From: Candidatus Sulfopaludibacter sp. SbA3
Lineage (GTDB): Bacteria; Pseudomonadota; Alphaproteobacteria; Caulobacterales; Hyphomonadaceae
NCBI GenBank assembly: GCA_945913285.1
Contig: CAMEDD010000004.1
Span: 1-64,000 of the forward strand
Direction of reading: 5' to 3'
Length of the DNA stretch: 64,000 nt
In this document: positions 1-64,000 of the stretch, in pieces
Numbering within the stretch: position 1 is the first letter of the stretch
How the letters are laid out: each line of letters opens with the position of its first letter
Position numbers and translations under genes: made by a program
Notes under the pieces: model-generated
Databases searched by the model: none
Told to the model about the DNA's origin: nothing
What the model saw: only the letters and a program-made list of their open reading frames with translations

Positions 1-249
1 GCCGGAGAGGACGCTGGCGACCTGTTCATCACGTCCGGCGCCTCACTTTTGCACGCCGCGTCCGGCCCTGCCGGCGCGTTCACGCTGGACGATTCGGCCG
101 GCATCTGGGTCGTGCCCGGGCCGGCCGCGGGCGTCAAATGCCGCCGCAGCTGGAAGTACTTCGATCCGGCAACGGCCTTGCCCGGTTTCCCGGACATCAC
201 CCCGCGCGACGCACTCGCCGTGATGGCGTGGGACAAAGGCGCCGTCTGA
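1..249 (+). CDS. ileS: Isoleucyl-tRNA synthetase, C-terminal end (partial)
   Basis: The last 82 codons of a gene that starts left of the window. IleS charges tRNA-Ile in the cytoplasm. The visible tail holds the VVPGPAAGVKC segment followed by RRSWKYFDPA and PGFPDITPRDA, which is the pattern of the C-terminal end of alphaproteobacterial IleS. The zinc ribbon of E. coli-type enzymes is degenerate here, because only one cysteine remains. The reading frame is open from base 1 to TGA at 247-249. It is followed by lspA, the usual neighbour. Confidence 0.88.
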   Translation, partial: AGEDAGDLFITSGASLLHAASGPAGAFTLDDSAGIWVVPGPAAGVKCRRSWKYFDPATALPGFPDITPRDALAVMAWDKGAV

Positions 250-254
250 TGCCG

Positions 255-289
255 TTTTGCCCCTCTCCCGCCTGCGGGAGAGGGCAAAA
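255..289 (+). terminator. Hairpin between ileS and lspA (CTCTCCCG/CGGGAGAG family)
   Basis: A near-perfect stem of about 15 bp with one bulged C, loop CCTG. The arms are TTTTGCCCCTCTCCCG and CGGGAGAGGGCAAAA. It starts six bases after the ileS stop. There is no clear U-run after the stem, so it may attenuate or process the transcript rather than end it. From memory, similar CCCTCTCCC-type palindromes are dispersed in many alphaproteobacterial genomes, so this could also be a member of an intergenic repeat family. Confidence 0.55.
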
Positions 290-340
290 CCCTGCACACA
301 AACGCTTGATCCCCCCCGCGCGGTCTGCAATCTCACCCGC

Positions 341-859
341 ATGAAATTCACGCTTTCCTCGGCCTGGCCGTTTTTCCTCGTGCCGTTCGTGGTCCTGTTG
401 GATCAATGGACGAAGTGGCGCGTGCTTGACGAGCCGCGTTTCAATGCCCTCGGCTGCCTCGACGGTGTCGAATTGTGCGGCCGGATCGTGCTGCCCGGGC
501 CGCTCGACTTCACGATGCTGTGGAACCGGGGCATGAGTTACGGCCTGTTCCAGTCCGAAGGCATTGGCCGCTGGATCCTCGCCGCCATCATGCTGGCCAT
601 TGCTGTCGGCTTCGTTGTCTGGCTCGTCCGGGCCGAAGGCCGCTGGCTGAAACTGGCGCTCGCGCTGGTGATCGGCGGCGCCTTCGGTAACCTGATCGAC
701 CGTGTCCGCTTCGGCGCCGTGGTCGATTTCATCGATGCCAACGGCCTTTATTTCCCCTGGGTCTTCAATGTGGCCGACGCGGCGATCAGTGTCGGCGCTC
801 TGCTGCTCTTTGTGGACCAGTTCTTACTTTCGCGGCCAAAACAGGCTACCAGCGTTTAA
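341..859 (+). CDS. lspA: Lipoprotein signal peptidase II
   Basis: Inner-membrane aspartyl protease (172 aa, usual size) that removes signal peptides from prolipoproteins after diacylglycerol addition. Four hydrophobic segments are visible. The two catalytic aspartates sit in the family motifs GNLIDR (about D120) and FNVADAAIS (about D146). An in-frame upstream extension exists, but the ATG at 341 gives the normal N-terminus, MKFTLSS. The gene lies downstream of ileS, a very common arrangement. Its substrates here would include the BamF and M16 lipoproteins encoded just downstream. Confidence 0.95.
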   Translation: MKFTLSSAWPFFLVPFVVLLDQWTKWRVLDEPRFNALGCLDGVELCGRIVLPGPLDFTMLWNRGMSYGLFQSEGIGRWILAAIMLAIAVGFVVWLVRAEGRWLKLALALVIGGAFGNLIDRVRFGAVVDFIDANGLYFPWVFNVADAAISVGALLLFVDQFLLSRPKQATSV

Positions 860-900
860 CACCGGGCTTGTTGCCCTCCAGAAACGGATCTGCCCCGCCC

Positions 901-1398
901 ATGAAAAAGTCCCTCCTGATCCTCGCCGCAGGCGCTGCCCTGGCTGCCACGACGGCCTGTTCTTCCACCGGCGGCGGCAATGGCTCTACCCCCAACGAAT
1001 TCCGCGTCGTGACCAAGGCGCCGCTCATCGTGCCGCCGGAATACAGCCTGCGCCCACCGGCCGCCGGCTCGACCACGCCGACCGAAGTTGAAGCCGCCAC
1101 CACCTCGGTCACCACCGCCTTCGGCACCACGCTCGGCCAGACCGCCAGCGCGGCGGAAAAAGCCCTGGTCGCCGCCGCTGGCGCCAACGCCGCCAACCCG
1201 GCCGTTCGCGCGCAGGTCGATTACGAAGAGGCGAAGACCATTCGCAAATCGCCGTCGATTTCCGACCGCATCCTGTTCTGGCGCAGCGACAAGCCGGAAG
1301 ACGCCCAATCGGCCGCCACGGACAACGCCACCGGCAACGAGCCGGTCAGCATCGAACGCGCCAATGAAGGCCCTCGCATTCGCCTGCCGGGAACCTAA
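901..1398 (+). CDS. bamF: BamF-like outer-membrane assembly lipoprotein (DUF3035)
   Basis: A 165-aa lipoprotein with a signal peptide ending in the lipobox TTAC (acylated Cys about 20). The mature part starts with a low-complexity Gly/Ser/Asn linker. It then has the DUF3035 hallmark NEFRVVTKAPLIVPPEYSLRPP at roughly residues 29-50. In Caulobacter this family was identified as BamF, a BAM-complex subunit found in alphaproteobacteria. The internal region is rich in Ala/Thr and probably extended. The start at 901 is chosen over an upstream in-frame codon because it directly begins the signal peptide. It sits between lspA and the M16 pair. Confidence 0.8.
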   Translation: MKKSLLILAAGAALAATTACSSTGGGNGSTPNEFRVVTKAPLIVPPEYSLRPPAAGSTTPTEVEAATTSVTTAFGTTLGQTASAAEKALVAAAGANAANPAVRAQVDYEEAKTIRKSPSISDRILFWRSDKPEDAQSAATDNATGNEPVSIERANEGPRIRLPGT

Positions 1399-1440
1399 GT
1401 CGGTAGATATATAAACGCCTGCATCCATCGGAGCACGCCC

Positions 1441-2790
1441 ATGAAACGGAGCCTCGCCGCAGGGCTTCTTGCCCTGTTTGCTTCCAGCGCTTTCGCAGAG
1501 GAAGCCGCCTGGGCGCCCTCAACTTTCGAATTGTCGAACGGTATGGACGTCGTGGTCCTGCCGGACACCCGGGCGCCGGTCGTCACACACATGGTCTGGT
1601 ACAAGGTCGGCTCGTCGGACGAGGCGCCGGGCAAGTCCGGAATTGCCCACCTGTTCGAGCACGTGATGTTCAAACAGACCAAGAATATCGGCCCGGAAGA
1701 ATTCACTTCGATCGTGCAGCGCTCCGGCGGCCAGCTCAACGCCTTCACCAGCTGGGATTACACGGCCTATTTTGAGCGCGTGGAGAAATCCCAACTCGGT
1801 AAGATGATGGAGCTCGAAGCCGAACGGATGGTGAACCTCATCATCAACGATGACCCGAAAGGGCCGTTCATTTCCGAGCGTGACGTCGTGAAGGAAGAAC
1901 GCCGCCAGCGGATCGACAACAATCCGGGTGTCATCCTTCAGGAAAAAGTCCTCTCCGGAATCTGGAAGGACCATCCTTACGAGATCACCGTCATCGGCAA
2001 GATGGAGGAAGTCGCCGCCCTCACGCCGAAGGATGGCCTCGACTTCTACAAGCAGTATTACAGCCCCGAGAACGCGATCCTGGTCGTCGCCGGTGACGTG
2101 ACGCCAGAAGAGGTACGCACTCTGGCGGAGCAGCATTACGGCGTCATCAAGCCGACCGGCACCGCAAGCACCGAGCGCAAATGGAAACCCGTCTCGCCCA
2201 TCGCCGAAACACAGCTCCTGACGCATTCCGATCCCAAAGTGCGCCAGCCAAACTGGAGCCGCTATTATCTCGGTTACTCGCAGAGGCGTCAGCCTGAACA
2301 GGCGCTTGCGCTCGATGTCGGTCTCGAAGTGCTCGGCGGCGGCCTGACCAGCCGGCTTTACCAGTCGCTGGTCGAGAAACAGCAGCTTGCCATTTCGGCC
2401 AACAGCTACGCCTTGACCACGCTCCACGATGAAGGCCCGGCCGTCCTGACGGCCAGCCCCGCGCCCGGCATCTCACTCGAAACACTCGAAACAGCGCTGA
2501 TGGCCGAAGTCGAAAAGGTGCTCGCCGAAGGCTTCACCGAGGCAGAAGTTGCGCGCGCCCGCAACAAGCTCGCGGCCGACGCGATATATGCCCGCGACAG
2601 CCAGTCCGGCATGGCGAACCTGTTCGGCGGCTGGCTCGCCATTGGCGGCACCGCGGAACAAATCCTTGCCTATCCGGATGACGTCCGAGACGTGACGCCG
2701 GAGGAAGCGATCGCCGCCGTGCGTGCCGTCTTCGGCGCCGGGAACAACTATATCGAAGCCCACCTCCTGCCAGCTGAAGGAGACCTCTGA
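1441..2790 (+). CDS. Periplasmic M16 zinc metallopeptidase (catalytic member)
   Basis: A 449-aa insulinase/pitrilysin-family protease with a cleavable signal peptide ending around AFA-EE. The inverted zinc motif HLFEH is at about residues 70-74 (both His and the catalytic Glu present), and a downstream Glu ligand lies in the ERDVVKEERR segment near 145-150. A second M16 domain follows. It probably works as a heterodimer with the next gene, which lacks the zinc motif. The two are separated by one base. Similar pairs (PqqL- or processing-peptidase-like) degrade peptides in the periplasm; the substrate is not predictable here. Confidence 0.88.
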   Translation: MKRSLAAGLLALFASSAFAEEAAWAPSTFELSNGMDVVVLPDTRAPVVTHMVWYKVGSSDEAPGKSGIAHLFEHVMFKQTKNIGPEEFTSIVQRSGGQLNAFTSWDYTAYFERVEKSQLGKMMELEAERMVNLIINDDPKGPFISERDVVKEERRQRIDNNPGVILQEKVLSGIWKDHPYEITVIGKMEEVAALTPKDGLDFYKQYYSPENAILVVAGDVTPEEVRTLAEQHYGVIKPTGTASTERKWKPVSPIAETQLLTHSDPKVRQPNWSRYYLGYSQRRQPEQALALDVGLEVLGGGLTSRLYQSLVEKQQLAISANSYALTTLHDEGPAVLTASPAPGISLETLETALMAEVEKVLAEGFTEAEVARARNKLAADAIYARDSQSGMANLFGGWLAIGGTAEQILAYPDDVRDVTPEEAIAAVRAVFGAGNNYIEAHLLPAEGDL

Positions 2791-2791
2791 G

Positions 2792-4207
2792 ATGCGCACG
2801 ACACAATTGATTCTTGCGTCTGTTGCCTTGTCGGCGCTGGCTGGCTGCGCCTCAGGTTATGACTGGATGCGCGGGCACCCTGACACGGCCGAGCTCGACG
2901 CAGCGGCCAAGCCCGCGCTCGATGTCAAAGTGCACGACGGCGAGTTTGCGCAGATCCAGCAGTTCGTGACGCCGGGCGGCGTTTCGGTCTGGCTGGTGTC
3001 GGAGCCCTCGATCCCCATCCTCGCCGTTCAGATGGCCTGGAAGGGTGGCAGCGCGGCCGATCCGGCGGGCCTTGAAGGCCTGGCCGAACTGGTCACCTAC
3101 AACATGAACGAAGGCGCGGGCGATCTCGACTCGCTGGGCTTCACGACCGCAATGGAAGACCTCAACATGAGCTTCGGTTGCACCGCGTCGCCTGAGTGGA
3201 CGAGCTGCTCTGTCTCCTCGCTGACGGCAAACGCACCTCAGGCCATGGACCTCGTCGCCACGGCTTTCACCGCGCCCCGCTTTGATCAGGGCCCGTTCGA
3301 ACGCTTCCGGCGCGAAGAAGAAGTCGGCCTCAAAACGCGCGAGACAAATGCGTCCTACCTCGCCTCGCGCGCCACCGCGCAGGCCCTCTATCCAGGCCAT
3401 CCGTTCGCCCGCGAAACCTCCGCCGAAAGCCTCGCTGGTCTCAGCACGGACAAGGCCCGCGAGCACATGCGGACCCTGATGACGAAGGATCGCCTGATCG
3501 TGACCGCCGTGGGCGCCGTCACGCCCGAAGAACTTGCGCCCCTGATCGACAAGGTGGCCGCAGGCCTTCCCGAGACCAGCACCGTTTCGCCGGTTGCGCC
3601 GATTGACTTGTCGAAAGCATCGGTAACGCAAACAGTGGTCAGCCTTCCGCAACCGCAGAGCCTCGTGCGCTTCATCGGCCCCGGCATTGATCGCAATCAT
3701 CCTGACTTCTTCCCCGCCTTCGTGCTGAACTACACGTTCGGCGGCGGCGGCTTCGAAAGCCGTCTCATGAAGACGCTCCGTGTCGAGAAAGGTCTCACCT
3801 ATGGCATCTCGACCGCGCTCGATCCGAACCCGTCACTGCTCTCCTGGTCCGGTGGCGGCCAGACGAAAAATGAAAGTGCAGGCGAGTTCATCGCTGGTGT
3901 GAAGGAAGAGATGACCGCCTTCGTTGTAAGCGGCGTGACCGAAGCAGAACTGTCGGACGCGAAAGCCTATCTCGTCGGCTCCTACCCGCTCGGTTTCGAT
4001 TCGAACGCCAAGATCGCGGGCCAGATGATGACGGTCCGGCAGGAGGACCTCGGTGTCGACTACTTTGATCGGCGCAACTCGCTGATCGAGGCCGTCACGC
4101 TGGAAGATGTGAACCGCGTGTCGAAATCCTACCTCGACCCGGCCCGTTATTCCTTCATCGTCGTAGGCGAACCGCAGGGTATAAAGGCGCCGGCGCCGGC
4201 CGAATAG
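2792..4207 (+). CDS. M16 peptidase-like lipoprotein (non-catalytic partner)
   Basis: A 471-aa protein beginning MRTTQLILAS with lipobox LAGC (Cys about 21), so it is membrane-anchored. The fold is M16, but the position of the HxxEH motif reads GLAELVTYNMNEGA, so zinc-binding residues are missing. The C-terminal half keeps the family segment GGGGFESRLMKTLRVEKGLTYGI, with the Arg and Tyr used for substrate binding by inactive partners. ATG at 2792 follows the stop of the catalytic partner at 2790. I infer that this is the anchoring and substrate-binding half of a periplasmic protease. Confidence 0.85.
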   Translation: MRTTQLILASVALSALAGCASGYDWMRGHPDTAELDAAAKPALDVKVHDGEFAQIQQFVTPGGVSVWLVSEPSIPILAVQMAWKGGSAADPAGLEGLAELVTYNMNEGAGDLDSLGFTTAMEDLNMSFGCTASPEWTSCSVSSLTANAPQAMDLVATAFTAPRFDQGPFERFRREEEVGLKTRETNASYLASRATAQALYPGHPFARETSAESLAGLSTDKAREHMRTLMTKDRLIVTAVGAVTPEELAPLIDKVAAGLPETSTVSPVAPIDLSKASVTQTVVSLPQPQSLVRFIGPGIDRNHPDFFPAFVLNYTFGGGGFESRLMKTLRVEKGLTYGISTALDPNPSLLSWSGGGQTKNESAGEFIAGVKEEMTAFVVSGVTEAELSDAKAYLVGSYPLGFDSNAKIAGQMMTVRQEDLGVDYFDRRNSLIEAVTLEDVNRVSKSYLDPARYSFIVVGEPQGIKAPAPAE

Positions 4208-4236
4208 CGCTCAGCGTCTGCTCAGGGTTCGAAAAA

Positions 4237-5187
4237 TCAGTCTACAGACTTTCTCGGCGTCGCCAGTCCCGGCGCCGAGATGCTGCTCGCATGATCTCGG
4301 CGGAAGATGAACAGCTCGGCCGGCCGGCCGCCGGTACCGGTCTCCATCAGCCCCGTACCTGAGACGAGACCGGCCTTGTCGAGCGCGCGGCGGAAATTCT
4401 GCGTATGCAATTGCAGTCCGAGGATACCCTCGACCGAACGCTGCAGCGCCGACAACGTGAACCGTTCCGGCATAAGCTCGAATACGACAGGGCGATACTT
4501 GATCTTGCCGCGCAGCCGCGTCAGCCCGGTCGCAAGGATGCGCCGGTGGTCTGAGGCCATGCTTGCGCCGAGGCGCACATCCGGTTCGGGCAGCCCGGCA
4601 TCGCGGGCGCACTCGGCCACGAGGCCCGCCTCGAACAGAAGTTCGTAGCGCTCCAGCACCCGCTCCTCGATCCATCGCGCGCCGTCGAGCCCGAAGGCGA
4701 GGCGCGCGCGCTCCAGCCGGCGTTCATTGCCCAGTGCCCAGGTTCGCAGGCGCGGTGCAATCTCCGCATCAATGATCGGCGGCCGCCGTGTACGATGATC
4801 TTCCCACGGAAAGTATTGGTACCAGTCCTGCCAGCGCGCTTCGAACGAGGCATCCGCCGGGCGCGGCTCGGGCGTCAGCGCGAGATACCCGACCGAGATC
4901 ACGCGCGAGTCGGGCTGGGCTCCTGAAAGCGTTGCCCCCGGTGTTTCCCGATCCTTGTCGCCGAAGGTGTAGAGCTGTTCGACATAGCCGATCTCGAAAC
5001 CGGTCTGCTCGCGCACCCAGCCGCGCAGCGACAGATCGAACGTGCGGTGATTTAGCGGATCGAACGGACCGAAGGGCAGGGCGTCCTCGCCGCTCGGCCG
5101 ACGCGTCACCAGAAGATTCGGCTCGCCGTCGTCCTTGAGCGCGACCATGACGGCCGACAGACCAATGAGAAGATGCGGCGCGGTCAC
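4237..5187 (-). CDS. Nudix-type transcriptional regulator (NAD regulator, COG4111)
   Basis: A 316-aa protein with an N-terminal Nudix-like domain (about 1-160) and a C-terminal winged-helix region (about 190-300, around LRGKIKYRPVVFELMPERFTLSALQ). The Nudix box is degenerate: the REQTGF stretch lacks the usual REuxEE glutamates, which suits ligand sensing rather than hydrolysis. This family is annotated by comparative genomics as the alphaproteobacterial NAD-biosynthesis regulator, analogous to NrtR. Its start overlaps the end of the HD hydrolase gene by 4 bp, so the two are co-translated. The DNA targets are not in this window as far as I can see. Confidence 0.75.
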   Translation of the reverse strand: MTAPHLLIGLSAVMVALKDDGEPNLLVTRRPSGEDALPFGPFDPLNHRTFDLSLRGWVREQTGFEIGYVEQLYTFGDKDRETPGATLSGAQPDSRVISVGYLALTPEPRPADASFEARWQDWYQYFPWEDHRTRRPPIIDAEIAPRLRTWALGNERRLERARLAFGLDGARWIEERVLERYELLFEAGLVAECARDAGLPEPDVRLGASMASDHRRILATGLTRLRGKIKYRPVVFELMPERFTLSALQRSVEGILGLQLHTQNFRRALDKAGLVSGTGLMETGTGGRPAELFIFRRDHASSISAPGLATPRKSVD

Positions 5188-5813
5188 GATGCCGTCTCCC
5201 GGCGCACCAGCACGGCTTCGATCTCGGCAAACCGGGCGAGGAAGGCGGCCTGCGCTTGCGTCGGCGCCAGCGGGGCCAGCGTCAGGCGAAGCCCTTCCGG
5301 CGGCGTTCCGAAGAAGCCGTCCGCTTCGCTCGCCGCAAATCCCGCAAGCTGCACGGCCTCGAACCAGGCGCAGATATTGTCCGCCCGCTTGATCACTTTC
5401 TTGAGGCCAGCCGGCGTCACCGGTTTGAGGCCAAACCGGATGTGCACGGCCTCCTGCAGGCGCGCCTCCACGCCCTTGTAGCTCTCCCCCAGGATCGCCT
5501 TGAACGGCGAGATCATGTCCCCGATCACGTATTCCGGGCTGTCATGCAGCAGCGCGGTCATCCAGTCCTGTGGCCCAAGGCCCGGTTCCAGCTTGCGCAC
5601 CAGCGCCTCCACCAGCACCGAATGCTCAGCCACGGAGAAGGCGTGCTCACCCCGCGTTTGCCCGTTCCACCGGGCCACACGGGCGAGGCCATGCGCGATA
5701 TCCTCAATCTCGATGTCCATGGGCGACGGATGCGCCAGGTCCAGCCGCCGGCCGGACAGCATCCGCTGCCAGACGCGCGGGGGGGCGCGGGGCGGCTTAA
5801 CAGATTGCTTCAC
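5184..5813 (-). CDS. HD-domain phosphohydrolase (YfbR-like)
   Basis: A predicted metal-dependent phosphohydrolase of about 209 aa. HD-superfamily residues are visible in RGEHAFSVAEHS and LLHDSPEYVIGD, and a further Asp lies in KRADNI. YfbR-type members are 5'-nucleotidases. A GTG start at 5813 is preferred because GGAGG lies six bases upstream; an ATG seven codons earlier has no good ribosome-binding site. It is upstream of, and overlaps by 4 bp, the NAD regulator gene, so a role in nucleotide or NAD-related metabolism is plausible but inferred. Confidence 0.78.
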   Translation of the reverse strand: MKQSVKPPRAPPRVWQRMLSGRRLDLAHPSPMDIEIEDIAHGLARVARWNGQTRGEHAFSVAEHSVLVEALVRKLEPGLGPQDWMTALLHDSPEYVIGDMISPFKAILGESYKGVEARLQEAVHIRFGLKPVTPAGLKKVIKRADNICAWFEAVQLAGFAASEADGFFGTPPEGLRLTLAPLAPTQAQAAFLARFAEIEAVLVRRETAS

Positions 5814-5975
5814 GGGGAGCCTCCATTGGCGCATCCTTAAGGGATTGGTAGCCCGGGTAAAGAAACCACGGCGATCCGGTTACACTCTGGTCCCCTCGCA
5901 AGGCATATTCCCCAGTGCCACATTAAGGCGTTTTGCGCATAAACGCACCAGAAAACGAGAGAGCCTGGAGGCCGC

Positions 5976-6125
5976 ATGCTTGACGCCCTGATCACCTTTC
6001 TGTCCGGCCAGGCCTTCCCGGTGATGATGCTGGTGTGCGGCACGCTTGTCGTGGTGGTCGAGGCCGTCCGTGCCAGCCGCCGCGCGCTCTGGGGCGACAT
6101 GTTCACGGAAGACTTTGAGGAATAG
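5976..6125 (+). CDS. Small hypothetical membrane protein, 49 aa
   Basis: A short frame with one hydrophobic segment (about residues 14-29, FPVMMLVCGTLVVVVE) flanked by a short N-terminus and a basic then acidic tail (RASRRALWGDMFTEDFEE). The sequence GCCTGGAGG is placed correctly before the ATG. It stands alone between two minus-strand genes with about 160 bp upstream. The positive-inside layout supports a real single-pass protein. No family is recognised. Its last bases overlap the tail of a broken minus-strand gene. Confidence 0.5.
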   Translation: MLDALITFLSGQAFPVMMLVCGTLVVVVEAVRASRRALWGDMFTEDFEE

Positions 6126-6487
6126 GGCGCCTCACGCCTATTCGACATAATTCGCGAGCAATCGCAGGCAAGCGGCCTGATAGCGGATCGACCGGTGCGT
6201 CTTCGTTTGCCTCCAGCGCGAACGTGCTCACCCTCTCCTCCGATCCGGCGCGCCGGACGTCATATGTCTTGCGCGGCGCCTCAACGGCGCCCGCATCGAA
6301 GCCTTCTACTTGCTGGCGGACACCGATGCTCTTTGTCTCGTCCGGCCGGTATCCGAACTGGTAGAGCACGATCGGCGCTGACCGCCGCTTACTTTGGCAA
6401 TACTTGTATTACGGTTTCGGAGTTTCCGCAGGCTGCCGTCACGAAGGCGAGGCCAATGGCGGCCAGGCACTTCGCAATCTGTATCAC
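6103..6487 (-). pseudogene. Small lipoprotein gene broken by a single-base frameshift
   Basis: A GTG start at 6487 overlaps the stop of the KAS III-like gene (GTGA). It encodes MIQIAKCLAAIGLAFVTAAC, a clean signal peptide and lipobox, then terminates after 32 codons. If one base near 6403 is skipped, the frame continues without interruption (YCQSKRRSAPIVLYQFGYRP and on) to 6103, giving a lipoprotein of about 127 aa. That second part has a normal amino-acid composition but no family I recognise. The frameshift could be a real mutation or a sequencing error. No homologous family is recognised, so the joined product is an inference from the signal peptide and reading-frame continuity alone. Confidence 0.45.
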
Positions 6488-7620
6488 GCCGTCTTTTCCA
6501 CAAATACCGTTCCGGCCGAATAGCCCGCACCAAAGGAACAGATCAGGCCCTTTTCGCCCGGCTTGAAATCGGACGAGTTCTTGTGGAACGCGATGATCGA
6601 TCCTGCCGAAGACGTATTGGCATAAGTATCCAGCACCGTAGGGCTGTCGTCCTCAGTGGCGTCGCGCCCCAGAACTTTCGCTGAGATCAGCCGGTTCATG
6701 TTCGCGTTGGCCTGGTGCAGCCACATCCGGCGCAGGCTGGCGCCCGTCAGGCCAAGCTCGTTCATGTGGTCACCGATCATGTCGGCTACCATCGGCACAA
6801 CTTCCCGGAACACCTTTCTGCCTTCCTGGACGAACAGCTTGTCCGGCGTCCCGACGCCGTCAGGCGCCGCGCGGTTCAGGAAGCCGAAGTTGTTTCGGAT
6901 GTTATTCGAGAACTGAGTTTTCAGTTTCGTGCCGAGAATCTTCCAGTGCGCGCGCGGCGCAATATGCTCTGCCTCGACCAGAACGGCGGTCGCCACATCC
7001 CCGAAGATGAAGTGGCTGTCGCGGTCGGTGAAATTGAGGTGACCGGAACAGATCTCCGGGTTCACCATCAGCACTGACTTTGCATGTCCAGCGCGCACGA
7101 AATCAGCGGCCGTCTGTATACCGAACGTCGCCGACGAACACGCGACGTTCATGTCAAAGGCGAAGCCCTCAATGCCAAGCGCCTGCTGCACTTCAATCGC
7201 CATCGCCGGATAGGCGCGCTGCATGTTGGAGGCTGCGCAGATCACCGCGCCAATGTCTTTCGGGTCGCGCCCGGCTGCCCGCAGCGCATCGCGCGCCGCC
7301 AGCACCGCCATCTCTGCGAGGATCGATAACTGGTCATTCGGGCGTTCCGGAATACGGGGCGCCATGATGTCCGGATCGATCACACCCGCCTTGTCCACGA
7401 CGAAGCGCGACTTGATGCCGGACGCCTTCTCGATGAACTCGACGGAGGAGTGGGTCTTCGGTTCAACGAGGCCGGACTTGATCTCCGCTTCGTTCTCGCG
7501 GTTCCAGTTATCCGCCCAGGCATTGTAGCTCTGCACGAGTTCGGCGTTGGAAATGGATTGGGCGGGGGTCCAGAGGCCGGTGGCCGAAATCACGGGGGTG
7601 CTCACAAGTCGGTTCTCCAT
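6484..7620 (-). CDS. Beta-ketoacyl-ACP synthase III-like (FabH family)
   Basis: A 378-aa thiolase-fold condensing enzyme. The Cys-His-Asn triad is complete: C161 in NVACSSATFG, H302 in LHQANANMNR and N335 in YANTSSAG. It is about 50 residues longer than E. coli FabH, mostly in the N-terminal half (residues 25-60) and near 230-270. This is typical of a secondary FabH-like clade used in specialised acyl chain initiation. No acyl carrier protein or fab gene is adjacent. A broken lipoprotein gene overlaps its stop. The biological acyl substrate cannot be told from sequence. Confidence 0.85.
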   Translation of the reverse strand: MENRLVSTPVISATGLWTPAQSISNAELVQSYNAWADNWNRENEAEIKSGLVEPKTHSSVEFIEKASGIKSRFVVDKAGVIDPDIMAPRIPERPNDQLSILAEMAVLAARDALRAAGRDPKDIGAVICAASNMQRAYPAMAIEVQQALGIEGFAFDMNVACSSATFGIQTAADFVRAGHAKSVLMVNPEICSGHLNFTDRDSHFIFGDVATAVLVEAEHIAPRAHWKILGTKLKTQFSNNIRNNFGFLNRAAPDGVGTPDKLFVQEGRKVFREVVPMVADMIGDHMNELGLTGASLRRMWLHQANANMNRLISAKVLGRDATEDDSPTVLDTYANTSSAGSIIAFHKNSSDFKPGEKGLICSFGAGYSAGTVFVEKTA

Positions 7621-7755
7621 TCACGCGCCGCCAGGGGCGGCCTGCGCAGTCCTGTAGCAATTTAAGCATCACCCTCTAGCGCGCGTTCCGCTCCGGGCCA
7701 AGCAGGGCTGCCAAACCAGCCAAAATCAATCCGGGCGCTGGCTTTTGGGAATGCC

Positions 7756-8004
7756 TTAGGCTTTCAGCAGCGCATCTCGGTCTTCCCTGGCCTTTGCGGC
7801 CGCCCGCTGATCTGCCAGCTGGCTGCGCTCGGCGTCGCCCGCCGCCGTCATTATTTCGGTCTTGCAAGTTGTGCGTTTCCCCGCGTCAGCGATTTTCGCG
7901 CAATCTGTGAGCGCTTCGGCGTCCGCCTTGTCCTGCCAGGTCTGGCAACCCTCCAGCACGAGGAGGGCGCTAAGCCCTCCCGCCAGCGCCAAGCTCCGTC
8001 TCAT
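7756..8004 (-). CDS. Small lipoprotein with two-cysteine tail, 82 aa
   Basis: It begins MRRSLALAGGLSALLVLEGC, giving a type II signal peptide and acylated Cys about 20. The mature region has TDCAKIADAGKRTTCKTE, a pair of cysteines 12 residues apart, then a charged Ala/Arg/Asp helix. The pattern xCxxI.....R..C.T resembles the Cys-rich core of the preceding lipoprotein (EACENKPTAEQRDQCMQE), so the two may be paralogues. Its start overlaps that gene's stop (ATGA). The function is unknown. It is the last gene of a ygfZ-tag-lipoprotein-lipoprotein operon. Confidence 0.7.
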   Translation of the reverse strand: MRRSLALAGGLSALLVLEGCQTWQDKADAEALTDCAKIADAGKRTTCKTEIMTAAGDAERSQLADQRAAAKAREDRDALLKA

Positions 8005-8210
8005 CTTGGCGGCTTGCGCTCGCTTTCGCGTTTCACCGACAGCGCAACATCGGCAACGACTTCCTGCATGCACTGGTCCCGCTGCTCGGCGGTTGGCTTG
8101 TTTTCGCAGGCTTCGACCGGATTGGCGTAAGAGGCCGGCGGCGCGCTCGACCGGCAGGCGCCGGTCGTCGCAAGCGCCGCGACCGCGGCAATCATCAAAA
8201 TGGCCTTCAT
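8001..8210 (-). CDS. Small lipoprotein with two-cysteine motif, 69 aa
   Basis: It starts MKAILMIAAVAALATTGAC, a lipoprotein signal with Cys about 19. The mature peptide carries VEACENKPTAEQRDQCMQEVV, two cysteines about 12 residues apart, followed by a basic tail. The ATG overlaps the tag stop codon by 4 bp, and its own stop overlaps the next lipoprotein start by 4 bp. I know no characterised homologue. The spaced cysteines could form a disulphide in the periplasm. Confidence 0.68.
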   Translation of the reverse strand: MKAILMIAAVAALATTGACRSSAPPASYANPVEACENKPTAEQRDQCMQEVVADVALSVKRESERKPPR

Positions 8211-8791
8211 GTGTTCTCCTTCACCTCCCTGTAACGCGGGCAGCTTACCTCATGGTCATTGACCATGCCAACTGCCTGCGCCCATGCATAGACAATCGTA
8301 GGCCCGACAAACTTGAAGCCGCGCCGCTTGAGGTCCTTGCTCATCGCCTCGGACCAGTCCGTGAAGGTCGGCGCGTCGCGGAAGTTCGTCCACTTGCCAT
8401 GCACCGGTTGGCCGCCCACCCATTCCCAGCAGTAGTCCGAGAAGTCCTCGCCGCCCGCCATCATCCGCAGGTAGGTCTGCGCGTTGCCGATCACAGCCTC
8501 GATTTTCTTCGCGCTCCGGATGATGCCCGGATTGAGGAGCGCCTTGGACACGCGCGCGGGCGTCCAGCTGGCGAGGCGCTCCGGATCAAACAGGTCAAAT
8601 TCCGCCCGGATGGACTCCCGCTTGCGCAGGATCGTGATCCAGCTCAGCCCCGCCTGCATGCCGTCGAGCTGCAGCTTCTCCCACAGCGCGCGCGGATCAT
8701 ATTCCGGCACGCCCCATTCGGTATCGTGATACTGCCGGTAGAGCGCATCGCCCACCGGCGCCCAACCGCAGTAAGCAGTCTCGTCACTCAT
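8207..8791 (-). CDS. tag: DNA-3-methyladenine glycosylase I
   Basis: A 194-aa helix-hairpin-helix-family DNA repair glycosylase that excises 3-methyladenine from alkylated DNA. The family's structural zinc ligands are visible as C8 and H22 at the N-terminus (YCGWAP, QYHDTEWG) and the H and C of NDHEVSCPRY near the end. DGMQAGLSWITILRKRE is the conserved core that includes the base-recognition region. The length matches E. coli Tag. It overlaps ygfZ upstream by 8 bp and a small lipoprotein downstream by 4 bp. Confidence 0.95.
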   Translation of the reverse strand: MSDETAYCGWAPVGDALYRQYHDTEWGVPEYDPRALWEKLQLDGMQAGLSWITILRKRESIRAEFDLFDPERLASWTPARVSKALLNPGIIRSAKKIEAVIGNAQTYLRMMAGGEDFSDYCWEWVGGQPVHGKWTNFRDAPTFTDWSEAMSKDLKRRGFKFVGPTIVYAWAQAVGMVNDHEVSCPRYREVKENT

Positions 8792-9596
8792 CGGCCGGCG
8801 CCTCCATCAGGGCCTTTACTTCAGCGTCCAGCCACCGCGCGCTGGCGATTTCTGCGGGCGCGGCGTTGACGGTCACCCGTTCGCCCGCCGCAAGGCCCTT
8901 CGCATACCGGTCCGTGCGGATCAGCGCGAGCGCGTCGCCATCGGCCGCGCTCGTCACTGTGCCGAGCAAGCTCTCGCCCGCGTGCACCTCCGCGCCCGGG
9001 GCCAGCGCCGCGCCGCTCAGCCGAACCGTCCGTTTACGGATCAACGCCTTTCGCTTCATCCGGCTTGCCACTTCCTGCCCGACGAAACAGCCCTTCTTGT
9101 AATCGACGCCGCCCATCAGATCCATGTTGATGTCGGTCGGGAACACCTGTGCCGCGCGGTAGTCGCGCCCCCATTCTGGCACGCCTGCCGCAATCGCCAG
9201 CGCGTCCCAGTCGGGCAGGGCTTCCGGCGCCTCGCCCGCGGCCACGATCGACCGGCGCGGCAGATCGGCAGAACGCGGATCGGGTAGGCCGTTCCCGTCC
9301 ATTGCCGAAACCAGCCCATCGTCGCGCGCAAGCTCCACCGCCGAGCGCAGGCGAAACATCTTCAGCCGTTTCAGCAGGTCATCCGCTGCATCCAAATGCA
9401 CATCGATCAGAACACCGTCCGCTCTCCGATGCGCAATATAGTCGGCGATGATCTTGCCCTGCGGCGTCAGCAGCGCGCCATAGCGCGCCGCGCCCTCGGC
9501 CCAGTCCGCCACCTTGTGCGTCACCGTGCGCTCCAGCAATGCCAGCGTATCGGCGCCTGTCAGGCTGAGAATGGCGCGGTTCGGAAAGCGGTTCAT
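8784..9596 (-). CDS. ygfZ: YgfZ/GcvT-like folate-binding Fe-S protein
   Basis: A 270-aa folate-binding protein that helps assemble or repair iron-sulphur enzymes (MiaB-type clients in E. coli). The diagnostic motif is KKGCFVGQE, with the essential Cys at about 170. The N-terminal part has the GcvT-like ALLTPQGKIIADY segment. The length is slightly short of E. coli YgfZ (about 326), as is common in alphaproteobacteria. It is the first intact gene of the ygfZ-tag-lipoprotein operon on the minus strand. Confidence 0.9.
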   Translation of the reverse strand: MNRFPNRAILSLTGADTLALLERTVTHKVADWAEGAARYGALLTPQGKIIADYIAHRRADGVLIDVHLDAADDLLKRLKMFRLRSAVELARDDGLVSAMDGNGLPDPRSADLPRRSIVAAGEAPEALPDWDALAIAAGVPEWGRDYRAAQVFPTDINMDLMGGVDYKKGCFVGQEVASRMKRKALIRKRTVRLSGAALAPGAEVHAGESLLGTVTSAADGDALALIRTDRYAKGLAAGERVTVNAAPAEIASARWLDAEVKALMEAPADE

Positions 9597-9642
9597 GCCG
9601 CCGGTTTACTGCCCGCCAGCCCGGGGGGCAATGGCGCCGCCG

Positions 9643-9936
9643 TCAGCCCTTCGGCAGCGACTGCGCATACAGAGCCGCACCCTCGCGAAGGGCCAGGAGT
9701 TCGTCCTGGCCGATGAATTGAACCGCGCTGATGACCGCCGCGGGCGTCTCCCGCACTGCCAGATCCGTCAGCGGGTTTCCGGTCAGAAAAACCAGGTCCG
9801 CCGATCCGCCACCCTCCACCAGCGCGTGATCTGGCGCATCCGCCTTCAGGGCGGCCCCCCGGCGTGCCGCGTAAAGCACCTGCGGCCGCGTCATGAAAGC
9901 TTCATTGCCGTAACCCATCGGCAGTGTGCGGCGCAA
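9643..9936 (-). pseudogene. C-terminal remnant of an amidohydrolase
   Basis: Ninety-seven codons encode only the end of a metal-dependent amidohydrolase. TRPQVLYAARRGAAL followed by GGGSADLVFLTGNPLTDLAV matches the last barrel helix and the small C-terminal beta domain of imidazolonepropionase/dipeptidase-like enzymes. Such proteins are usually over 400 aa, and none of the metal-binding His/Asp segments is present. Upstream there are only about 80 bp before pyrC starts on the other strand, so the 5' part has been lost. It may still be translated, but catalysis is not possible. Confidence 0.65.
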
Positions 9937-10017
9937 AAGCGCCGGTCAAGCCGAAACCGGCCCCATGCGCCGCTTCGCCCGGATGACACCGCGCGCAGGT
10001 GCTGGCATAAGGAAGTC

Positions 10018-11358
10018 ATGACCCAAGTTTTTGACCTGATCCTGCGCGGCGGCACCGTCGTGACCCCCGGCGGCCAAGCGCAAACCGACATCGGCATCAT
10101 CGGCGAACGCATCGCCCATATCGGCGACCTCGCGCATGCGGCGGCCGGTGAAATCTACGGCGCCAAGGGCCTGCACATCCTGCCGGGTGTGATCGACAGC
10201 CAGGTCCACTTCCGCGAGCCGGGCCTCGAATACAAGGCAGACCTCGAAACTGAGGCCCGCTCGGCGGCGTTGGGCGGTGTGGTCGCTGTCTTCGAGATGC
10301 CAAACACCAATCCCTCGACGATCACGCCGGACCTGATGCTGGACAAGCTCGCCCGCGCGAAGGGGCGGATGGACATCGACCACGCCTTCTATGCAGGCGC
10401 GACCCATGACAACGTTGCTGTGCTGCCAGAGATGGAGCGCATGCTCGGCTGCTGCGGCGTCAAGGTCTTTATGGGCGCCTCGACCGGCGACCTGCTGATC
10501 AAGGACGATGCCGGCGTCGAAGCGGTGCTTCGCGCTATCAAGCGCCGGGCCGCGTTCCACTCGGAAGATGAATACCGCCTTGAGGAACGCCGGCCGCTCG
10601 CCGTTACCGGCGACTGGAACAGCCACATCATCGTGCGCGATGTCGAGGCTGCCGTCTCCTCTACGCGTCGTCTGTTGCGGCTCGCGCGCAAGACCGGCAA
10701 GCGCATTCACGTGTTGCACATCTCCACCGCAGAGGAGATGGATATCCTCGTCCACGCCAAAGATATCGCAAGCGTCGAGCTGCTGCCGAACCACCTGACG
10801 CTCGCCGCGCCCGATTGCTACGAGCGCCTCAAGGGCTTTGCCCAACAGAACCCGCCCGTGCGCGAGGCGCGCCACCGCGAAGCGCTCTGGCGGGCGCTGA
10901 ATGCTGGCATCGTAGATGTTCTGGCTACGGATCATGCTCCGCACACGATTGAAGAAAAGCAGCGCCCGTATCCGGCGTCGCCTTCAGGCATGCCCGGCGT
11001 GCAGACGTTTGTGCCAGTGATGCTCACCCATGTGAATGAGGGAAAGCTGACGCTGCAGCGCTTCGTGGAGCTGACCAGTGCCGGCCCCCAGCGCGTTTTC
11101 GGCCTCGCCGACAAGGGCCGCATCGCCGAGGGATACCACGCTGACTTCACCATTGTGGACCTTACCCGCAAGCAGACGATAACTGCCGAGTGGTCGAAGT
11201 CCAAATGCGGATGGACCCAGTTCGACGGCTTCGAAGCGACCGGCTGGCCGGTGGCCACGATCGTGCGCGGCGGCTTTGTTATGCGGGACGGCGAGATCAC
11301 CGCCAAAGGGCAGGGCAAGCCCGTCCGGTTCAATGAAACGCTGGAGCCTGAGCAATAG
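10018..11358 (+). CDS. pyrC: Dihydroorotase (class I-like)
   Basis: A 446-aa cyclic amidohydrolase of de novo pyrimidine synthesis (N-carbamoyl-aspartate to dihydroorotate). Motifs are DSQVHFREPG (first metal His, about 64), a mid-barrel GASTGDLLIKDD, HVLHISTAEE and DVLATDHAPHT, the Asp of the active site. ATG at 10018 gives the standard N-terminus; in-frame codons to 9514 run antisense through ygfZ and are ignored. Another pyrimidine gene, pyrE, lies 19 kb away in the rel operon. Annotation as a DHOase rather than a hydantoinase rests on the overall motif pattern. Confidence 0.85.
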   Translation: MTQVFDLILRGGTVVTPGGQAQTDIGIIGERIAHIGDLAHAAAGEIYGAKGLHILPGVIDSQVHFREPGLEYKADLETEARSAALGGVVAVFEMPNTNPSTITPDLMLDKLARAKGRMDIDHAFYAGATHDNVAVLPEMERMLGCCGVKVFMGASTGDLLIKDDAGVEAVLRAIKRRAAFHSEDEYRLEERRPLAVTGDWNSHIIVRDVEAAVSSTRRLLRLARKTGKRIHVLHISTAEEMDILVHAKDIASVELLPNHLTLAAPDCYERLKGFAQQNPPVREARHREALWRALNAGIVDVLATDHAPHTIEEKQRPYPASPSGMPGVQTFVPVMLTHVNEGKLTLQRFVELTSAGPQRVFGLADKGRIAEGYHADFTIVDLTRKQTITAEWSKSKCGWTQFDGFEATGWPVATIVRGGFVMRDGEITAKGQGKPVRFNETLEPEQ

Positions 11359-11472
11359 CACGACCTTTACGGATGCTTCGCGGCACAGGAGTTGCCCTGC
11401 CGGGAGAATTCGTCCTAGGTTTGCCGCTGTCAATTTGAGGCGCCCGCCCGCCGCCCACCGAAAGGACCCCCC

Positions 11473-12888
11473 ATGCGCTTCGCCCCCGGCCTTCTCCTGT
11501 CCGCCGCGCTTCTGCTCGCCGCCCCCATGGCCCTCGCCGAGGAGCGCACCGCGTTCGAGCAGCAGGCCCGAGAGATATATCAGACCGTGGTCGAAATCCG
11601 CACCGCCAAAGGCCAGGCAAAGGTGCCGGTCATGGTGGACTATCTCGTCCGTGAACTGAAGGCGGGCGGCTTTGCCGATGCCGACATAGAAGTGACCGAC
11701 TATGACAGCGCCGGCGAGCCCGTGCAGGGCCTGATGGTCTGGTACCGCGCCGACGGCAAGCCGAAGCAGAAGCCCATCGTCCTCCTCGCGCACATGGATG
11801 TGGTCGACGCGCTGCCGGACACCTGGACGCGCTATCCTTTCGAGCTGATCGAGGAAGACGGCTATTTCTTCGGGCGAGGCACGGCCGACAACAAGTACGG
11901 CGTCACCAGTCTCGTCGCGACTTTCCTCCGTCTCAAGGCGGAAGGTTTCAAGCCGGACCGCGATCTCGTCCTGATTCTCTCCGGCGACGAGGAGACCGGC
12001 ATGTTCTCTACCCGTGCACAGGCGAAATACGTGGACGAGAAGATCAAGCCTGCCTATGTGCTGAATGCGGACTCCGGCGGCCTGATGCTCGATGCCGATG
12101 GCAAGGCGCTGCTCTATAACGTGCAGGCCGCCGAGAAGACCTTTGCCTCCTTCGAGCTGACGGTCTCCAATCCCGGCGGTCACTCGTCTGCTCCGCGTGC
12201 GGATAATGCGATCTACGAACTCGCCGACGCGCTGAAGAAGATCGAGGCCTACAGGTTTCCGGTTATGCACAGCCCGATGACGCTCGCCTCGTTCAAGTCT
12301 GCCGGTGCGCAGACGCCCGGACCCTTGGGCGAAGCCATGCTGGCATTTGCTGCAAACCCGGCGGACGAAGCAGCCATCGCGGCGCTGCGCGCAGAGCCCT
12401 CCACCGTCGGCTCGACCGGCACGACCTGCATCGCGACGATGCTGCGGGCCGGCCATGCCGACAACGCCCTGCCACAAAGGGCGACCGCAACAATCAATTG
12501 CCGCATCTTCCCGGGCATAAGCATCGCGCAAACCGAGCAAACGCTGAAACAAGTCGTCGGCAATGACGGCGTCGCCTTCAAGCTGATCTCCAACCTCGTG
12601 GAGAGCCCGGAATCGAAATTGCCTGAGGACGTGATGGCGGCTGTCGCGAAGGCGCTTGCCGCGCGCGGCCTCGAAGGCGTGCCGATCCTTGCGCACATGT
12701 CGTCCGGCGGCACCGACGGCCTGTTCTACCGCAACCTTGGCTACGACACAGTCGCCATCGGCGGCACCGCGGCGAAACTGAATGACACCTTTGCCCACGG
12801 CCTCAACGAGCGCCTTCCGGTCTATGCCTTCTATGGCGGGCTTGATCATTGGTACATCGTCCTGAAGGACCTCGCCGGATCAGAGTGA
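11473..12888 (+). CDS. Secreted M20-family metallopeptidase
   Basis: A 471-aa exopeptidase of the M20/M25/M40 group with a signal peptide ending near ALA-EE. Zinc ligands and catalytic residues are visible: LLAHMDVVDA (His and Asp), RGTADNKYG (bridging Asp), SGDEETG (catalytic Glu and Glu ligand) and LNADSGG (Asp). The dimerisation domain spans roughly 210-330, and the final His lies in TFAHGLNE. It is probably a periplasmic di- or aminopeptidase. The SD AAAGGA precedes the start by about eight bases. The gap to the downstream channel gene is only 31 bp. Confidence 0.88.
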   Translation: MRFAPGLLLSAALLLAAPMALAEERTAFEQQAREIYQTVVEIRTAKGQAKVPVMVDYLVRELKAGGFADADIEVTDYDSAGEPVQGLMVWYRADGKPKQKPIVLLAHMDVVDALPDTWTRYPFELIEEDGYFFGRGTADNKYGVTSLVATFLRLKAEGFKPDRDLVLILSGDEETGMFSTRAQAKYVDEKIKPAYVLNADSGGLMLDADGKALLYNVQAAEKTFASFELTVSNPGGHSSAPRADNAIYELADALKKIEAYRFPVMHSPMTLASFKSAGAQTPGPLGEAMLAFAANPADEAAIAALRAEPSTVGSTGTTCIATMLRAGHADNALPQRATATINCRIFPGISIAQTEQTLKQVVGNDGVAFKLISNLVESPESKLPEDVMAAVAKALAARGLEGVPILAHMSSGGTDGLFYRNLGYDTVAIGGTAAKLNDTFAHGLNERLPVYAFYGGLDHWYIVLKDLAGSE

Positions 12889-12919
12889 TGCGGGGCAGGC
12901 AAGGGCAAGGAGTGGATGC

Positions 12920-13720
12920 TTGAGTGAGACTGCCGGAAAACGGGTTGGCCTGCGGCGTTCGCTGATCTGGCTGTACGAAGGCGTCGGCAGATGGCCGGTG
13001 ACGTTCCGCTGGTCGGTGCTGATTTTTGATATTGTCACCATCAGCTATTTCCTGGTCTCGCCCTTCTTGCCGCGCAGCGGCGCGCATCATTGGTTGGACT
13101 ACGTCATCGGCTCGGTGATCGCCCTCGATTTGGCGGCGCGTTTCTACATCTCACCCAATCGCCGGCGCTTCTTCCTGCGGTTCATGAACATTGCAGACCT
13201 GATCGTCGTCTTCACGATGTTCGCGCCGCTGATCTCCCAGAACTATGCTTTCCTGAGGATCATCCGCGCCCTTAGGATTGCGCGCGCGTTCAGCTTCCTG
13301 AGGGACGGTAGTGCCGTCGCCAGATATCTCGAACACCATCGCCTGGTGATCGATCGGGCTGTGAACGTGATCGTCTTCCTCTTCATCATGTCTGCGATGG
13401 TCTATGCCGATCAGATCGGCCGTGAAGGGTCGGACGTGAAGAACTATCTCGATGCCTTCTATTTTACCGTCACCAGCCTGACCACAACTGGCTATGGCGA
13501 CATCACCCTCGTCGGCTGGACCGGCCGGGTCCTGCCGATCATCATCATGCTGCTGGGCGTGACGCTCTTCCTGCGCCTGCTGCGTGTCCTCGTCACGCCA
13601 AGTGAGCGTATCGAGGTCGAATGCAAAAGCTGCGGACTGATGCATCACGACAGGGACGCCATCCACTGCAAGCATTGCGGCCAGATCATTTACATCCCTC
13701 ACGAAGGCGCCCAGCCATGA
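12920..13720 (+). CDS. Voltage-gated K+-type channel with C-terminal zinc ribbon
   Basis: A 266-aa ion-transport protein with six membrane segments. Segment S4 (about 112-127, FLRIIRALRIARAFSF) has Arg every third residue, and the pore loop has the K+ selectivity filter TTTGYGD (about 188-194). After S6, a cytosolic tail carries CKSC (235, 238) and CKHC (250, 253), a four-Cys zinc ribbon. The start is TTG at 12920, with AAGGAG seven bases upstream; the nearby ATG is followed by a stop. Its stop overlaps the feruloyl-CoA synthase start (ATGA). Confidence 0.83.
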   Translation: MSETAGKRVGLRRSLIWLYEGVGRWPVTFRWSVLIFDIVTISYFLVSPFLPRSGAHHWLDYVIGSVIALDLAARFYISPNRRRFFLRFMNIADLIVVFTMFAPLISQNYAFLRIIRALRIARAFSFLRDGSAVARYLEHHRLVIDRAVNVIVFLFIMSAMVYADQIGREGSDVKNYLDAFYFTVTSLTTTGYGDITLVGWTGRVLPIIIMLLGVTLFLRLLRVLVTPSERIEVECKSCGLMHHDRDAIHCKHCGQIIYIPHEGAQP

Positions 13721-15582
13721 CGACGACCCACATCCCGTTCCGCGAAGTGCCCTATCTTCCGCTCAAGCTGAAGATTGACCGGCGCCCTGATGGCACGATC
13801 TATCTTGAGAACGGCCAGCCCCTGAAGGCACATCCGCCGCACATGCTGGCGCCGCTGGTCAGGTGGGCAGCGGAGCGCGCCGATCAGGTCTGGCTCGCCG
13901 AACGCTGGCCGCGCGACCCCGCCCAGCCCGGCTGGCGCGAATTAACGTATACGGACGGTCTCGCCGAAGTGAAACGCCTCGCAGCCGCCTTGCTCAGCGA
14001 AGGGGCAGGGCCGGACGCGCCGGTGATGATCCTGTCGAAGAACTCGATCGACAACGCTCTCCTGATGTACGCCGCCATGTGGGCTGGCAGTCCCGTCGTC
14101 CCGGTCACGCCTGCCTATGCGCTGCTCAGTCAGGACCTCCTCCGCCTCAATTATATTGACCGGCTCACCGAACCGAAATTCATCTATGTCGAGGACGGCG
14201 CCGAGTACCAGCGCGCGCTGGACGGCATGGCCCTGGGCGGCCGCCTCGTCATCTATTCCCGAAACGCGCCGAATGTTCCCCGCGCCGTCAGCCTTGAGGA
14301 TTTCGCCGGTCAGGCTGGCCCCGCAGTCGACGCCGCCTACACTGCGCTCACGCCCGCTGCCGTGGCGAAATACATGCTCACCTCCGGCTCCACCGGCGAG
14401 CCCAAGGCAGTGATCAACACGCACGGCATGATCGCCGCCAACTCCAAGATGATCCGCTCCGTCTGGGATGAGGACCGCCTCGACGCGATCACGGGCGGCC
14501 CGCAGGTGATGGTCAACTTCCTGCCCTGGAGCCATACCTACGGCGCCAATTCCATCCTGCACAACATGCTGGACTGGGGCGGCACGATGTACATCTGCCA
14601 GGGCGCTCCGACGCCCCAGCGCCTGCCGGAAATGCTCCGTAACCTGAAGGAAATCCCGACCACTCAGCACACGACCGTCCCGCAGGCCTGGGGCGCGCTC
14701 GCCACCGCGCTTGAGCAGGACGACGCGCTCGCAGAAGTCTTCTTCTCGCGCCTCACCTCGATGGCCTATGGCGGCGCCGCGATGGGACAGGACATCTACG
14801 AACGCCTGCAGGTAGTCGCCGTGCGTGTCACCGGCGAGCGCATCTCGCTCTCCGCCGGCTATGGCGCGACTGAAACCGCCCCGACGGCCTCCAACGTCCA
14901 CTGGCCGAACGGCGTCATGGGCCTCATCGGCCTGCCGCTGCCCGGCAACACGTTCAAGCTCGTCCCCACCGGCTCCAAACTTGAAGTGCGCGTGAAGGGC
15001 GTCAACGTCACGCCCGGCTATTACCGCAACCCCGAAAAAACCGCCGCTGCCTTTGACGAGGAAGGCTTCTACCAACTCGGCGACGCGGTGAAATTCGTCG
15101 ATCCCGCCGTGCCCGAAAAAGGCCTCGCCTTCGATGGCCGCACCGTCGAGGAGTTCAAGCTCGTCAGCGGCACCTGGGTCTCCACCGGCTCTGTCCGCGT
15201 CGCCGCTGTTGCGGCCACCGGCGGTGTCCTGTCAGACGCCATCGTCTGCGGCCTGAACCGCGACGAGATCGGCCTCCTCGGTTTCCTCAACGAAGCCTAT
15301 TGCCAGCGCCTCGCCGGCAGCGATCTGCCTCTGGACGCGCTCGTCGCGCATCCCGCCATCGAAGCCGCCCTGCGCGAGGGCCTCGCCGCACACAATAAGA
15401 AGAACCCCAACGCCGCCGCCCGAATCGCCCGGCTCCTCCTGCAGACGGATCAGCCGCGGGCCGACCTCGGTGAGATTACCGAAAAGGGATACATCAACCA
15501 GTCCCGCACCCAGGAGTTGAGGGCGAGCGAGGTCGAGCGCCTGTACGCGCCGGCGCCGGCGCCCGGTAAGCTCGTGATTTGA
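13717..15582 (+). CDS. fcs: Feruloyl-CoA synthase-like acyl-CoA ligase
   Basis: A 621-aa ANL-superfamily ligase that would activate ferulate or a related hydroxycinnamate with ATP and CoA. The phosphate-binding loop is LTSGSTGEPKAV (about 222-233), and the later adenylate motifs are YGATETAPT and YQLGDAVKF. The FCS-specific stretch KGVNVTPGYYRNP and the RPDGTIYLENGQPL N-terminus match the family. The usual partner genes (hydratase/aldolase ech, vanillin dehydrogenase) are not nearby, so the exact aromatic substrate is uncertain. It is translationally coupled to the channel gene. Confidence 0.85.
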   Translation: MTTTHIPFREVPYLPLKLKIDRRPDGTIYLENGQPLKAHPPHMLAPLVRWAAERADQVWLAERWPRDPAQPGWRELTYTDGLAEVKRLAAALLSEGAGPDAPVMILSKNSIDNALLMYAAMWAGSPVVPVTPAYALLSQDLLRLNYIDRLTEPKFIYVEDGAEYQRALDGMALGGRLVIYSRNAPNVPRAVSLEDFAGQAGPAVDAAYTALTPAAVAKYMLTSGSTGEPKAVINTHGMIAANSKMIRSVWDEDRLDAITGGPQVMVNFLPWSHTYGANSILHNMLDWGGTMYICQGAPTPQRLPEMLRNLKEIPTTQHTTVPQAWGALATALEQDDALAEVFFSRLTSMAYGGAAMGQDIYERLQVVAVRVTGERISLSAGYGATETAPTASNVHWPNGVMGLIGLPLPGNTFKLVPTGSKLEVRVKGVNVTPGYYRNPEKTAAAFDEEGFYQLGDAVKFVDPAVPEKGLAFDGRTVEEFKLVSGTWVSTGSVRVAAVAATGGVLSDAIVCGLNRDEIGLLGFLNEAYCQRLAGSDLPLDALVAHPAIEAALREGLAAHNKKNPNAAARIARLLLQTDQPRADLGEITEKGYINQSRTQELRASEVERLYAPAPAPGKLVI

Positions 15583-15840
15583 TTTGCTCCTGTCTCCCTC
15601 TGGCGCCGAAAGCAGCTTGCCTGCCAGCAGGGCTCTCGATTTATCGCTCTGGCATCATATATCTGTCACAAGCTCCAGCGATCGCTGCAGCCCAGCCATT
15701 CCCCTTTGGCTCATGGCGGGCCGTGGGCCGTACATAGAAGATCCCCTTGCTTCCAGTATGGCCCGCGGTCCGTTTCGCTTTTGCGCCGCTCGCTGAATTC
15801 GCCTAGGGAAGAGCTCAAGCGGCGTTCAGGCGAGAGACCG

Positions 15841-17412
15841 ATGGCAGATACGGACAAAACGGTTCAGACGGGTGCAGAGGCGCTGGTCTCCACGCTGGCC
15901 GATCACGGCGTCAGCGCCTGCTTTGCCAATCCCGGCACATCCGAGATGCACCTCGTCACCGCGCTCGACCATGAGCCGCGCATCCATTCCGTGCTCTGCC
16001 TCTTCGAAGGGGTCGCGACCGGAGCCGCCGACGGCCATGCCCGCGTCACCGGCGACCCCGCCATGACACTGCTCCACCTGGGCGCCGGCTTCCTGAATGG
16101 CGGCGCCAACATCCACAACGCCAAGCGCGCCTGGACGCCGATGATCAACGTCATCGGCGATCACGCCGTCCCGCACCTGCGCTATGATGCGCCGCTCACC
16201 TCCAACATCCTCGGCCTCGCCGGCCCGAACTCTGTCTGGATCAAGTCCGCTGACCGGGTCGCGGATGCCGGAAACCTCGCTGCCGAAGCCTGGGAGGCAA
16301 GCTTCGGGCCGGTGCCCGGCCCGGTCTCGCTGCTGCTGCCCGCCGACACCGCCTGGACCACCGGCGGCAAGCCGGGCGCCAAGCGCAAACGCCCCGCCTT
16401 GTGCGCGCCGGACGCCGGCCGCATCACTGCCGCCGCCAAGGCCGTGCGCGGCGCCGTCAAGCCCGTCATCCTGATCAACGGCACCGCGCTCACGCCCGCA
16501 GGCCTTGCGCAGGCCGCGCGCCTCAGGGCCGCCGGCATCCGTGTCCTGACAGATACCTTCTTCCCCCGCATGGCCCGCGGCGCCGGCCTCTTTGCGCCGG
16601 ACCGGATGCAATACTTCGCCGAAGGCGCGATGGCCGATCTGGAAGGAACGGACCTGATGCTCGTCGCCGGCACGCAGGTTCCGGTGGCCTTCTTTGCCTA
16701 TCCGGGCAAGCCCAGCGTGCTCGTGCCGGAGGGCTGCACCCCGCTCGTCATCGGCGGCCCGGAAACCGACAGCGCCGCCATCCTCGCCGCGCTCGCCGCC
16801 GCGCTCGGCGCGAAGGATGCCGCTCCTGCGGCCGTACTCGACCTGCCGGCCGCGCCCACCGGCGCGCTCAACGCGGCCACCATCGGCGCCTCGATCACCC
16901 GCCACCTGCCGGAAGGCAGCTTCGTCTCCGATGACGGCGTCTCGAATGGCTTGCCGTCCTTCTTGATGACCGGCCGCGCCCGCCCGCATGACTGGATGAT
17001 GCTTACGGGCGGCGCGATCGGGCAGGGCCTGCCGCTTGCCCTCGGCGCAGCGATCGCCGCACCGGATCGCAAGGTGCTTTGCATCTCGGGTGACGGCGCC
17101 GCGATGTATACGAACCAGGCGCTCTGGAGCATGGCGCGCGAAGGCGCGAACGTCGTAAACGTCATCTTCGTCAACCACTCCTACCGTATCCTGAACATCG
17201 AGCTCGCCCGGACCGGTGCCGGCAATCCCGGCCGCGTCGCCGAAGACCTCCTCGGCCTTGGCCGCCCGGAGATCGACTGGGTGAAACTGTCGGAAGCCCA
17301 AGGCGTGCCAGCTGTGAACGCGGCAACTGCCGAGGAGTTCGACGCCGCCCTGGCACGCGCCTTCGCGCAGCCGGGCCCGCACCTCATCGCCGCTCACGTC
17401 CCGGCCCGCTGA
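15841..17412 (+). CDS. ThDP-dependent acetolactate-synthase-like enzyme
   Basis: A 523-aa thiamine-diphosphate enzyme with the three-domain arrangement of acetolactate synthase and benzoylformate decarboxylase. The catalytic Glu lies in CLFEGVATGAADG (about 59), and the ThDP/Mg motif is GDGAAMYTNQALWSM with the closing NHSYRILNIE. No regulatory subunit gene is adjacent, and it is shorter than IlvB. A role as a decarboxylase or lyase of aromatic or branched 2-oxo acids is therefore as likely as acetolactate synthesis. ATG at 15841 is 258 bp after fcs; that gap shows nothing recognisable. Confidence 0.78.
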   Translation: MADTDKTVQTGAEALVSTLADHGVSACFANPGTSEMHLVTALDHEPRIHSVLCLFEGVATGAADGHARVTGDPAMTLLHLGAGFLNGGANIHNAKRAWTPMINVIGDHAVPHLRYDAPLTSNILGLAGPNSVWIKSADRVADAGNLAAEAWEASFGPVPGPVSLLLPADTAWTTGGKPGAKRKRPALCAPDAGRITAAAKAVRGAVKPVILINGTALTPAGLAQAARLRAAGIRVLTDTFFPRMARGAGLFAPDRMQYFAEGAMADLEGTDLMLVAGTQVPVAFFAYPGKPSVLVPEGCTPLVIGGPETDSAAILAALAAALGAKDAAPAAVLDLPAAPTGALNAATIGASITRHLPEGSFVSDDGVSNGLPSFLMTGRARPHDWMMLTGGAIGQGLPLALGAAIAAPDRKVLCISGDGAAMYTNQALWSMAREGANVVNVIFVNHSYRILNIELARTGAGNPGRVAEDLLGLGRPEIDWVKLSEAQGVPAVNAATAEEFDAALARAFAQPGPHLIAAHVPAR

Positions 17413-17626
17413 CGGCGCGTGTGCCTATAAAATGCGAGGCTCCGAAAACAGAATCCCAAGCCCGATCAAGCGCTTGTAGAATATCATCCCAAAGCTTGCG
17501 TGCCCCCGAGTTTCTCGGTTCAATCTCGCCCCTCTTGTCACCCGGGCCTGCACCGAGATGACGGGATCGAAAGCAGATAAAAACACCCGGCCAGCCTCTG
17601 CTGCGTCCGGCCAAACGTGCTGCGCG

Positions 17627-19702
17627 CTATTCGTCTGCCTTCGCCGCCTCGACCTTGACCGGATCATGTTTCGCAAACCAGCCCATGATGTTGTCCGTCA
17701 GTGCGATCAGCCGGCTCGGCCGCCCGGTGATCCCGTGAGAGGCGCCCGGTATGCGAATGAGTGCGGTGTCCACCCCGTTCATCTTGAGGCCGGTATAGAA
17801 CTGCTCGGCTTCCCAGGTCGGCGTCCGGTAGTCTTCCTCGCCTACCATCATCAGCGTCGGCGTGACCACCTTGTCCACATTGCGGATCGGCGAAAACTTG
17901 AGGAAGGCCTCCGGGTTCGACCAGGGGTCTTCGCGTATCCAGTGGCGCCGTACGTATTGACCGATGTCGGCTGCGAGCGCCATCGTCATCCAGTTGATCA
18001 CCGGCTTGATCGAGGCCGCCGCTGTGAACCGGTCCGTCTTCGTAACGATCCAGGCCGTGAGAATGCCGCCGCCCGATCCTCCGGTTACGAACAATCGGTT
18101 CTTGCTGACATAGCCGCGCGCGACGAGTTCATCGGTGATGCTCATCAGGTCGTCATAGTCATTGCCGGGATAGGCGCGGTCGATAGCGAGGGCAAAGTCC
18201 TCGCCATAACCGGTCGAGCCACGCGGGTTCGACCAGACCGTGACATAGCCTTCAGCTGCGTAGCGCTGGGTCTCGCTTCCGAAGAAGGGCCCGTACATCG
18301 AGTAAGGCCCACCATGAATTTCGAGCAGCATCGGGAAGGTGCCATCCGCCTTGAAATCCGGCGGTAGGTACACCCAGGCCTCGATCTCGCGGCCATCATG
18401 GCTCGACGCCACCTTGATTTCCTCCATCCGCGGCATTTCGAGATAAGGCAGCAGGTCTTCGTTGAGCGCCGTCAGGATCTTCTTCCCGCCGCCGTCGAGG
18501 CCGATGCTTCCCACTTCCGCCGGGCGGTCGGTAAAGCCTGCGGTAAAGGCTGCTACAGGCCTGCGCCCTCCGCCTACGGAGAAATTGCCCTCGGCATACG
18601 GTCGGCCGATCGACGTGCCCCCGATATTGGTTGCGACCTGCGCAACATTGCCCTTGAGGTCGACCCGGAAAAGCGTCAGCACGCCGTGATCCTCAACCAG
18701 TGAAAGCAGGCTGCGGCCATCCGGCGCCCAGACGGTGTGTCCGAAGCTTCCGAAGAAGTCGGCGGCGAGTTCAGCCGAGCCCGAACCGTCGGCGTTCATC
18801 ACATAGAGATTGTCCTGCTGGTAGGAGAGGACTTTGTCGTTATAACCCCGGTAAGCGATGCGCTTTCCGTCCGGCGAAACCATTGGCGAGTAGTCCGGCC
18901 CGTCCCGGTCCGTCAGGGCGCGGACGGTAAGGTTGCCAAGCTCGATCTCGTATACTTCACTTTCGATCGGGTCCATGTCGCGGTCAGCGGCGAGGTTGCC
19001 CGCGGCCAGCAGCGTGTCATTGTCGAGCCAGGCCGGGCCTTGCAGCGAGGCTTCGCCGAACGTGACCTGCCGCGGCGTGCCGCCATCGACGGGCAAGACG
19101 AAAACCTGGGTCGTGCCATCCTGGAGGTAGCCGGCGCCATCGGCGCGGAAGGTCATGTCGTCGAATACCTTGACCGGTTCGCTCCAGGTCGCGCCTTCGG
19201 GCGCGGCGGGCGGAGTGGCGAAGGCGGGCTTTTCTCCGGGCACGAACATTGTGAAGGCGAGGGCCTTGCCGTCCGGCGACCAGACCGCCTCGGACGGCCC
19301 TCCGAGAAACTGGGCGAGCGAGACGCTGCGCCCGCTATCGAGATACAGCAAGCGGATTTCGGGCTTGCCGTCCGAAGAAGTCATATAGATGAGGCGTGAG
19401 CCATCCGGCGACCAGCGCGGCGAGGTCGCGCTGTCACGACCGGTCACCAGCGGGCGATGCGTTCCTGAGGTGATATCGATCGTCCAGAGCGAGCCCACAT
19501 CCTGGTCCGTCAGGCGGTCCATGGAACGGCGCATATACACGATCGTCTTTCCGTCCGGCGAAACCTGCGGATCGCTGGCATACTCGATGTCGAACACACG
19601 TTCCGCCGTGAAGCGCTTGGACGGCGCGGCCGTTTCAGCGCCCGCGCAAAGGCAGGCGAGTGCGGCGGCGAGCGCCGTCAGGGTCAGGGTCCGGCCAATC
19701 AT
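17627..19702 (-). CDS. Secreted S9 prolyl-oligopeptidase-family peptidase
   Basis: A 691-aa serine peptidase with signal peptide MIGRTLTLTALAAALACLC. The N-terminal beta-propeller (about 30-420) has repeated SPDGK-type blades (PQVSPDGKTIVYMRR, RWSPDGSRLIYM, MVSPDGKRIAYRG). The alpha/beta-hydrolase domain has the nucleophile motif GGSGGG, an Asp near MVGEEDYRTP and the His in GASHGI. An ATG four codons upstream exists, but GGAGG overlaps it and is ideally spaced for the ATG at 19702. It probably degrades oligopeptides in the periplasm, like the M20 and M16 enzymes in this window. Confidence 0.9.
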   Translation of the reverse strand: MIGRTLTLTALAAALACLCAGAETAAPSKRFTAERVFDIEYASDPQVSPDGKTIVYMRRSMDRLTDQDVGSLWTIDITSGTHRPLVTGRDSATSPRWSPDGSRLIYMTSSDGKPEIRLLYLDSGRSVSLAQFLGGPSEAVWSPDGKALAFTMFVPGEKPAFATPPAAPEGATWSEPVKVFDDMTFRADGAGYLQDGTTQVFVLPVDGGTPRQVTFGEASLQGPAWLDNDTLLAAGNLAADRDMDPIESEVYEIELGNLTVRALTDRDGPDYSPMVSPDGKRIAYRGYNDKVLSYQQDNLYVMNADGSGSAELAADFFGSFGHTVWAPDGRSLLSLVEDHGVLTLFRVDLKGNVAQVATNIGGTSIGRPYAEGNFSVGGGRRPVAAFTAGFTDRPAEVGSIGLDGGGKKILTALNEDLLPYLEMPRMEEIKVASSHDGREIEAWVYLPPDFKADGTFPMLLEIHGGPYSMYGPFFGSETQRYAAEGYVTVWSNPRGSTGYGEDFALAIDRAYPGNDYDDLMSITDELVARGYVSKNRLFVTGGSGGGILTAWIVTKTDRFTAAASIKPVINWMTMALAADIGQYVRRHWIREDPWSNPEAFLKFSPIRNVDKVVTPTLMMVGEEDYRTPTWEAEQFYTGLKMNGVDTALIRIPGASHGITGRPSRLIALTDNIMGWFAKHDPVKVEAAKADE

Positions 19703-19970
19703 ACGGTCCTCCATGATGCGGATCAGGATGAAGCGCTAACATGAGGCGGAACAAGGAGATAGCGCCCTTCCGGGGAGGCGAGTGGAGCCCCCGCTTGCGA
19801 TTCGCATCCAGCGCGCGCATATACCCGCTTGGAGGCAGGCGGCGGACGGGTCGCTCGCCAATCGGGTCAGGCGGGGAACCGAGCAGCCCTAACGAGCTTC
19901 AGCCCGGGTCGCTCGCCTGTCTCTACTCTCTCCAGCTTCGTTCACTTCGGGAAACCAGCGGTCTGCCGGG

Positions 19971-20576
19971 TCACTCTCCCGGCTGTTCGCCGGATGTGAT
20001 GACGGCTGATTCCGACAACAGGGGATTGTCGGACAGGTCCGAGACCGAGACATATATCCGGCCAAAACGCTCGCTCTTGTCCGGCAGGATGTCTTTGCCG
20101 GCGCCCGCCGACAGTGCCCGCCAGACGAGTTCCGAACAATAGAGCCGGTCGACCGAGTCGAGCGAGAATCGCCGGTCAAAGGGCAGGCCGATTGTTGCCT
20201 CGGCATAGGCGAGATAGTTGGCGCGGGCCTCGCCCGTCAGCGCGACGGTGTAATGGCCGAGCGTCGAGACATCCGAGAGGTAATCGGCGAGCGGCACGCG
20301 GCGCACTTCTCCGCCAGCCCGGCCTTCGCCGGTGTCGGCATGGATCACACTGAAATGGCCAGCCCCATCGGTGACAATGATTCCCGTATGGCCCCAACGC
20401 GTGTCACCGTTTGACCAGCCCGCCGCTACCCGTGTTCCTGTGGCGGTGCCGGCGCCCTTGAACAGGACGTCGCCCGCCTTCAGTCCGTTCACGGCGGCCG
20501 GGGCGATCTGGGCGGCGGCCGGCAGGCTCGCCGCAGCCAGCACCAGCCCCGCGGCGAAGGCTATTTGGGGTAACAT
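19971..20576 (-). CDS. YiiX/YebB-like NlpC-P60 family cysteine hydrolase
   Basis: A 201-aa secreted protein (signal peptide ending AAA-QIAP) of the permuted papain-like amidase group. The catalytic His is in RWGHTGIIV (about 63), and the Cys is in RLYCSELVWRAL (about 146); the order His-then-Cys is the family's circular permutation. Members cleave amide or thioester bonds in cell-wall peptides or lipids. Its start overlaps the end of the upstream secreted-protein gene by 16 bp, so both depend on one transcript. That transcript carries a 10-nt poly-C tract before the first ribosome-binding site. Confidence 0.8.
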   Translation of the reverse strand: MLPQIAFAAGLVLAAASLPAAAQIAPAAVNGLKAGDVLFKGAGTATGTRVAAGWSNGDTRWGHTGIIVTDGAGHFSVIHADTGEGRAGGEVRRVPLADYLSDVSTLGHYTVALTGEARANYLAYAEATIGLPFDRRFSLDSVDRLYCSELVWRALSAGAGKDILPDKSERFGRIYVSVSDLSDNPLLSESAVITSGEQPGE

Positions 20577-20986
20577 GCGGTGATGGCCGAAAAGCCGTCC
20601 TGGCTCAGCCGGGATTCGACCTCGGAGAAGGCGTCCTCGATGGTGGGGCTGTACTGGACCGCGTTGACGATCGTGTAGGCGTCGTTCTGCGACATGGCCG
20701 GGCCGTCATAAAGGCCGCTCGTTTCGCTCCAGGTCGGAAAGTCGATCGATTCCGAAAGGCACTGGCAGTCATAGAGGTCGTATTGCTGCACATGCCCGTT
20801 TGCGACCGCCGACCCGGTGCGCTCAATCAGGCCCAGACAGGCATTCGAGGCCTGCTGTGCCAGCTCTGACAGGGGAGCTGCGGCTGGAGCGGACTGGGCG
20901 TTGCTGCCGGAATGGGGAGAATTCCCCTGAGAAGTCGCCGGAGAGGCGAGTGCGATAAAGACAAGCGCCACAAATATCGGTTTCAT
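20561..20986 (-). CDS. Hypothetical secreted protein with four cysteines
   Basis: A 141-aa protein with signal peptide MKPIFVALVFIALASPATSQ, then a Ser/Ala/Pro linker and a domain with Cys in SNACLGL, YDCQCLSE and ITACYPK. The even number of cysteines suggests disulphides in the periplasm. No family is recognised. The SD GGAAAGG lies seven bases before the ATG, immediately preceded on the coding strand by ten Cs (21001-21010). It overlaps the YiiX-like hydrolase gene by 16 bp, so it may be a partner or an inhibitor of that enzyme. Confidence 0.65.
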   Translation of the reverse strand: MKPIFVALVFIALASPATSQGNSPHSGSNAQSAPAAAPLSELAQQASNACLGLIERTGSAVANGHVQQYDLYDCQCLSESIDFPTWSETSGLYDGPAMSQNDAYTIVNAVQYSPTIEDAFSEVESRLSQDGFSAITACYPK

Positions 20987-21000
20987 GTTGATGCCTTTCC

Positions 21001-21010
21001 GGGGGGGGGG
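21001..21010 (-). repeat. Poly-C tract (10 nt) before the SD of the secreted pair
   Basis: Ten consecutive G on the plus strand read as ten C on the coding strand of the 20986-19971 gene pair. The tract abuts the SD GGAAAGG, 14 bases before the ATG. Homopolymers of this length in leaders or promoters are classical slipped-strand mispairing sites. The effect here would be on spacing between promoter or upstream leader and the RBS, not on the reading frame. Confidence 0.75.
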
Positions 21011-21127
21011 CGAGGCCGAGGCTACACCGGCCTCTGGAGGCCCGCAATGACAAGCGATCGGGAGCGGTGTTAACCTTTGATTCAGAAGATATCCACTGGG
21101 TTCTTGAAGGATTTGCGAAAAGGGGCG

Positions 21128-21158
21128 TTGACCGGAAATTAACCTTCAGCCACTATAT
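21128..21158 (+). promoter_or_regulatory. Candidate nrdA promoter
   Basis: A -35 element TTGACC at 21128-21133 is followed, after about 19 bp, by CTATAT at 21153-21158. The -10 lies inside the upstream NrdR box, the normal geometry for NrdR repression. It is about 85 bp before the nrdA start codon. Other AT-rich segments nearby could also serve as promoters. Confidence 0.5.
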
Positions 21159-21165
21159 GTTGTGT
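21150..21165 (+). promoter_or_regulatory. NrdR box 1
   Basis: CCACTATATGTTGTGT matches the NrdR consensus (ACACwATATnTTGTGT) at nearly every position. It overlaps the candidate -10 element of nrdA. NrdR is the ATP/dATP-sensing zinc repressor of ribonucleotide reductase genes. Confidence 0.82.
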
Positions 21166-21180
21166 CAGGGAAGAGGCGTA

Positions 21181-21196
21181 AGACCACATCTGGTCG
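21181..21196 (+). promoter_or_regulatory. NrdR box 2 (weaker)
   Basis: AGACCACATCTGGTCG contains the palindrome ACCA-N4-TGGT and matches about nine consensus positions. Its centre is exactly 31 bp from the centre of box 1, three helical turns, as in known NrdR-box pairs. The spacing supports it more than the sequence does. Confidence 0.55.
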
Positions 21197-21243
21197 AAAA
21201 ACCCGCAAATCCCAGTAAAGTCAGAAGATTCAGGAGGGTCGCC

Positions 21244-23112
21244 ATGACGGCAACCAACGCTCGATCCGTCGCCAAAGAAGCCGCCCGCAAAGGCAAGCCG
21301 AAAGCTGGCGCCGAAGCTAAAATCACGCTGGTGCAGGGCGCGCCCATCATCACCGATCCGTCGCGCGATGCGCTGCTGACGGACTTCGGCAAGAAGACGC
21401 TCGACGATCGCTACCTTCTGCCTGGCGAGTCGTATCAGGACATGTTTGCGCGCGTGGCTTCAGCCTATGCCGACGACTCGGCCCACGCCCAGCGCCTCTA
21501 TGACTATATCTCGAAACTCTGGTTCATGCCGGCGACGCCGGTGTTGTCGAATGGCGGCGCCGACCGGGGCCTGCCGATTTCCTGCTTCCTCAACCAGGTC
21601 GGCGATTCGCTCGACGATATCGTCGAGACCTGGACCGAGAACGTCTGGCTCGCCTCGAACGGCGGCGGCATCGGCACCTATTGGGGCAATGTCCGCTCGA
21701 TCGGCGAGAAGGTCGGCCAGAACGGGCAGACCTCGGGAATCATCCCCTTCATCCGCGTGATGGATTCGCTGACGCTTGCGATCAGCCAGGGCTCGCTGCG
21801 CCGCGGCTCCGCCGCCTGCTATCTCGACATCCACCATCCGGAAATCGAGGAGTTCCTCGAGATTCGCAAAGCGTCGGGCGACTTCAACCGCAAGAGCCTC
21901 AACCTCCATCACGGCATCAACATCACCGATGCCTTCATGGAGGCGGTGCGCAATGACGAAGACTTCGGCCTCATCTCGCCGAAATCCGGCGACGTGCTGA
22001 AGACGGTCAATGCCCGCAAGCTCTGGCAGAAGATCCTCGAGCTGCGGATGCAGACCGGCGAGCCGTACCTGTTGTTCACCGACACCGTGAACAACGCGAT
22101 GCCGGCCCACCAGAAGCGCCTCGGCCTGAAGGTCACGCAGTCGAACCTCTGCTCGGAAATCACCCTGCCGACCGGCGTCGACCACCGCGGCGTCGACCGG
22201 ACGGCCGTCTGCTGCCTCTCATCGGTGAACGCCGAGACGTTCCTCGAATGGTCGAAAGAGCCGATGTTCATGGAGGACGTGTTCCGCTTCCTCGACAACG
22301 TGCTCGAAGACTTCATCGAACGCGCCCCGCCGGAAATGGCCCGCGCTGTCTATTCGGCGAAGCGTGAGCGCTCGGTCGGGCTCGGCGTCATGGGCTTCCA
22401 CTCCTTCCTGCAGGCGATGAACGTCTCGCTCGAAAGCGCGACGGCAAAGTCGCTGAACCTCAAGATATTCAAGCATATCCGCCAGGGCGCAGATGCGGCC
22501 TCGGTGAAACTCGCCAAGGAACGCGGCCCCTGTGAGGATGCGCGCGATGTCGGCATGATGGCCCGCTTCTCGAACAAGCTGGCCGTGGCCCCGACCGCGT
22601 CGATCTCGATCATCTGCGGCGGCACCTCGGCCGGGATCGAGCCGATCCCGGCGAACGTCTACACGCACAAGACGCTATCGGGTTCGTTCACGGTGAAGAA
22701 CCGTCAGCTCGAAGACCTGCTCAATGCCAAGGGGCTCAACTCGCCGGAGATCTGGGGGTCGATCCTCGAGCATGAGGGTTCGGTGCAGCACCTCGACTGC
22801 CTCGACCAGCAAGAGAAGGACGTCTTCAAAACGGCTTTCGAGCTCGACCAGCGCTGGATCATCGAACTGGCCGCCGACCGCACACCATTCGTATGCCAGT
22901 CGCAGTCATTGAACCTCTTCCTGCCGGGCGACATCAACAAGTGGGACCTGCACATGCTGCACTGGACGGCATGGGAGCGCGGCCTGAAATCGCTCTATTA
23001 CTGCCGGTCGAAATCGGTCCAGCGCGCGGCTTTCGCGGGTACGGACCGGGTCGAAACCGAGAAGCTGACTGCGGAAAGCACGGACTACGACGAGTGCCTC
23101 GCTTGCCAGTAA
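21244..23112 (+). CDS. nrdA: Ribonucleotide reductase class I, alpha subunit
   Basis: A 622-aa catalytic subunit that reduces ribonucleoside diphosphates. The active-site thiols are in ISCFLNQVGDS and AVCCLSSVNAE, the NxCxE loop reads SNLCSEI, and the C-terminal redox pair is ECLAC. It lacks an N-terminal ATP-cone of normal size, so overall-activity control by dATP is probably absent and regulation falls to NrdR. ATG at 21244 is chosen because AGGAGG sits 7 bases upstream; open codons back to 21067 cover the promoter and NrdR boxes. The beta subunit gene nrdB is not in the window. Confidence 0.93.
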   Translation: MTATNARSVAKEAARKGKPKAGAEAKITLVQGAPIITDPSRDALLTDFGKKTLDDRYLLPGESYQDMFARVASAYADDSAHAQRLYDYISKLWFMPATPVLSNGGADRGLPISCFLNQVGDSLDDIVETWTENVWLASNGGGIGTYWGNVRSIGEKVGQNGQTSGIIPFIRVMDSLTLAISQGSLRRGSAACYLDIHHPEIEEFLEIRKASGDFNRKSLNLHHGINITDAFMEAVRNDEDFGLISPKSGDVLKTVNARKLWQKILELRMQTGEPYLLFTDTVNNAMPAHQKRLGLKVTQSNLCSEITLPTGVDHRGVDRTAVCCLSSVNAETFLEWSKEPMFMEDVFRFLDNVLEDFIERAPPEMARAVYSAKRERSVGLGVMGFHSFLQAMNVSLESATAKSLNLKIFKHIRQGADAASVKLAKERGPCEDARDVGMMARFSNKLAVAPTASISIICGGTSAGIEPIPANVYTHKTLSGSFTVKNRQLEDLLNAKGLNSPEIWGSILEHEGSVQHLDCLDQQEKDVFKTAFELDQRWIIELAADRTPFVCQSQSLNLFLPGDINKWDLHMLHWTAWERGLKSLYYCRSKSVQRAAFAGTDRVETEKLTAESTDYDECLACQ

Positions 23113-23133
23113 ATGCAACCTTAGGGGATAGGA

Positions 23134-23172
23134 AATCAGGATGGCCCGCCCACCAGGCGGGCCATTCTGATT
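23134..23172 (+). terminator. Strong hairpin terminator after nrdA
   Basis: A 17-bp stem (arms AATCAGGATGGCCCGCC and GGCGGGCCATTCTGATT, one G-T pair) closes a five-base loop CACCA, 22 bases after the nrdA stop. Only two Ts follow, so it may be a Rho-assisted terminator or a 3'-end stabiliser. Confidence 0.75.
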
Positions 23173-23455
23173 CCGGCAAAGTCTTCGCAACCGCCGCAAA
23201 TTTGTCAAATATATCAACTGGTTAATGGAGGCTTCACGGCCGCGCCTACCGGAATCCCGGTTAAAACTCAGCGTTTTCAATGCCTTGCCGGGCAGACTTC
23301 CAATGCGGGCTGAATCGCCACTAATTAATCTTCGAGGCGCGGAAAGTTGTTTGGGCCCTCAACTCCTTCATGTTAAGTTAACAGGGCGGGAACAGTTTCT
23401 TATTCAAGCTGAGTACAGCTGAGTGAGGAATGTGACTGTGAGAGGTGAACGCCAG
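23173..23455 (+). other. Intergenic region upstream of the LpxR-like gene
   Basis: An AT-richer stretch between the nrdA terminator and the next gene. It holds several TTAA-containing segments, the self-complementary GTTAAGTTAAC-like stretch near 23372-23382, and a direct repeat AGCTGAGT (23407-23414 and 23417-23424) just before the gene. It probably contains the promoter of the LpxR-like gene, but I cannot place -35/-10 elements with confidence. No small gene is evident. Confidence 0.4.
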
Positions 23456-24328
23456 ATGGCCATCATGATCGTAAGCAGCCTTGTTACCCTGGTCTGTCAG
23501 GGGTGCGTTTCGCCCGGAGCGCTGGCTTACTCCGAACCGGCGGCTGAACCGTCCGCTGGAATGACGCTGGCGATGCCCGGCAGTTTCGGGAACGGGGCGA
23601 TCAACACATCTGAACCTGGCTCGCCTGCGGGAATGGTGCTCTCCGATGTGCGCATTCCGGTGGTTCCCGTGAGATCTCCCGGTCTACGTCTGACTGCCCC
23701 TGAAGCCGGCGTCTCTGTCTTCGCGACAACGCCGGCGCCATCGCCCCTCAGCCTGATGAGTTCCGGCATGAACGGTGTCTCGCAAGTTTCCGATGACTTC
23801 GGCTGGAGCGCGAGCCCGGCGCTCGCCTCGGTGGCTGCCGAAGTCGCGCTTTCCAACTATGGCCAGCCGAACACGGACTACAATGACGTGTCGTTCGGCG
23901 TATCGATCGCCGCCACCAGCGTGCAGACCGGCCTTGCCTTCGACGTCGGCCTTGCCCCGCGCTTCGCGGTGAGCGAGGGCGGCGATCTGACCGGCCAGCG
24001 CCTCGGCGGTGAAGTGCGCTTCGGCCAGGGTCTCGACGTGCTCGACTCGGCCGGCCGGCCCCAAGGCTGGTACGTCTTCGTCGGCGCAGAGGGCGAAGCG
24101 CTCGTCTGGGATGCTGATATCCAGCGCCTCGGGGCTGACAGCTTGTCCGACATGCAGATGACGGATCAGCTGACGGTCGGCGACCTTCAGGCCGGTTTCT
24201 CCATCCAGCGGGCGGGCGGCGAACTTTCGCTCAGCTATATCCGCCGCGAGGTCGCGTTCAGCGACCGCAACAAAAGCCTGTCCGATACGGAAGACTTTGC
24301 GGGCATCACCTTCACGATGCGCCGCTAG
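23456..24328 (+). CDS. Outer-membrane protein, LpxR/DUF2219-like
   Basis: A 290-aa exported protein whose C-terminal half (about 150-290) shows alternating beta strands ending in a Phe/Arg-rich strand (GITFTMRR). The segments QGWYVFVGAEGEALVWDAD, LTVGDLQAGFSI and GELSLSYIRREVAF resemble the last strands of lipid A 3-O-deacylase LpxR. The N-terminal third is Pro/Gly/Ser-rich and unlike LpxR. The family call is therefore tentative, and catalysis is not shown. ATG at 23456 follows AGAGGTGA; a GTG 11 codons upstream is a weaker alternative. Its end overlaps the convergent DUF1345 gene by 17 bp. Confidence 0.55.
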   Translation: MAIMIVSSLVTLVCQGCVSPGALAYSEPAAEPSAGMTLAMPGSFGNGAINTSEPGSPAGMVLSDVRIPVVPVRSPGLRLTAPEAGVSVFATTPAPSPLSLMSSGMNGVSQVSDDFGWSASPALASVAAEVALSNYGQPNTDYNDVSFGVSIAATSVQTGLAFDVGLAPRFAVSEGGDLTGQRLGGEVRFGQGLDVLDSAGRPQGWYVFVGAEGEALVWDADIQRLGADSLSDMQMTDQLTVGDLQAGFSIQRAGGELSLSYIRREVAFSDRNKSLSDTEDFAGITFTMRR

Positions 24329-25055
24329 CATCTGAAAGAAAGCCGGCCGAGAAGTTCACCGCCAGGGCCAGCACACCCAGATTGAAGAAGAAGGCCGCCA
24401 CGGCGTGCGCTGTCACGGTTTGCCGGAGGGCTTTATCGCTGATGCAGACGTCAGACACCTGACACGTCATGCCGATGACGAAGGAAAAATACACAAAGTC
24501 GCTGAAGTGCGGTTCGTCCGTACCTGGAAAGTCGAGCCCCTTGCGATCCTTGCCGCCAATCTGGTCGTAAAAGATATGCGAGTAGTGGAAGGCGAAGACG
24601 AGGTTCGCAAATATCCAGGAGACGATCAACGTCGCCAGGCTGAGCATGATGCTGGTTGCGGACGAGGCATTGCGGCCCGCAAACATCAGCCCGGTCGCGG
24701 CCAGGACGCAGGCGAAGGACACGAACGTCACAATCAAAAGCAGGACGCGGCCGCCATCATCGCGCGCGCCGCGAGTTCGCGCGTCCTCAGCTGAGTCATC
24801 GCGCATCAGTGGCAGGCTGGAGAGGATGAAGACGGCGGCCGCAAAATCGAAGCTGATCACCAAGGCCCGCTCGGGCGGCCAGACAATGGCCGTGCCCACC
24901 ACGCCGCAAACCAGAAGAATTAGAAAGACGACAAACCGGGGATGGGGCACGCGCGGCATCTGGGGCTCCGGCCTGATGTCCGAAGTCGTGACCTCGCCTC
25001 CGGGCGGGTGAAGTTCCCGCGGCGCGGCCTTGAGGCTCGGTTCATTCCGTTCCAT
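24312..25055 (-). CDS. DUF1345 membrane protein
   Basis: A predicted inner-membrane protein of 247 aa with a short cytosolic N-terminus and about five hydrophobic segments (FVVFLILLVCGVVGTAIV, ALVISFDFAAAVFILSSLP, VLLLIVTFVSFACVLAATGL and two more). The family signature NLVFAFHYSHIFY and GTDEPHFSDFVYFSFVIGMTCQVSDV is clear for DUF1345 (COG4291). Its function is unknown. The start at 25055 leaves 32 bp to the divergent mprF-like gene; ATG at 24959 would give the more typical length of about 215 aa. Confidence 0.78.
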   Translation of the reverse strand: MERNEPSLKAAPRELHPPGGEVTTSDIRPEPQMPRVPHPRFVVFLILLVCGVVGTAIVWPPERALVISFDFAAAVFILSSLPLMRDDSAEDARTRGARDDGGRVLLLIVTFVSFACVLAATGLMFAGRNASSATSIMLSLATLIVSWIFANLVFAFHYSHIFYDQIGGKDRKGLDFPGTDEPHFSDFVYFSFVIGMTCQVSDVCISDKALRQTVTAHAVAAFFFNLGVLALAVNFSAGFLSDASGAS

Positions 25056-25087
25056 GTAGCAGTCGCAGCCACGAGACAGCAAGCCAG

Positions 25088-26797
25088 ATGACCGACCAAC
25101 ACCTTGCCGCCGGTAGCGCGCCTGCCCAGCCCGATGAGCGGCGCTTGCCAGAAAGCTCGCGCGGCGGCGAGTTTGGCTGGCGGGTTTTTGTGGACGCCGT
25201 TGTGCCACCCGCTGCGGCGGTGCTCTGTTTTGCAACCGGCGTGCTGTTGATCTTCTCGGCGGTGCAGCCGAACCTGCCGGCGCGCATGGATGCGCTGATG
25301 AAGGTCTCAGGGCTCGTGGTCGCCGAACTCTCGCACCAGATGGCGTCGATTGCGGGCATGTTGCTGTTGTTCCTCGCGGCGGGCATCTGGCGGCGGATCG
25401 ATGTGGCCTACTGGACATCGCTTGGCGTGCTGGCGGCCGCGGCGGCGCTGTCATTGCTCAAGGGGCTGTATTGGGAAGAGGCCGGGCTGCTTCTGGCGGT
25501 GGCGATGGCGCTGTTGCCGTTCCGGGACAGTTTCTACCGGCAGGGTCATCTGTCCGGCAGCCTGCTGTCAGCGCCGGGAATCCTGGCGATGGTGGTCGTG
25601 GTGGGCATTGCGGCCGGCATCCTGCTCGTCTCCTACCAGGACGTTCCGTATGAAGATGATCTCTGGTGGACCTTCCTTGCCGACTCGGATGCACCACGAT
25701 CCATGCGGGCGCTGGCGGCGGCGCTTGTCGGGGGATTGCTGGTCGCCGGCTGGCAGCTGGCCAGCGTGCGCGAGGCGCGAGCAGATCCCAGCGAGCGGCG
25801 CGGCGAACTCGCCCGCGCCGCAGAGATATTCGCGGCGGCGCCAGATGGCCATGCTGAAGCGAACCTGATGTTTGTGGGAGACAAGTCCTTCGTGTTCACG
25901 CCGTCGGGGCGAAGCTGCGTGATGTATCGTCCGCATGCCGGTTTCTGGATTGCGATGGGCAATCCGGTTGGTCCGGCCGAAGAGACGTTCGAGGCGCTGA
26001 CGGCCTTTCACGAGGCGAGCGACCGGGCCGGGAAGGCGCCGGTGATCTACGCCGCGAACGGCGACCTGCTGCCGCCGCTGGTCGAGCTTGGTCATGTGAT
26101 CCGCAAGATCGGCGAGACGGCGTGTGTCGATGTGCAGGCGTTCAGCCTGCAGGGCCCGTCGCGCGCGCGCCTGCGTCAGGCCAACAGCCGGATGCAGCGG
26201 GACGGCTGGAGCGTCGAGATCGTGCCGCCGGGCGGGGCGCTGCCCTGGGACGGGCTGAAGACCGTCTCCGATGCCTGGCTGAGATCGCATGCCGGGCGCG
26301 AGAAGTCGTTTTCTCTCGGGCGGTTTGACCGGGATTACCTCTCGCGGTTTCCGGTCGCTTTGGTCGCGCGGCCGGGCGAGGCGCCAGTCGCGTTCGCTTC
26401 GCTCTGGCCGGGACCGGGCGGGCAGGAGGTGGCGGTGGACCTTATGCGCCACAGCGATGACGCGCCGAACGGGCTGATGGATTTCCTGTTCCTCAGCATC
26501 CTCGCATGGGCAAAGACGGAAGGCTTCCGCACGCTCGATCTCGGCATGGCGCCGCTGTCCGGAATCCGGGCCGGCCGGTTTGCGCCGCCGCTCGCGAAGC
26601 TGGGGCAGATTGTCTACAACTCGGGCGAGCGGCTTTATGGCTTTCAGGGCCTGAGGGCCTACAAATCCAAGTTCCAGCCGGACTGGCGGCCGGTGTTCAT
26701 TGCCGCGCCGCCAGGCGTGTCGCTGCCGGCGGCTCTGGCCTCGGTGGCGCTGCTGACGTCGGGCGGCGTGCGCGGCTTGTTAAGCCGGGGCGGCTAA
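25088..26797 (+). CDS. MprF-like aminoacyl-phosphatidylglycerol synthase, short form
   Basis: A 569-aa membrane protein with about six hydrophobic segments in the first 230 residues and a C-terminal DUF2156/LPG-synthase domain (about 240-560; motifs NLMFVGDKSFVFTP, FWIAMGNPVGP, DLMRHSDDAPNGLMDFLF, LDLGMAPLSG). Full MprF is about 850 aa, with an eight-helix flippase plus synthase. This protein lacks most of the flippase part. It probably attaches Lys or Ala to phosphatidylglycerol, lowering surface charge. It diverges from a DUF1345 gene, and the shared 32-bp gap must hold both starts' signals. Confidence 0.8.
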   Translation: MTDQHLAAGSAPAQPDERRLPESSRGGEFGWRVFVDAVVPPAAAVLCFATGVLLIFSAVQPNLPARMDALMKVSGLVVAELSHQMASIAGMLLLFLAAGIWRRIDVAYWTSLGVLAAAAALSLLKGLYWEEAGLLLAVAMALLPFRDSFYRQGHLSGSLLSAPGILAMVVVVGIAAGILLVSYQDVPYEDDLWWTFLADSDAPRSMRALAAALVGGLLVAGWQLASVREARADPSERRGELARAAEIFAAAPDGHAEANLMFVGDKSFVFTPSGRSCVMYRPHAGFWIAMGNPVGPAEETFEALTAFHEASDRAGKAPVIYAANGDLLPPLVELGHVIRKIGETACVDVQAFSLQGPSRARLRQANSRMQRDGWSVEIVPPGGALPWDGLKTVSDAWLRSHAGREKSFSLGRFDRDYLSRFPVALVARPGEAPVAFASLWPGPGGQEVAVDLMRHSDDAPNGLMDFLFLSILAWAKTEGFRTLDLGMAPLSGIRAGRFAPPLAKLGQIVYNSGERLYGFQGLRAYKSKFQPDWRPVFIAAPPGVSLPAALASVALLTSGGVRGLLSRGG

Positions 26798-26804
26798 GCA
26801 CGGT

Positions 26805-27374
26805 TCAGTCGTCTTCGCCGGCGGGGCTTTCGTCGCTGGTCTCGCGCCGGGGGCGTGCAATGAGTTCGCCGAGGTCCGCGAGTTCGATGAAGGTGTCGGC
26901 TTCCCGGCGTAGCTCGTCGGACATCATCGGCGGGGTGGCTTCCATCGTCGAGACGACCGAGACGCGCACGCCCCGCGCTTTCACGGCGGCGACGAGGTGG
27001 CGGAAATCGCCATTGCCGCTGAACAGGACGATGTGATCGCACCAGGCGGCGGCTTCGAGCATGTCGACGGTCAGTTCGACATCCATGTTCCCGCGCACGC
27101 GCTTGCGCCCGTCGCGGTCCACGAATTCGCGGGCGGGCTTCTTGACGACGTGGAAGCCATTATAGGCCAGCCAGTCGACGAGCGGGCGGACGGGGCTATA
27201 ATCGTCGCCTTCGACAATCGCAGTGTAATAGCTTGCCCGGATGAGACGGCCGCGGGACTGGAACTCCTTGAGAAGCTTGCGGAAATCGATCTCGAGGCCA
27301 AGCGCGCGGGCGGCCGAGTAGAGGTTTGCCCCGTCGATGAACAGGGCGAGGCGTTCGTCCTTGTAGAAGGCCAT
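26805..27374 (-). CDS. NYN-domain (LabA/DUF88) putative RNase
   Basis: A 189-aa PIN-like NYN-domain protein. Acidic catalytic residues are visible in LALFIDGANLYSAA (Asp), KRVRGNMDVELTVDML (two Asp) and VLFSGNGDFRHLV (Asp), the set needed for metal-dependent RNA cleavage. The C-terminal tail is acidic and probably disordered. LabA-type proteins act in RNA turnover. It is convergent with the mprF-like gene (7-bp gap) and divergent from rpoZ, with about 150 bp between them. Confidence 0.83.
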   Translation of the reverse strand: MAFYKDERLALFIDGANLYSAARALGLEIDFRKLLKEFQSRGRLIRASYYTAIVEGDDYSPVRPLVDWLAYNGFHVVKKPAREFVDRDGRKRVRGNMDVELTVDMLEAAAWCDHIVLFSGNGDFRHLVAAVKARGVRVSVVSTMEATPPMMSDELRREADTFIELADLGELIARPRRETSDESPAGEDD

Positions 27375-27472
27375 TGGCAATCGCCTTTTCTTCAAATAGG
27401 AGGGGCCAATCAATTGCCCGGAATCGCTATTGTTCTCGCTTAACCACGCTTGCGGAAGGCTGCAAGGATGGG

Positions 27473-27501
27473 TTGCCGCGACGTGCTGCAGCGCATATAA
27501 A
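27473..27501 (+). promoter_or_regulatory. Promoter of the rpoZ-rel operon
   Basis: TTGCCG (27473-27478) and TATAAA (27496-27501) are separated by exactly 17 bp, an almost ideal sigma-70-type promoter. It ends 27 bp before the rpoZ ATG, so the leader would be about 20 nt with the SD CAGGAGA inside it. Confidence 0.7.
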
Positions 27502-27528
27502 GGGCGGTTCTCAGGAGATTTTCCCGAT

Positions 27529-27879
27529 ATGGCCCGCGTTACTGTCGAAGACTGCATCCAGAAGGTTCCGAACCGGTTCGAGCTCGTGCTGCTGGCCGGG
27601 CACCGCGCCCGGATGATCCGCGAAGGCTCGCCGCTGGCTATCGACCGGGACAATGACAAGGATCCGGTCGTGTCGCTGCGCGAAATCGCCGACTCTGCCG
27701 TCGATCTGAAAGTCATCAAGGAAGCGCTGATTTCGAGCCTTCAGGACATCCGTCCGGGCGAGGAGAACGAGCGCGAAGCCGATCGCCAGGCCCTCATGGC
27801 CGCCCCGGCAGCAACCGAAGACGACGTCCTGCGCGCCTACCAGGCCGAGATCGAATCCGGGCGCGACGACCGCCTCTAG
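27529..27879 (+). CDS. rpoZ: RNA polymerase omega subunit
   Basis: A 116-aa omega subunit that stabilises the beta-prime subunit of RNA polymerase and, in proteobacteria, forms a ppGpp site. The N-terminal signature [23 protein letters not shown] continues into AGHRARMI. The acidic, Ala-rich tail (about 85-116) is typical of alphaproteobacterial versions. ATG at 27529 is supported by CAGGAGA ten bases upstream. It is 8 bp before rel, the classic omega-ppGpp synthetase linkage. Confidence 0.95.
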
Positions 27880-27887
27880 GAGACTTC

Positions 27888-30149
27888 ATGGACGGCAGCG
27901 CCCTTTCCGAACCGGAAAAAGGGGCTGGCACAAAAGCTGGCGCAGCCGCTCCTGCGCCGGTGGACGACCTGCCGCCCGTGCCGACCCGCGAAGAACTGAT
28001 CGCGAAAGTGCGCGCCTATCACCCAAGGGTGAAATCCGAACTTCTTGGCCAGGCCTATGACTTTGCCGTGAAGCATCACGGCGCCGCGCAGCGCGATTCC
28101 GGCGAGGCCTATTATTCCCACCCCATCCGCGTGGCGAGCCTGCTCGCCGACGTGCGCCTAGATGAGGTGACCATCGTGGCGGGCCTGCTCCACGATGTGG
28201 TGGAGGATACCGAGATCGATATCGGCGATATCGAAGTGCGCTTTGGCGCGGACGTTGCGGAACTCGTGGACGGGGTCACCAAGCTCGACAAGCTTGAGTT
28301 CACCTCGAAGGAAGCCGCGCAGGCAGAGAACTTCCAGAAGTTCATCCTGGCGATGACGAGTGATATCCGTGTGCTGCTGGTCAAGCTCGCCGACCGGCTT
28401 CACAACATGGAAACGCTGCATTTCCGGAAGAAGCCTGAAAGCCGTCAGCGTACGGCGCGTGAGACGATGGATATCTATGCCCCGCTGGCGCGCCGCGTGG
28501 GCCTCTATGATGTGGCCGCGCGGATGGATGACCTCGCGTTCCAGGAACTGAACCCGGAAGCGCGCAGGGCGATCCTTTACCGGCTGGAAGAGCTGGAACG
28601 GGAGAACAAGGGCGACCTCGACCGGATCCGCGAAGACCTGACGGCGCTGCTCGACGAGACGGGCCTGAAATACCGGCTGCGTGGACGGCGCAAGCAGCCC
28701 TATTCGCTCTGGCGCAAGCTGGAGCGAAAATCGATTTCCTTCCGTGACGTGGCAGACCTCTTCGCGTTCCGTATCATGCTCGCTGATGTGAAGGATTGTT
28801 ACGCCGTACTCGGAGTAATCCATACGCACTGGGCCTGTATTCCGGACCGGTTCCGGGACTTCATCTCGGTGCCGAAGCCCAACGGCTATGCAAGCCTGCA
28901 CACGACGGTCCGCGCGTCGGGCAACAGGCGGGTGGAGCTGCAGATCCGCACGAAAGCGATGGATCGCACGGCGGAGTACGGCGTGGCCGCCCACTGGGGT
29001 TACAAGAACCGATCCTACGGTTTCGACGTGGACTCCGCGCGCGCGGCGGGTCTCGATCCCGAAGCCAACCTCAAGGCCTTCGCGGAATTGCTTCGCGACG
29101 GGGCGGAGCCGGGCGAGTTCCTCGAGCATGCCAAGCTCGAGATGTACCGCGAGCACGTGTTCACCTTCACCCCGAAGGGCAAGCTGATCATCCTGCCGGC
29201 AGGCGCGATGCCGCTGGACTTTGCCTATGCCGTGCACTCGGCTGTGGGCGATACGGCCATCGGTGCTCGGATCAATGGCGAGGAGAAGCCCATGCGCCGG
29301 CCGTTGAAGAACGGCGACGTGGTAGATGTCGTCCGTGGCCGGGCGCCGGCGCCGATGATCGGCTGGGAGGCGATGACCTATACCGGCCGCGCCAAATCGA
29401 AACAGCGCAAACTGGAGCGCGACCGTGAGGCGGCCGAGTTTCGGCGCCTTGGCGAAGGCCTGATCAACCAGGCCCTGCGCCGCGCGGGCGCTGACCCGGT
29501 GGACGTGATGCTGGTCGAGGTGGCCAACAAGTTCGGGATCTCCTCGATCGACGACCTGCGCGAAGAGGCGGGCCGCGGGCGTATTCTTACATCGGCGATC
29601 GTGAGCGCCGCCTTCCCTGGATATGAGCCCGAGCGAACGACGGATTCCGACAAGACGCCGATCGACAGCCGGCACGCACCGCTGTTTGTGGAGGGCAAAG
29701 ACCTCACGCCGGGCGTCACGCTGCACCTGGGCCATTGCTGCCGCCCGCTGCCGGGCGACCGGATCATTGGCGTGCAGGTGCCGGACAAGGGTCTGGTCGT
29801 GCATGTATCGAGCTGTCCCCGGCTGGCCCAGTATGACGACCAGCCTGAACTCTGGCGCGACCTGAAATGGACAGAGCTTGCCAAGACGGGCGCTGTTGCG
29901 GTTGGACGCGTACGGATCAACGCCGCCAACCAGCGCGGCGTGCTGGCCAAGCTCTGCTCGGCGGTGGCAGAGTCCAGCGGCAATATCGTTGGCATCTCGA
30001 CCAGCCTGCGCCAGCGCGATTTCATTGAACTGATGATGGATATTGAAGTGGAAGACCTGAAACGCCTGACCCAGATTCTCGCCGCGCTGCGGTCGCTGGC
30101 CGTGGTTGACCGCGCCGTGCGCGACCAGGAGGCCCAGGATGACCAGTGA
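27888..30149 (+). CDS. rel: Bifunctional (p)ppGpp synthetase/hydrolase (RSH)
   Basis: A 753-aa RelA/SpoT homologue. The hydrolase HD domain (about 60-200) keeps [10 protein letters not shown], so hydrolysis should be active. The synthetase domain (about 270-380) has [19 protein letters not shown] and the acidic [10 protein letters not shown] motif. TGS (about 420-480, [29 protein letters not shown]) and a C-terminal ACT domain follow. It is the single RSH type usual in alphaproteobacteria. Its last bases overlap pyrE by 11 bp. The N-terminal 30 residues are an Ala/Pro-rich extension. Confidence 0.95.
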
Positions 30150-30723
30150 CGATGTGCTTGATGTTTTCCGCGATGCGGGCGCGCTGCTCGAGGGGCATTT
30201 CATCCTATCATCAGGGCGTCGCAGTCCGGTTTTCCTGCAGAAGGCGCTCGTCTTTTCGCGGCCCGACTTATCGGAGAAGCTCTGCAAGGCGCTGGCGGCA
30301 AAGCTGACGGCGACATTCGGCAGGATTGATGTGGTCGCGGGACCGGCCGTGGGCGGAATAATTCCGGGATACGAGATTGCACGCCATCTGGGCGCGCGGG
30401 CGATCTTTGCCGAACGTGTCGAGGGCAAGCTCGAATTCCGGCGCGGCTTCTCGATTTCGGCGGGCGAGCGTGTGCTGATTGCCGAGGATATCGTCACGAC
30501 AGGGTTGTCCTTCCGCGAGACGGTCGAGGCACTCGCCAGGTTACCCGGCGAAGTGGTCGGCGGGGCGTGCATCATCGACCGGTCGGGCGGGCGCGCGGAT
30601 GTGGGCTGCGACCTCATATCACTCGCGCAGGTGAATTTTCCTGACTATGCGGCCGATGCTCTGCCTCCGGATCTTGCGGTGATGCCTGCCGTCAAGCCCG
30701 GCTCGCGGGGGCTCGCCGGATGA
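30139..30723 (+). CDS. pyrE: Orotate phosphoribosyltransferase
   Basis: A 194-aa type I phosphoribosyltransferase that converts orotate and PRPP to OMP. The PRPP-binding motif [14 protein letters not shown] lies at about 113-126. [15 protein letters not shown] and the flexible-loop Lys/Arg segment KLEFRRGF are also present. ATG at 30139 lies inside the rel 3' end, and the stop overlaps pdxJ by 4 bp. It works downstream of the dihydroorotase encoded at 10 kb. Confidence 0.94.
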
Positions 30724-31478
30724 GCGGCTACCTGCGCCTCGGCGTCAACATCGACCATGTGGCCACCATCCGCAACGCACGCGGCGGGCCGCATCCGGAC
30801 CCCGTGCGCGCGGCGCATATTGCGGAAGCGGCGGGCGCGGACGGCATCACGATCCACCTGCGTGAGGACCGCCGCCATATCCGCGACGGCGACCTTGACG
30901 CCGTCCGTAATGCAACGCGCCTGCCGATCAATCTCGAGATGGCGGTGACGGAAGAGATGCAGGCGATTGCCACAGTGTTTCGTCCGTATGCGGTGTGTCT
31001 CGTGCCGGAACGGCGCGAGGAGCGGACGACGGAAGGCGGGCTGAACGTGGCCGGCATGCACAACCGCGTCGCGCCTATCGTGACGGCGCTGCGGGCTGCG
31101 GGCTCGCGTGTGTCCCTGTTCATCGAGCCGGACCCGGTGCAGATCGCCGTGGCCGAAGTGCTCGGCGCGCCGGTGGTGGAGCTTCATACCGGGCGGTATG
31201 CGGAGCTCTGGCTGGAGGGCGGCGCTGAAGCGGCCGGACCCGAACTCGAACGGCTGAAGTTCGCTGCGGCTGACGCGCGCCGCCGGGGCATCGAGCCGCA
31301 TGCCGGGCATGGGCTGACCTTCGACAATGTCGGCCCGGTAGCTGCCATTACTGAGCTTGCCGAACTCAACATCGGCCATTTCCTGATCGGCGAGGCAATC
31401 TTCATCGGGCTCGACGCGGCGATCGGTGAGATGCGCCGCCGGATGGACATCGCGCGCGGCGCGGCAGTAGCAGGATGA
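30720..31478 (+). CDS. pdxJ: Pyridoxine 5'-phosphate synthase
   Basis: A 252-aa TIM-barrel enzyme that condenses 1-deoxyxylulose 5-phosphate with 3-amino-1-hydroxyacetone 1-phosphate in de novo vitamin B6 synthesis. Family segments are [45 protein letters not shown] and [11 protein letters not shown], holding the catalytic His and Glu residues. The length is normal. It overlaps pyrE and acpS by 4 bp each; the pdxJ-acpS pair is widely conserved. Confidence 0.96.
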
Positions 31479-31885
31479 TCATCGGTATCGGCAACGATCT
31501 CTGCAATATCGAGCGCATCCAGCGATCGCTCGACCGGTTTGGCGAGAAGTTCGAACGGCGCGTATTCACGCCTTACGAGATTGCCAAGGCGCGCGGACGG
31601 CGGCGTGTCGCGGAGACATATGCGAAGCGGTTTGCCGCGAAAGAGGCCTGCGCCAAGGCGCTGGGCACCGGCGTGCCGCGCGGGGGCGTGCACTGGCAGC
31701 ATCTGGGCGTGATCAATCTGCCCTCCGGCAAGCCGGGCTTTGAACTGACGGGCGGAGCAGCAGCGCGGCTGGCGAAGCTGACGCCGCCGGGGCATACGGC
31801 AGTGGTGCACCTGACCCTGACGGATGATCATCCGTGGGCGCAAGCCCAGGTGATCATTGAAGCTGTTCCGGTGGCGCAGGCATGA
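31475..31885 (+). CDS. acpS: Holo-[acyl-carrier-protein] synthase
   Basis: A 136-aa phosphopantetheinyl transferase that activates ACP with CoA. Metal-binding residues are D8 in [13 protein letters not shown] and E57 in [12 protein letters not shown]. The final strand ends [19 protein letters not shown], as in the family. It overlaps pdxJ and rnc by 4 bp. In many relatives lepB (signal peptidase I) lies between acpS and rnc; it is absent here. Confidence 0.94.
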
Positions 31886-32637
31886 CGCACGCACGCCCAA
31901 AACGTACACGCCAGCGCGCGGCGGCCAAGGCCGTCCGGCCAGGCATCAGCGAAGCGGCGATTCTCGAAGCAGAGATCGCCTGCGGTCACCGGTTCAAGGA
32001 CAAGGCGCTGCTGGTGCGAGGGATGACGCATCCGAGCGCCGTGAGCGCGGCGGACTCGCTGCAACATGCCAACCAGCGGCTCGAATTCCTCGGCGACCGG
32101 GTGCTGAACCTGTTGATTGCCGAGCGGCTGATCGAACGGCGGCGGAACGAGACCGAAGGGGACCTTGCGCCGCGTCTCAACCGGCTCGTCAAGAAAGGCG
32201 CGTGTGCGGAAGCATTCCGGTATCTGGGCCTCAACGCGTTCCTGCTGCTGTCCGACAGCGAAGTGGCAAGTGGCGGGCGGGACAGAGAATCGACGCTCGG
32301 CGATGCGTGCGAGGCGGTGATCGCGGCGATCTATCTGGACGGCGGCCTCAGCGCAGCGCGCAAGTTTGTCGAGAAGGCCTGGGCGCCGCAGTTCAACAGC
32401 GGGCCGGTCGAGACCAAGGACCCCAAGACCCTGCTGCAGGAATGGGCGCAGGGGCAGGGTCATCCGCTCCCGGATTATGTGGTGACGGGCCGGTCCGGCC
32501 CCGACCATGCGCCGGAATATGAAGTTGAAGTCCGCATTTCCGGGAACGGCGCTGCGGCGGCATCGGGTCCATCCAAACGTGATGCCGAACGGCAGGCGGC
32601 GGCGCGGATGCTGGAACAATTGAAAGGCAATACATGA
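31882..32637 (+). CDS. rnc: Ribonuclease III
   Basis: A 251-aa double-strand-specific endoribonuclease for rRNA and mRNA processing. The RNase III signature [18 protein letters not shown] has the catalytic Glu and Asp, and the second acidic pair is in [16 protein letters not shown] dsRNA-binding domain occupies about 175-248 ([14 protein letters not shown], then [16 protein letters not shown]). There is an extra basic N-terminus of about 20 residues ([18 protein letters not shown]). It overlaps acpS and era by 4 bp. Confidence 0.95.
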
Positions 32638-33581
32638 GCGAACAGGCCGTTACGCATGCGGGTTTCTGCGCCATCATCGGCGCGCCGAATGCCGGAAAAT
32701 CTACGCTCACCAACCGGCTCGTCGGGCAGAAGGTGGCGATTGTCACGCACAAGGTGCAGACGACGCGCTTTCCGGTGAGGGGTGTTGCGCAGATCGGTTC
32801 GGTGCAGGTGGTGATCGTCGATACGCCGGGCATCTTCGTTGCCAAACGGCGGTTGGACCGGGCGATGGTTAAAGCAGCGTGGGGCGGCGCGGACGATGCG
32901 GACGCCGTCGTGCACCTGATCGACGCTTCCGCCTGGGTGGCCGAGCATGAAGGCCGCACGAGCGGCGCGCAGCGCCACTCCATTGAGGACGATAGCCGGG
33001 TCATCCGCCAACTGAAGGAAACGGGAACGCGCGCGATCCTCGCGCTCAACAAGATTGACCTGTTCCCGCATGACCGTGTGTTGCCCGTCATGGCGAAACT
33101 GAACGCCGAAGGCGTGTATGACGAAATTTTCATGATCTCAGCCGAGAAAGGCGACAGCGTCGAGAAGCTCGGCGCAGCGATTGCGGCGCACATGCCGGAG
33201 GGCGAGGCGCTTTATCCGCCCGACCAGATTGCCGATCTGCCGATGCGCGTGCTGGCAGCGGAAGTGACCCGTGAAAAGCTGATGCTGCGTCTCCACCAGG
33301 AATTGCCTTACCAGCTGACGGTCGAGACCGAGAGCTGGGAAGAGCGTAAGGACGGCTCCGTCCGTATACAGCAGGTCATCATCGTCGGGCGCGAAGGGCA
33401 CAAGGCGATGGTGCTGGGTAAGGGCGGCGCGCAGATCAAGGAGATCGGCCGGCTAGCGCGCACCGAGTTGACCGAGATGCTGGAGCGGACAGTGCATCTG
33501 TTCCTGTTCGTCAAGATCGACGAGCGTTGGCAGGAGAAGCGCGAGAACTATTCCGGGTTCGGCCTCGAATTTGATGTATGA
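32634..33581 (+). CDS. era: GTPase Era
   Basis: A 315-aa ribosome-assembly GTPase that binds 16S rRNA. The G motifs are G1 IIGAPNAGKST, G2 region VQTTRFPVRG, G3 DTPGIF and G4 LNKIDLF. The C-terminal KH domain has MVLGKGGAQIKEIG. It overlaps rnc and recO by 4 bp. The insertion EGRTSGAQRHS between G3 and G4 is a little longer than in E. coli Era. Confidence 0.96.
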   Translation: MSEQAVTHAGFCAIIGAPNAGKSTLTNRLVGQKVAIVTHKVQTTRFPVRGVAQIGSVQVVIVDTPGIFVAKRRLDRAMVKAAWGGADDADAVVHLIDASAWVAEHEGRTSGAQRHSIEDDSRVIRQLKETGTRAILALNKIDLFPHDRVLPVMAKLNAEGVYDEIFMISAEKGDSVEKLGAAIAAHMPEGEALYPPDQIADLPMRVLAAEVTREKLMLRLHQELPYQLTVETESWEERKDGSVRIQQVIIVGREGHKAMVLGKGGAQIKEIGRLARTELTEMLERTVHLFLFVKIDERWQEKRENYSGFGLEFDV

Positions 33582-34309
33582 ACTGGTCCGATGACGGCAT
33601 CGTTCTGGGTGGTCGCCGCTTTGGTGAAGGCGGGCTGATCCTCGACGTGCTGACAGCCACGCGCGGGCGGCGTTCGGGGCTCGTCTATGGCGGGGCGTCG
33701 CGGCGCCGCCGGGCTCAGTTTGAGGCAGGCAACACGGTCGCGCTCAGCTGGAGCGGGCGGCTGGATGACCAGCTTGGGCGGTTTGATGTCGCGGAGGCGC
33801 GCCGGGACCGCGCGTCCCGCCTACTGGAGGATGCGCCCGCCTTGTCGGCGGTTTCCGCCATCACGTCGATCCTGCGAGCCAGCATGAACGAAGGCGATGC
33901 GGCGGGCTCTAGCCTCTACGAGGCGTCGGGCGTTTTGCTCGACCAGCTCGAGCATTCGCATATCTGGCCCGCGCTTTATGTGCGTTGGGAGCTCGGGCTT
34001 CTCTCCGCGTTGGGCTTTGGCCTCGATCTTGAAGAATGCGCGATCTCGGGGGCAAATGACGGGCTGACGCACGTCTCGCCGAAGACGGGCCGGGCCGTGC
34101 GGGGCTCTGAAGCTGAGGACTATCTCGACCGGTTACTGGCGCTGCCCGATTTCCTGCTGAGGCCCACCGCAGACGTAAAGCCCGGCGACATTGCCGCCGG
34201 GCTCAGATTGACCGGGCATTTCCTGGAGAACCGCCTGTTCGCTGCCGTTCACCGGGGCGTGCCGCCCGAGCGCGAACGGCTGGTGCTCCGCCTGCTGAGT
34301 AAAGCCTAG
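33578..34309 (+). CDS. recO: DNA repair protein RecO
   Basis: A 243-aa recombination mediator that loads RecA with RecR. It has an N-terminal OB fold (DDGIVLGGRRFGEGGLILDVLT, GRRSGLVYGGAS) and a helical C-terminal domain (YVRWELGLLSALGFGLDLEECAISG). The zinc-ribbon cysteines of some RecO proteins are not present as a set. It overlaps era by 4 bp at the start, and the convergent GST gene by 4 bp at the end. Confidence 0.92.
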   Translation: MNWSDDGIVLGGRRFGEGGLILDVLTATRGRRSGLVYGGASRRRRAQFEAGNTVALSWSGRLDDQLGRFDVAEARRDRASRLLEDAPALSAVSAITSILRASMNEGDAAGSSLYEASGVLLDQLEHSHIWPALYVRWELGLLSALGFGLDLEECAISGANDGLTHVSPKTGRAVRGSEAEDYLDRLLALPDFLLRPTADVKPGDIAAGLRLTGHFLENRLFAAVHRGVPPERERLVLRLLSKA

Positions 34310-34917
34310 GCCTTAGCGCTCGGCCTTGCGCCGGTGGCTGCGAACCAGCGGCCGACATTCTTGAATTCCGGGTTCAGCGGTTGGCCGACCGCGCCGCCGA
34401 AGGCGAGGAAGCAGAAGAGCAATACATCGGCGAGCGTGAACTTTTCACCGGCGACGTATGTGCGCGTGGCGAGCTGACCGTCGAGGAAGGCGAGCCCATC
34501 TTGCGCCTTGGCCTTGAGGCCAGGCGCCGCTTCCGGCAGGCAGCGCATCCGGCTCTGGAAAATCGGCAGACCTTCGGAAAAGCGAAAGCCGTTGGCGAGA
34601 GGTTCCATGATGTTGAGGTCGCACCAACGGGCCCAACGCCGCGTCTGGGCGCGCTCTTCAGGTGTCGCGCCGATCAGGCTGGCGCCGGGAAACTTCTCAT
34701 CGAGATATTCGCAGATCGCTGTGATCTCGGCGACAATTGATCCGTCATCGAGAACCAGTGCAGGCGACTGACCGGCGGGATTGGTCTTGAGGTATTCGGC
34801 TTCACGGTTCTTCCCCTTCATGATGTCGATGTCTTCGAGCGGGAGCGTGATACCGCGCTCTGCCATGAACATGCGCACGACATGCGGATTGGGGCCGACG
34901 GAATTGATGAGCTTCAT
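34306..34917 (-). CDS. Glutathione S-transferase
   Basis: A 203-aa cytosolic GST with an N-terminal thioredoxin-like domain (about 1-80: SVGPNPHVVRMFMAERGI, NPAGQSPALVLDDGSIVAE, ITAICEYLDEKFP) and an all-helical C-terminal domain. The NPAGQSPAL cis-Pro and the DDGSIVAE glutathione-binding segments are clear. AGGGAGG precedes the ATG well. It is placed between recO and parC on the opposite strand, which breaks the recO-parC order seen in Caulobacter relatives. Confidence 0.9.
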   Translation of the reverse strand: MKLINSVGPNPHVVRMFMAERGITLPLEDIDIMKGKNREAEYLKTNPAGQSPALVLDDGSIVAEITAICEYLDEKFPGASLIGATPEERAQTRRWARWCDLNIMEPLANGFRFSEGLPIFQSRMRCLPEAAPGLKAKAQDGLAFLDGQLATRTYVAGEKFTLADVLLFCFLAFGGAVGQPLNPEFKNVGRWFAATGARPSAKA

Positions 34918-35175
34918 GATGGTCCTCCCTGGACGTTTTGTCTGGATCGATCCTGACGGGGTGACGCAGGGGCTGGCAAGACCTGTTCATTCACAAGGCG
35001 TTCAGACGGCGCGACCAGGCCGATCGAGTGGCGCCGGCGGATTTTTTGCAGTTCCAGCCTTGTCATTTCCTTAACCAAAGGCCGCTTTCTGTTAACCTGC
35101 GCGTATCGGTGAGTCGGACACGGTTCTGGCCAGCCGGTGGCACAAGAATGTGGCACGAACTGCAAAGAGACCGAC

Positions 35176-37410
35176 ATGTCGAAACGTGGAACTGAGCCGC
35201 CGGCAGACCGTATCATCAATGAAACGATGACTGAGGCGCTGTCGAAGCGCTACCTGGCCTACGCCCTCTCGACCATCACCGCCCGGGCGCTGCCGGATGT
35301 GCGTGACGGCTTGAAGCCGGTTCAGCGGCGCATCCTTTATGGCATGCGCGTGCTGCGGCTCGACCCCGAGGGCGGATATCGCAAGTGTGCCAAGATCGTC
35401 GGCGATGTGATGGGTAACTATCACCCGCATGGCGACAGCTCGATCTATGACACGCTGGTCCGCCTCGCCCAGGATTTCAACGTCCGCTATCCGCTCGTCG
35501 ACGGGCAAGGCAACTTTGGAAACATCGACGGCGATAGCCCGGCTGCTTACCGCTACACCGAAGCGCGCATGACGCGCGCGGCCGAGCTGATGATGGAAGG
35601 GCTCGACGAGAACGCCGTCGATTTCCGTCCCAACTACGCCGAGAATGATGAGGAGCCGGTGGTTTTGCCCGCTGGTTATCCGAACCTGTTGGCGAACGGT
35701 GCGACCGGCATCGCCGTCGGTATGGCGACCTCCATTCCTCCGCACAATGTGGCGGAAGTGATCGATGCGGCGCGGTTCCTGATCGAGAAGCCGAAGGCGA
35801 CGACGGCGGAGCTGATGGACTTTGTTCAGGGCCCGGACTTTCCGACGGGCGGCGTGATCGTCGAGGAACGCGCCGCGATGCTGGAGGCCTATGAGACGGG
35901 ACGGGGCAGTTTCCGGATGCGGGCGCGCTGGCAGGTCGAGGATCTCGGGCGCGGAATGTACCAGATCATCGTGACCGAGATTCCGTATCAGGTGCAGAAG
36001 TCGCGCCTGCTCGAGAAACTGTCCGAACTGCTTGAGGCGAAGAAGGTTCCGCTGCTCGAAGACGTGCGCGACGAGAGCGCCGAGGACGTACGTCTCGTGC
36101 TGGTGCCGCGCGCCAAGACGGTTGAGCCAGACGTGCTGATGGAGAGCCTGTTCAAGCTTTGCGATCTGGAGACGCGCTTCAGCCTGAACATGAACGTGCT
36201 GCACAAGGGCGCGCCGCAGGTGATGGGCCTGAAGGCCGTGCTGCAGGCGTATCTGGATCACCGCCGCGAAGTGCTGGTGCGGCGTTCGGAGTTCCGGCTC
36301 GACAAGATCGAGAAGCGGCTCCATCTGCTCGACGGTTTCCTCGTTGCGTATCTCAATATCGACGAAGTGATCCGCATTATCCGGACTGAGGACGAGCCGA
36401 AGCCAGTGCTGATGAAGCGCTTCAAGCTGTCGGACCTGCAGGCGGAAGCGATCCTGAACCTGCGCCTGCGCGCCCTGCGCAAGCTTGAGGAAATGGAAAT
36501 CCGCGGCGAGCACACGAAACTGAAGGAAGAGCGCGAGGAGCTGATTTCGCTGCTCGGCTCGGTGCGCAAGCAATGGGCACGTGTATCGAACGACCTGAAG
36601 CTGGCGCGCGACGAGTTTGATCCAGGAACGGATCTTGGCCGCCGCCGCGCGAGCTTCGAAGAAGCGCCGGATGTGGATCTTGCGGCCGCTCTGGAAGCCT
36701 CGCGGCCGAAAGAGCCGGTGACCGTAGTGCTGTCCCAGCAAGGCTGGATCCGCGGAATGAAAGGCCGTGGCATCGACGCCGACTCGATCAAGTTCAAGGA
36801 GGGCGACGGCCCGGCCTGGACGGAAGAAGTGATGTCGACAGACCGGCTGGTCATCATGTCGTCTGACGGGCGCGCCTTCATCCTGGCGGCGGACAGGCTG
36901 CCGGGCGGACGCGGAAATGGCGAGCCGATCCGGCTCTCCATCGAGCTTGAGGACAATGTCGGCATCGTCGCGATGTTCAAGTTTGACCCCGAGCGCAAGC
37001 GCGTGATGGCATCGAGCTCCGGGTACGGATTTGTAGTGCCGGAGACGGAACTGGAATCAAACCGCAAGGCTGGTAAGCAGGTCGTCAACACCGGCGAGGG
37101 GCAGCTGCTCGTTTGCGCGCCGGTCGACGGTGACATGATCGCGGTCGTTGGCACGAACCGGAAGATGCTGATCTTCCCGCTCAAGGACCTGCCGGAAATG
37201 TCGCGCGGCAAGGGCAATAAGTTGCAGACCTATACGGGAAAGTATGAACTTGCTGACCTGATGACGTTCGACAAGCGGGACGGCCTGATCGTCATGACGG
37301 GCGGGCGCCACCGCGCCTTCGAGGAATGGAAGGAGTGGCGCGGCGCGCGGGCGCAGGCCGGCAAGGTCGTGCCCAAGGGCTTCCCGAAAGGTGGGACGTT
37401 CTCGGGATAA
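35176..37410 (+). CDS. parC: DNA topoisomerase IV subunit A
   Basis: A 744-aa type IIA topoisomerase cleavage subunit that decatenates chromosomes with ParE. The catalytic Tyr is in AAYRYTEARMT (about 113). The quinolone-determining region reads HPHGDSSIYDTLVRLAQ, with Ser at the usual resistance position and Asp where E. coli has Glu84. The C-terminal beta-propeller runs from about 495 (RGIDADSIKFKEGDG, KGNKLQTY). ATG at 35176 is preferred; a GTG 13 codons upstream is possible. parE is not in this window. Confidence 0.95.
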   Translation: MSKRGTEPPADRIINETMTEALSKRYLAYALSTITARALPDVRDGLKPVQRRILYGMRVLRLDPEGGYRKCAKIVGDVMGNYHPHGDSSIYDTLVRLAQDFNVRYPLVDGQGNFGNIDGDSPAAYRYTEARMTRAAELMMEGLDENAVDFRPNYAENDEEPVVLPAGYPNLLANGATGIAVGMATSIPPHNVAEVIDAARFLIEKPKATTAELMDFVQGPDFPTGGVIVEERAAMLEAYETGRGSFRMRARWQVEDLGRGMYQIIVTEIPYQVQKSRLLEKLSELLEAKKVPLLEDVRDESAEDVRLVLVPRAKTVEPDVLMESLFKLCDLETRFSLNMNVLHKGAPQVMGLKAVLQAYLDHRREVLVRRSEFRLDKIEKRLHLLDGFLVAYLNIDEVIRIIRTEDEPKPVLMKRFKLSDLQAEAILNLRLRALRKLEEMEIRGEHTKLKEEREELISLLGSVRKQWARVSNDLKLARDEFDPGTDLGRRRASFEEAPDVDLAAALEASRPKEPVTVVLSQQGWIRGMKGRGIDADSIKFKEGDGPAWTEEVMSTDRLVIMSSDGRAFILAADRLPGGRGNGEPIRLSIELEDNVGIVAMFKFDPERKRVMASSSGYGFVVPETELESNRKAGKQVVNTGEGQLLVCAPVDGDMIAVVGTNRKMLIFPLKDLPEMSRGKGNKLQTYTGKYELADLMTFDKRDGLIVMTGGRHRAFEEWKEWRGARAQAGKVVPKGFPKGGTFSG

Positions 37411-37438
37411 TGTTCAGACAACGGGTAAACGGTTCGGA

Positions 37439-37960
37439 TTGACCCCCCCCCGCCTGATCTTATGACCACCTCAGCGCGAGGATCTCGACGCCTGGGCGCT
37501 GATGGAGGCTGATCAGTCCTTGAAGGCCATCTCGGGCAGTATTCAGGACCAGCGCGAGAGCTCGCCCCAGCCTCTTTCAATCGCCGGTCAACGGGCGATC
37601 ATGGGCGGGGCTCGCTGTGCGCGATCGGCAAAGAGAGGGGACGGTTCGCCGGACGGTTCGGGCCGTCAAAGCCGTTTGGCTGGCCGTGTGTTGAAATCGG
37701 CTGGAGTCCGCTGCCGGAATTCCAGGGAAAGGGGCTCGCGCCGGAAGGGGCAGTTGCCGCTACGGATTTTGCCTTTCCTGAACCGGGCGAGCCGCGCGTG
37801 ATCCACACGGTCCGGTCCTGGAATATCGCTTCTCAGCAGCTGGCGGAGCGGCTCGGATAAAAGAATCTTGGGCCGATAGTCCTGCCGCCTCTGTATCAGG
37901 ACATCTCCAATGATGACTGGTCGCAGACGCCGGCGGAATGGTATGTTTCGCGAGTACGGT
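37439..37960 (+). pseudogene. Broken GNAT (RimJ/RimL-type) acetyltransferase
   Basis: Reading across frames restores a GNAT protein of about 170 aa. From TTG 37439: TPPRLIL, an in-frame TGA (37463), then PPQREDLDAWALMEADQS. After a frameshift near 37605 come AIGKERGRFAGRFGPSKPFG and EIGWSPLPEFQGKGLAPEGA, the acetyl-CoA loop being QGKGLA. A TAA at 37858 follows ERLG, and the family-like tail NLGPIVLPPLYQDISNDDW continues beyond it. Three lesions make it a clear pseudogene. It lies just after parC; a run of nine C precedes CGCCTG at its 5' end (37443-37451). Confidence 0.85.
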
Positions 37961-37972
37961 ACCGGTGCGGGA

Positions 37973-38734
37973 CTAAAGCCGCTCCAGCACGTTCGTCATC
38001 AGCGGACCGATTTCGGCATTCAGCACAAGGTCCGCATACGGATCCTGATCGGTCGGCTCGCGGTTGATGATGGCGAACTGGGCGCCGAGGCGTTTGGCGA
38101 GGAGAGGGATGCCCGCTGCCGGATAGACGACGAGGGACGAGCCGAGGACCAGCATCAGGTCGCACAGAGAGGCTTCTTCGGTGGCGCGTTCCATCTCGGC
38201 TTCCGGCATCGCTTGGCCGAAGGAGATGGTCGCGGTCTTGATCAGGCCTGTGCAGAAGATGCAGGTGATGTCGTCGTCCGCTTCCCAGCGATGGCGCAGG
38301 TCTTCGAGTTCGTAGCGCTTCGAACAGGTGAGGCACTTGGCATAGCTGGCATTGCCGTGGATCTCGATCACCTGACCGTCCGGTACGCCGGAATCCTGGT
38401 GCAGGTTGTCGACATTCTGCGTGATGACGCTGGCGACCTTGCCCGACCTTACGAGCTCGGCGAGCGCGTAGTGTCCGGCGTTTGGAGAAGCGCCCGTCCA
38501 GCCAGCCGTCCTGTTGAACACGCGCGTCCAGGCCTCGCGGCGCTTGTCGCGCGAGCCGACGAAATCCTGGAACATGATCGGCTTCATCTTGCTCCAGACG
38601 CCGCCGGGCGAGCGGAAATCCGGTATGCCGCTTTCGGTGGAGATGCCCGCGCCGGTGAAGACGGCGACGCGGTGGGCGCTGCGGATCATGTGGGCGAGAA
38701 TGTCGGCGTCGGTCATCTCACTGAAATAACCCAT
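37973..38734 (-). CDS. NAD-dependent protein deacylase (sirtuin)
   Basis: A 253-aa Sir2-family enzyme. NAD-binding motifs are VFTGAGISTESGIPDFRSPGG and ITQNVDNLHQDSG, and the catalytic His is in EIHGNASYAKC. The zinc site is CLTC...CIFC. The length and the GGVW motif fit a bacterial class III/U-type sirtuin; it lacks the Tyr/Arg pair typical of CobB desuccinylases in the stretch I can check, so simple deacetylation is likely. It stands alone between a dead acetyltransferase and lemA. Confidence 0.9.
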   Translation of the reverse strand: MGYFSEMTDADILAHMIRSAHRVAVFTGAGISTESGIPDFRSPGGVWSKMKPIMFQDFVGSRDKRREAWTRVFNRTAGWTGASPNAGHYALAELVRSGKVASVITQNVDNLHQDSGVPDGQVIEIHGNASYAKCLTCSKRYELEDLRHRWEADDDITCIFCTGLIKTATISFGQAMPEAEMERATEEASLCDLMLVLGSSLVVYPAAGIPLLAKRLGAQFAIINREPTDQDPYADLVLNAEIGPLMTNVLERL

Positions 38735-38839
38735 TTTGCGCCTGCGGCCAGCCTGTGCCCGCGTTGTTTCAGGCGCAGGGTTGCGGATCGGGGCGGGCGC
38801 CGCTACGCGTAGGGTTCGAACTCACGGAGGAGGCGCCCC

Positions 38840-39403
38840 ATGAATCTTTTTCTTATCGTCCTGGCGGTCGTCGTCGCGGTCGCAGGCCTGATCATCCTGA
38901 TCTACAACGGTCTCGTGATGAAGCGGCAACGCTGCAACCAGTCTTTCGCGGACGTGGATGTTCAGCTGAAGCAACGCCAGAACCTGATCCCGAACCTCGT
39001 TGAAACCGTGAAGGGCTATGCGAGCCACGAGCAGGAAACCTTCCAGCAGGTGATCGCCGCGCGCAACGCCGCGCAGGCGGCCAACACCGCCGGGCAGATG
39101 TCGCAAGCAGAAGGCGCGCTCGGCGCTGCGCTCGGCAAACTGTTCGCCTTGTCAGAGGCCTATCCGGACCTGAAGGCCAACACCAACTTCCTGCAATTGC
39201 AGCAGGAGCTGTCCATGATCGAGGACAAGCTGGCTGCCGCCTACCGGTTCTACAACTCGGCTGTGCAGGACTATAACACGGCGCGGGAACAGTTTCCGGG
39301 CTCGATCATTGCGGGCAGCTTCAACTTCGAAGCGCGTGATTTCTTTGATGTTGGCGCCGAGAGACGCGCCGCGATGGATGAGCCGCCAAAGGTGGGTTTC
39401 TGA
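38840..39403 (+). CDS. lemA: LemA family protein
   Basis: A 187-aa protein with one N-terminal membrane segment (LFLIVLAVVVAVAGLIILIYNG) followed by a helical bundle. The LemA signature QRCNQSFADVDVQLKQRQNLIPNLVETVKGY and the closing FYNSAVQDYNTAREQFPGSII are unmistakable. Its role is unknown; it is often linked to envelope stress and secretion. GGAGGAG lies nine bases upstream of the ATG. The lipoprotein gene starting 37 bp downstream may be co-transcribed. Confidence 0.92.
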   Translation: MNLFLIVLAVVVAVAGLIILIYNGLVMKRQRCNQSFADVDVQLKQRQNLIPNLVETVKGYASHEQETFQQVIAARNAAQAANTAGQMSQAEGALGAALGKLFALSEAYPDLKANTNFLQLQQELSMIEDKLAAAYRFYNSAVQDYNTAREQFPGSIIAGSFNFEARDFFDVGAERRAAMDEPPKVGF

Positions 39404-39440
39404 CAGCCCGTTCAAACAATCCGCTTCAGGGGTGAACTCG

Positions 39441-40085
39441 ATGCGTGTCCTTCTCCTTGCCTGCGCAGTCTTGCTGGCGGCCTGTTCTCCGAAAACCGAA
39501 ACGCCGACTTCGGATGAGCCGCCGATGACGGCGGACGCCTCTGGCGGCGTAACAGCTCCGCAACCTCAGGCGCCTCAGCCGACGTTGGACCCGACCGAGC
39601 TTGACCTCTCAAAAATCGCGCTCGCGATGCGTATTCCTTCGACCTTCCGCGCTTATGGCGATGGCGCTTACCTGCAGATCAATGTCACGAGCCCGCGGCT
39701 CGGCGTTGATCTTGCGGAGTCGTTTCCGATGTCGATCTTCGAAGGCCATGACAGCGCTTTCCTCGCGAGCGAGGAAAAGGACGGTTTCTCGATCTGGACC
39801 TATGCCACGCTGCCGGAAGATACCGAGCGGCTGTCGGCCCTCAGCCAGGAACTCGTGCGCCTGAAGAACGAGGCGCCCGGCGAGAACGAGCTTAGTTTCG
39901 GCGCGATCGCGCCCGGATGCTGGAACGAAGCGCAGCAGTCTCCCGAAAGCCTTGCCCGCACGCTCTATATCCGCGTCATGCCGGAAGAGGACTTCCAGGT
40001 ATTCGTGCCTGAGCAGACCCTCAACCAGGGAGACTTGCCGGGTATTGAATCCTTCTGGGGCGCCTGCGCCGCCGCCAATCCCTGA
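39441..40085 (+). CDS. Hypothetical lipoprotein
   Basis: A 214-aa lipoprotein beginning MRVLLLACAVLLAAC (lipobox LAAC, Cys 15). It has a Thr/Pro/Ala-rich linker (about 18-55), then a domain with LDLSKIALAMRIPSTFRAYG and two further Cys near the end (GCWNEAQ, WGACAA). No family is recognised. It follows lemA with a 37-bp gap and the SD CAGGGGTGA. A frame open to 39309 overlaps lemA and is rejected, because the signal peptide fixes the start. Confidence 0.72.
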   Translation: MRVLLLACAVLLAACSPKTETPTSDEPPMTADASGGVTAPQPQAPQPTLDPTELDLSKIALAMRIPSTFRAYGDGAYLQINVTSPRLGVDLAESFPMSIFEGHDSAFLASEEKDGFSIWTYATLPEDTERLSALSQELVRLKNEAPGENELSFGAIAPGCWNEAQQSPESLARTLYIRVMPEEDFQVFVPEQTLNQGDLPGIESFWGACAAANP

Positions 40086-40147
40086 GCTTCTGCGCTTCGG
40101 CTGCGGTATGGCCCGCCCGCGCGGTTTTGTGGTAGGCTTCTCAGGCG

Positions 40148-40669
40148 ATGAGTGATGCTCTTGGTCCCGGCGATCTGGTCTTGTGCGTCAACGCAGCCCC
40201 CAACCATTTGACCGGTGAGCCTGTGCCGCTTGTGGCCGGGGAGACCTACCGGGTGTTCGATGTCTGGGAGTTTGCCTGCCCGTGCGGGCGCTCGGACGCG
40301 CTGCTGGATGTCGGTATCGGGTTCGGCTGGTGCCAGAGCCGTTTCCGGAAGTTGCCAAAGCCGAAAGCGAAGGCAAAGACGCGCCAGGTGACGACGCCGA
40401 AAAAGCTCGAGCCGGTTTCGGGTTCAGGATCTCGCGCCCCTGACAGGCGGCGCCTGCACGCGGGCCCCGATCCTCGCCGAAGAACTTGCTGTGAAACTTG
40501 CGATCGGGCCCCGATGATTGAAGTGTCCTCCGTTCGACTCGTGGAGGTATTTATTGCCATTTCCACCCGGAAGATGAGCGAGGCCCCGCCATGGGCGACG
40601 CAGGATCAGCCGGTCAAGTGGACAACTTGGCCGGGCTCGGCGCACGACTGGCCCGCCTGGGCGCCTTGA
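40148..40669 (+). CDS. Hypothetical protein with probably degraded C-terminus
   Basis: The first 75 residues look like a compact domain: LGPGDLVLCVNAAPN, VPLVAGETYRVFDVWEFACPCG and VGIGFGWCQSRFRKL. I recall small uncharacterised alphaproteobacterial proteins with this GDLV...Y.V..+.W pattern, but no function. After a Lys-rich stretch (about 75-92), the composition turns to Arg/Pro/Thr of a frame-shadow kind up to the stop. The original gene therefore probably ended earlier, and read-through after a frameshift is likely. Only the N-terminal part should be trusted. Confidence 0.5.
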   Translation: MSDALGPGDLVLCVNAAPNHLTGEPVPLVAGETYRVFDVWEFACPCGRSDALLDVGIGFGWCQSRFRKLPKPKAKAKTRQVTTPKKLEPVSGSGSRAPDRRRLHAGPDPRRRTCCETCDRAPMIEVSSVRLVEVFIAISTRKMSEAPPWATQDQPVKWTTWPGSAHDWPAWAP

Positions 40670-40962
40670 GGGCCGACTTTCCTTCTGGTCACACGGATCG
40701 CTGAGGAAGAGGCTAAAGTGGCGCCCCACGCCGCCCCCCTGCTGGCGGGCGGGCGACTGGACCCGGGTGGAGCTGAGGCTGGCGCGGCTCGCTGCGTTGA
40801 AGACGGCGCATCCGGATATTCGCGAGATCGCCGACTTTCGCGAAAGTGCATTCAAAGCTGCTGAGGAAGATCGAAACAAGTGACGCCGGGTTCTTCGGCT
40901 ATGCGCCGCTGCCGCACGGGTGTTGCTTCGTCAGGTCGTGAGCACTCGGGTGTTTTTCGCTC
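40670..40962. other. Degenerate non-coding stretch
   Basis: No intact gene is visible between the hypothetical gene and the aminotransferase. One plus-strand frame gives a short peptide with a Myb/SANT-like look (DWTRVELRLARLAALKTAHP, then DIREIADFRESAFKAA) ending at TGA 40878-40880. It has no convincing start and could be the remnant of a small DNA-binding protein. Together with the doubtful 3' half of the preceding gene, this looks like decayed accessory DNA. Confidence 0.4.
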
Positions 40963-42099
40963 TCAGCGCTTCGGTTGCGCGTTGAACCAGGGTTCGAGGC
41001 GTGCGAGGGCGTCCTTTGTTTCGGCTGTCGACAGCGCGAAGGAGAAACGCATGAAGCGGCGGCCTTCCACGGGGTCGAAATCGACACCGGGCGCTGCGGC
41101 GACGCCGGTTTCTTCGAGCAGGCGCAGGCAGAAGGCTAGGCTATCGTCCGTGTACCGTGCGATATCAGCGTAGATGTAGAAGGCGCCGTCAGGCGGGGCA
41201 ATGCGCTCAAGGCCGAAGCGCGGCAGGGCGTCCAGTAACAGGGCGCGGTTGGCGCGGTAGACCGCGACATTCGCGTCGAGCTCCTCGCGGCTGTCCATCG
41301 CGATCAGGCCCGCATGCTGGGCGAGCGAGGGCGCGGTGAGGAACAGGTTGCCGATATAGGCCGCGGTGCGCGCAGTGTTCTCTTCGGGTGAGACCAGCCA
41401 ACCGAGCCGCCATCCTGCCATCGAGAAGTATTTCGAGAAGCTGTTGACGATGTAGGCCGAGGGATCGAACTCCAGCAGCGAGTGGACCTTCGGGCCGTAG
41501 CTCAGCCCGTGATAGATCTCGTCCGAGATGATCCTTGCACCGATCTTCCGGGCAGAGTCCACGATTGCGGCGAGTTCTGCGGCATCGATGATCGTGCCGG
41601 TGGGGTTTGCGGGGCTCGCGAGGATGATGCCTTGCGGGGCCGGGTCCAGCGCGGCGAGCGCCGCCGCTGTCAGCTGGAAGCGTTCGGCCTCGCCGCAGGA
41701 AATTTCGACGGGGACCATGTTCAAGGCACGGATCGTATTGCGATAGGCGACATAGCCCGGACGGGCGAGGGCGATCTGGTCGCCGGGATTGAAGGCGCCT
41801 GAGAGTGCCAGAACCAGCGCGGGCGAGGCGCCGCAGGTGATCGCGATCCGGTGGACCGGAACATCGACGCCGTAACTGTCCAGGTAATGGCGCGCGATGC
41901 GGGCCTTGAGCGGGACGCTCTCCCAATACCCCATCGCTTCGGTGTCCAGCACGGTACGCGCGCCCGCAATGGCAGCGGAGGGCGCCCCGGTGGAGGGTTG
42001 GCCAAATTCCATGTGGAAGATGCGGCGGCCTTCCGCCTTCATCTCATGCGCACGCCGGCTGATCGCGATCGCCTGAAAGGGTGAAATATCCTGTCCCAT
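40963..42099 (-). CDS. PLP-dependent class I/II aminotransferase
   Basis: A 378-aa fold-type I aminotransferase. The PLP Lys lies in NSFSKYFSMAGWRLGW (about 235), with SPANPTGTI (Asn) and SDEIYHGLSY (Asp, Tyr) contacting the cofactor, and an Arg near FMRFSFA for the substrate carboxylate. ATG at 42099 is only 4 bp after the dctM stop, so it is the last gene of a TRAP-transporter operon. I infer that it interconverts an imported 2-oxo acid and its amino acid. Confidence 0.88.
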   Translation of the reverse strand: MGQDISPFQAIAISRRAHEMKAEGRRIFHMEFGQPSTGAPSAAIAGARTVLDTEAMGYWESVPLKARIARHYLDSYGVDVPVHRIAITCGASPALVLALSGAFNPGDQIALARPGYVAYRNTIRALNMVPVEISCGEAERFQLTAAALAALDPAPQGIILASPANPTGTIIDAAELAAIVDSARKIGARIISDEIYHGLSYGPKVHSLLEFDPSAYIVNSFSKYFSMAGWRLGWLVSPEENTARTAAYIGNLFLTAPSLAQHAGLIAMDSREELDANVAVYRANRALLLDALPRFGLERIAPPDGAFYIYADIARYTDDSLAFCLRLLEETGVAAAPGVDFDPVEGRRFMRFSFALSTAETKDALARLEPWFNAQPKR

Positions 42100-42103
42100 C
42101 GGC

Positions 42104-43687
42104 CTAGCGCGCCACCACTGAAGGCAACCACGTGGCCAGGGAAGGCACGGCGGCGACAAGGGCGAGCAGCAGCAATTGCAGTCCGATGAACGGCACAGCG
42201 CCGGCCCAGATCTGCATCGTCGTCACTTCGGGCGGCGCCGCGCCGCGCAGATAGAACAGCGCAAAGCCGAAGGGCGGGGTCAGGAAACTCGTCTGCAGGT
42301 TCACGGCCATCAGGATGGCGAGCCAGACGGGGTCGCACCCGAGCAGGATCAGGGGCGGCGCGACGAGCGGCACGACGACGAAGATGATCTCGACGAAATC
42401 GAGGAAGAAGCCGAGGATGAACATGACCAGCATGGTCATGGCGAGGGCGCCCCACATACCGCCCGGCACGTTGTGGAGAATTTCCGCCACCAGATCATCC
42501 CCGCCAAAGCCGCGGAAGACGAGGCTGAACAGCGAGGCGCCGATCAGGATGAGGAACACCATCGAGGTTATGTGGGCGGAACTTTTGAGCGCTGGCTTCA
42601 GCTCGGCCGCGCGGCGCAGGACGAGGAGGCCGGCGACAAGGGACGCCAGCAGAACCAGGCAAGCCAGCGCGGTTGCCCCCATCGCCGCAGCCGCAAGGCC
42701 GGAGTGGGCAATGTCGCCGACGCGCAGGTCCAGGACATTCCGCAGGATCAGGATAACCGGCAGGCTGGCAACGCCGGCCAGCAATATGGGCCCCAGACGG
42801 CTGCCGGTGCCGCGCGCGAGGCGCAGGCCAGCGAGCAGGATAGCGCCGCCCGCGCCAATGGCGGAGGCTTCCGTGGGCGGTGCAACGCCGCCAAGGATTG
42901 AGCCGAGTACAGCGAAGATCAGCGCAAGCGGTGCACCGAGGCCGAGGGCGACGTCGTTGAAGGTGAGCGGCGCGGTGCCGTCAGCAAGTTTGGCGGCGGG
43001 CGCCGCGGAGGGGCGGACAATCGCCACAATCGCGACGAAGATGAGATAAAGCGCGACGAGCAGGAGACCTGGGATCAGCGCGCCTGCGAACAGGTCACCG
43101 ACAGAGACGACGGCGGAGCCTGCGCCCTGCGCGAGGTTTGCCTGGCTGGCGGCATTGGAGATGGCATCGGCGAGAAGGATCAGGATGATCGAGGGCGGAA
43201 TGATCTGACCAAGCGTGCCGGAGGCGGCGATGGTGCCAGTGGCAAGGCGCACGTCATAGCCCTGACGCAGCATGGTGGGCAGCGCGATCAGGGTCATGGA
43301 GATAACCGTCGCGCCGACAATGCCGGTCGAGGCTGCCAGCAGCATGCCGACGAGGATGACCGCGAAGCCGAGCCCGCCGCGCACCCCGGCCAGCAGGCGG
43401 GCGGCGATGTTCAGCAGGTCTTCGGCGACGCGGGAGCGTTCGAGGATGACGCCCATGAGCACGAATAGCGGAACTGCGATGAGCGTCTGGCTCTGCATGA
43501 TCGAATTGCCTTCGATCCGGCTGGGGAAGGCCTTCAGGAAGGAATCCGGGAACACGCCCAGCGCGATGCCAATGAGTGCAAACAGCAGCGCGACGCCCCC
43601 GAGCGTGAGCGCAACCGGATAGCCTGCGATAAGCGCCGCGACCGCCGAGACGAACATCGCGATGGCAAGGACGACTTCAAGCTCCAC
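42104..43687 (-). CDS. dctM: TRAP transporter large permease (DctM type)
   Basis: A 527-aa inner-membrane protein with 12 or more hydrophobic segments, the main translocating subunit of a sodium-driven TRAP transporter. The family motifs NSIMQSQTLIAVPLFVLMG, GASTGI-like AASTGIVGATVISM and SGTLGQIIPPSIILIL are present. It is about 90 residues longer than typical DctM (430), because of an extra membrane-spanning insert around residues 290-390, as in the larger alphaproteobacterial TakPQM-like systems. It overlaps dctQ by 11 bp. Confidence 0.92.
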   Translation of the reverse strand: MELEVVLAIAMFVSAVAALIAGYPVALTLGGVALLFALIGIALGVFPDSFLKAFPSRIEGNSIMQSQTLIAVPLFVLMGVILERSRVAEDLLNIAARLLAGVRGGLGFAVILVGMLLAASTGIVGATVISMTLIALPTMLRQGYDVRLATGTIAASGTLGQIIPPSIILILLADAISNAASQANLAQGAGSAVVSVGDLFAGALIPGLLLVALYLIFVAIVAIVRPSAAPAAKLADGTAPLTFNDVALGLGAPLALIFAVLGSILGGVAPPTEASAIGAGGAILLAGLRLARGTGSRLGPILLAGVASLPVILILRNVLDLRVGDIAHSGLAAAAMGATALACLVLLASLVAGLLVLRRAAELKPALKSSAHITSMVFLILIGASLFSLVFRGFGGDDLVAEILHNVPGGMWGALAMTMLVMFILGFFLDFVEIIFVVVPLVAPPLILLGCDPVWLAILMAVNLQTSFLTPPFGFALFYLRGAAPPEVTTMQIWAGAVPFIGLQLLLLALVAAVPSLATWLPSVVAR

Positions 43688-44348
43688 GTTTGTCTCCGTT
43701 CGACAACGGATCGGACGGCTCGGCCGGTGGCAGGGCGCCGGTCAGGCGAAGCGCGGCCTTAAGCGATTCCGACAAGCCCTGCGCCATCAGGAGTAAGGCA
43801 AACACGGGCACCAGTGTCTTGAAGAGATAGAAGATCGGCAGGCCATCGGACTCGCGCGAGCCTTCAAGCAGAAGCCAGGAGCGGGCAAGGCCGACTTCAC
43901 TCGTCGTGATGATCCGCATGCAGATCGGGAAGAGCAACAGATAAGCGCCGGCGAGTTCGATCCAGTTGCGGCCGTTCTCGCCGAAGCGTGGGCGGAGGAT
44001 ATCGATCCGTACATGAGCATCGTCGCGAAGCGCGCCGGCTGCGCCGAGCATGAACATAGCGGCGAAGGCGTACATGATCGCTTCGCTGAGCCAGGTGAAG
44101 GACAGGCCGAAGGCGTAGCGCAGAAGGACGACGATCAGTTGGAGAAAGATCAGGGCGACACCGCAGGCCATGGCGACGCCGAGCGCGCTGCCTGACAAGG
44201 CGTCAATGAAGGCGATGAGTCTTTTCGCGAGTCCGTCTGCCAGTTTCGGCAAGGCAAGCACGACCAGCGGCAGCGCAAACAGCGGCAACAGGGCGATCCC
44301 GGCCCATTTGAGCGCGGTGCCCAGTGTGAGGAAGACTTGGGTGTCCAT
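43677..44348 (-). CDS. dctQ: TRAP transporter small permease (DctQ type)
   Basis: A 223-aa membrane protein with four or five segments. The DctQ core (about 55-190) includes LLRYAFGLSFTWLSEAIMYAF and DDAHVRIDILR, conserved in the family. An extra N-terminal hydrophobic stretch (ALKWAGIALLPLFALPLVVLA) makes it longer than usual. It lies 20 bp after dctP and overlaps dctM by 11 bp. Confidence 0.9.
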   Translation of the reverse strand: MDTQVFLTLGTALKWAGIALLPLFALPLVVLALPKLADGLAKRLIAFIDALSGSALGVAMACGVALIFLQLIVVLLRYAFGLSFTWLSEAIMYAFAAMFMLGAAGALRDDAHVRIDILRPRFGENGRNWIELAGAYLLLFPICMRIITTSEVGLARSWLLLEGSRESDGLPIFYLFKTLVPVFALLLMAQGLSESLKAALRLTGALPPAEPSDPLSNGDKRGA

Positions 44349-44368
44349 GAACGCCTCGCCCCCGATGC

Positions 44369-45478
44369 CTATTTACCAAGCGAGCGGAGCGCGTAGTAGC
44401 GCCCGTCCGAGACGCCCGCCCAGCCGCGCATCAGCTTCAGCGATGCCTCGAAGCTCTCGTAGATGCGCTTCTCGATGCCGTCCTTGCCACTGGCGGCGCG
44501 CACGTCGAACGCGGCTTCGGACATACGCTTGACCACTTCGTCCGGGAACGAACGAAGCTGTGTGCCGTGCTCGCGCACGAGGAGGTCGAGATGGACGGAG
44601 TTCTGGTATGTGAACTCGCCGAGCGCTATGTGATTGCAGGCCGACGCGGCGGCCTTGAAGATCGCCTGCTCGCTAGGAATCAGGCTGTCCCAGACCTTGC
44701 GGTTGATGCCGACGGCGAGGCTTGCGCCAGGCTCGTGGAAACCCGGGCCGTAATAAAAGGGGGCCTCGCGGTGGAAGCCGAGGGCATAGTCATTCCACGG
44801 ACCGACCCATTCGGTCGCGTCGATCGCGCCGGTCTGCAGGGCCTGATAGATCTCCCCGCCGGCCAGCGCGATGGATGCCCCGCCGAGCGCGCGCAGCACG
44901 TCGCCGCCCTGGCCCGGGATGCGCATCTTGAGGCCGACGAAATCATTGAGACCGGTTATCTCGCGCCGGAACCAGCCGCCCATCTGGTGGCCGGTATTGG
45001 CGCCCTGAAGGCATTTAATGCCGAACTGGCCGGAGAGTTCGTCCCACAATTCCTGCCCACCGCCATGATCGATCCAGCCCATGATCTCCTGCGCCGTCAT
45101 GCCGAAGGGCACGGCGGTGAAGAAAGGAAAGCCTGTGGACTTGGCGGTCCAGTAGTATTCGGCACCGTGATAGATGTCGGCCGAGCCGTTGGCCACGGCA
45201 TCGAAACTCTCGAAAGGCGGCACGAGCTCACCGGCGGCGAAGACTTTGACCTCGATCAGCCCGTCCGACATCGCGAGTACGAATTCGGAAAAACGTTCGG
45301 CGGCGCGGCCGAGGCCGGGCAGACCCTTGGGCCAGGTCGTGACCATGTTGAAGCGCCGGCGGCTGCGGCTGATCGCCGGCCCGGAGAGGGCCTCGCCGGA
45401 TTTCGGATTGGCGAAGGTGGCGGCGGCGCCTGCCAGCCCGAGAGCGGCTGCGCCGACGAGATTGCGCCGGTTGATCAT
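44369..45478 (-). CDS. dctP: TRAP transporter substrate-binding protein (TakP-like)
   Basis: A 369-aa periplasmic solute receptor. The N-terminus MINRRNLVGAAALGLAGAAA resembles a twin-arginine signal. The ligand-carboxylate Arg is in KMRIPGQGG, and LQTGAIDATEWVGPWNDY matches the 2-oxoacid-binding TakP group rather than the C4-dicarboxylate DctP group. It is the first gene of the dctPQM-aminotransferase operon. The keto-acid specificity is inferred from this motif and the co-transcribed aminotransferase. Confidence 0.88.
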   Translation of the reverse strand: MINRRNLVGAAALGLAGAAATFANPKSGEALSGPAISRSRRRFNMVTTWPKGLPGLGRAAERFSEFVLAMSDGLIEVKVFAAGELVPPFESFDAVANGSADIYHGAEYYWTAKSTGFPFFTAVPFGMTAQEIMGWIDHGGGQELWDELSGQFGIKCLQGANTGHQMGGWFRREITGLNDFVGLKMRIPGQGGDVLRALGGASIALAGGEIYQALQTGAIDATEWVGPWNDYALGFHREAPFYYGPGFHEPGASLAVGINRKVWDSLIPSEQAIFKAAASACNHIALGEFTYQNSVHLDLLVREHGTQLRSFPDEVVKRMSEAAFDVRAASGKDGIEKRIYESFEASLKLMRGWAGVSDGRYYALRSLGK

Positions 45479-45535
45479 CGACAGGCCTCCCCTTGTGCCA
45501 CGGCAGGCCTCTGCCGGGCCCTCGCTTCTGGCGGA

Positions 45536-46294
45536 TTACTCGTCGTCTCTCAAGGGGCGCCAGGCGTCGCCGTCAAGCACTTCGAGTGGCTTGTAGCGGC
45601 GCTTGTAGGCCATCTTCGGGCTGCCCTTGACCCAGTAGCCCAGATACACGTGCGGCAAGCCGCGTTCCTTTGCATGGAGGATATGGTCGAGGATCACGTA
45701 ATGGCCGAGGCTGCGGGCCTCAAGTTCGGGATTGAAGAAGGTATAGACCATCGAGAACCCGTCGCGGAGGATATCTGTGATCGAGGCAGCAACGAGCGGC
45801 GCATTGTCCTCAGGGCCATCACGGTACTCGAAGATCAGGCTCTGGACCGGGCTGCCACCCACCATCGCGACGTAATCGCGGTAGGTCATTTCGGACATGC
45901 CGCCATTGTCGTGCCGGGTTTTGACGTAGGATTTCAGCAGCCGGAACTGTTCGCGCGTTGCCTGAGGGGTGACAGGCCGGCGCACGAGACTGGTGTTTTT
46001 CGCAAGCACTTTCCGGTCGTTCCGGCTGAGATCGAATTCGCGCGACGGCACGCGCACGCTGCGGCAGGCATTGCAGCGCAGGCAGGCGGGCCGGTAAGCG
46101 ATCGACTGACTACGGCGAAATCCCGACTGGCTGAGCACGTTATGCACTGCGTCCGCTTCCGGAATTGCCAGGTTCGTGAACGCCTTGCGCTCTTTCCGGT
46201 CAGGCAAATACGGGCATGGGCTAGGGTTCGTGACATAGAACCGCAGCGACCGTTCGAGGCCAGCTGGTAACAAGTGGGAATCCGTAAACTTCAT
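45536..46294 (-). CDS. bpt: Aspartate/glutamate leucyltransferase (Bpt)
   Basis: A 252-aa N-end-rule aminoacyl-tRNA-protein transferase that adds Leu to N-terminal Asp or Glu, feeding ClpAP. The N-terminal Cys-rich region PSPCPYLPDR ... RPACLRCNACRSVRVP is diagnostic of the ATE/Bpt fold. GLPHVYLGYWVKGSPKMAYKRRY near the end is the second signature. ATG at 46294 is used; in-frame codons further upstream add an unconserved basic tail. Confidence 0.93.
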   Translation of the reverse strand: MKFTDSHLLPAGLERSLRFYVTNPSPCPYLPDRKERKAFTNLAIPEADAVHNVLSQSGFRRSQSIAYRPACLRCNACRSVRVPSREFDLSRNDRKVLAKNTSLVRRPVTPQATREQFRLLKSYVKTRHDNGGMSEMTYRDYVAMVGGSPVQSLIFEYRDGPEDNAPLVAASITDILRDGFSMVYTFFNPELEARSLGHYVILDHILHAKERGLPHVYLGYWVKGSPKMAYKRRYKPLEVLDGDAWRPLRDDE

Positions 46295-46394
46295 TTGGCC
46301 TGACGATACACGGCGCCGGGCCCGCGCCAAGGGGCGAATTGGGGGCGGGGGGCTCGGCGCGGTAAAAATGACACACCGGCGTGGCCCGAATGCC

Positions 46395-47084
46395 TCACGG
46401 CTGCGTGATCAGGTGAACTTTCAGGCTGATCCGGCGGTTTTGGGCGAGGTGGGGCTGTCCGGCGTAGAGGGGCCGGGTCTCGGACAGGCCGGTGACCGCC
46501 CGCAGGCGTTCAGAGGTCACGCCACCAGCTTCCAGCAGGCGCCGGGCCTCGTTGGCGCGGTCTGACGAGAGTTCCCAGTTGGAGTAGCCGGCTTTGACCA
46601 GGCTGAAGGCGTCGGTGTGGCCTTCGATGGACAGGGCGTTTGGCAGCGGGGCAAGTGTGGCGGCGGCGGCCGAGACCAATGCGCGGCCTTCGGCGGTCAG
46701 GGCTCCGCTGGCGCTTTCGAAGAGGGGGCGGCCCGACGTGTCGACGAGATCGAGGCGCACGCCGTCGGGTTGCGCGGTGAGGATGACGCTATCGCCAGCT
46801 AGTTTGAGAGCTTCGGACAGTTTCAGGAGGCCGAAAAGCTGGGCGGCTTCGTCGGGAACCCTGGGCAGAGAGGCCGCGCTTGCCGCCATGTTCTGCGGCT
46901 TGAACTCCGAGGCAATCGCCGCGCGCGACTCCGGCGAGACGCCGCTGACGAGCCACATCAGCATGAACAAGGCCATCAGAGCGGTCAGGAAGTCGGCATA
47001 TGCCATCTTCCACGTCCCCATCTTGCGGGGGGGGAGCACAGGCATTCTGCCTGCGCGGGTCCTCGGGGGCATGGCGATTGCCAT
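46395..47084 (-). CDS. motB: Flagellar stator protein MotB
   Basis: A 229-aa stator subunit with one membrane helix preceded by WKMAYADFLTALMALFMLMW; the proton-binding Asp is about residue 31. The OmpA-like peptidoglycan-binding domain (about 120-225) has SIEGHTDAFS and NWELSSDRANEARRLL. No motA is adjacent, so the partner lies elsewhere. An 8-base G run on the plus strand (47027-47034) falls in codons 17-20, and a slip there would abolish the protein. The N-terminus is about 10 residues longer than in E. coli before the membrane helix. Confidence 0.85.
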   Translation of the reverse strand: MAIAMPPRTRAGRMPVLPPRKMGTWKMAYADFLTALMALFMLMWLVSGVSPESRAAIASEFKPQNMAASAASLPRVPDEAAQLFGLLKLSEALKLAGDSVILTAQPDGVRLDLVDTSGRPLFESASGALTAEGRALVSAAAATLAPLPNALSIEGHTDAFSLVKAGYSNWELSSDRANEARRLLEAGGVTSERLRAVTGLSETRPLYAGQPHLAQNRRISLKVHLITQP

Positions 47085-47208
47085 CGTCCTGGTCCTGTCC
47101 TTCTGACGGAGACCACCCGTCTATCAGGTCATGGTGAAACTGACGCTTCGGCGAGGGATGGGTTTTCGGTGAAATTCGATCTATTGGGCGTCCCAAAAGG
47201 AGACAGTC

Positions 47209-48066
47209 ATGGCGCGCACCGCTTTTCTTGGCCTCGGGGTCATGGGCTTCCACATGGCGGGTCATCTCGCCCGGGCGGGGCACCAGGTCAGCGTCTGGAA
47301 CCGTACCGGGGCCAAGGCCGCCGCGTGGACCGGTGTGCACCGGGGCGAGGCGGCGAAAGACCCGGCCTCGGCAGTTTTTGGCGCTGAGTATGTCCTGATG
47401 TGCCTCGGCGATGACCCGGATGTGCGCGCCGTGTTCGAGGCGTTCGAGCCGAGCCTCGGCGCCGGCATGACCGTGATCGACCACACGACGGCCTCGGCCG
47501 GTCTCGCCCGCGAGCTCGCGGCGCGCTGCAAGGCGAAGGGCGCGCATTTCATCGACGCGCCGGTTTCCGGCGGCGAGGCGGGCGCGATCAATGGCAAGCT
47601 GACAATCATGTGCGGCGGCGACGAAGCTGCCTTCGCGGGCGCTGAGGCGGTGATGAATGCGTTCGCACGCAAGATCACCCTGATCGGCGAGACAGGCTCT
47701 GGCCAGCTTGCGAAATCCGTCAACCAGATCTGCATTGCCGGCATTGTGCAGGGCCTCGCCGAAGGGCTTCACTTCGCGGATAAGGCCGGACTTGATCCGG
47801 CGAAGGTGATCGAGGCGATTTCCGGCGGCGCGGCGCAGAGCTGGCAGATGGAGAACCGCTGGAAGACGATGACCGAGGGCAAGTTCGATTTCGGCTTCGC
47901 GGTCGACTGGATGCGCAAGGATCTTCGCATCACGCTGGATGCGGCAGAGGAGGTCGGCGCGAGCCTGCCGGTGACAGCGATTGTGGACACCTATTATGCC
48001 GAAGTGCAGGCAATGGGCGGAAACCGCTGGGATACGTCCAGCCTGATTGCCCGCCTCAAATCATAA
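47209..48066 (+). CDS. 3-hydroxyisobutyrate dehydrogenase-like oxidoreductase
   Basis: A 285-aa beta-hydroxyacid dehydrogenase. The Rossmann motif is FLGLGVMGFHMAGHL, the substrate-binding loop is DAPVSGGEAGAINGKL, and the catalytic Lys is in GSGQLAKSVNQI (about 166). The length fits the 3-HIBADH/tartronate-semialdehyde/GLYR group. An acyl-CoA dehydrogenase (54 kb) and a 3-hydroxyisobutyryl-CoA hydrolase-like gene (58 kb) also occur here. Valine catabolism is therefore a reasonable, inferred role. Confidence 0.82.
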   Translation: MARTAFLGLGVMGFHMAGHLARAGHQVSVWNRTGAKAAAWTGVHRGEAAKDPASAVFGAEYVLMCLGDDPDVRAVFEAFEPSLGAGMTVIDHTTASAGLARELAARCKAKGAHFIDAPVSGGEAGAINGKLTIMCGGDEAAFAGAEAVMNAFARKITLIGETGSGQLAKSVNQICIAGIVQGLAEGLHFADKAGLDPAKVIEAISGGAAQSWQMENRWKTMTEGKFDFGFAVDWMRKDLRITLDAAEEVGASLPVTAIVDTYYAEVQAMGGNRWDTSSLIARLKS

Positions 48067-48099
48067 CACCCCAACGCCGGGTGCAATAAGGAGCGTGCC

Positions 48100-49224
48100 T
48101 TGGATACTGTACCCGGTCCTCAGGGCCATTCGAAAGCCGGCGGCCCTGGGGAGGCGGTTTATCGCCTGCACGGGCTCAAGCTTTCATATTTTACCGGCAA
48201 GCTTGAAGCTTACTTCCGGGTCAAAGGAGTCGCCTTTGAGTTTGTGGACATGGACACGGCCGACTTCCGGCTCTGTGCGCGCGAAACCGGCATTGCCCAG
48301 ATGCCGCAGGTCCAGGCGCCGGATGGCAGGTGGCTCACCGACACGACGGCGATCATCGCGGAGTTTGAAACAGGTTTCACGGGCCCCGCGCTGTCGCCGC
48401 GCAGTCCGCTGACCCGCTTCTTCAGTCTGTTGCTGGAAGACCTGTTCGACGAGTGGTTGTGGCGCCCGGCACTGTATTATCGCTGGGCCTTCGCTGAAGA
48501 CCGAGCACTGATGAGTTCACAGATTGCACGAACGATGTTGCGCGACGTTCCGCTCCCGTTCAGCGTGCGCCGCCGCCTGATCCTCGCGCGCCAACGCCGC
48601 CAATACCTTAGTCGAGACGGGATAACGCGCCGGACGGCTCCCGTGATCGAAGCGCTCTACTGCGACACCCTGCAGATGCTCGAAGCGATCTTCCGTGTCC
48701 GGCCCTTCCTGATGGGAGAGCGGCCCGTCGAGGCTGACTTCGGCCTGATGGGCCCGTTCCTGCGTCACTTCTCGCACGATCCGACACCTGCCGCGATCCT
48801 GCGCGAGACCGCGCCATACACGCAGGCATGGGTTGCACGCGTCTGGGCCATGACGCCTGACGACGCCGAGGCAGCATCGCTGCCCGAACGTGTGCCCGAT
48901 GATCTGCAGGGGCTGATCACGATGGCCGCGCGCGACTATCTGCCTTATCTGGAGGCCAACGCATTGGCCGTCAGCCAGTCCGCAGCGACTGTGCAGTATA
49001 CACAAGGCGGAGCGGATTGGTCCGTACCCGCTGCGCCGTACCGCGCGGCCTGTCTTGATGCGCTCAAGGGCGCCTATCTTGCCTTGCCGGACGAGGCGCG
49101 CACGGCCGCAGGCCTCAAACTTGGACCCGGCGCTGTCGCGATTTTGGCGGCCCCCGAGACGGCATTTGTGCCGCGTGCAGGTCGCCTCTTGGGGCGCCTG
49201 TGGGAAAACGCGCGCCCTGCTTGA
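48100..49224 (+). CDS. Glutathione S-transferase-like protein, long form
   Basis: A 374-aa protein. Residues about 20-95 form a GST N-terminal thioredoxin-like domain (HGLKLSYFTGKLEAYFRVKG, QMPQVQAPDGRWLTDTTAII). A helical GST C-terminal region extends to about 260 (FLMGERPVEADFGLMGPFLRH). A further 110 residues follow, with no recognised domain (YTQGGADWSVP, LGPGAVAILAAPE). The start is TTG at 48100, with AAGGAG seven bases upstream. It follows the dehydrogenase gene by 33 bp and may share its transcript. Confidence 0.72.
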   Translation: MDTVPGPQGHSKAGGPGEAVYRLHGLKLSYFTGKLEAYFRVKGVAFEFVDMDTADFRLCARETGIAQMPQVQAPDGRWLTDTTAIIAEFETGFTGPALSPRSPLTRFFSLLLEDLFDEWLWRPALYYRWAFAEDRALMSSQIARTMLRDVPLPFSVRRRLILARQRRQYLSRDGITRRTAPVIEALYCDTLQMLEAIFRVRPFLMGERPVEADFGLMGPFLRHFSHDPTPAAILRETAPYTQAWVARVWAMTPDDAEAASLPERVPDDLQGLITMAARDYLPYLEANALAVSQSAATVQYTQGGADWSVPAAPYRAACLDALKGAYLALPDEARTAAGLKLGPGAVAILAAPETAFVPRAGRLLGRLWENARPA

Positions 49225-49272
49225 CTGCGACGGGAAGTAAGCTTCAGTCTGCGCCGACTGGAGGAGGAACCG

Positions 49273-49713
49273 GTGGCGAAATATGAACCCAAGACCAAAG
49301 TGACGACGGTGACGCCGAAGGACTTCATTGCCGCGATGGAAGACGGCACGCGCAAGACCGACGCTGAAATGCTGCTCAAGTGGATGTCGAAGGTCACCGG
49401 CCTGAAACCGAAAATGTGGGGGCCGAGCATCATCGGTTTCGGGCGATACGCCTACACGTATGAGAGCGGACATTCGGGCGAGATGTGCCTAACGGGTTTC
49501 AGCCCCCGCAAGGCCAACATGGTGGTCTATGTGCTGCCCGGTTACACATCGGCCGAGATGACTGACCGCCTCGCGCGTCTCGGCAAGCACAAAACCGGCC
49601 AGAGCTGTCTCTATTTCGGCAGCCTCGACAAGATCGACATGGGCGTGCTGGCGGAGATCGTCACGGACGGCGTCGCGCACATGCGGAAAAAGTACCAGGT
49701 CTGGGACGCATGA
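49273..49713 (+). CDS. DUF1801 protein
   Basis: A 146-aa protein of the DUF1801/YdhG-like fold. WMSKVTGLKPKMWGPSIIGFGRYAY and KHKTGQSCLYFGSLDKIDM are the family's two conserved blocks. Its function is unknown; related proteins are small ligand-binding or iron-chaperone-like. GTG start at 49273 with GGAGGA about eight bases upstream. It lies between the long GST and the MarR gene. Confidence 0.8.
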   Translation: MAKYEPKTKVTTVTPKDFIAAMEDGTRKTDAEMLLKWMSKVTGLKPKMWGPSIIGFGRYAYTYESGHSGEMCLTGFSPRKANMVVYVLPGYTSAEMTDRLARLGKHKTGQSCLYFGSLDKIDMGVLAEIVTDGVAHMRKKYQVWDA

Positions 49714-49752
49714 CGCTCAAGCTTTCGTGAGCGTGATTGACGCCGGCGCAGA

Positions 49753-49772
49753 ATGACAACTATGGTTGTCAT
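49753..49772 (+). promoter_or_regulatory. Perfect 20-bp palindrome abutting the marR start codon
   Basis: Arms ATGACAAC and GTTGTCAT flank TATG, and the right arm ends one base before the ATG at 49773. MarR proteins bind palindromes of this length, so it is very likely the autoregulatory operator. No SD can be fitted between it and the ATG, so translation may be leaderless or use an internal start. Confidence 0.8.
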
Positions 49773-50270
49773 ATGGAATTGTCCCACGACGCCTCCCTGA
49801 GCGGTGACCTGCGCGATGTGCTTCGCTTTGCCGACAGTCTCTCGCAGGCCCATTTCCGTGTGTCGGAAATTGTCGGCGCGGTTCACGGTGATCGCCAGCT
49901 TGCGAGTGCCAGCCGCGTCATTCTGCGCTACCTCATGGCCGCCGGTCCGCGCACCGTGCCTGAGATCGCCACCTGGCGCGCCACCAGCCGCCAATTCATC
50001 CAGCGCCTTGTGGACGCGCTCGCCGAAGACGGGCTTGTGGCGCTCAAGGCCAATCCCGAGCACCAACGATCTCGCCTCGTCGCCGTCACGCGCAAGGGCC
50101 GTTCCCGGGTTGAGGCGATGGTGGCAAAGGAAGTGCGCTTGCTCGAAGAGGGGCTGAGGCGCAGCGGCGCCAGCCTCGCCGAGATGCGCGCGGCAACGAT
50201 CCTCATCCAGAAATACATTGGCGTGATTGATACGCTGACAGACGAAATCAACTCCGGAGTATCACAATGA
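49773..50270 (+). CDS. MarR-family regulator of the acylase operon
   Basis: A 165-aa winged-helix regulator. The recognition region is RTVPEIATWRATSRQFIQRLVDALAEDGLV, and the wing is NPEHQRSRLVAVTRKGRS; helices at both ends would form the dimer. The start codon directly follows a perfect 20-bp palindrome, so repression would block its own transcription. Its stop overlaps the penicillin-acylase-family gene (ATGA), so the two are co-expressed and the ligand may be related to that enzyme's substrate or product. The ATG at 49773 is preferred to in-frame codons upstream that cross the operator. Confidence 0.85.
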   Translation: MELSHDASLSGDLRDVLRFADSLSQAHFRVSEIVGAVHGDRQLASASRVILRYLMAAGPRTVPEIATWRATSRQFIQRLVDALAEDGLVALKANPEHQRSRLVAVTRKGRSRVEAMVAKEVRLLEEGLRRSGASLAEMRAATILIQKYIGVIDTLTDEINSGVSQ

Positions 50271-52327
50271 TCATGCGCCTTCTTCGTTTCGCCGGAGCGG
50301 GGCTCATGCTCCTTGGGCTGATTGCCCTCGGCTTCACGGTTTCCTCCTGCGCCAGCAGTGGCGCTCGCCTGTCAGGGCTGCAAAGCACGGCGCCGCCCGC
50401 GCCGTATCGGATCGAGCGCGACGAATATGGCGTCCCGACGGTCTATGGCGAAACAGACCCGGCCACAGCGTTTGGTCTCGCCTTTGCGCATTCCGAAGAT
50501 GACTTTGCGACCATCCAGCGCCAGGTATTGGCCGTACGCGGGGAACTGGGCGCGGTAGACGGTCCGGAGGGCGCGCAGGCCGATTACTTCGGAAAGCTGA
50601 TTGACGTGCAGGGGCAGCTCGCGGCCGGCATCAGTACCGTTTCGCCTGAAGCCCGCGCGATGGCACAAGGCTATGCAGACGGGCTCAATCTCTATGCGGC
50701 GATGCATCCGAAGGAAGTCCTCCGCCCGCAGATATTCCCTCTGACGGGAGACGACGTGATCGGCGGCTTCGTGCTGGTTTCTCCGCTCTTCTTCGGTGTG
50801 GATGGCACGGTCTCGCGACTTTTCGGCAATGGCGAGCTTCCGCCGGATACTGAACGCGGCTCAAATGCCTTCGCGTTTGCGCCGCACCGCACGGCGGATG
50901 GCTCGACTGTGCTGGTTTCCAACTCGCACCAACCCTGGGAAGGCGCAGCCGCCTGGTACGAAGCGCGCGTGGCGAGCGGTGAGGGCTGGTCGATGCAGGG
51001 CGCGCTGTTTCCAGGCAGCCCGGTCATCCTGATGGGGCACAACGCAAACCTCGGCTGGACCAACACGGTCAACCGGGCCGACTTGACCGATGTGTACAAG
51101 CTCGTGCTCGACGACAGCGGCAAACGCTACAAACTCGACGGGGAGTGGAAAGATCTTGCGCATCGCTACGTCTGGCTGAAGGTGAAGTTCGGCCCGGTCG
51201 TCGTGCCAGTCCGCCAAAGCGTCTGGGGCTCCGTGCACGGACCGGTCATAAAGAACAAATCAGGCGCGTATGCCATCCGCTATGCCGGCTATGGCGAAGT
51301 ACGACAGTTCGAACAGTACTATAAGCTAAGCCGAACGAACTCCCTCGAGGAATGGCGCGAGGTCATGGCCATGCAGGCCATCCCTGCCACAAACTACATC
51401 TACGCCGATAAGCTTGGAAACATTGCCTATCTTTACAATGCCCGCCTGCCGAAGCGCGATCCCTCCATTGCCTGGGAAGACGTGCTGCCGGGTGATCGCA
51501 GCGACCTGATCTGGACCGAGTATGAGCCGCCTGAGCGCATCCCGTTCCTGCTTAACCCGCCTGCTGGCTATGTCGTCAATTCCAACAACCTCCCCTGGCT
51601 TGCGACGGCTCCGGCGGACGACATGCAGCCTGAGGATTATCCCGGCCTTGTGGGCGTCGAGATGTGGAAGACTAACCGTATACTCCGGGCAAAGACGTTA
51701 TTGGAATCGGATGACATTTTCGATGATGCCGACATCCACCGCATCAAGTTCGACAAGGCGTATGACAAATCCTCCCGCCTCGGCGAAGCCTTCAAGGCGG
51801 CCTTGGAAGATGCCCGCGCGGCGGGAACGCTGACGCAGGCCGTTGCGTTGCTGGATACCTGGGATTGGACGGCCGACGGTCAGGGTAGTGCCGACTCGCT
51901 CGCGCTGATCCTGTTGCAAGACCTCCAATGGAAACTTTATGCTCGTGAGACGCTGCCTGCGGGCCGCGATATCCTTGCCAAGGCTGACGCGCACCTGCGC
52001 GGGCATTTCGGCAAACTTGATGTGCCATATGCGGAGTTTGCGCGCCTGCGCCGTGGAAAGGCGGACTTCGCCATTGCGGGCGGGCCAGAAACCCTCCGTG
52101 CACTGCTCTTCCTTCCGGATGAAGTCGATGGCCGTTATGTGGCCGCTGGCGGCGACAGTTTCATGCTGATGGTGAAGTGGCCGAAGGATGGCAGTGCCCC
52201 GCAGACCCGCACCATCTATCCTTTCGGTGCCGCGATGGGGCGCCCGGATTCGCCTCACTATTCGGATCAGTCGGAGATGTTCTCGAAGGAGGAATTCAAG
52301 GAAAGCCCTTTGCCCGTGTATAACTAG
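50267..52327 (+). CDS. Penicillin/acyl-homoserine-lactone acylase-family lipoprotein
   Basis: A 686-aa Ntn-hydrolase precursor. It begins with a membrane or lipoprotein signal ending VSSC (Cys about 28). The alpha-chain region contains the family start RIERDEYGVPTVYGETDPATAFGLAFAHSEDD. The self-cleavage site is ERG-SNAF, making Ser199 the nucleophile of the beta chain. LGWTNTVNRADLTDVY and the Asn in VVNSNNLPWLA fit the catalytic core. AHL, beta-lactam or aculeacin-type amides are the known substrate classes; which one applies here is not clear. It is translationally coupled to a MarR repressor. Confidence 0.85.
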   Translation: MIMRLLRFAGAGLMLLGLIALGFTVSSCASSGARLSGLQSTAPPAPYRIERDEYGVPTVYGETDPATAFGLAFAHSEDDFATIQRQVLAVRGELGAVDGPEGAQADYFGKLIDVQGQLAAGISTVSPEARAMAQGYADGLNLYAAMHPKEVLRPQIFPLTGDDVIGGFVLVSPLFFGVDGTVSRLFGNGELPPDTERGSNAFAFAPHRTADGSTVLVSNSHQPWEGAAAWYEARVASGEGWSMQGALFPGSPVILMGHNANLGWTNTVNRADLTDVYKLVLDDSGKRYKLDGEWKDLAHRYVWLKVKFGPVVVPVRQSVWGSVHGPVIKNKSGAYAIRYAGYGEVRQFEQYYKLSRTNSLEEWREVMAMQAIPATNYIYADKLGNIAYLYNARLPKRDPSIAWEDVLPGDRSDLIWTEYEPPERIPFLLNPPAGYVVNSNNLPWLATAPADDMQPEDYPGLVGVEMWKTNRILRAKTLLESDDIFDDADIHRIKFDKAYDKSSRLGEAFKAALEDARAAGTLTQAVALLDTWDWTADGQGSADSLALILLQDLQWKLYARETLPAGRDILAKADAHLRGHFGKLDVPYAEFARLRRGKADFAIAGGPETLRALLFLPDEVDGRYVAAGGDSFMLMVKWPKDGSAPQTRTIYPFGAAMGRPDSPHYSDQSEMFSKEEFKESPLPVYN

Positions 52328-52342
52328 AACGAACCTCACCAA

Positions 52343-52432
52343 GCGCTCATGCTGAGCGAAGTCGAAGCATCAGGAGCGCGCTTGATGCAACGGTTGCGTC
52401 TTGCTTCCTGTCCTTCGCCTTCGCTCAGGTTG
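52343..52432. repeat. REP-like inverted repeats between convergent genes
   Basis: The hairpin GCGCTC-ATGCT-(loop)-AGCAT-CAG-GAGCGC spans 52343-52379. Its core CTGAGCGAAGTCGAAG recurs inverted at about 52414-52432 (CTTCGCCTTCGCTCAG). The pair can fold into one long stem between the converging acylase and hemB genes. Elements with a CTGAGCGAAGTCGAAG core are common intergenic repeats in several proteobacteria. Here it probably ends both transcripts. Confidence 0.65.
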
Positions 52433-52448
52433 AGCCTGCGCTGCTTGA

Positions 52449-53447
52449 CTACCGGCCGAGCTTCTCGGCCGCACGCTCGGCAAAATAGGTGATCACGCCC
52501 GCTGCGCCGGCGCGCTTGAAGCTCAGCAGGGTTTCCATCATCACGCGGTCGCCGTCGATCCAGCCGTTCTGGGCGGCGGCCATGATCTGCGCGTATTCGC
52601 CGGAGACCTGGTAGGCGAGCGTTGGCACGCCGAAGGTGGTGGAGACGCGGTGGACAATGTCCAGATAGGGCAAGCCCGGTTTGACCATAACCATGTCGGC
52701 GCCCTCGGCGAGATCGAGCGCCACTTCGCGCAGCGCTTCGTCCGTGTTCGAAGGATCCTGCTGGTAGGTCTTCTTGTCGCCTTTCAGCGCTGCTGCCGAG
52801 CCGATGGCCTCGCGGTAGGGGCCATAAAAGCCGCTGGCATACTTTGCCGCGTAGGCGAGGATCATCGCATTTGTGAAGCCCTCTTCTTCGAAGGCGAGGC
52901 GGATGGCGCCGATGCGTCCGTCCATCATATCCGACGGCGCGACCACATCCGCGCCTGCGCTGACATGCACGAGCGCCTGCGTGACGAGCCGTTCGACGGT
53001 GGAGTCATTCGGGATCGTGCCGTCGTCGTCCAGCAAACCGTCATGGCCGTGGCTGGTATAAGCGTCGAGCGCAACGTCCGTGATTAGACCAACTTCCGGA
53101 GCGGCATCCTTCATGGCTTTCAGCGCGCGCGGCACGAGGCCGTCCGGCGAGAGGGCGCCGGTGCCTTCGGGATCCTTGCCCTCCGGCCCGATATACGGGA
53201 ACAGTGCGATCGCCGGGATACCGAGCGCCTTTGCGCGTTTTGCAGCGCCAGCCGCTTCGTTTACCGAGAGCCGGTCCACGCCGGGCAGCGAAGCGACCGG
53301 CACGCGGCCCTCGCCATCATGGATGAAGACGGCCCAGACCAGGTCGGCTGGGGTCAACACGTTTTCGCCAGTGAGCGAGCGCACCCAGGGAGCCTGGCGC
53401 AGGCGCCGCATACGGGTGGCGGGAAAGGACTGTGGAAACTGGGTCAT
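52449..53447 (-). CDS. hemB: Delta-aminolevulinic acid dehydratase
   Basis: A 332-aa porphobilinogen synthase, second common step of haem synthesis. The Schiff-base Lys lies in MVMVKPGLPYLDIV, with the other active-site Lys in the SGFYGPYREAIGSA...GDKKTYQQDP stretch. The metal site reads DVALDAYTSHGHDG, with Asp/Ala replacing the three Cys of zinc enzymes, so this is the Mg-dependent or metal-light alphaproteobacterial form. The length is normal. Confidence 0.96.
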   Translation of the reverse strand: MTQFPQSFPATRMRRLRQAPWVRSLTGENVLTPADLVWAVFIHDGEGRVPVASLPGVDRLSVNEAAGAAKRAKALGIPAIALFPYIGPEGKDPEGTGALSPDGLVPRALKAMKDAAPEVGLITDVALDAYTSHGHDGLLDDDGTIPNDSTVERLVTQALVHVSAGADVVAPSDMMDGRIGAIRLAFEEEGFTNAMILAYAAKYASGFYGPYREAIGSAAALKGDKKTYQQDPSNTDEALREVALDLAEGADMVMVKPGLPYLDIVHRVSTTFGVPTLAYQVSGEYAQIMAAAQNGWIDGDRVMMETLLSFKRAGAAGVITYFAERAAEKLGR

Positions 53448-53477
53448 GCTGTCACTCTTGCGATATTTCGGGCGGGC

Positions 53478-54023
53478 TCACAACCACCCCAACTTGCGCC
53501 GCATGAAGCAGCGCTGGGACACGTCGAGGCCCTTGTCGGCCTGTGCGGTCTCGATCTCGAGCATCCAGAACGCCAACCGCTTGCGGGGAATCTCCCGGAA
53601 GCCCAGCCTGCGATAGAACGGGCCGTTCCACGCAACTTTCCGGAAGGTTGAGAGCGTCACGGACCCCCGCTTGCGGCTCCTGGCATCCTTGACGACCCAT
53701 TTGACCAGCGCTGCGCCGAGCCCGCGCCGCCCATGGGCCGGATGGACGCTGATCTGGTCGAGTTAGAGCGTACCCGGACGCAGGGAGGTCATGACGAATC
53801 CGGCCGGGGCGCCGGCCTTGTCCCGCACAACAGCAAGGTGTCTGCCGGGGACCGCGTCCTCCAGGATGTCAGCTGGAACGTGATCCTGAAGGGCGTCATC
53901 CGGCAGCATGCCCGTGCCGGCAAACAGCTGGCCGGCCGCCAGATCGATGGCGATCAAGGCCGGAATTTCTGCGGCTGCGGCGCCCGAAATCGAGTATCCA
54001 CCGGGAAGGCGTCGCATTGACAT
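53478..54023 (-). pseudogene. GNAT acetyltransferase interrupted by one in-frame TAA
   Basis: The frame from ATG 54023 (MSMRRLPGGYSISGAAAAEI) to 53478 encodes a complete GNAT protein of about 180 aa except for a TAA at 53763-53765. Before it: GRHLAVVRDKAGAPAGFVMT. After it, in the same frame: LDQISVHPAHGRRGLGAALV, the acetyl-CoA-binding loop (HGRRGLG), and VAWNGPFYRRLGFREIP, the conserved C-terminal motif. No other lesion is seen, so the inactivation is recent or a base-call error. It is divergent from the acyl-CoA dehydrogenase. Confidence 0.85.
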
Positions 54024-54081
54024 GAGGGCCAGCTCTATCGCAATTCGGGCGCACACATATTCAGATTGAGGCGACTTGCCA

Positions 54082-55221
54082 ATGAGCCTGATGTTTGACG
54101 ACGAACGGATCATGATTCGCGACATGGCGCGCAGGTTTGCCGAGGCGCGGTTGCTACCGCATTCCGAAGCCTGGGACCGCGACAGCTATTTTCCGGTCGA
54201 TGTGATCCGCTCCACAGCCGAGCTCGGGTTTGCGGGTATTTACGTCAGTGAAGACATGGGCGGCGCAGGCCTGACCCGAACGGACGCAGCGTTGATTTTT
54301 GAACAGCTGTCTTATGGGGATGTGTCCACCGCCGCGTTCATCTCGATCCACAACATGGCCTCCTGGATGATCGACACGTTTGGATCGGACGCCCAGCGCA
54401 AGGCCTGGGTGCCGCGACTGACGTCGATGGAGCTGATCGCGTCTTACTGTCTGACCGAGCCGGGCTCAGGATCTGACGCCGCCAGCCTCAAGACGAAGGC
54501 TGTGCGCGACAGAGACCACTATGTGATCACCGGGACCAAGCAGTTCATCTCCGGCGCCGGCACGTCCGACATCTATGTGCTGATGGCGCGAACCTCCGAT
54601 GACGGGGCAAGGGGCGTCTCGACCTTCATCGTCGAGAAGGGAACGCCCGGACTTTCCTTCGGTGCCAATGAGCGCAAGATGGGCTGGAAAAGCCAGCCGA
54701 CCGCACAAGTGATCCTCGACAGTGCGCGCGTGCCTGTTGCCAACCGGATTGGCGAAGAAGGCCACGGTTTCCGGTTTGCCATGGCCGGCCTTGATGGCGG
54801 GCGCCTCAACATCGCTGCCTGCGCGCTCGGCGGCGCCCAGCTCGCGCTCGACAAGGCCGTGAGCTATGCCAAGGAGCGCCAGCAGTTCGGCAAGCCGATT
54901 GCCGACTTTCAAAGCGTGCAGTTCAAGCTGGCCGATATGGAAACCGAGCTACAGGCCGCCCGCGTGATGCTGTACGAAGCGGCTGGACGCCTTGACGGCG
55001 AGACGCCGGACGCGACCCGCTGGTGCGCGATGGCCAAGCGCTTCGTCACCGACACGGCCTTCAAGGTGGCCAATGACGCGCTGCAGATCCATGGCGGCTA
55101 TGGCTATCTCGCCGACTATCATGTCGAGCGCATCGTCCGTGACCTGAGAGTTCACCAGATCCTCGAAGGCACGAACGAGATCATGCGGGTGATCATCTCG
55201 CGGGACATGCTCAGGGGCTGA
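54082..55221 (+). CDS. Acyl-CoA dehydrogenase (isobutyryl-CoA/short-branched type)
   Basis: A 379-aa FAD enzyme. Signatures are CLTEPGSGSDAASLKTKA (FAD/substrate), QQFGKPIADFQSVQFKLADM and the catalytic Glu in ILEGTNEIMRVIISRDML near the C-terminus. The pattern GGRLNIAACALGGAQ resembles isobutyryl-CoA dehydrogenase (ACAD8). With the HIBADH- and HIBCH-like genes in the same 12 kb, valine breakdown is a likely pathway. GAGGCGACTT provides the SD before ATG 54082. Confidence 0.86.
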   Translation: MSLMFDDERIMIRDMARRFAEARLLPHSEAWDRDSYFPVDVIRSTAELGFAGIYVSEDMGGAGLTRTDAALIFEQLSYGDVSTAAFISIHNMASWMIDTFGSDAQRKAWVPRLTSMELIASYCLTEPGSGSDAASLKTKAVRDRDHYVITGTKQFISGAGTSDIYVLMARTSDDGARGVSTFIVEKGTPGLSFGANERKMGWKSQPTAQVILDSARVPVANRIGEEGHGFRFAMAGLDGGRLNIAACALGGAQLALDKAVSYAKERQQFGKPIADFQSVQFKLADMETELQAARVMLYEAAGRLDGETPDATRWCAMAKRFVTDTAFKVANDALQIHGGYGYLADYHVERIVRDLRVHQILEGTNEIMRVIISRDMLRG

Positions 55222-55230
55222 TTGCCTCGT

Positions 55231-55740
55231 TCAAAGTGGCAGGTAGTCCGAAACAATCCGGGGGCCGTGCGCGCCGGTCACGCGCTCGCAGACGCGGATG
55301 TGGAAACCCTCATCGCCAAGCATTGCGTTGACCTCCATCACGTCATCGACGCTGGCCAGGTTGTCCTTGTGCCGGGCGCTCCAGTCTGGTGACAGCTTGC
55401 GTGCCCGCGCCCAGACCTCTGTTTTGTCCGCGCCCACCAGGAAGAGATAATGGTGCTGCTCGCCAAAAAGCTCCGGCGTGTAGCCGCCGACATTGACGAA
55501 CCACAGGGAGGCTTCGGGATTTGCCGGTGCAGGCCCCGGGATAACGTCGATGCGCCGGCCGTCGGCGTGCGCCAGTTCGGCATAACCGTCGACATGAAGC
55601 GAGGACGGCTTGCCCCACCAGGCCGCGCGCAGCTGGGGGATGGTGTCCAAGATCGTCTCGCCGGTCACAAAGCGGAGGTCGTGAACCTCGATGTTCGATC
55701 GCGGGTGGTTGCCGCCCACAAAGACCGCAAAGAGTTTCAT
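55231..55740 (-). CDS. DUF1543 protein
   Basis: A 169-aa cytosolic protein. Conserved DUF1543 blocks are MKLFAVFVGGNHPRSNIEVHDLRFV, LHVDGYAELAHADGRRI and LWFVNVGGYTPELFGEQHHYLFLV. There are two similar halves in this family and no known function. It starts 160 bp from the divergent DUF2141 pseudogene. Codons upstream of 55740 do not look coding. Confidence 0.82.
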   Translation of the reverse strand: MKLFAVFVGGNHPRSNIEVHDLRFVTGETILDTIPQLRAAWWGKPSSLHVDGYAELAHADGRRIDVIPGPAPANPEASLWFVNVGGYTPELFGEQHHYLFLVGADKTEVWARARKLSPDWSARHKDNLASVDDVMEVNAMLGDEGFHIRVCERVTGAHGPRIVSDYLPL

Positions 55741-55900
55741 GATGCGACACCTCACTGACTTCAGTTCGATGTTTTGAAGCAGGAGCTTGAGGTGCGCAAG
55801 CAGGAGGCGTAGGCACAGACTTTGGTTTTCAACGTAATTTGTCGACGGGCTTAACAGCTGTGTCCCACAAAGTGCTTGTCGAACACAAAAGAGCGCCCGA

Positions 55901-56340
55901 ATGTTCAAAGTGAAGGGCCTGATTGCCGTTGCAGTCACTCTTGCGTTTGCGGGTTCCGCTTTTGCCGCGCCTCTGACGATCAATCTTTAAGGTCTGCCGG
56001 CGCGGGGAGGGACGCTTCATGTCAGGGCCCAGACTAAGGCTCAGTTCATGAAGAAGGACGTCGCGGCCGGCGACATCGCGCCGGAGCAAGCCGCAGGCGC
56101 CAAGAGCTTCAGCAATGACTTGCCGGAAGGCGCCTATTCGATTTGGGTCTGGCATGCTCCAATTGCAATGGCCTGTTCGGCATCAGCGAAGCAGGCCCGC
56201 TGGCAGATGGTTGGTCGATGATCGGCGCCGCGACGATGCGAGCAGCGCCGACGTTTAACGGCGAAAGCCTGACGCTCCCGGCTGATGGTACTTCCGTGAC
56301 GCTGAACGTCCCTTATCCGGACTGGTCCGGACAGGGCTGA
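55901..56340 (+). pseudogene. DUF2141-like secreted protein, stop codon plus frameshift
   Basis: ATG 55901 encodes signal peptide MFKVKGLIAVAVTLAFAGSA and the first strand APLTINL, then TAA at 55988. The same frame continues as GLPARGGTLHVRAQTKAQF and SNDLPEGAYSIWVWH, matching the DUF2141 beta-sandwich. Near 56160 a frameshift is needed to reach NCNGLFGISEAGPLADGWSM and the normal end at 56338-56340. Two lesions make a function unlikely. Reconstructed length is about 145 aa. Confidence 0.8.
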
Positions 56341-56361
56341 TGCTCTGCACCCTGACAATTT

Positions 56362-56391
56362 GAAGCCCCTGACGCGTGCGCCAGGGGCTTC
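56362..56391. terminator. Hairpin terminator between converging genes
   Basis: A perfect 10-bp stem, GAAGCCCCTG / CAGGGGCTTC, with a 10-base GC-rich loop that can pair further. It lies 21 bases after the DUF2141 pseudogene and 78 bases before the 3' end of the minus-strand MarR gene, so it could serve both. Confidence 0.68.
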
Positions 56392-56468
56392 TGTGCCAAG
56401 TGCCTTCGCCGGTGCGCTTCAGCCGGTCCCCAGCAATCACGCGCTGCGCGATCGCTGGATAGGAAAGC

Positions 56469-56963
56469 TTAGAGACGATACCGGATCTGGTCAGACCAGA
56501 AGCGCTCAAGACGCGAGATCGTCTTGTTGAGCTGCGAGAGATCATCGGCGCGGACGCTGGCCGTCGGCTCGAGGGCTATTGCCTGTTTCTCGAACAGTTT
56601 CGCCACGCGGGCGCGGACCTTCTTGCCGCGGTCCGTCAGATGCAGCGTGACTGTGCGCTTGTCATCTTCAGAGCGCGTCTGGACGAGATAGCCGGCTTCC
56701 TGAAGTTTCTTCAAGTTGTAGGAAAGGCTCGTGCCAGCAAAGGCGCCGCGGGCGCGGAGCACGGAAGCGGCAGCTTCTCCTTCGCCGATTTCATAAAGCA
56801 GGAGCGCCTGGACGCCGGTCAGCGACCGTTCACCGCCACGCTCAAGGTCGTCCTTGACGACATCGTGCAGCCGGCGATGTGCCTGCTCGAGAAGCGACAG
56901 AGACTTTAGGAAAGACTCGCCGATAGAAGTATTCGCAGTTTCCTGCATTTCGATCATCATCAT
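56469..56963 (-). CDS. MarR-family transcriptional regulator
   Basis: A 164-aa winged-helix repressor. The DNA-binding region has LTGVQALLLYEIGEG, GTSLSYNLKKLQEAGYLVQ (recognition helix) and TRSEDDKRTVTLHLTDRGKK (wing). The start is uncertain: ATGs at 56963, 56960 and 56957 are in frame, as is a GTG at 56975. A CAAC-N4-GTTG palindrome sits just upstream. The downstream DUF2141 pseudogene is convergent, so the target is probably elsewhere or upstream. Confidence 0.82.
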   Translation of the reverse strand: MMMIEMQETANTSIGESFLKSLSLLEQAHRRLHDVVKDDLERGGERSLTGVQALLLYEIGEGEAAASVLRARGAFAGTSLSYNLKKLQEAGYLVQTRSEDDKRTVTLHLTDRGKKVRARVAKLFEKQAIALEPTASVRADDLSQLNKTISRLERFWSDQIRYRL

Positions 56964-56976
56964 TTTCACCACCACT

Positions 56977-56988
56977 CAACTTTTGTTG
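56977..56988 (-). promoter_or_regulatory. Candidate MarR operator CAAC-N4-GTTG
   Basis: CAACTTTTGTTG is a 4-bp-arm palindrome with a 4-bp spacer, 14 bases upstream of the ATG at 56963. It shares the CAAC-N4-GTTG core with the longer palindrome at the other MarR gene (49753-49772). It is short, so chance cannot be excluded. Confidence 0.45.
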
Positions 56989-57112
56989 TAGTTTGGGTGG
57001 AGTTACATGATGGGGGCTAATATTTTGATAAGTACCACAGAACAGATCAAGATTAGCGTTAATAAAAACGCTTGCGCATTAACCGTTACTGATACGTAAC
57101 GTCCGCGTCTGG

Positions 57113-57784
57113 TCAGGCGAATGCGTCGACTTTCGCGTCTGCGCCGTACTTGGGGCTCGGGCCGTGTTTGTTGGTTTCCCGGCGTGAGTCCAAGCACATG
57201 AAGATAAACAGGATGAGACCGCCAATATAAGGCGTAAGGATCAGCAAGTAGAGCCAGCCCGACAGATCCCGGTCATGCAGCCGCCGGACGGCGATCGCGG
57301 TACCTGGTACAATACTGTATAGATAGAACAGCCCCGTGAAGAGGGGGATGAACTCGATACGATCTGGGTCCGTCGCGCTATAGGCCAATGCTGTTATAAT
57401 AGTATCCGGTATGAGCAGCAGAATAAGCATGATGATCTGAAATAAAACAAATCCCCAATACTCGGCACGCCGGGCGCGGCCAGTGAAATTGAAGTAATTT
57501 CTGGATATTGCGCGCAGGAAATATTTGAACAGGCTGTCGCGTCCAGCCGGGGCAACGGGTGCGCCGGTGCGCACGCGCACTCCCTCAGGCGGGACGACCT
57601 GCGCCGCAAGCACGTAAATGTCGCGCGCTTCCTCACCGAGGGCAATGAAGTCGACCGGCGTGCCGGACGCCAGCGCGGCACTCTTGTGGACACGCGCCGT
57701 TGTGAACCGGTAGCGTTTTCCATCTTCCCCGAGTATCAGGCCGGCGCCGTCCGTGTTGTCAGGCTTGAGAACTTCGCCGCGCAT
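57113..57784 (-). CDS. Cold-shock-like domain fused to DUF805 membrane protein
   Basis: A 223-aa protein. Residues about 1-65 resemble an OB-fold cold-shock domain (RGEVLKPDNTDGAGLILGEDGKRYRFTTA, GTPVDFIALGEEARDIYV). Residues about 85-215 are a DUF805 module with four membrane helices and its signatures NYFNFTGRARRAEYWGFVLF and RRLHDRDLSGWLYLL. The gene follows the 3-hydroxyisobutyryl-CoA hydrolase gene by 9 bp, so they are co-transcribed. The combination is reported for some uncharacterised proteins; the role of the N-terminal domain at the membrane is unknown. Confidence 0.8.
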   Translation of the reverse strand: MRGEVLKPDNTDGAGLILGEDGKRYRFTTARVHKSAALASGTPVDFIALGEEARDIYVLAAQVVPPEGVRVRTGAPVAPAGRDSLFKYFLRAISRNYFNFTGRARRAEYWGFVLFQIIMLILLLIPDTIITALAYSATDPDRIEFIPLFTGLFYLYSIVPGTAIAVRRLHDRDLSGWLYLLILTPYIGGLILFIFMCLDSRRETNKHGPSPKYGADAKVDAFA

Positions 57785-57793
57785 GATGATGGG

Positions 57794-58864
57794 TCAGCCG
57801 GCCGGCCAGAACGTCAGTTCGTTCGGGCCGAGCCGTTCAAAATACTGGGCCACATCTGCGTCGCTTACATCTTCAAGGCGGGACGGTGACCACTTCGGTG
57901 CGTTGTCCTTGTCGACAATCACGGCGCGCACGCCTTCCAGGAAATCCGCGCTCTGCACCTTTCGCCAGCCGATACGGAACTCCATGCGCATACTGTCTTC
58001 GAACGTGTCTGCGGCGCGGCCTTCCCGGAGTTGCCGGAGAGCCACCTTAACAGTCTCCGGGCTTTTGGCGCGCAGGGTCGCCGCTTCAGTGCGCGCCCAA
58101 TCGGTGTCTTCAGCGTCCAGCGCGGCGAGAATGTCTTCGGCCGCGTCAAACCTAAAGCAGCGATCGATCGCTTCGCGATACGGCTCGAAGCTAGCGTGGG
58201 CGCGGGTATGTGTCAGACGCGAGAGGATCTCGTTCAGCAAGTCTGCGGCGCCGGCGGAGAAGTCCGCGGCTTCGATCTGTCTCGACAGCGCGGGCACGAG
58301 TTCGGAGGGTAGGTAATGCGTGGCAATGCGCGCGGCGGCGACGTCTGCGCCTTTGAGGCGCGCGCCCGTCAGCGCGAGCCAGGTGCCGAGCTCCCCGCCG
58401 AGACGCGGCAGGAACCAACCTCCGCCGACATCGGGAAACAGGCCAATACCCGTTTCCGGCATCGCGAAGACCGTGCGTTCGGTCGCCACGCGGTGAGAGC
58501 CGTGCACGGACAATCCGACGCCGCCGCCCATGGTGACGCCGTCGATGATCGACAGGATCGGTTTAGGAAAAGCTTCCAGGGCTGCGTTCATCCGGTATTC
58601 GGTGCGGAAGAATTCCCGCGCCTCTGTAGCGTCTCCAGCTCCGCTTTCGGCCAGCATGCGGATATCGCCGCCGGCGCAGAAGCCGCGCGTGCCGTCCTGA
58701 TGGTCGATCAGGAGAAGGTGGATGGATGGATCAGCCGCCCATGCCGTCACCGCTGCCAGAATGTCCCCGCACATCGGCGTGTTGAGCGCGTGCAGGGCAG
58801 AGGGGCGCATCAGCGTGATGCGGCCGAGCCCGCCCTCTTGTCGTATCAACACATCTGGATTCAT
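57794..58864 (-). CDS. 3-hydroxyisobutyryl-CoA hydrolase-like crotonase
   Basis: A 356-aa crotonase-fold enzyme, longer than a plain enoyl-CoA hydratase (about 260). This is the HIBCH pattern: oxyanion-hole segments GFCAGGDIRMLAE and DGVTMGGGVGLSVHG, and MPETGIGLFPDVGGGWFL carrying the catalytic Glu. The tail MEFRIGWRKVQSADFLEGVRAVIVDKDNAPKW is also HIBCH-like. It would cleave 3-hydroxyisobutyryl-CoA in valine breakdown, giving the substrate of the dehydrogenase at 47 kb. First gene of a two-gene operon with the DUF805 protein. Confidence 0.86.
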   Translation of the reverse strand: MNPDVLIRQEGGLGRITLMRPSALHALNTPMCGDILAAVTAWAADPSIHLLLIDHQDGTRGFCAGGDIRMLAESGAGDATEAREFFRTEYRMNAALEAFPKPILSIIDGVTMGGGVGLSVHGSHRVATERTVFAMPETGIGLFPDVGGGWFLPRLGGELGTWLALTGARLKGADVAAARIATHYLPSELVPALSRQIEAADFSAGAADLLNEILSRLTHTRAHASFEPYREAIDRCFRFDAAEDILAALDAEDTDWARTEAATLRAKSPETVKVALRQLREGRAADTFEDSMRMEFRIGWRKVQSADFLEGVRAVIVDKDNAPKWSPSRLEDVSDADVAQYFERLGPNELTFWPAG

Positions 58865-59001
58865 CGGTGTCGACCGCCCTTCAAACTGTGAAGCAAAGGT
58901 AAATGCAGTGTTCCCAATTCAAGACAAGCTGTTTTGCCAAGCCTTTACACATTTGTGCCATAAATCAGGTTGATCCCAACCGTCCCAGCAACCGATACGC
59001 C

Positions 59002-59289
59002 ATGTCCAGCCATTTTCTTCAAGGCCCTCGTCTCGACGTTGCGAAGTTCAATCGGCGCGGTCAACGCATACAGGTGGATGCTCGCGGGGTGGTCAAGCTT
59101 GGCTGGTTCAAAAAGCAGGAAGTCGAAGTCCGTGACGTCTCGCCGGGCGGGGCGCGCCTCAGCCTTCCCGAAGGTGTTTTGTTGCCGGATGAATTCGAGC
59201 TGCGTATCCCGCACTTCAAGTCTCCGCGTGCCTGCGTGAAGTGCTGGGAAAGCGGTCTCGAGATCGGCGTCGAGTTCAAGCTCGAGTAG
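59002..59289 (+). CDS. Single-domain PilZ protein
   Basis: A 95-aa protein that is essentially one PilZ domain. The c-di-GMP-binding motifs RxxxR (NRRGQR) and DxSxxG (DVSPGG) are both present, followed by ARLSLPEGVLLPDEFELRIP. It is probably a c-di-GMP receptor affecting motility or surface traits. ATG at 59002 is preferred; an upstream in-frame codon adds an unconserved stretch. It is divergent from the HIBCH-like gene and convergent with the cytochrome gene. Confidence 0.85.
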   Translation: MSSHFLQGPRLDVAKFNRRGQRIQVDARGVVKLGWFKKQEVEVRDVSPGGARLSLPEGVLLPDEFELRIPHFKSPRACVKCWESGLEIGVEFKLE

Positions 59290-59295
59290 CCGCGT

Positions 59296-59859
59296 TCAGG
59301 GCTCGGCTGTCGCCACGCGGCCTGTCAACATACGCGTCAGTGTTGCATCCTTGTCGATCAGGTGATGCTTGATCGCGGCCGCGACGTGCACGGTGATCAG
59401 GCCAGCGAGCGCATAGGCCATGACTGTGTGCGTGAAACCTGCGGCAGACTTGATCGCCTCGTTCTTCTCAAAACTCGGGATGGTGAACAGTCCGTAGATG
59501 TCGATCGGCCGTCCTGCGAACAGCGAGCCGAAGACGCCTGAGAGCGGCATCACGATGATGGCCGCGAGCAGCGCCCAATGTACCGCTTTCGAGGCCATGA
59601 CTTGCCAGCCGGGCATCGTACTTGCGGTGGAGGCCGGGAAGCCCTGATTGAGGCGCCAGATCACGCGCCAGGCGACGACGATCAGCAAGACCGTGCCAGT
59701 TGCCTTGTGCAGCGCCATGATGGGGCCGCGCGCCTCGCGTGTGAGCCCGCCATACTCGAGGTAAAAACCGACGGCCAGCATGCCGAAGAATGCCAGCGAT
59801 ACGATCCAGTGATTGGCACGGGAGATGGCGTTGTAGGTGCCCGTCTTGGAATCGGTCAT
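59296..59859 (-). CDS. Cytochrome b561-family membrane protein
   Basis: A 187-aa four-helix di-haem b protein of the CybB type. Haem-ligand His candidates are in ISRANHWIVSL, GPIMALHKATGTVL, SKAVHWALLAAI and LITVHVAAAIKHHLIDKD. The length and order match the superoxide-oxidase/b561 family, which passes electrons between superoxide or a periplasmic donor and ubiquinone. It lies 71 bp downstream of a small globin gene on the same strand. Confidence 0.9.
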   Translation of the reverse strand: MTDSKTGTYNAISRANHWIVSLAFFGMLAVGFYLEYGGLTREARGPIMALHKATGTVLLIVVAWRVIWRLNQGFPASTASTMPGWQVMASKAVHWALLAAIIVMPLSGVFGSLFAGRPIDIYGLFTIPSFEKNEAIKSAAGFTHTVMAYALAGLITVHVAAAIKHHLIDKDATLTRMLTGRVATAEP

Positions 59860-59930
59860 GTTGGCGGTCCTCCTTGCCAGCGAATGGGTCCGGCGAAAGG
59901 GTAACGGACGGTTTTCGCAGAGACCAGCGC

Positions 59931-60335
59931 TTATTTAATCCTAGCGATCTCTGAGAGAAGGTCGTCCCAGGCGGTCTCGGCCCCGGGCGTCCAGCCCGGG
60001 CCGGCCAGTTCCCGGAACGTGTCGCGCATCGCCGCGAACATCAGGTCAAACTCACCGGCGGGAACGCCGTAGCCTTCATGCTGCATTCGGCCTGCCGATA
60101 TCAGAAACCGGGACGTCTCGCTGCCTTCAAACAGCCCAAGGATGATGTTTAGGCAGGTCTCAAGCATCGAGCCGCGCACCCCCCCATCGCGGTCCATCAC
60201 GAACAGGCTTTCCAGGTGGGGATAGGCCGCAAACAGCCGGTCATAGACAAGCGGCGCCGGATCGGCGCAGGCTTCGCTGGCGCGTTCAAGAGTGTCGAGA
60301 ATCGCGGCGCTGTTCATGACCTCAATTTCTCTCAT
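59931..60335 (-). CDS. Small globin-like protein
   Basis: A 134-aa protein with the all-helical layout of bacterial globins. YDRLFAAYPHLESLFVMD occupies the B-to-E region, and RMQHEGYGVPAGEFDLMFAAM supplies the F helix; its His before GYGV is the probable proximal haem ligand, as in flavohaemoglobin and sensor globins. FRELAGPGWTPGAETAWDDL matches the G/H region. The start is uncertain: MREI at 60335 or MNSA at 60317. It precedes cytochrome b561, so a haem redox pair is plausible. Haem binding needs testing. Confidence 0.72.
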   Translation of the reverse strand: MREIEVMNSAAILDTLERASEACADPAPLVYDRLFAAYPHLESLFVMDRDGGVRGSMLETCLNIILGLFEGSETSRFLISAGRMQHEGYGVPAGEFDLMFAAMRDTFRELAGPGWTPGAETAWDDLLSEIARIK

Positions 60336-60426
60336 TCATGAAGGTTCGCGTCAAAGCTGACGTGGCGTAGGCGATTGCGCACATTCGGAGGCAGGCGCAG
60401 GGTGGCCCAAAATCAGGGAGGAAGAG

Positions 60427-61275
60427 ATGAAATCACTCGAGGGCAAAACCGCGTTCGTGACAGGCGCAGCCTCCGGCATCGGACTCGGCATTGCAACCTC
60501 GCTTGCGCAAGCGGGTGTGAAGGTAATGCTATGCGACATCCAGAAAGACGCGCTCGACAAGGCGGTCGCAGACTTGCGCGCAACGAATGCAGACGTTGCG
60601 GGCGTGCTCGCCGATGTGTCCCTCAAGGACAACCTGCAACACGCCGCGGACGAGACCATTGCCCGGTTCGGTAAGGTGCATATCCTTGTGAACAATGCCG
60701 GCGTCGGCGGAGGCGGCGATTACGGCACCTGGACCGAAGGTGGCTGGAATTGGGTGATTGGCGTCAATCTGATGTCGGTGATCTGGGGCATCGAGATTTT
60801 CGGTCCGCTGATCGAGAAGCATGGCGAGGGCGGGCAGATCGTCTCCACCGCGTCCATTGCCGGGATGGTCGCGCTGACCAACCCAGCCTATGATGTTACA
60901 AAGTTTGGCGTCGTTGCACTGTCCGAGGACCTGCGCCCGAAACTTGCACCGCGCGGGATAGGTGTCTCCGTTTTGTGTCCGGGGGTCATTCGCACGAACA
61001 TCGTGGATTCCGGCCGCAACATTCCGGCCCGCTTTGCCGGCCAGGTCCCGACAGCGCCGACGGAAGGTCCGGGCACGGAAGTTCTGAAGGCGGTCACGGC
61101 CGCCATAGCAAGCGGTATCGATCCGCTTTACGTGGGCGAACTCGTGCGGGAAGCGATCGAAGGCGACTGGCCGCACATTTTCACAGACCTCCAGTTCGAA
61201 CCGCACATCGACGCGCGGTTTGCCACCATCAAGCAAGGCTTTGACCGGATCCGGGAGCGCACGCCGCGGCACTGA
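60427..61275 (+). CDS. Short-chain dehydrogenase/reductase
   Basis: A 282-aa SDR. The NAD(P) motif is VTGAASGIGLGIA (about 12-22), with CDIQKD favouring NAD after beta-2. The catalytic residues are Asn in NLMSVIWG, Ser in TASIAGM and Tyr/Lys in YDVTK (about 158 and 162). The substrate loop LCPGVIRTNIVDS is typical. A good SD (GGAGGAAGAG) precedes the ATG. The substrate is unknown. Confidence 0.88.
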   Translation: MKSLEGKTAFVTGAASGIGLGIATSLAQAGVKVMLCDIQKDALDKAVADLRATNADVAGVLADVSLKDNLQHAADETIARFGKVHILVNNAGVGGGGDYGTWTEGGWNWVIGVNLMSVIWGIEIFGPLIEKHGEGGQIVSTASIAGMVALTNPAYDVTKFGVVALSEDLRPKLAPRGIGVSVLCPGVIRTNIVDSGRNIPARFAGQVPTAPTEGPGTEVLKAVTAAIASGIDPLYVGELVREAIEGDWPHIFTDLQFEPHIDARFATIKQGFDRIRERTPRH

Positions 61276-61343
61276 TCCACCATTGCAAAAAAATCGCTGG
61301 CAATAGGAAATCAGACTTTTCCACAACGTGCTGCCACCTCAAG

Positions 61344-61656
61344 GTGCGCAGCCTCGCGGGGGCTGATCACACAGATATTCACGGCGGCAAGTCTCGCCGG
61401 CTTTGCTGAAGCGGCCCCTTGGGTGCGCGCGGGCGACGGCTGGCGCGGCGACTTGTATGGCGAATATGGCCTGGGCGACGCCTGGACCGTCAAAGCAATG
61501 GTCGGGTCTGTAACCTATCACGACTTCGAAGCCTTTGACCGCGATGCGTACCGCCTGACGCTCCGCCGAAAACTTCTGGACCACGGCAAGTGGTCGCTCG
61601 GGGCCGAGCAGGTTACTCGGCCGCCTCGGGTGGCAGGTAACCCGTTTCGAGCATGA
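61344..61656 (+). pseudogene. Truncated outer-membrane-protein-like remnant
   Basis: From GTG 61344 a signal-like sequence begins, but it needs a frame change in the run of five Gs near 61360. Then ITQIFTAASLAGFAEAAPWV, GDGWRGDLYGEYGLGDAWTV and DRDAYRLTLRRKLLDHGKWS look like the first strands of an exported beta-barrel. The frame runs out at 61656, inside the convergent cytochrome c gene, long before a barrel could be complete. The downstream part is missing, so this is a stub. The family is not identified. Confidence 0.45.
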
Positions 61657-62131
61657 GGTAGGCAATCACCGCGAGCCGGTCCTCGGGCTTGCGGACGCCG
61701 GAAAAACTCATGCGGTTTCCGGGAACGAAGCCGCGCGGGTTTGCCAGCCACTGCTCCAGCCGCTCTGGCGACCAGACAAAGGTCTCGGATTTCAGGGCTG
61801 GCGAATAGTCAAAATCGGGCGCCGATGCGACCTGCCGTCCGAACAGGCCATGCAGGTTTGGGCCGACGAGGTTGCCGCCGCCTTCGGCGGTCACGTGGCA
61901 GGACTGGCAGAGTTTCCATGTCCGCCGGCCCGCCGCGTAGGTTGCCGTGTTGTAGGGCGCCGGCAGCGCCGCAAACTCGAGACCGGGCGCGAGGGGCGCA
62001 GCCGGAGCGGATGCCTCAGGTGCTGCGAGCGCTGGCGCAGGCGTCTCGGCCTGAGGTGCTGGCTCTGCGCCGCAAGCTGCGACCAGGACCGTGCTCAGGC
62101 AAATGAGCAAACCATTGCGAAGCAGGCGCAT
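61613..62131 (-). CDS. Class I c-type cytochrome lipoprotein
   Basis: A 172-aa lipoprotein with lipobox VAAC (Cys 20) and an Ala/Pro-rich spacer (about 22-58). The mono-haem motif CQSCH is at 75-79, and the axial Met is in PGNRMSFSGVRKPEDRLAVIAYL. The class I pattern GGGNLVGPNLHGLFGR after the haem motif is standard. It is probably tethered to the periplasmic face and carries electrons in respiration. ATG at 62131 begins the signal peptide. Confidence 0.9.
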   Translation of the reverse strand: MRLLRNGLLICLSTVLVAACGAEPAPQAETPAPALAAPEASAPAAPLAPGLEFAALPAPYNTATYAAGRRTWKLCQSCHVTAEGGGNLVGPNLHGLFGRQVASAPDFDYSPALKSETFVWSPERLEQWLANPRGFVPGNRMSFSGVRKPEDRLAVIAYLMLETGYLPPEAAE

Positions 62132-62297
62132 GACGCGGCTATCCCTTTTTACGATGAGCGCCATCTGTGGCGCCATCGCTGGGTAAACTCAACCCGCCCC
62201 GGGTGCGGCGCCTTGGCGGCTGTGATGCGGGGGTTTGTCCGCCCGGGGTGTCGCTGCTATCAAGCTTCAAAGCGCCGACATCCCTGAGGACCCAGAC

Positions 62298-63365
62298 ATG
62301 ACTGACACGACCGCCGCCGGCCTTGCGCCTGCCGAACTGGCCCGCAAGGCCCAAGCCGGTGACATGGACGCGGCGCTCCTGCTCGCGCGGCAGCTGCTGG
62401 AGGCGGGCAAAGCCGAGGAGAGCTTCAACTGGATGCTGCTCGCGGCAAAGGACGGTCATCCGGTCGCGATCACTGAGCTCGGTCTGCGCCTCATTGTGGG
62501 CAACGGCGCGCCGCAGGATCCGCCCGCCGGCATCAAATGGATTGATGTGGCTGTGAAAGCCGGATTTCCGGAGGCCGTCCGCTGGCGGGCGCTGCTGCTG
62601 GCGGCCGGGGTGGCGGGCCCTCCGAATTTTGCTGCGGCGCTTAACCTGCTGGAAGCGGCGGCGCAGGCTGATGACGGCCCGGCGCAGGCGCAGCTGCTCG
62701 CGATTCAGGAATGCGGTATCGTCAATGACGAAGCGCTTGCGGCATTTCTGAACCCGCCCGCACCACTGCTGTTTTCTGAGTCGCCGTGGGTTGTTGCGGG
62801 CGAGCACATCCTGCCGGAGCTGATGTGCCAATGGTGGATCGCGAAGGCCGCAAACCAGCTGGAAAAGGCACGCGTGCACAATCCCGAGCTGGGCGGCCGG
62901 ACGCAGGACAGCATTCGCACCAATTCCGGAACAGGCTTTGGTATCCTTCAGACGGACGTGGTCATGCAGCTCGGTCTCGCCCGCATCGCGGCGGCTGTCG
63001 GCCGTCCACGCAAGTGGCAGGAAGCGCCGAACGTGCTTCATTACGCGGTCGGCGAGGAATATGGGCTGCACTATGATTTTCTCGATCCGGCCAACCCGCA
63101 TTTTGCCGCTGGCCTGTCGAAGTTCGGCCAGCGTCGCACGACAGCGCTGGTCTATCTCAACCAGAATTTCATGGAGGGTCAGACCTGGTTCGACGCGATC
63201 CAGAAACATGCCCGCACGCCGACCGGCGGCCTGATCGCGTTCGACAACGTGCTCGGCGATGGCACACCGGACAAACGGTCCCTGCACGCGGGCCTGCCCG
63301 TCACGCTCGGTGAGAAGTGGCTGCTTTCGGTGTGGATCCGTGACCGGGACCAACCGATCCTTTGA
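62298..63365 (+). CDS. Sel1-repeat protein with prolyl 4-hydroxylase domain
   Basis: A 355-aa cytosolic protein. The N-terminal half (about 10-140) has Sel1-like helical repeats (ARKAQAGDMDAALLLARQLL, GNGAPQDPPAGIKWIDVAVK). The C-terminal half (about 190-350) is a 2-oxoglutarate/Fe(II) dioxygenase: YGLHYDF (Fe ligands H and D), TTALVYLNQNFMEGQTWF, SLHAGLPVT (Fe ligand His) and EKWLLSVWIRD. The target is unknown. ATG at 62298 follows CTGAGGA; an earlier codon extends into non-coding sequence. Confidence 0.85.
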   Translation: MTDTTAAGLAPAELARKAQAGDMDAALLLARQLLEAGKAEESFNWMLLAAKDGHPVAITELGLRLIVGNGAPQDPPAGIKWIDVAVKAGFPEAVRWRALLLAAGVAGPPNFAAALNLLEAAAQADDGPAQAQLLAIQECGIVNDEALAAFLNPPAPLLFSESPWVVAGEHILPELMCQWWIAKAANQLEKARVHNPELGGRTQDSIRTNSGTGFGILQTDVVMQLGLARIAAAVGRPRKWQEAPNVLHYAVGEEYGLHYDFLDPANPHFAAGLSKFGQRRTTALVYLNQNFMEGQTWFDAIQKHARTPTGGLIAFDNVLGDGTPDKRSLHAGLPVTLGEKWLLSVWIRDRDQPIL

Positions 63366-63418
63366 CCCGCAGCGCTGCAGGGGACAGCGGCGCGCAGAGG
63401 GGTTAGACTGACAACCTG

Positions 63419-64000
63419 ATGCCTGATTCTGTGCGCCCCCGCCCCGTGATCCTCCGTTTGCCGCCGGAGGTCGTCAACCGCATCGCCGCTGGCGAAGTGG
63501 TCGAGCGCCCCGCGGCTGTGGTGAAGGAACTCGTCGAGAATGCCCTTGATGCGGGCGCGTCGCAGATTTCGGTCGCCATCGAAGACGGCGGACTGAAGCG
63601 GATCCTGGTTGAGGATGACGGATGCGGCCTTTCGGGCAATGATCTCGCCGTCGCGCTCGAGCGGCACGCCACATCGAAGCTCGTGCCAGATGCCGAGGGG
63701 CATGTCGATCTTCTGAACATTCATACAATGGGCTTCCGCGGCGAAGCCTTGCCGTCGATTGCTTCGGTCAGCCGTATGCGGATCGTCAGCCGTGCGGCAG
63801 GCGAGGCATCAGCCGAAATTTCCTCCGACGCCGGACGGATCGACGGCCCCAGGCCGGCGGCTTTCACGGGTCGGGGAAACACTGGCACGCGTATAGAAGT
63901 CGGCGATCTTTTCCACGCCACGCCCGCGCGTCTGAAGTTCATGCGCGGCGAGCGCGCTGAGGCCTTGGCCGTGACCGACGTGGTCAAGCGTCTGGCGATG
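63419..64000 (+). CDS. mutL: DNA mismatch repair protein MutL, N-terminal part (partial)
   Basis: The first 194 codons of mutL, running off the window. The GHKL ATPase motifs are complete: [26 protein letters not shown] (motif I, catalytic Glu and Asn), VEDDGCGL (motif II), RHATSKL and [14 protein letters not shown] (motif III and lid), and [10 protein letters not shown]. MutL links MutS to excision in mismatch repair. ATG at 63419; the product begins [20 protein letters not shown]. Confidence 0.93.

Follow-up and report, generated by a model that had tools for sequence, protein, structure and literature searches.

How is a marR gene controlled when an inverted repeat ends on the very base that precedes its start codon, and what does the acylase gene that overlaps its 3' end do for the cell? 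We examined this locus in a 64,000-nt stretch of contig CAMEDD010000004.1 (the window) together with five related loci (L065-L069). The first-pass annotation, made from the window's letters, had described a MarR repressor gene coupled to a gene for an Ntn-type acylase, and both identities were confirmed by family searches: the MarR winged-helix domain PF12802 scored 33.6 bits, above its curated cut-off of 27, and Penicil_amidase PF01804 scored 325.5 bits over acylase residues 48-681, with a cut-off of 21.3. The marR stop lies over the acylase start, as had been read, in a 4-nt ATGA kept in all six loci. The acylase has GGAG 7 nt ahead of its ATG in four of the six (GGGG in L067 and GGAT in L069). 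The statement that marR lacks a Shine-Dalgarno sequence also held for the window, as judged by eye; in four relatives a variant of the dyad happens to read GGTG. Comparison of the loci thereby supports the proposed coupling, and marR and the acylase gene are predicted to make up a single two-gene unit with coupled translation. No terminator call fell in this region. The features are collected in Table 1.

Table 1 Features of the marR-acylase locus (window positions)
Feature	Position	Strand	Basis or remark
DUF1801 gene	49273-49713	+	59-nt gap, then marR
Second inverted repeat, CTCAAG-CTTT-CGTGAG	49716-49731		A few bases upstream of the -35
Predicted -35, TTGACG	49737-49742	+	Promoter scan; invariant, at a constant 36 nt from the marR ATG in 6/6 loci
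Predicted MarR operator, 8-bp arms and 4-nt spacer, abutting the start codon	49753-49772		Comparison of 6 loci
Predicted -10, TATGGT, inside the dyad centre	49761-49766	+	Promoter scan (18-nt spacer, 9/12); alignment
Predicted start of transcription, on the A of the marR start codon	49773	+	36 nt downstream of the first T of TTGACG
marR, MarR-family regulator, 165 aa	49773-50270	+	PF12802; coding pattern begins at the 49773 ATG
Shine-Dalgarno-like CCGGAG of the acylase gene, within marR	50254-50259	+	GGAG 7 nt before the ATG
Ntn-hydrolase acylase gene, 686 aa, predicted lipoprotein	50267-52327	+	PF01804; alignments to solved acylases
hemB (porphobilinogen synthase)	52449-53447	opposite	Family search, 469.5 bits, cut-off 297

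Other features surround the unit. A REP-like reading of positions 52342-52443 was rejected, the 14-mer GAGCGAAGTCGAAG being present once in the genome, so that a repeat family was not shown. In L067, about 550 nt (~6562-7109) separate the acylase gene from hemB and may hold another gene; a spacing as long as this was not seen in the window, L065, L068 or L069. Downstream of the unit, the window carries a second MarR-like gene (56469-56975, minus strand; PF13463, 51.4 bits) and, beyond hemB, a gene of the 3-hydroxyisobutyryl-CoA hydrolase family (57794-58864, minus strand; 401 bits, cut-off 274).

At E <= 1e-30, 6 of 42 genomes of the genus have the MarR, counting the window's own (4 of the 37 better genomes); a contig scan, which reached close relatives only, gave the same five relatives at coinciding contig positions, and a class sample of 385 genomes gave seven MarR matches at E <= 1e-18, again counting the window's own. 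The order DUF1801-MarR-acylase is common to all six carrier loci, which come from one genus, the contig of L066 ending within the acylase. Of 200 genomes searched in the order, 128 had acylase relatives at E <= 1e-30, so the acylase type is an ordinary one. No MarR relative was found in the flanks read beside 28 other acylase loci (L037-L064, among the matches listed), a check that covered open reading frames of at least 60 aa over at least 1081 nt upstream and could miss remote MarRs; nor was an acylase found near 34 loci of more distant MarR relatives, with about 1.5 kb covered on each side where the contig allowed. Penicil_amidase matched once in the window's genome (3.02 Mb, 93% complete), likewise once in each of the carrier genomes G200, G201 and G202, twice in the carrier G203, and in the carrier G036 as two partial matches on separate contigs, which may be pieces of one gene.

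The site without the unit was found in another genome of the genus, G041, where just 4 nt separate the stop codon of DUF1801 from that of hemB (L103, ~2490-2507) and marR, the acylase gene and the upstream repeat are absent. The unit was not seen at hemB in any of 10 genus genomes searched, in the stretch covered. Because of the empty G041 site, gain of the unit between DUF1801 and hemB in one lineage is a simpler reading than loss. An acyl-CoA dehydrogenase-like gene adjoins hemB on the other side in 10 of 10 genus genomes examined that lack the unit, and such a gene also lies beyond hemB in the window; since this neighbourhood is kept without the unit, it does not explain the acylase.

Two observations concern individual carriers. 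The records of L066, L067 and L069 (CAMDAC010000041.1, LNFC01000017.1 and CALGEF010000049.1) are titled Acidobacteria or Sulfopaludibacter; these public labels are probably wrong, because the genus search places all three in the window's genus and they have the common gene order. The unit of L069 (4001-6546) looks decayed: its acylase frame stops at residue 290, four residues are deleted from its MarR, which also carries changes to proline, and its dyad is degraded, with 14 of 20 positions self-complementary. A second acylase of the L069 genome lies on another contig (L091).

The dyad has the arms ATGACAAC and GTTGTCAT (49753-49760 and 49765-49772), and its last base immediately precedes the marR ATG, just as the annotation had stated. 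Its description as a perfect 20-bp palindrome holds for the 8-bp arms but not for the whole 20-mer, which matches its own reverse complement at 18 of 20 positions, the central TATG not being self-complementary. By length alone the dyad is unremarkable and near chance. The window contains 20 perfect 8-bp inverted repeats with spacers of 0-8 nt versus 16.2 expected (SD 3.4), and 5 with a 4-nt spacer only versus 1.7 expected (SD 1.4), both from 40 dinucleotide shuffles. With the window counts so near the shuffles (20 versus 16.2), rarity was discarded as evidence. The dyad is credible because of its position and its conservation in all six carriers. Its core, drawn from the six loci, reads GACA[AC]C-TAYG-G[GT]TGTC; of the 12 arm columns of this core, 10 are the same throughout and the remaining two vary in concert in two loci, while the stretch from the -35 to the dyad is variable. 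Across the loci 95.8% of cells are paired. Of the eight pairs, five are constant and one is altered in both arms (C-G in four loci, A-T in two). In L065 the outermost pair is disrupted, and in L068 it is a G-T wobble; the adjacent pair is disrupted in L069. The covariation thus amounts to one pair and is small evidence, as the two changed sequences may share one event; with both repeats of the locus taken together, 29 of 500 shuffles reached the covariation score and 309 of 500 reached the number of pairs changed on both sides. In each of the six genomes, from which the pattern had itself been drawn, the core occurs without mismatch at the marR site only, and all other matches to the arm pattern in the window's genome carry 3 mismatches, the maximum allowed.

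A second inverted repeat, missed by the first-pass annotation, lies upstream of the -35. It reads CTCACG-CTTT-CGTGAG in four of the five relatives and has one mismatch in the window and in L069. Fourteen of its 16 columns are invariant in the six loci, and each carrier genome has a single copy (up to 1 mismatch, with a pattern derived from the six loci themselves). It was not found at up to 3 mismatches in L103 or L105, both of which have DUF1801 and hemB and lack the unit. The repeat has no T-run; its role may be to insulate the unit from DUF1801, or it may be a site for another protein. Its conservation, at least as strong as that of the dyad, also bears on the reading that the dyad is a chance repeat and that regulation runs through 49716-49731 or elsewhere, a reading that would fit the near-chance frequency of such repeats in the window. 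We nevertheless regard it as quite unlikely, given that the core arm columns of the dyad are nearly all invariant, with a paired change in the remaining two, beside a variable stretch, and that the exact core is confined to the marR promoter in each of the six genomes.

With the dyad taken as the candidate operator, we asked where transcription would begin. Taken alone, the promoter scan does not rise clearly over chance (2 found versus 0.8 expected in the shuffle control, SD 0.9), and the -10 is poor, with TATGGT in the window and the still weaker TATGGG or TACGGG in four relatives. The -35 keeps a fixed distance from the ATG in all six loci. In Caulobacter crescentus, which we place in the same bacterial order as the host, 93% of RpoD motifs (1,542/1,666) are reported to have their first base 34-37 nt ahead of the mapped start (PMC4287350), and 375 leaderless mRNAs have been described (PMC4117421); the records of two of the relatives are labelled Hyphomonadaceae. 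TTGACG begins 36 nt before the ATG, so the 34-37 nt rule leads to an expected start on the A of that ATG, give or take two bases. The marR mRNA is accordingly positioned in our model as a predicted leaderless message, its start codon coinciding with its transcription start. The earlier suggestion of a self-repressing, possibly leaderless unit gains support from the comparison, which puts the dyad over the -10 and the predicted start on the ATG.

The same fixed distance bears on whether the dyad might act in RNA instead, as a hairpin at the start codon: transcripts arriving from upstream would fold ATGACAAC against GTTGTCAT and hide or present the marR ATG, giving control at translation. In its favour, both leadered RNAs tried were predicted to fold with the stem formed, the DUF1801 gene precedes marR on its strand at a distance of 59 nt, and the paired double change would preserve an RNA stem as well as a DNA site. 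On the other hand, the folding of these leadered RNAs was not significant (z -0.56 and -1.42), with a -35 fixed at 36 nt, transcription would start beyond the stem, and the repeat adjoins the gene for a DNA-binding protein of the MarR family. We therefore hold the hairpin to be improbable and retain the dyad as a predicted DNA operator.

We also asked where the coding sequence of marR begins. The marR frame is open upstream to a TTG at 49737 in five of the six loci, and translation from this TTG would turn the dyad into coding sequence. We counted differences by codon position in five of the six loci, L069 being omitted for a 12-nt gap in its marR. Before the ATG, positions 1, 2 and 3 carry 20, 24 and 24 differences; after it, they carry 16, 4 and 31 in codons 1-12 and 31, 20 and 173 in codons 13-60. 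The codon differences before the ATG comprise 39 non-synonymous versus 9 synonymous changes, and the third-position excess is absent there. Because differences are even before the ATG and fall mainly on third positions after it, the comparison places the coding start of marR at the ATG at 49773. An in-frame TAA in L069 also speaks against the upstream start, although L069 looks decayed. The TTG was rejected as the MarR start on the codon-position pattern together with this TAA, and we give it next to no credence.

Dimeric MarR regulators have a helix-helix-helix-wing-long helices layout, and a structure model of the MarR, of low confidence (mean pLDDT 62.9, pTM 0.50), has the element order expected, H H H E E H H. 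MarR sites have been described as palindromes of 16-20 bp that overlap promoter elements (PMC5401885); the conserved dyad, overlapping the predicted -10, is a candidate for such a site. No second good site was seen in the genome, where with the TAYG centre the marR site alone is exact. Two other zero-mismatch core matches, obtained in the window's genome when the spacer was left free, fall within open frames and were dismissed as members of a wider MarR regulon. At up to 1 mismatch with a free spacer the core matched the window's genome about as often as the reversed control pattern did (11 versus 9 per strand), and the weaker matches (2 mismatches) in the six genomes stayed at the level of the reversed-pattern control. 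Because the exact core occurs once per genome in six genomes, with 2-mismatch matches at control level, the MarR looks like a local, dedicated regulator.

These data point to a self-contained, ligand-responsive two-gene operon, which we consider the probable reading of the locus and whose regulatory anatomy is well supported by comparison. It rests on sequence comparison of the promoter geometry, the dyad, the ATGA overlap, the coding start and the catalytic residues. A MarR dimer would bind the dyad; because the dyad spans the -10 and runs up to the predicted start, bound MarR would cover the -10, reach the start and keep RNA polymerase off its own promoter. A small ligand would free the promoter of MarR, whereupon a leaderless mRNA would begin at the marR ATG; the overlapping ATGA, along with the GGAG that belongs to the acylase gene, would allow both genes to be translated jointly. 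The acylase would then be exported, anchored to lipid and matured by self-cleavage to a Ser199 amidase.

Parts of this arrangement have precedents. OhrR of Chromobacterium violaceum is likewise a MarR-family autorepressor with a predicted leaderless mRNA whose start overlaps the initiation codon, and its sites lie over its own promoter (PMC3469484). OhrR differs in that it responds to organic hydroperoxides by way of Cys and regulates ohrA as well, from ohrA's own promoter (PMC3469484), whereas the target here is an Ntn acylase downstream in the same operon. CrtR of Corynebacterium glutamicum is also a negatively autoregulated MarR-type protein, reported to be leaderless, but it controls a divergent carotenoid operon, responds to isoprenoid pyrophosphates and has a different operator; no clear crtR promoter was found in that report (PMC5401885). 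Leaderless, autoregulated MarR genes are therefore already in print. In the literature searched for the pairing, mostly by titles and abstract openings, we found no operon that joins a MarR to an Ntn acylase. One AHL-acylase review does not use the term MarR in its main text (0 occurrences; PMC5474475), and the passages of PMC5802823 that mention MarR and acylase do so without relating them to each other.

We next considered the enzyme. Its catalytic set, Gly198-Ser199, His221, Asn440 and Arg471, was read from the alignment with glutaryl-cephalosporin acylase (GCA), where it corresponds to Ser199, His221, Asn442 and Arg472, positions named in PMC8197700. By this likeness, self-cleavage is expected before Ser199. 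The acylase alignment comprised five of the six loci, with L069 omitted because its frame stops at residue 290 and L066 cut by its contig end. The N-terminus is hydrophobic, and residues 25-28 read VSSC in all five aligned sequences, window included, which we take to be a lipobox; this suggests that the acylase is a lipoprotein. A structure model of the acylase was useless (pLDDT 31.9). Over its full length the best solved match is GCA with 209 bits, versus 136 for PvdQ. GCA Arg255, which binds the glutaryl carboxylate, is however replaced by Leu255, invariant in all five aligned sequences, window included; in addition, Gln248 is Phe, Tyr178 is aligned with Phe175 and Leu222 is Gln, where PvdQ has Phe. 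Given these four positions, the enzyme is predicted, by signature, not to be a glutaryl acylase.

The annotation had gone on to propose an inducible quorum-quenching or amide-salvage module. In the quorum-quenching version, the acylase would cleave N-acyl-homoserine lactones (AHLs) and the MarR would sense AHLs or their products. The AHL acylase PvdQ (PDB 2wyb, 4m1j and others) belongs to the same enzyme family, with its nucleophile Ser and its His aligned, and it is the best solved match to residues 199-402 (102 bits versus 96 for GCA). Moreover, substitution of GCA Arg255 by Gly or Ala gave weak AHL activity (PMC8197700), and Leu stands at this position here. Against this, the full-length comparison favours cephalosporin acylases, position 222 is Gln instead of the Leu of GCA or the Phe of PvdQ, and the NCBIfam PvdQ equivalog NF051460 scored 147.6 bits, far under its curated cut-off of 950; PvdQ further differs from the window's acylase in that the latter is a predicted lipoprotein. 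The wide occurrence of related acylases in the order, with 28 such loci (among the matches listed) lacking a MarR alongside, also weighs against it. The AHL synthase profile PF00765 gave a single match (62.4 bits; G036, C26:17690-17989, L090), that is, in one of the six carrier genomes, some of which are incomplete, and none in 14 control genomes either. This argues against control of the cell's own signals, not against quenching of others' signals. On balance quorum quenching was not supported and seems unlikely to us. Sensing of the acylase's substrate or product by MarR likewise found no support, and neither did amide salvage.

A bolder version of the proposal is that the locus is a portable, self-contained acylase cassette gained between DUF1801 and hemB, in which a leaderless autorepressing MarR would read an acyl-amide signal or its hydrolysis product and drive a surface lipoprotein acylase that removes the signal, with the second repeat as a second control layer: an inducible quencher of other bacteria's signals. 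We offer this as a long shot. If it were true, the cassette would quench others' signals in organisms mostly without a detected AHL synthase.

For most Penicil_amidase enzymes the natural substrate is, to our knowledge, not known. Here a dedicated repressor, for which one operator is predicted, would offer a route to the substrate of this one, because compounds that release the MarR would be candidate substrates or products of the acylase. The promoter, for its part, may be a compact case of an operator placed so close to the gene that a leader would not fit, in keeping with a leaderless message.
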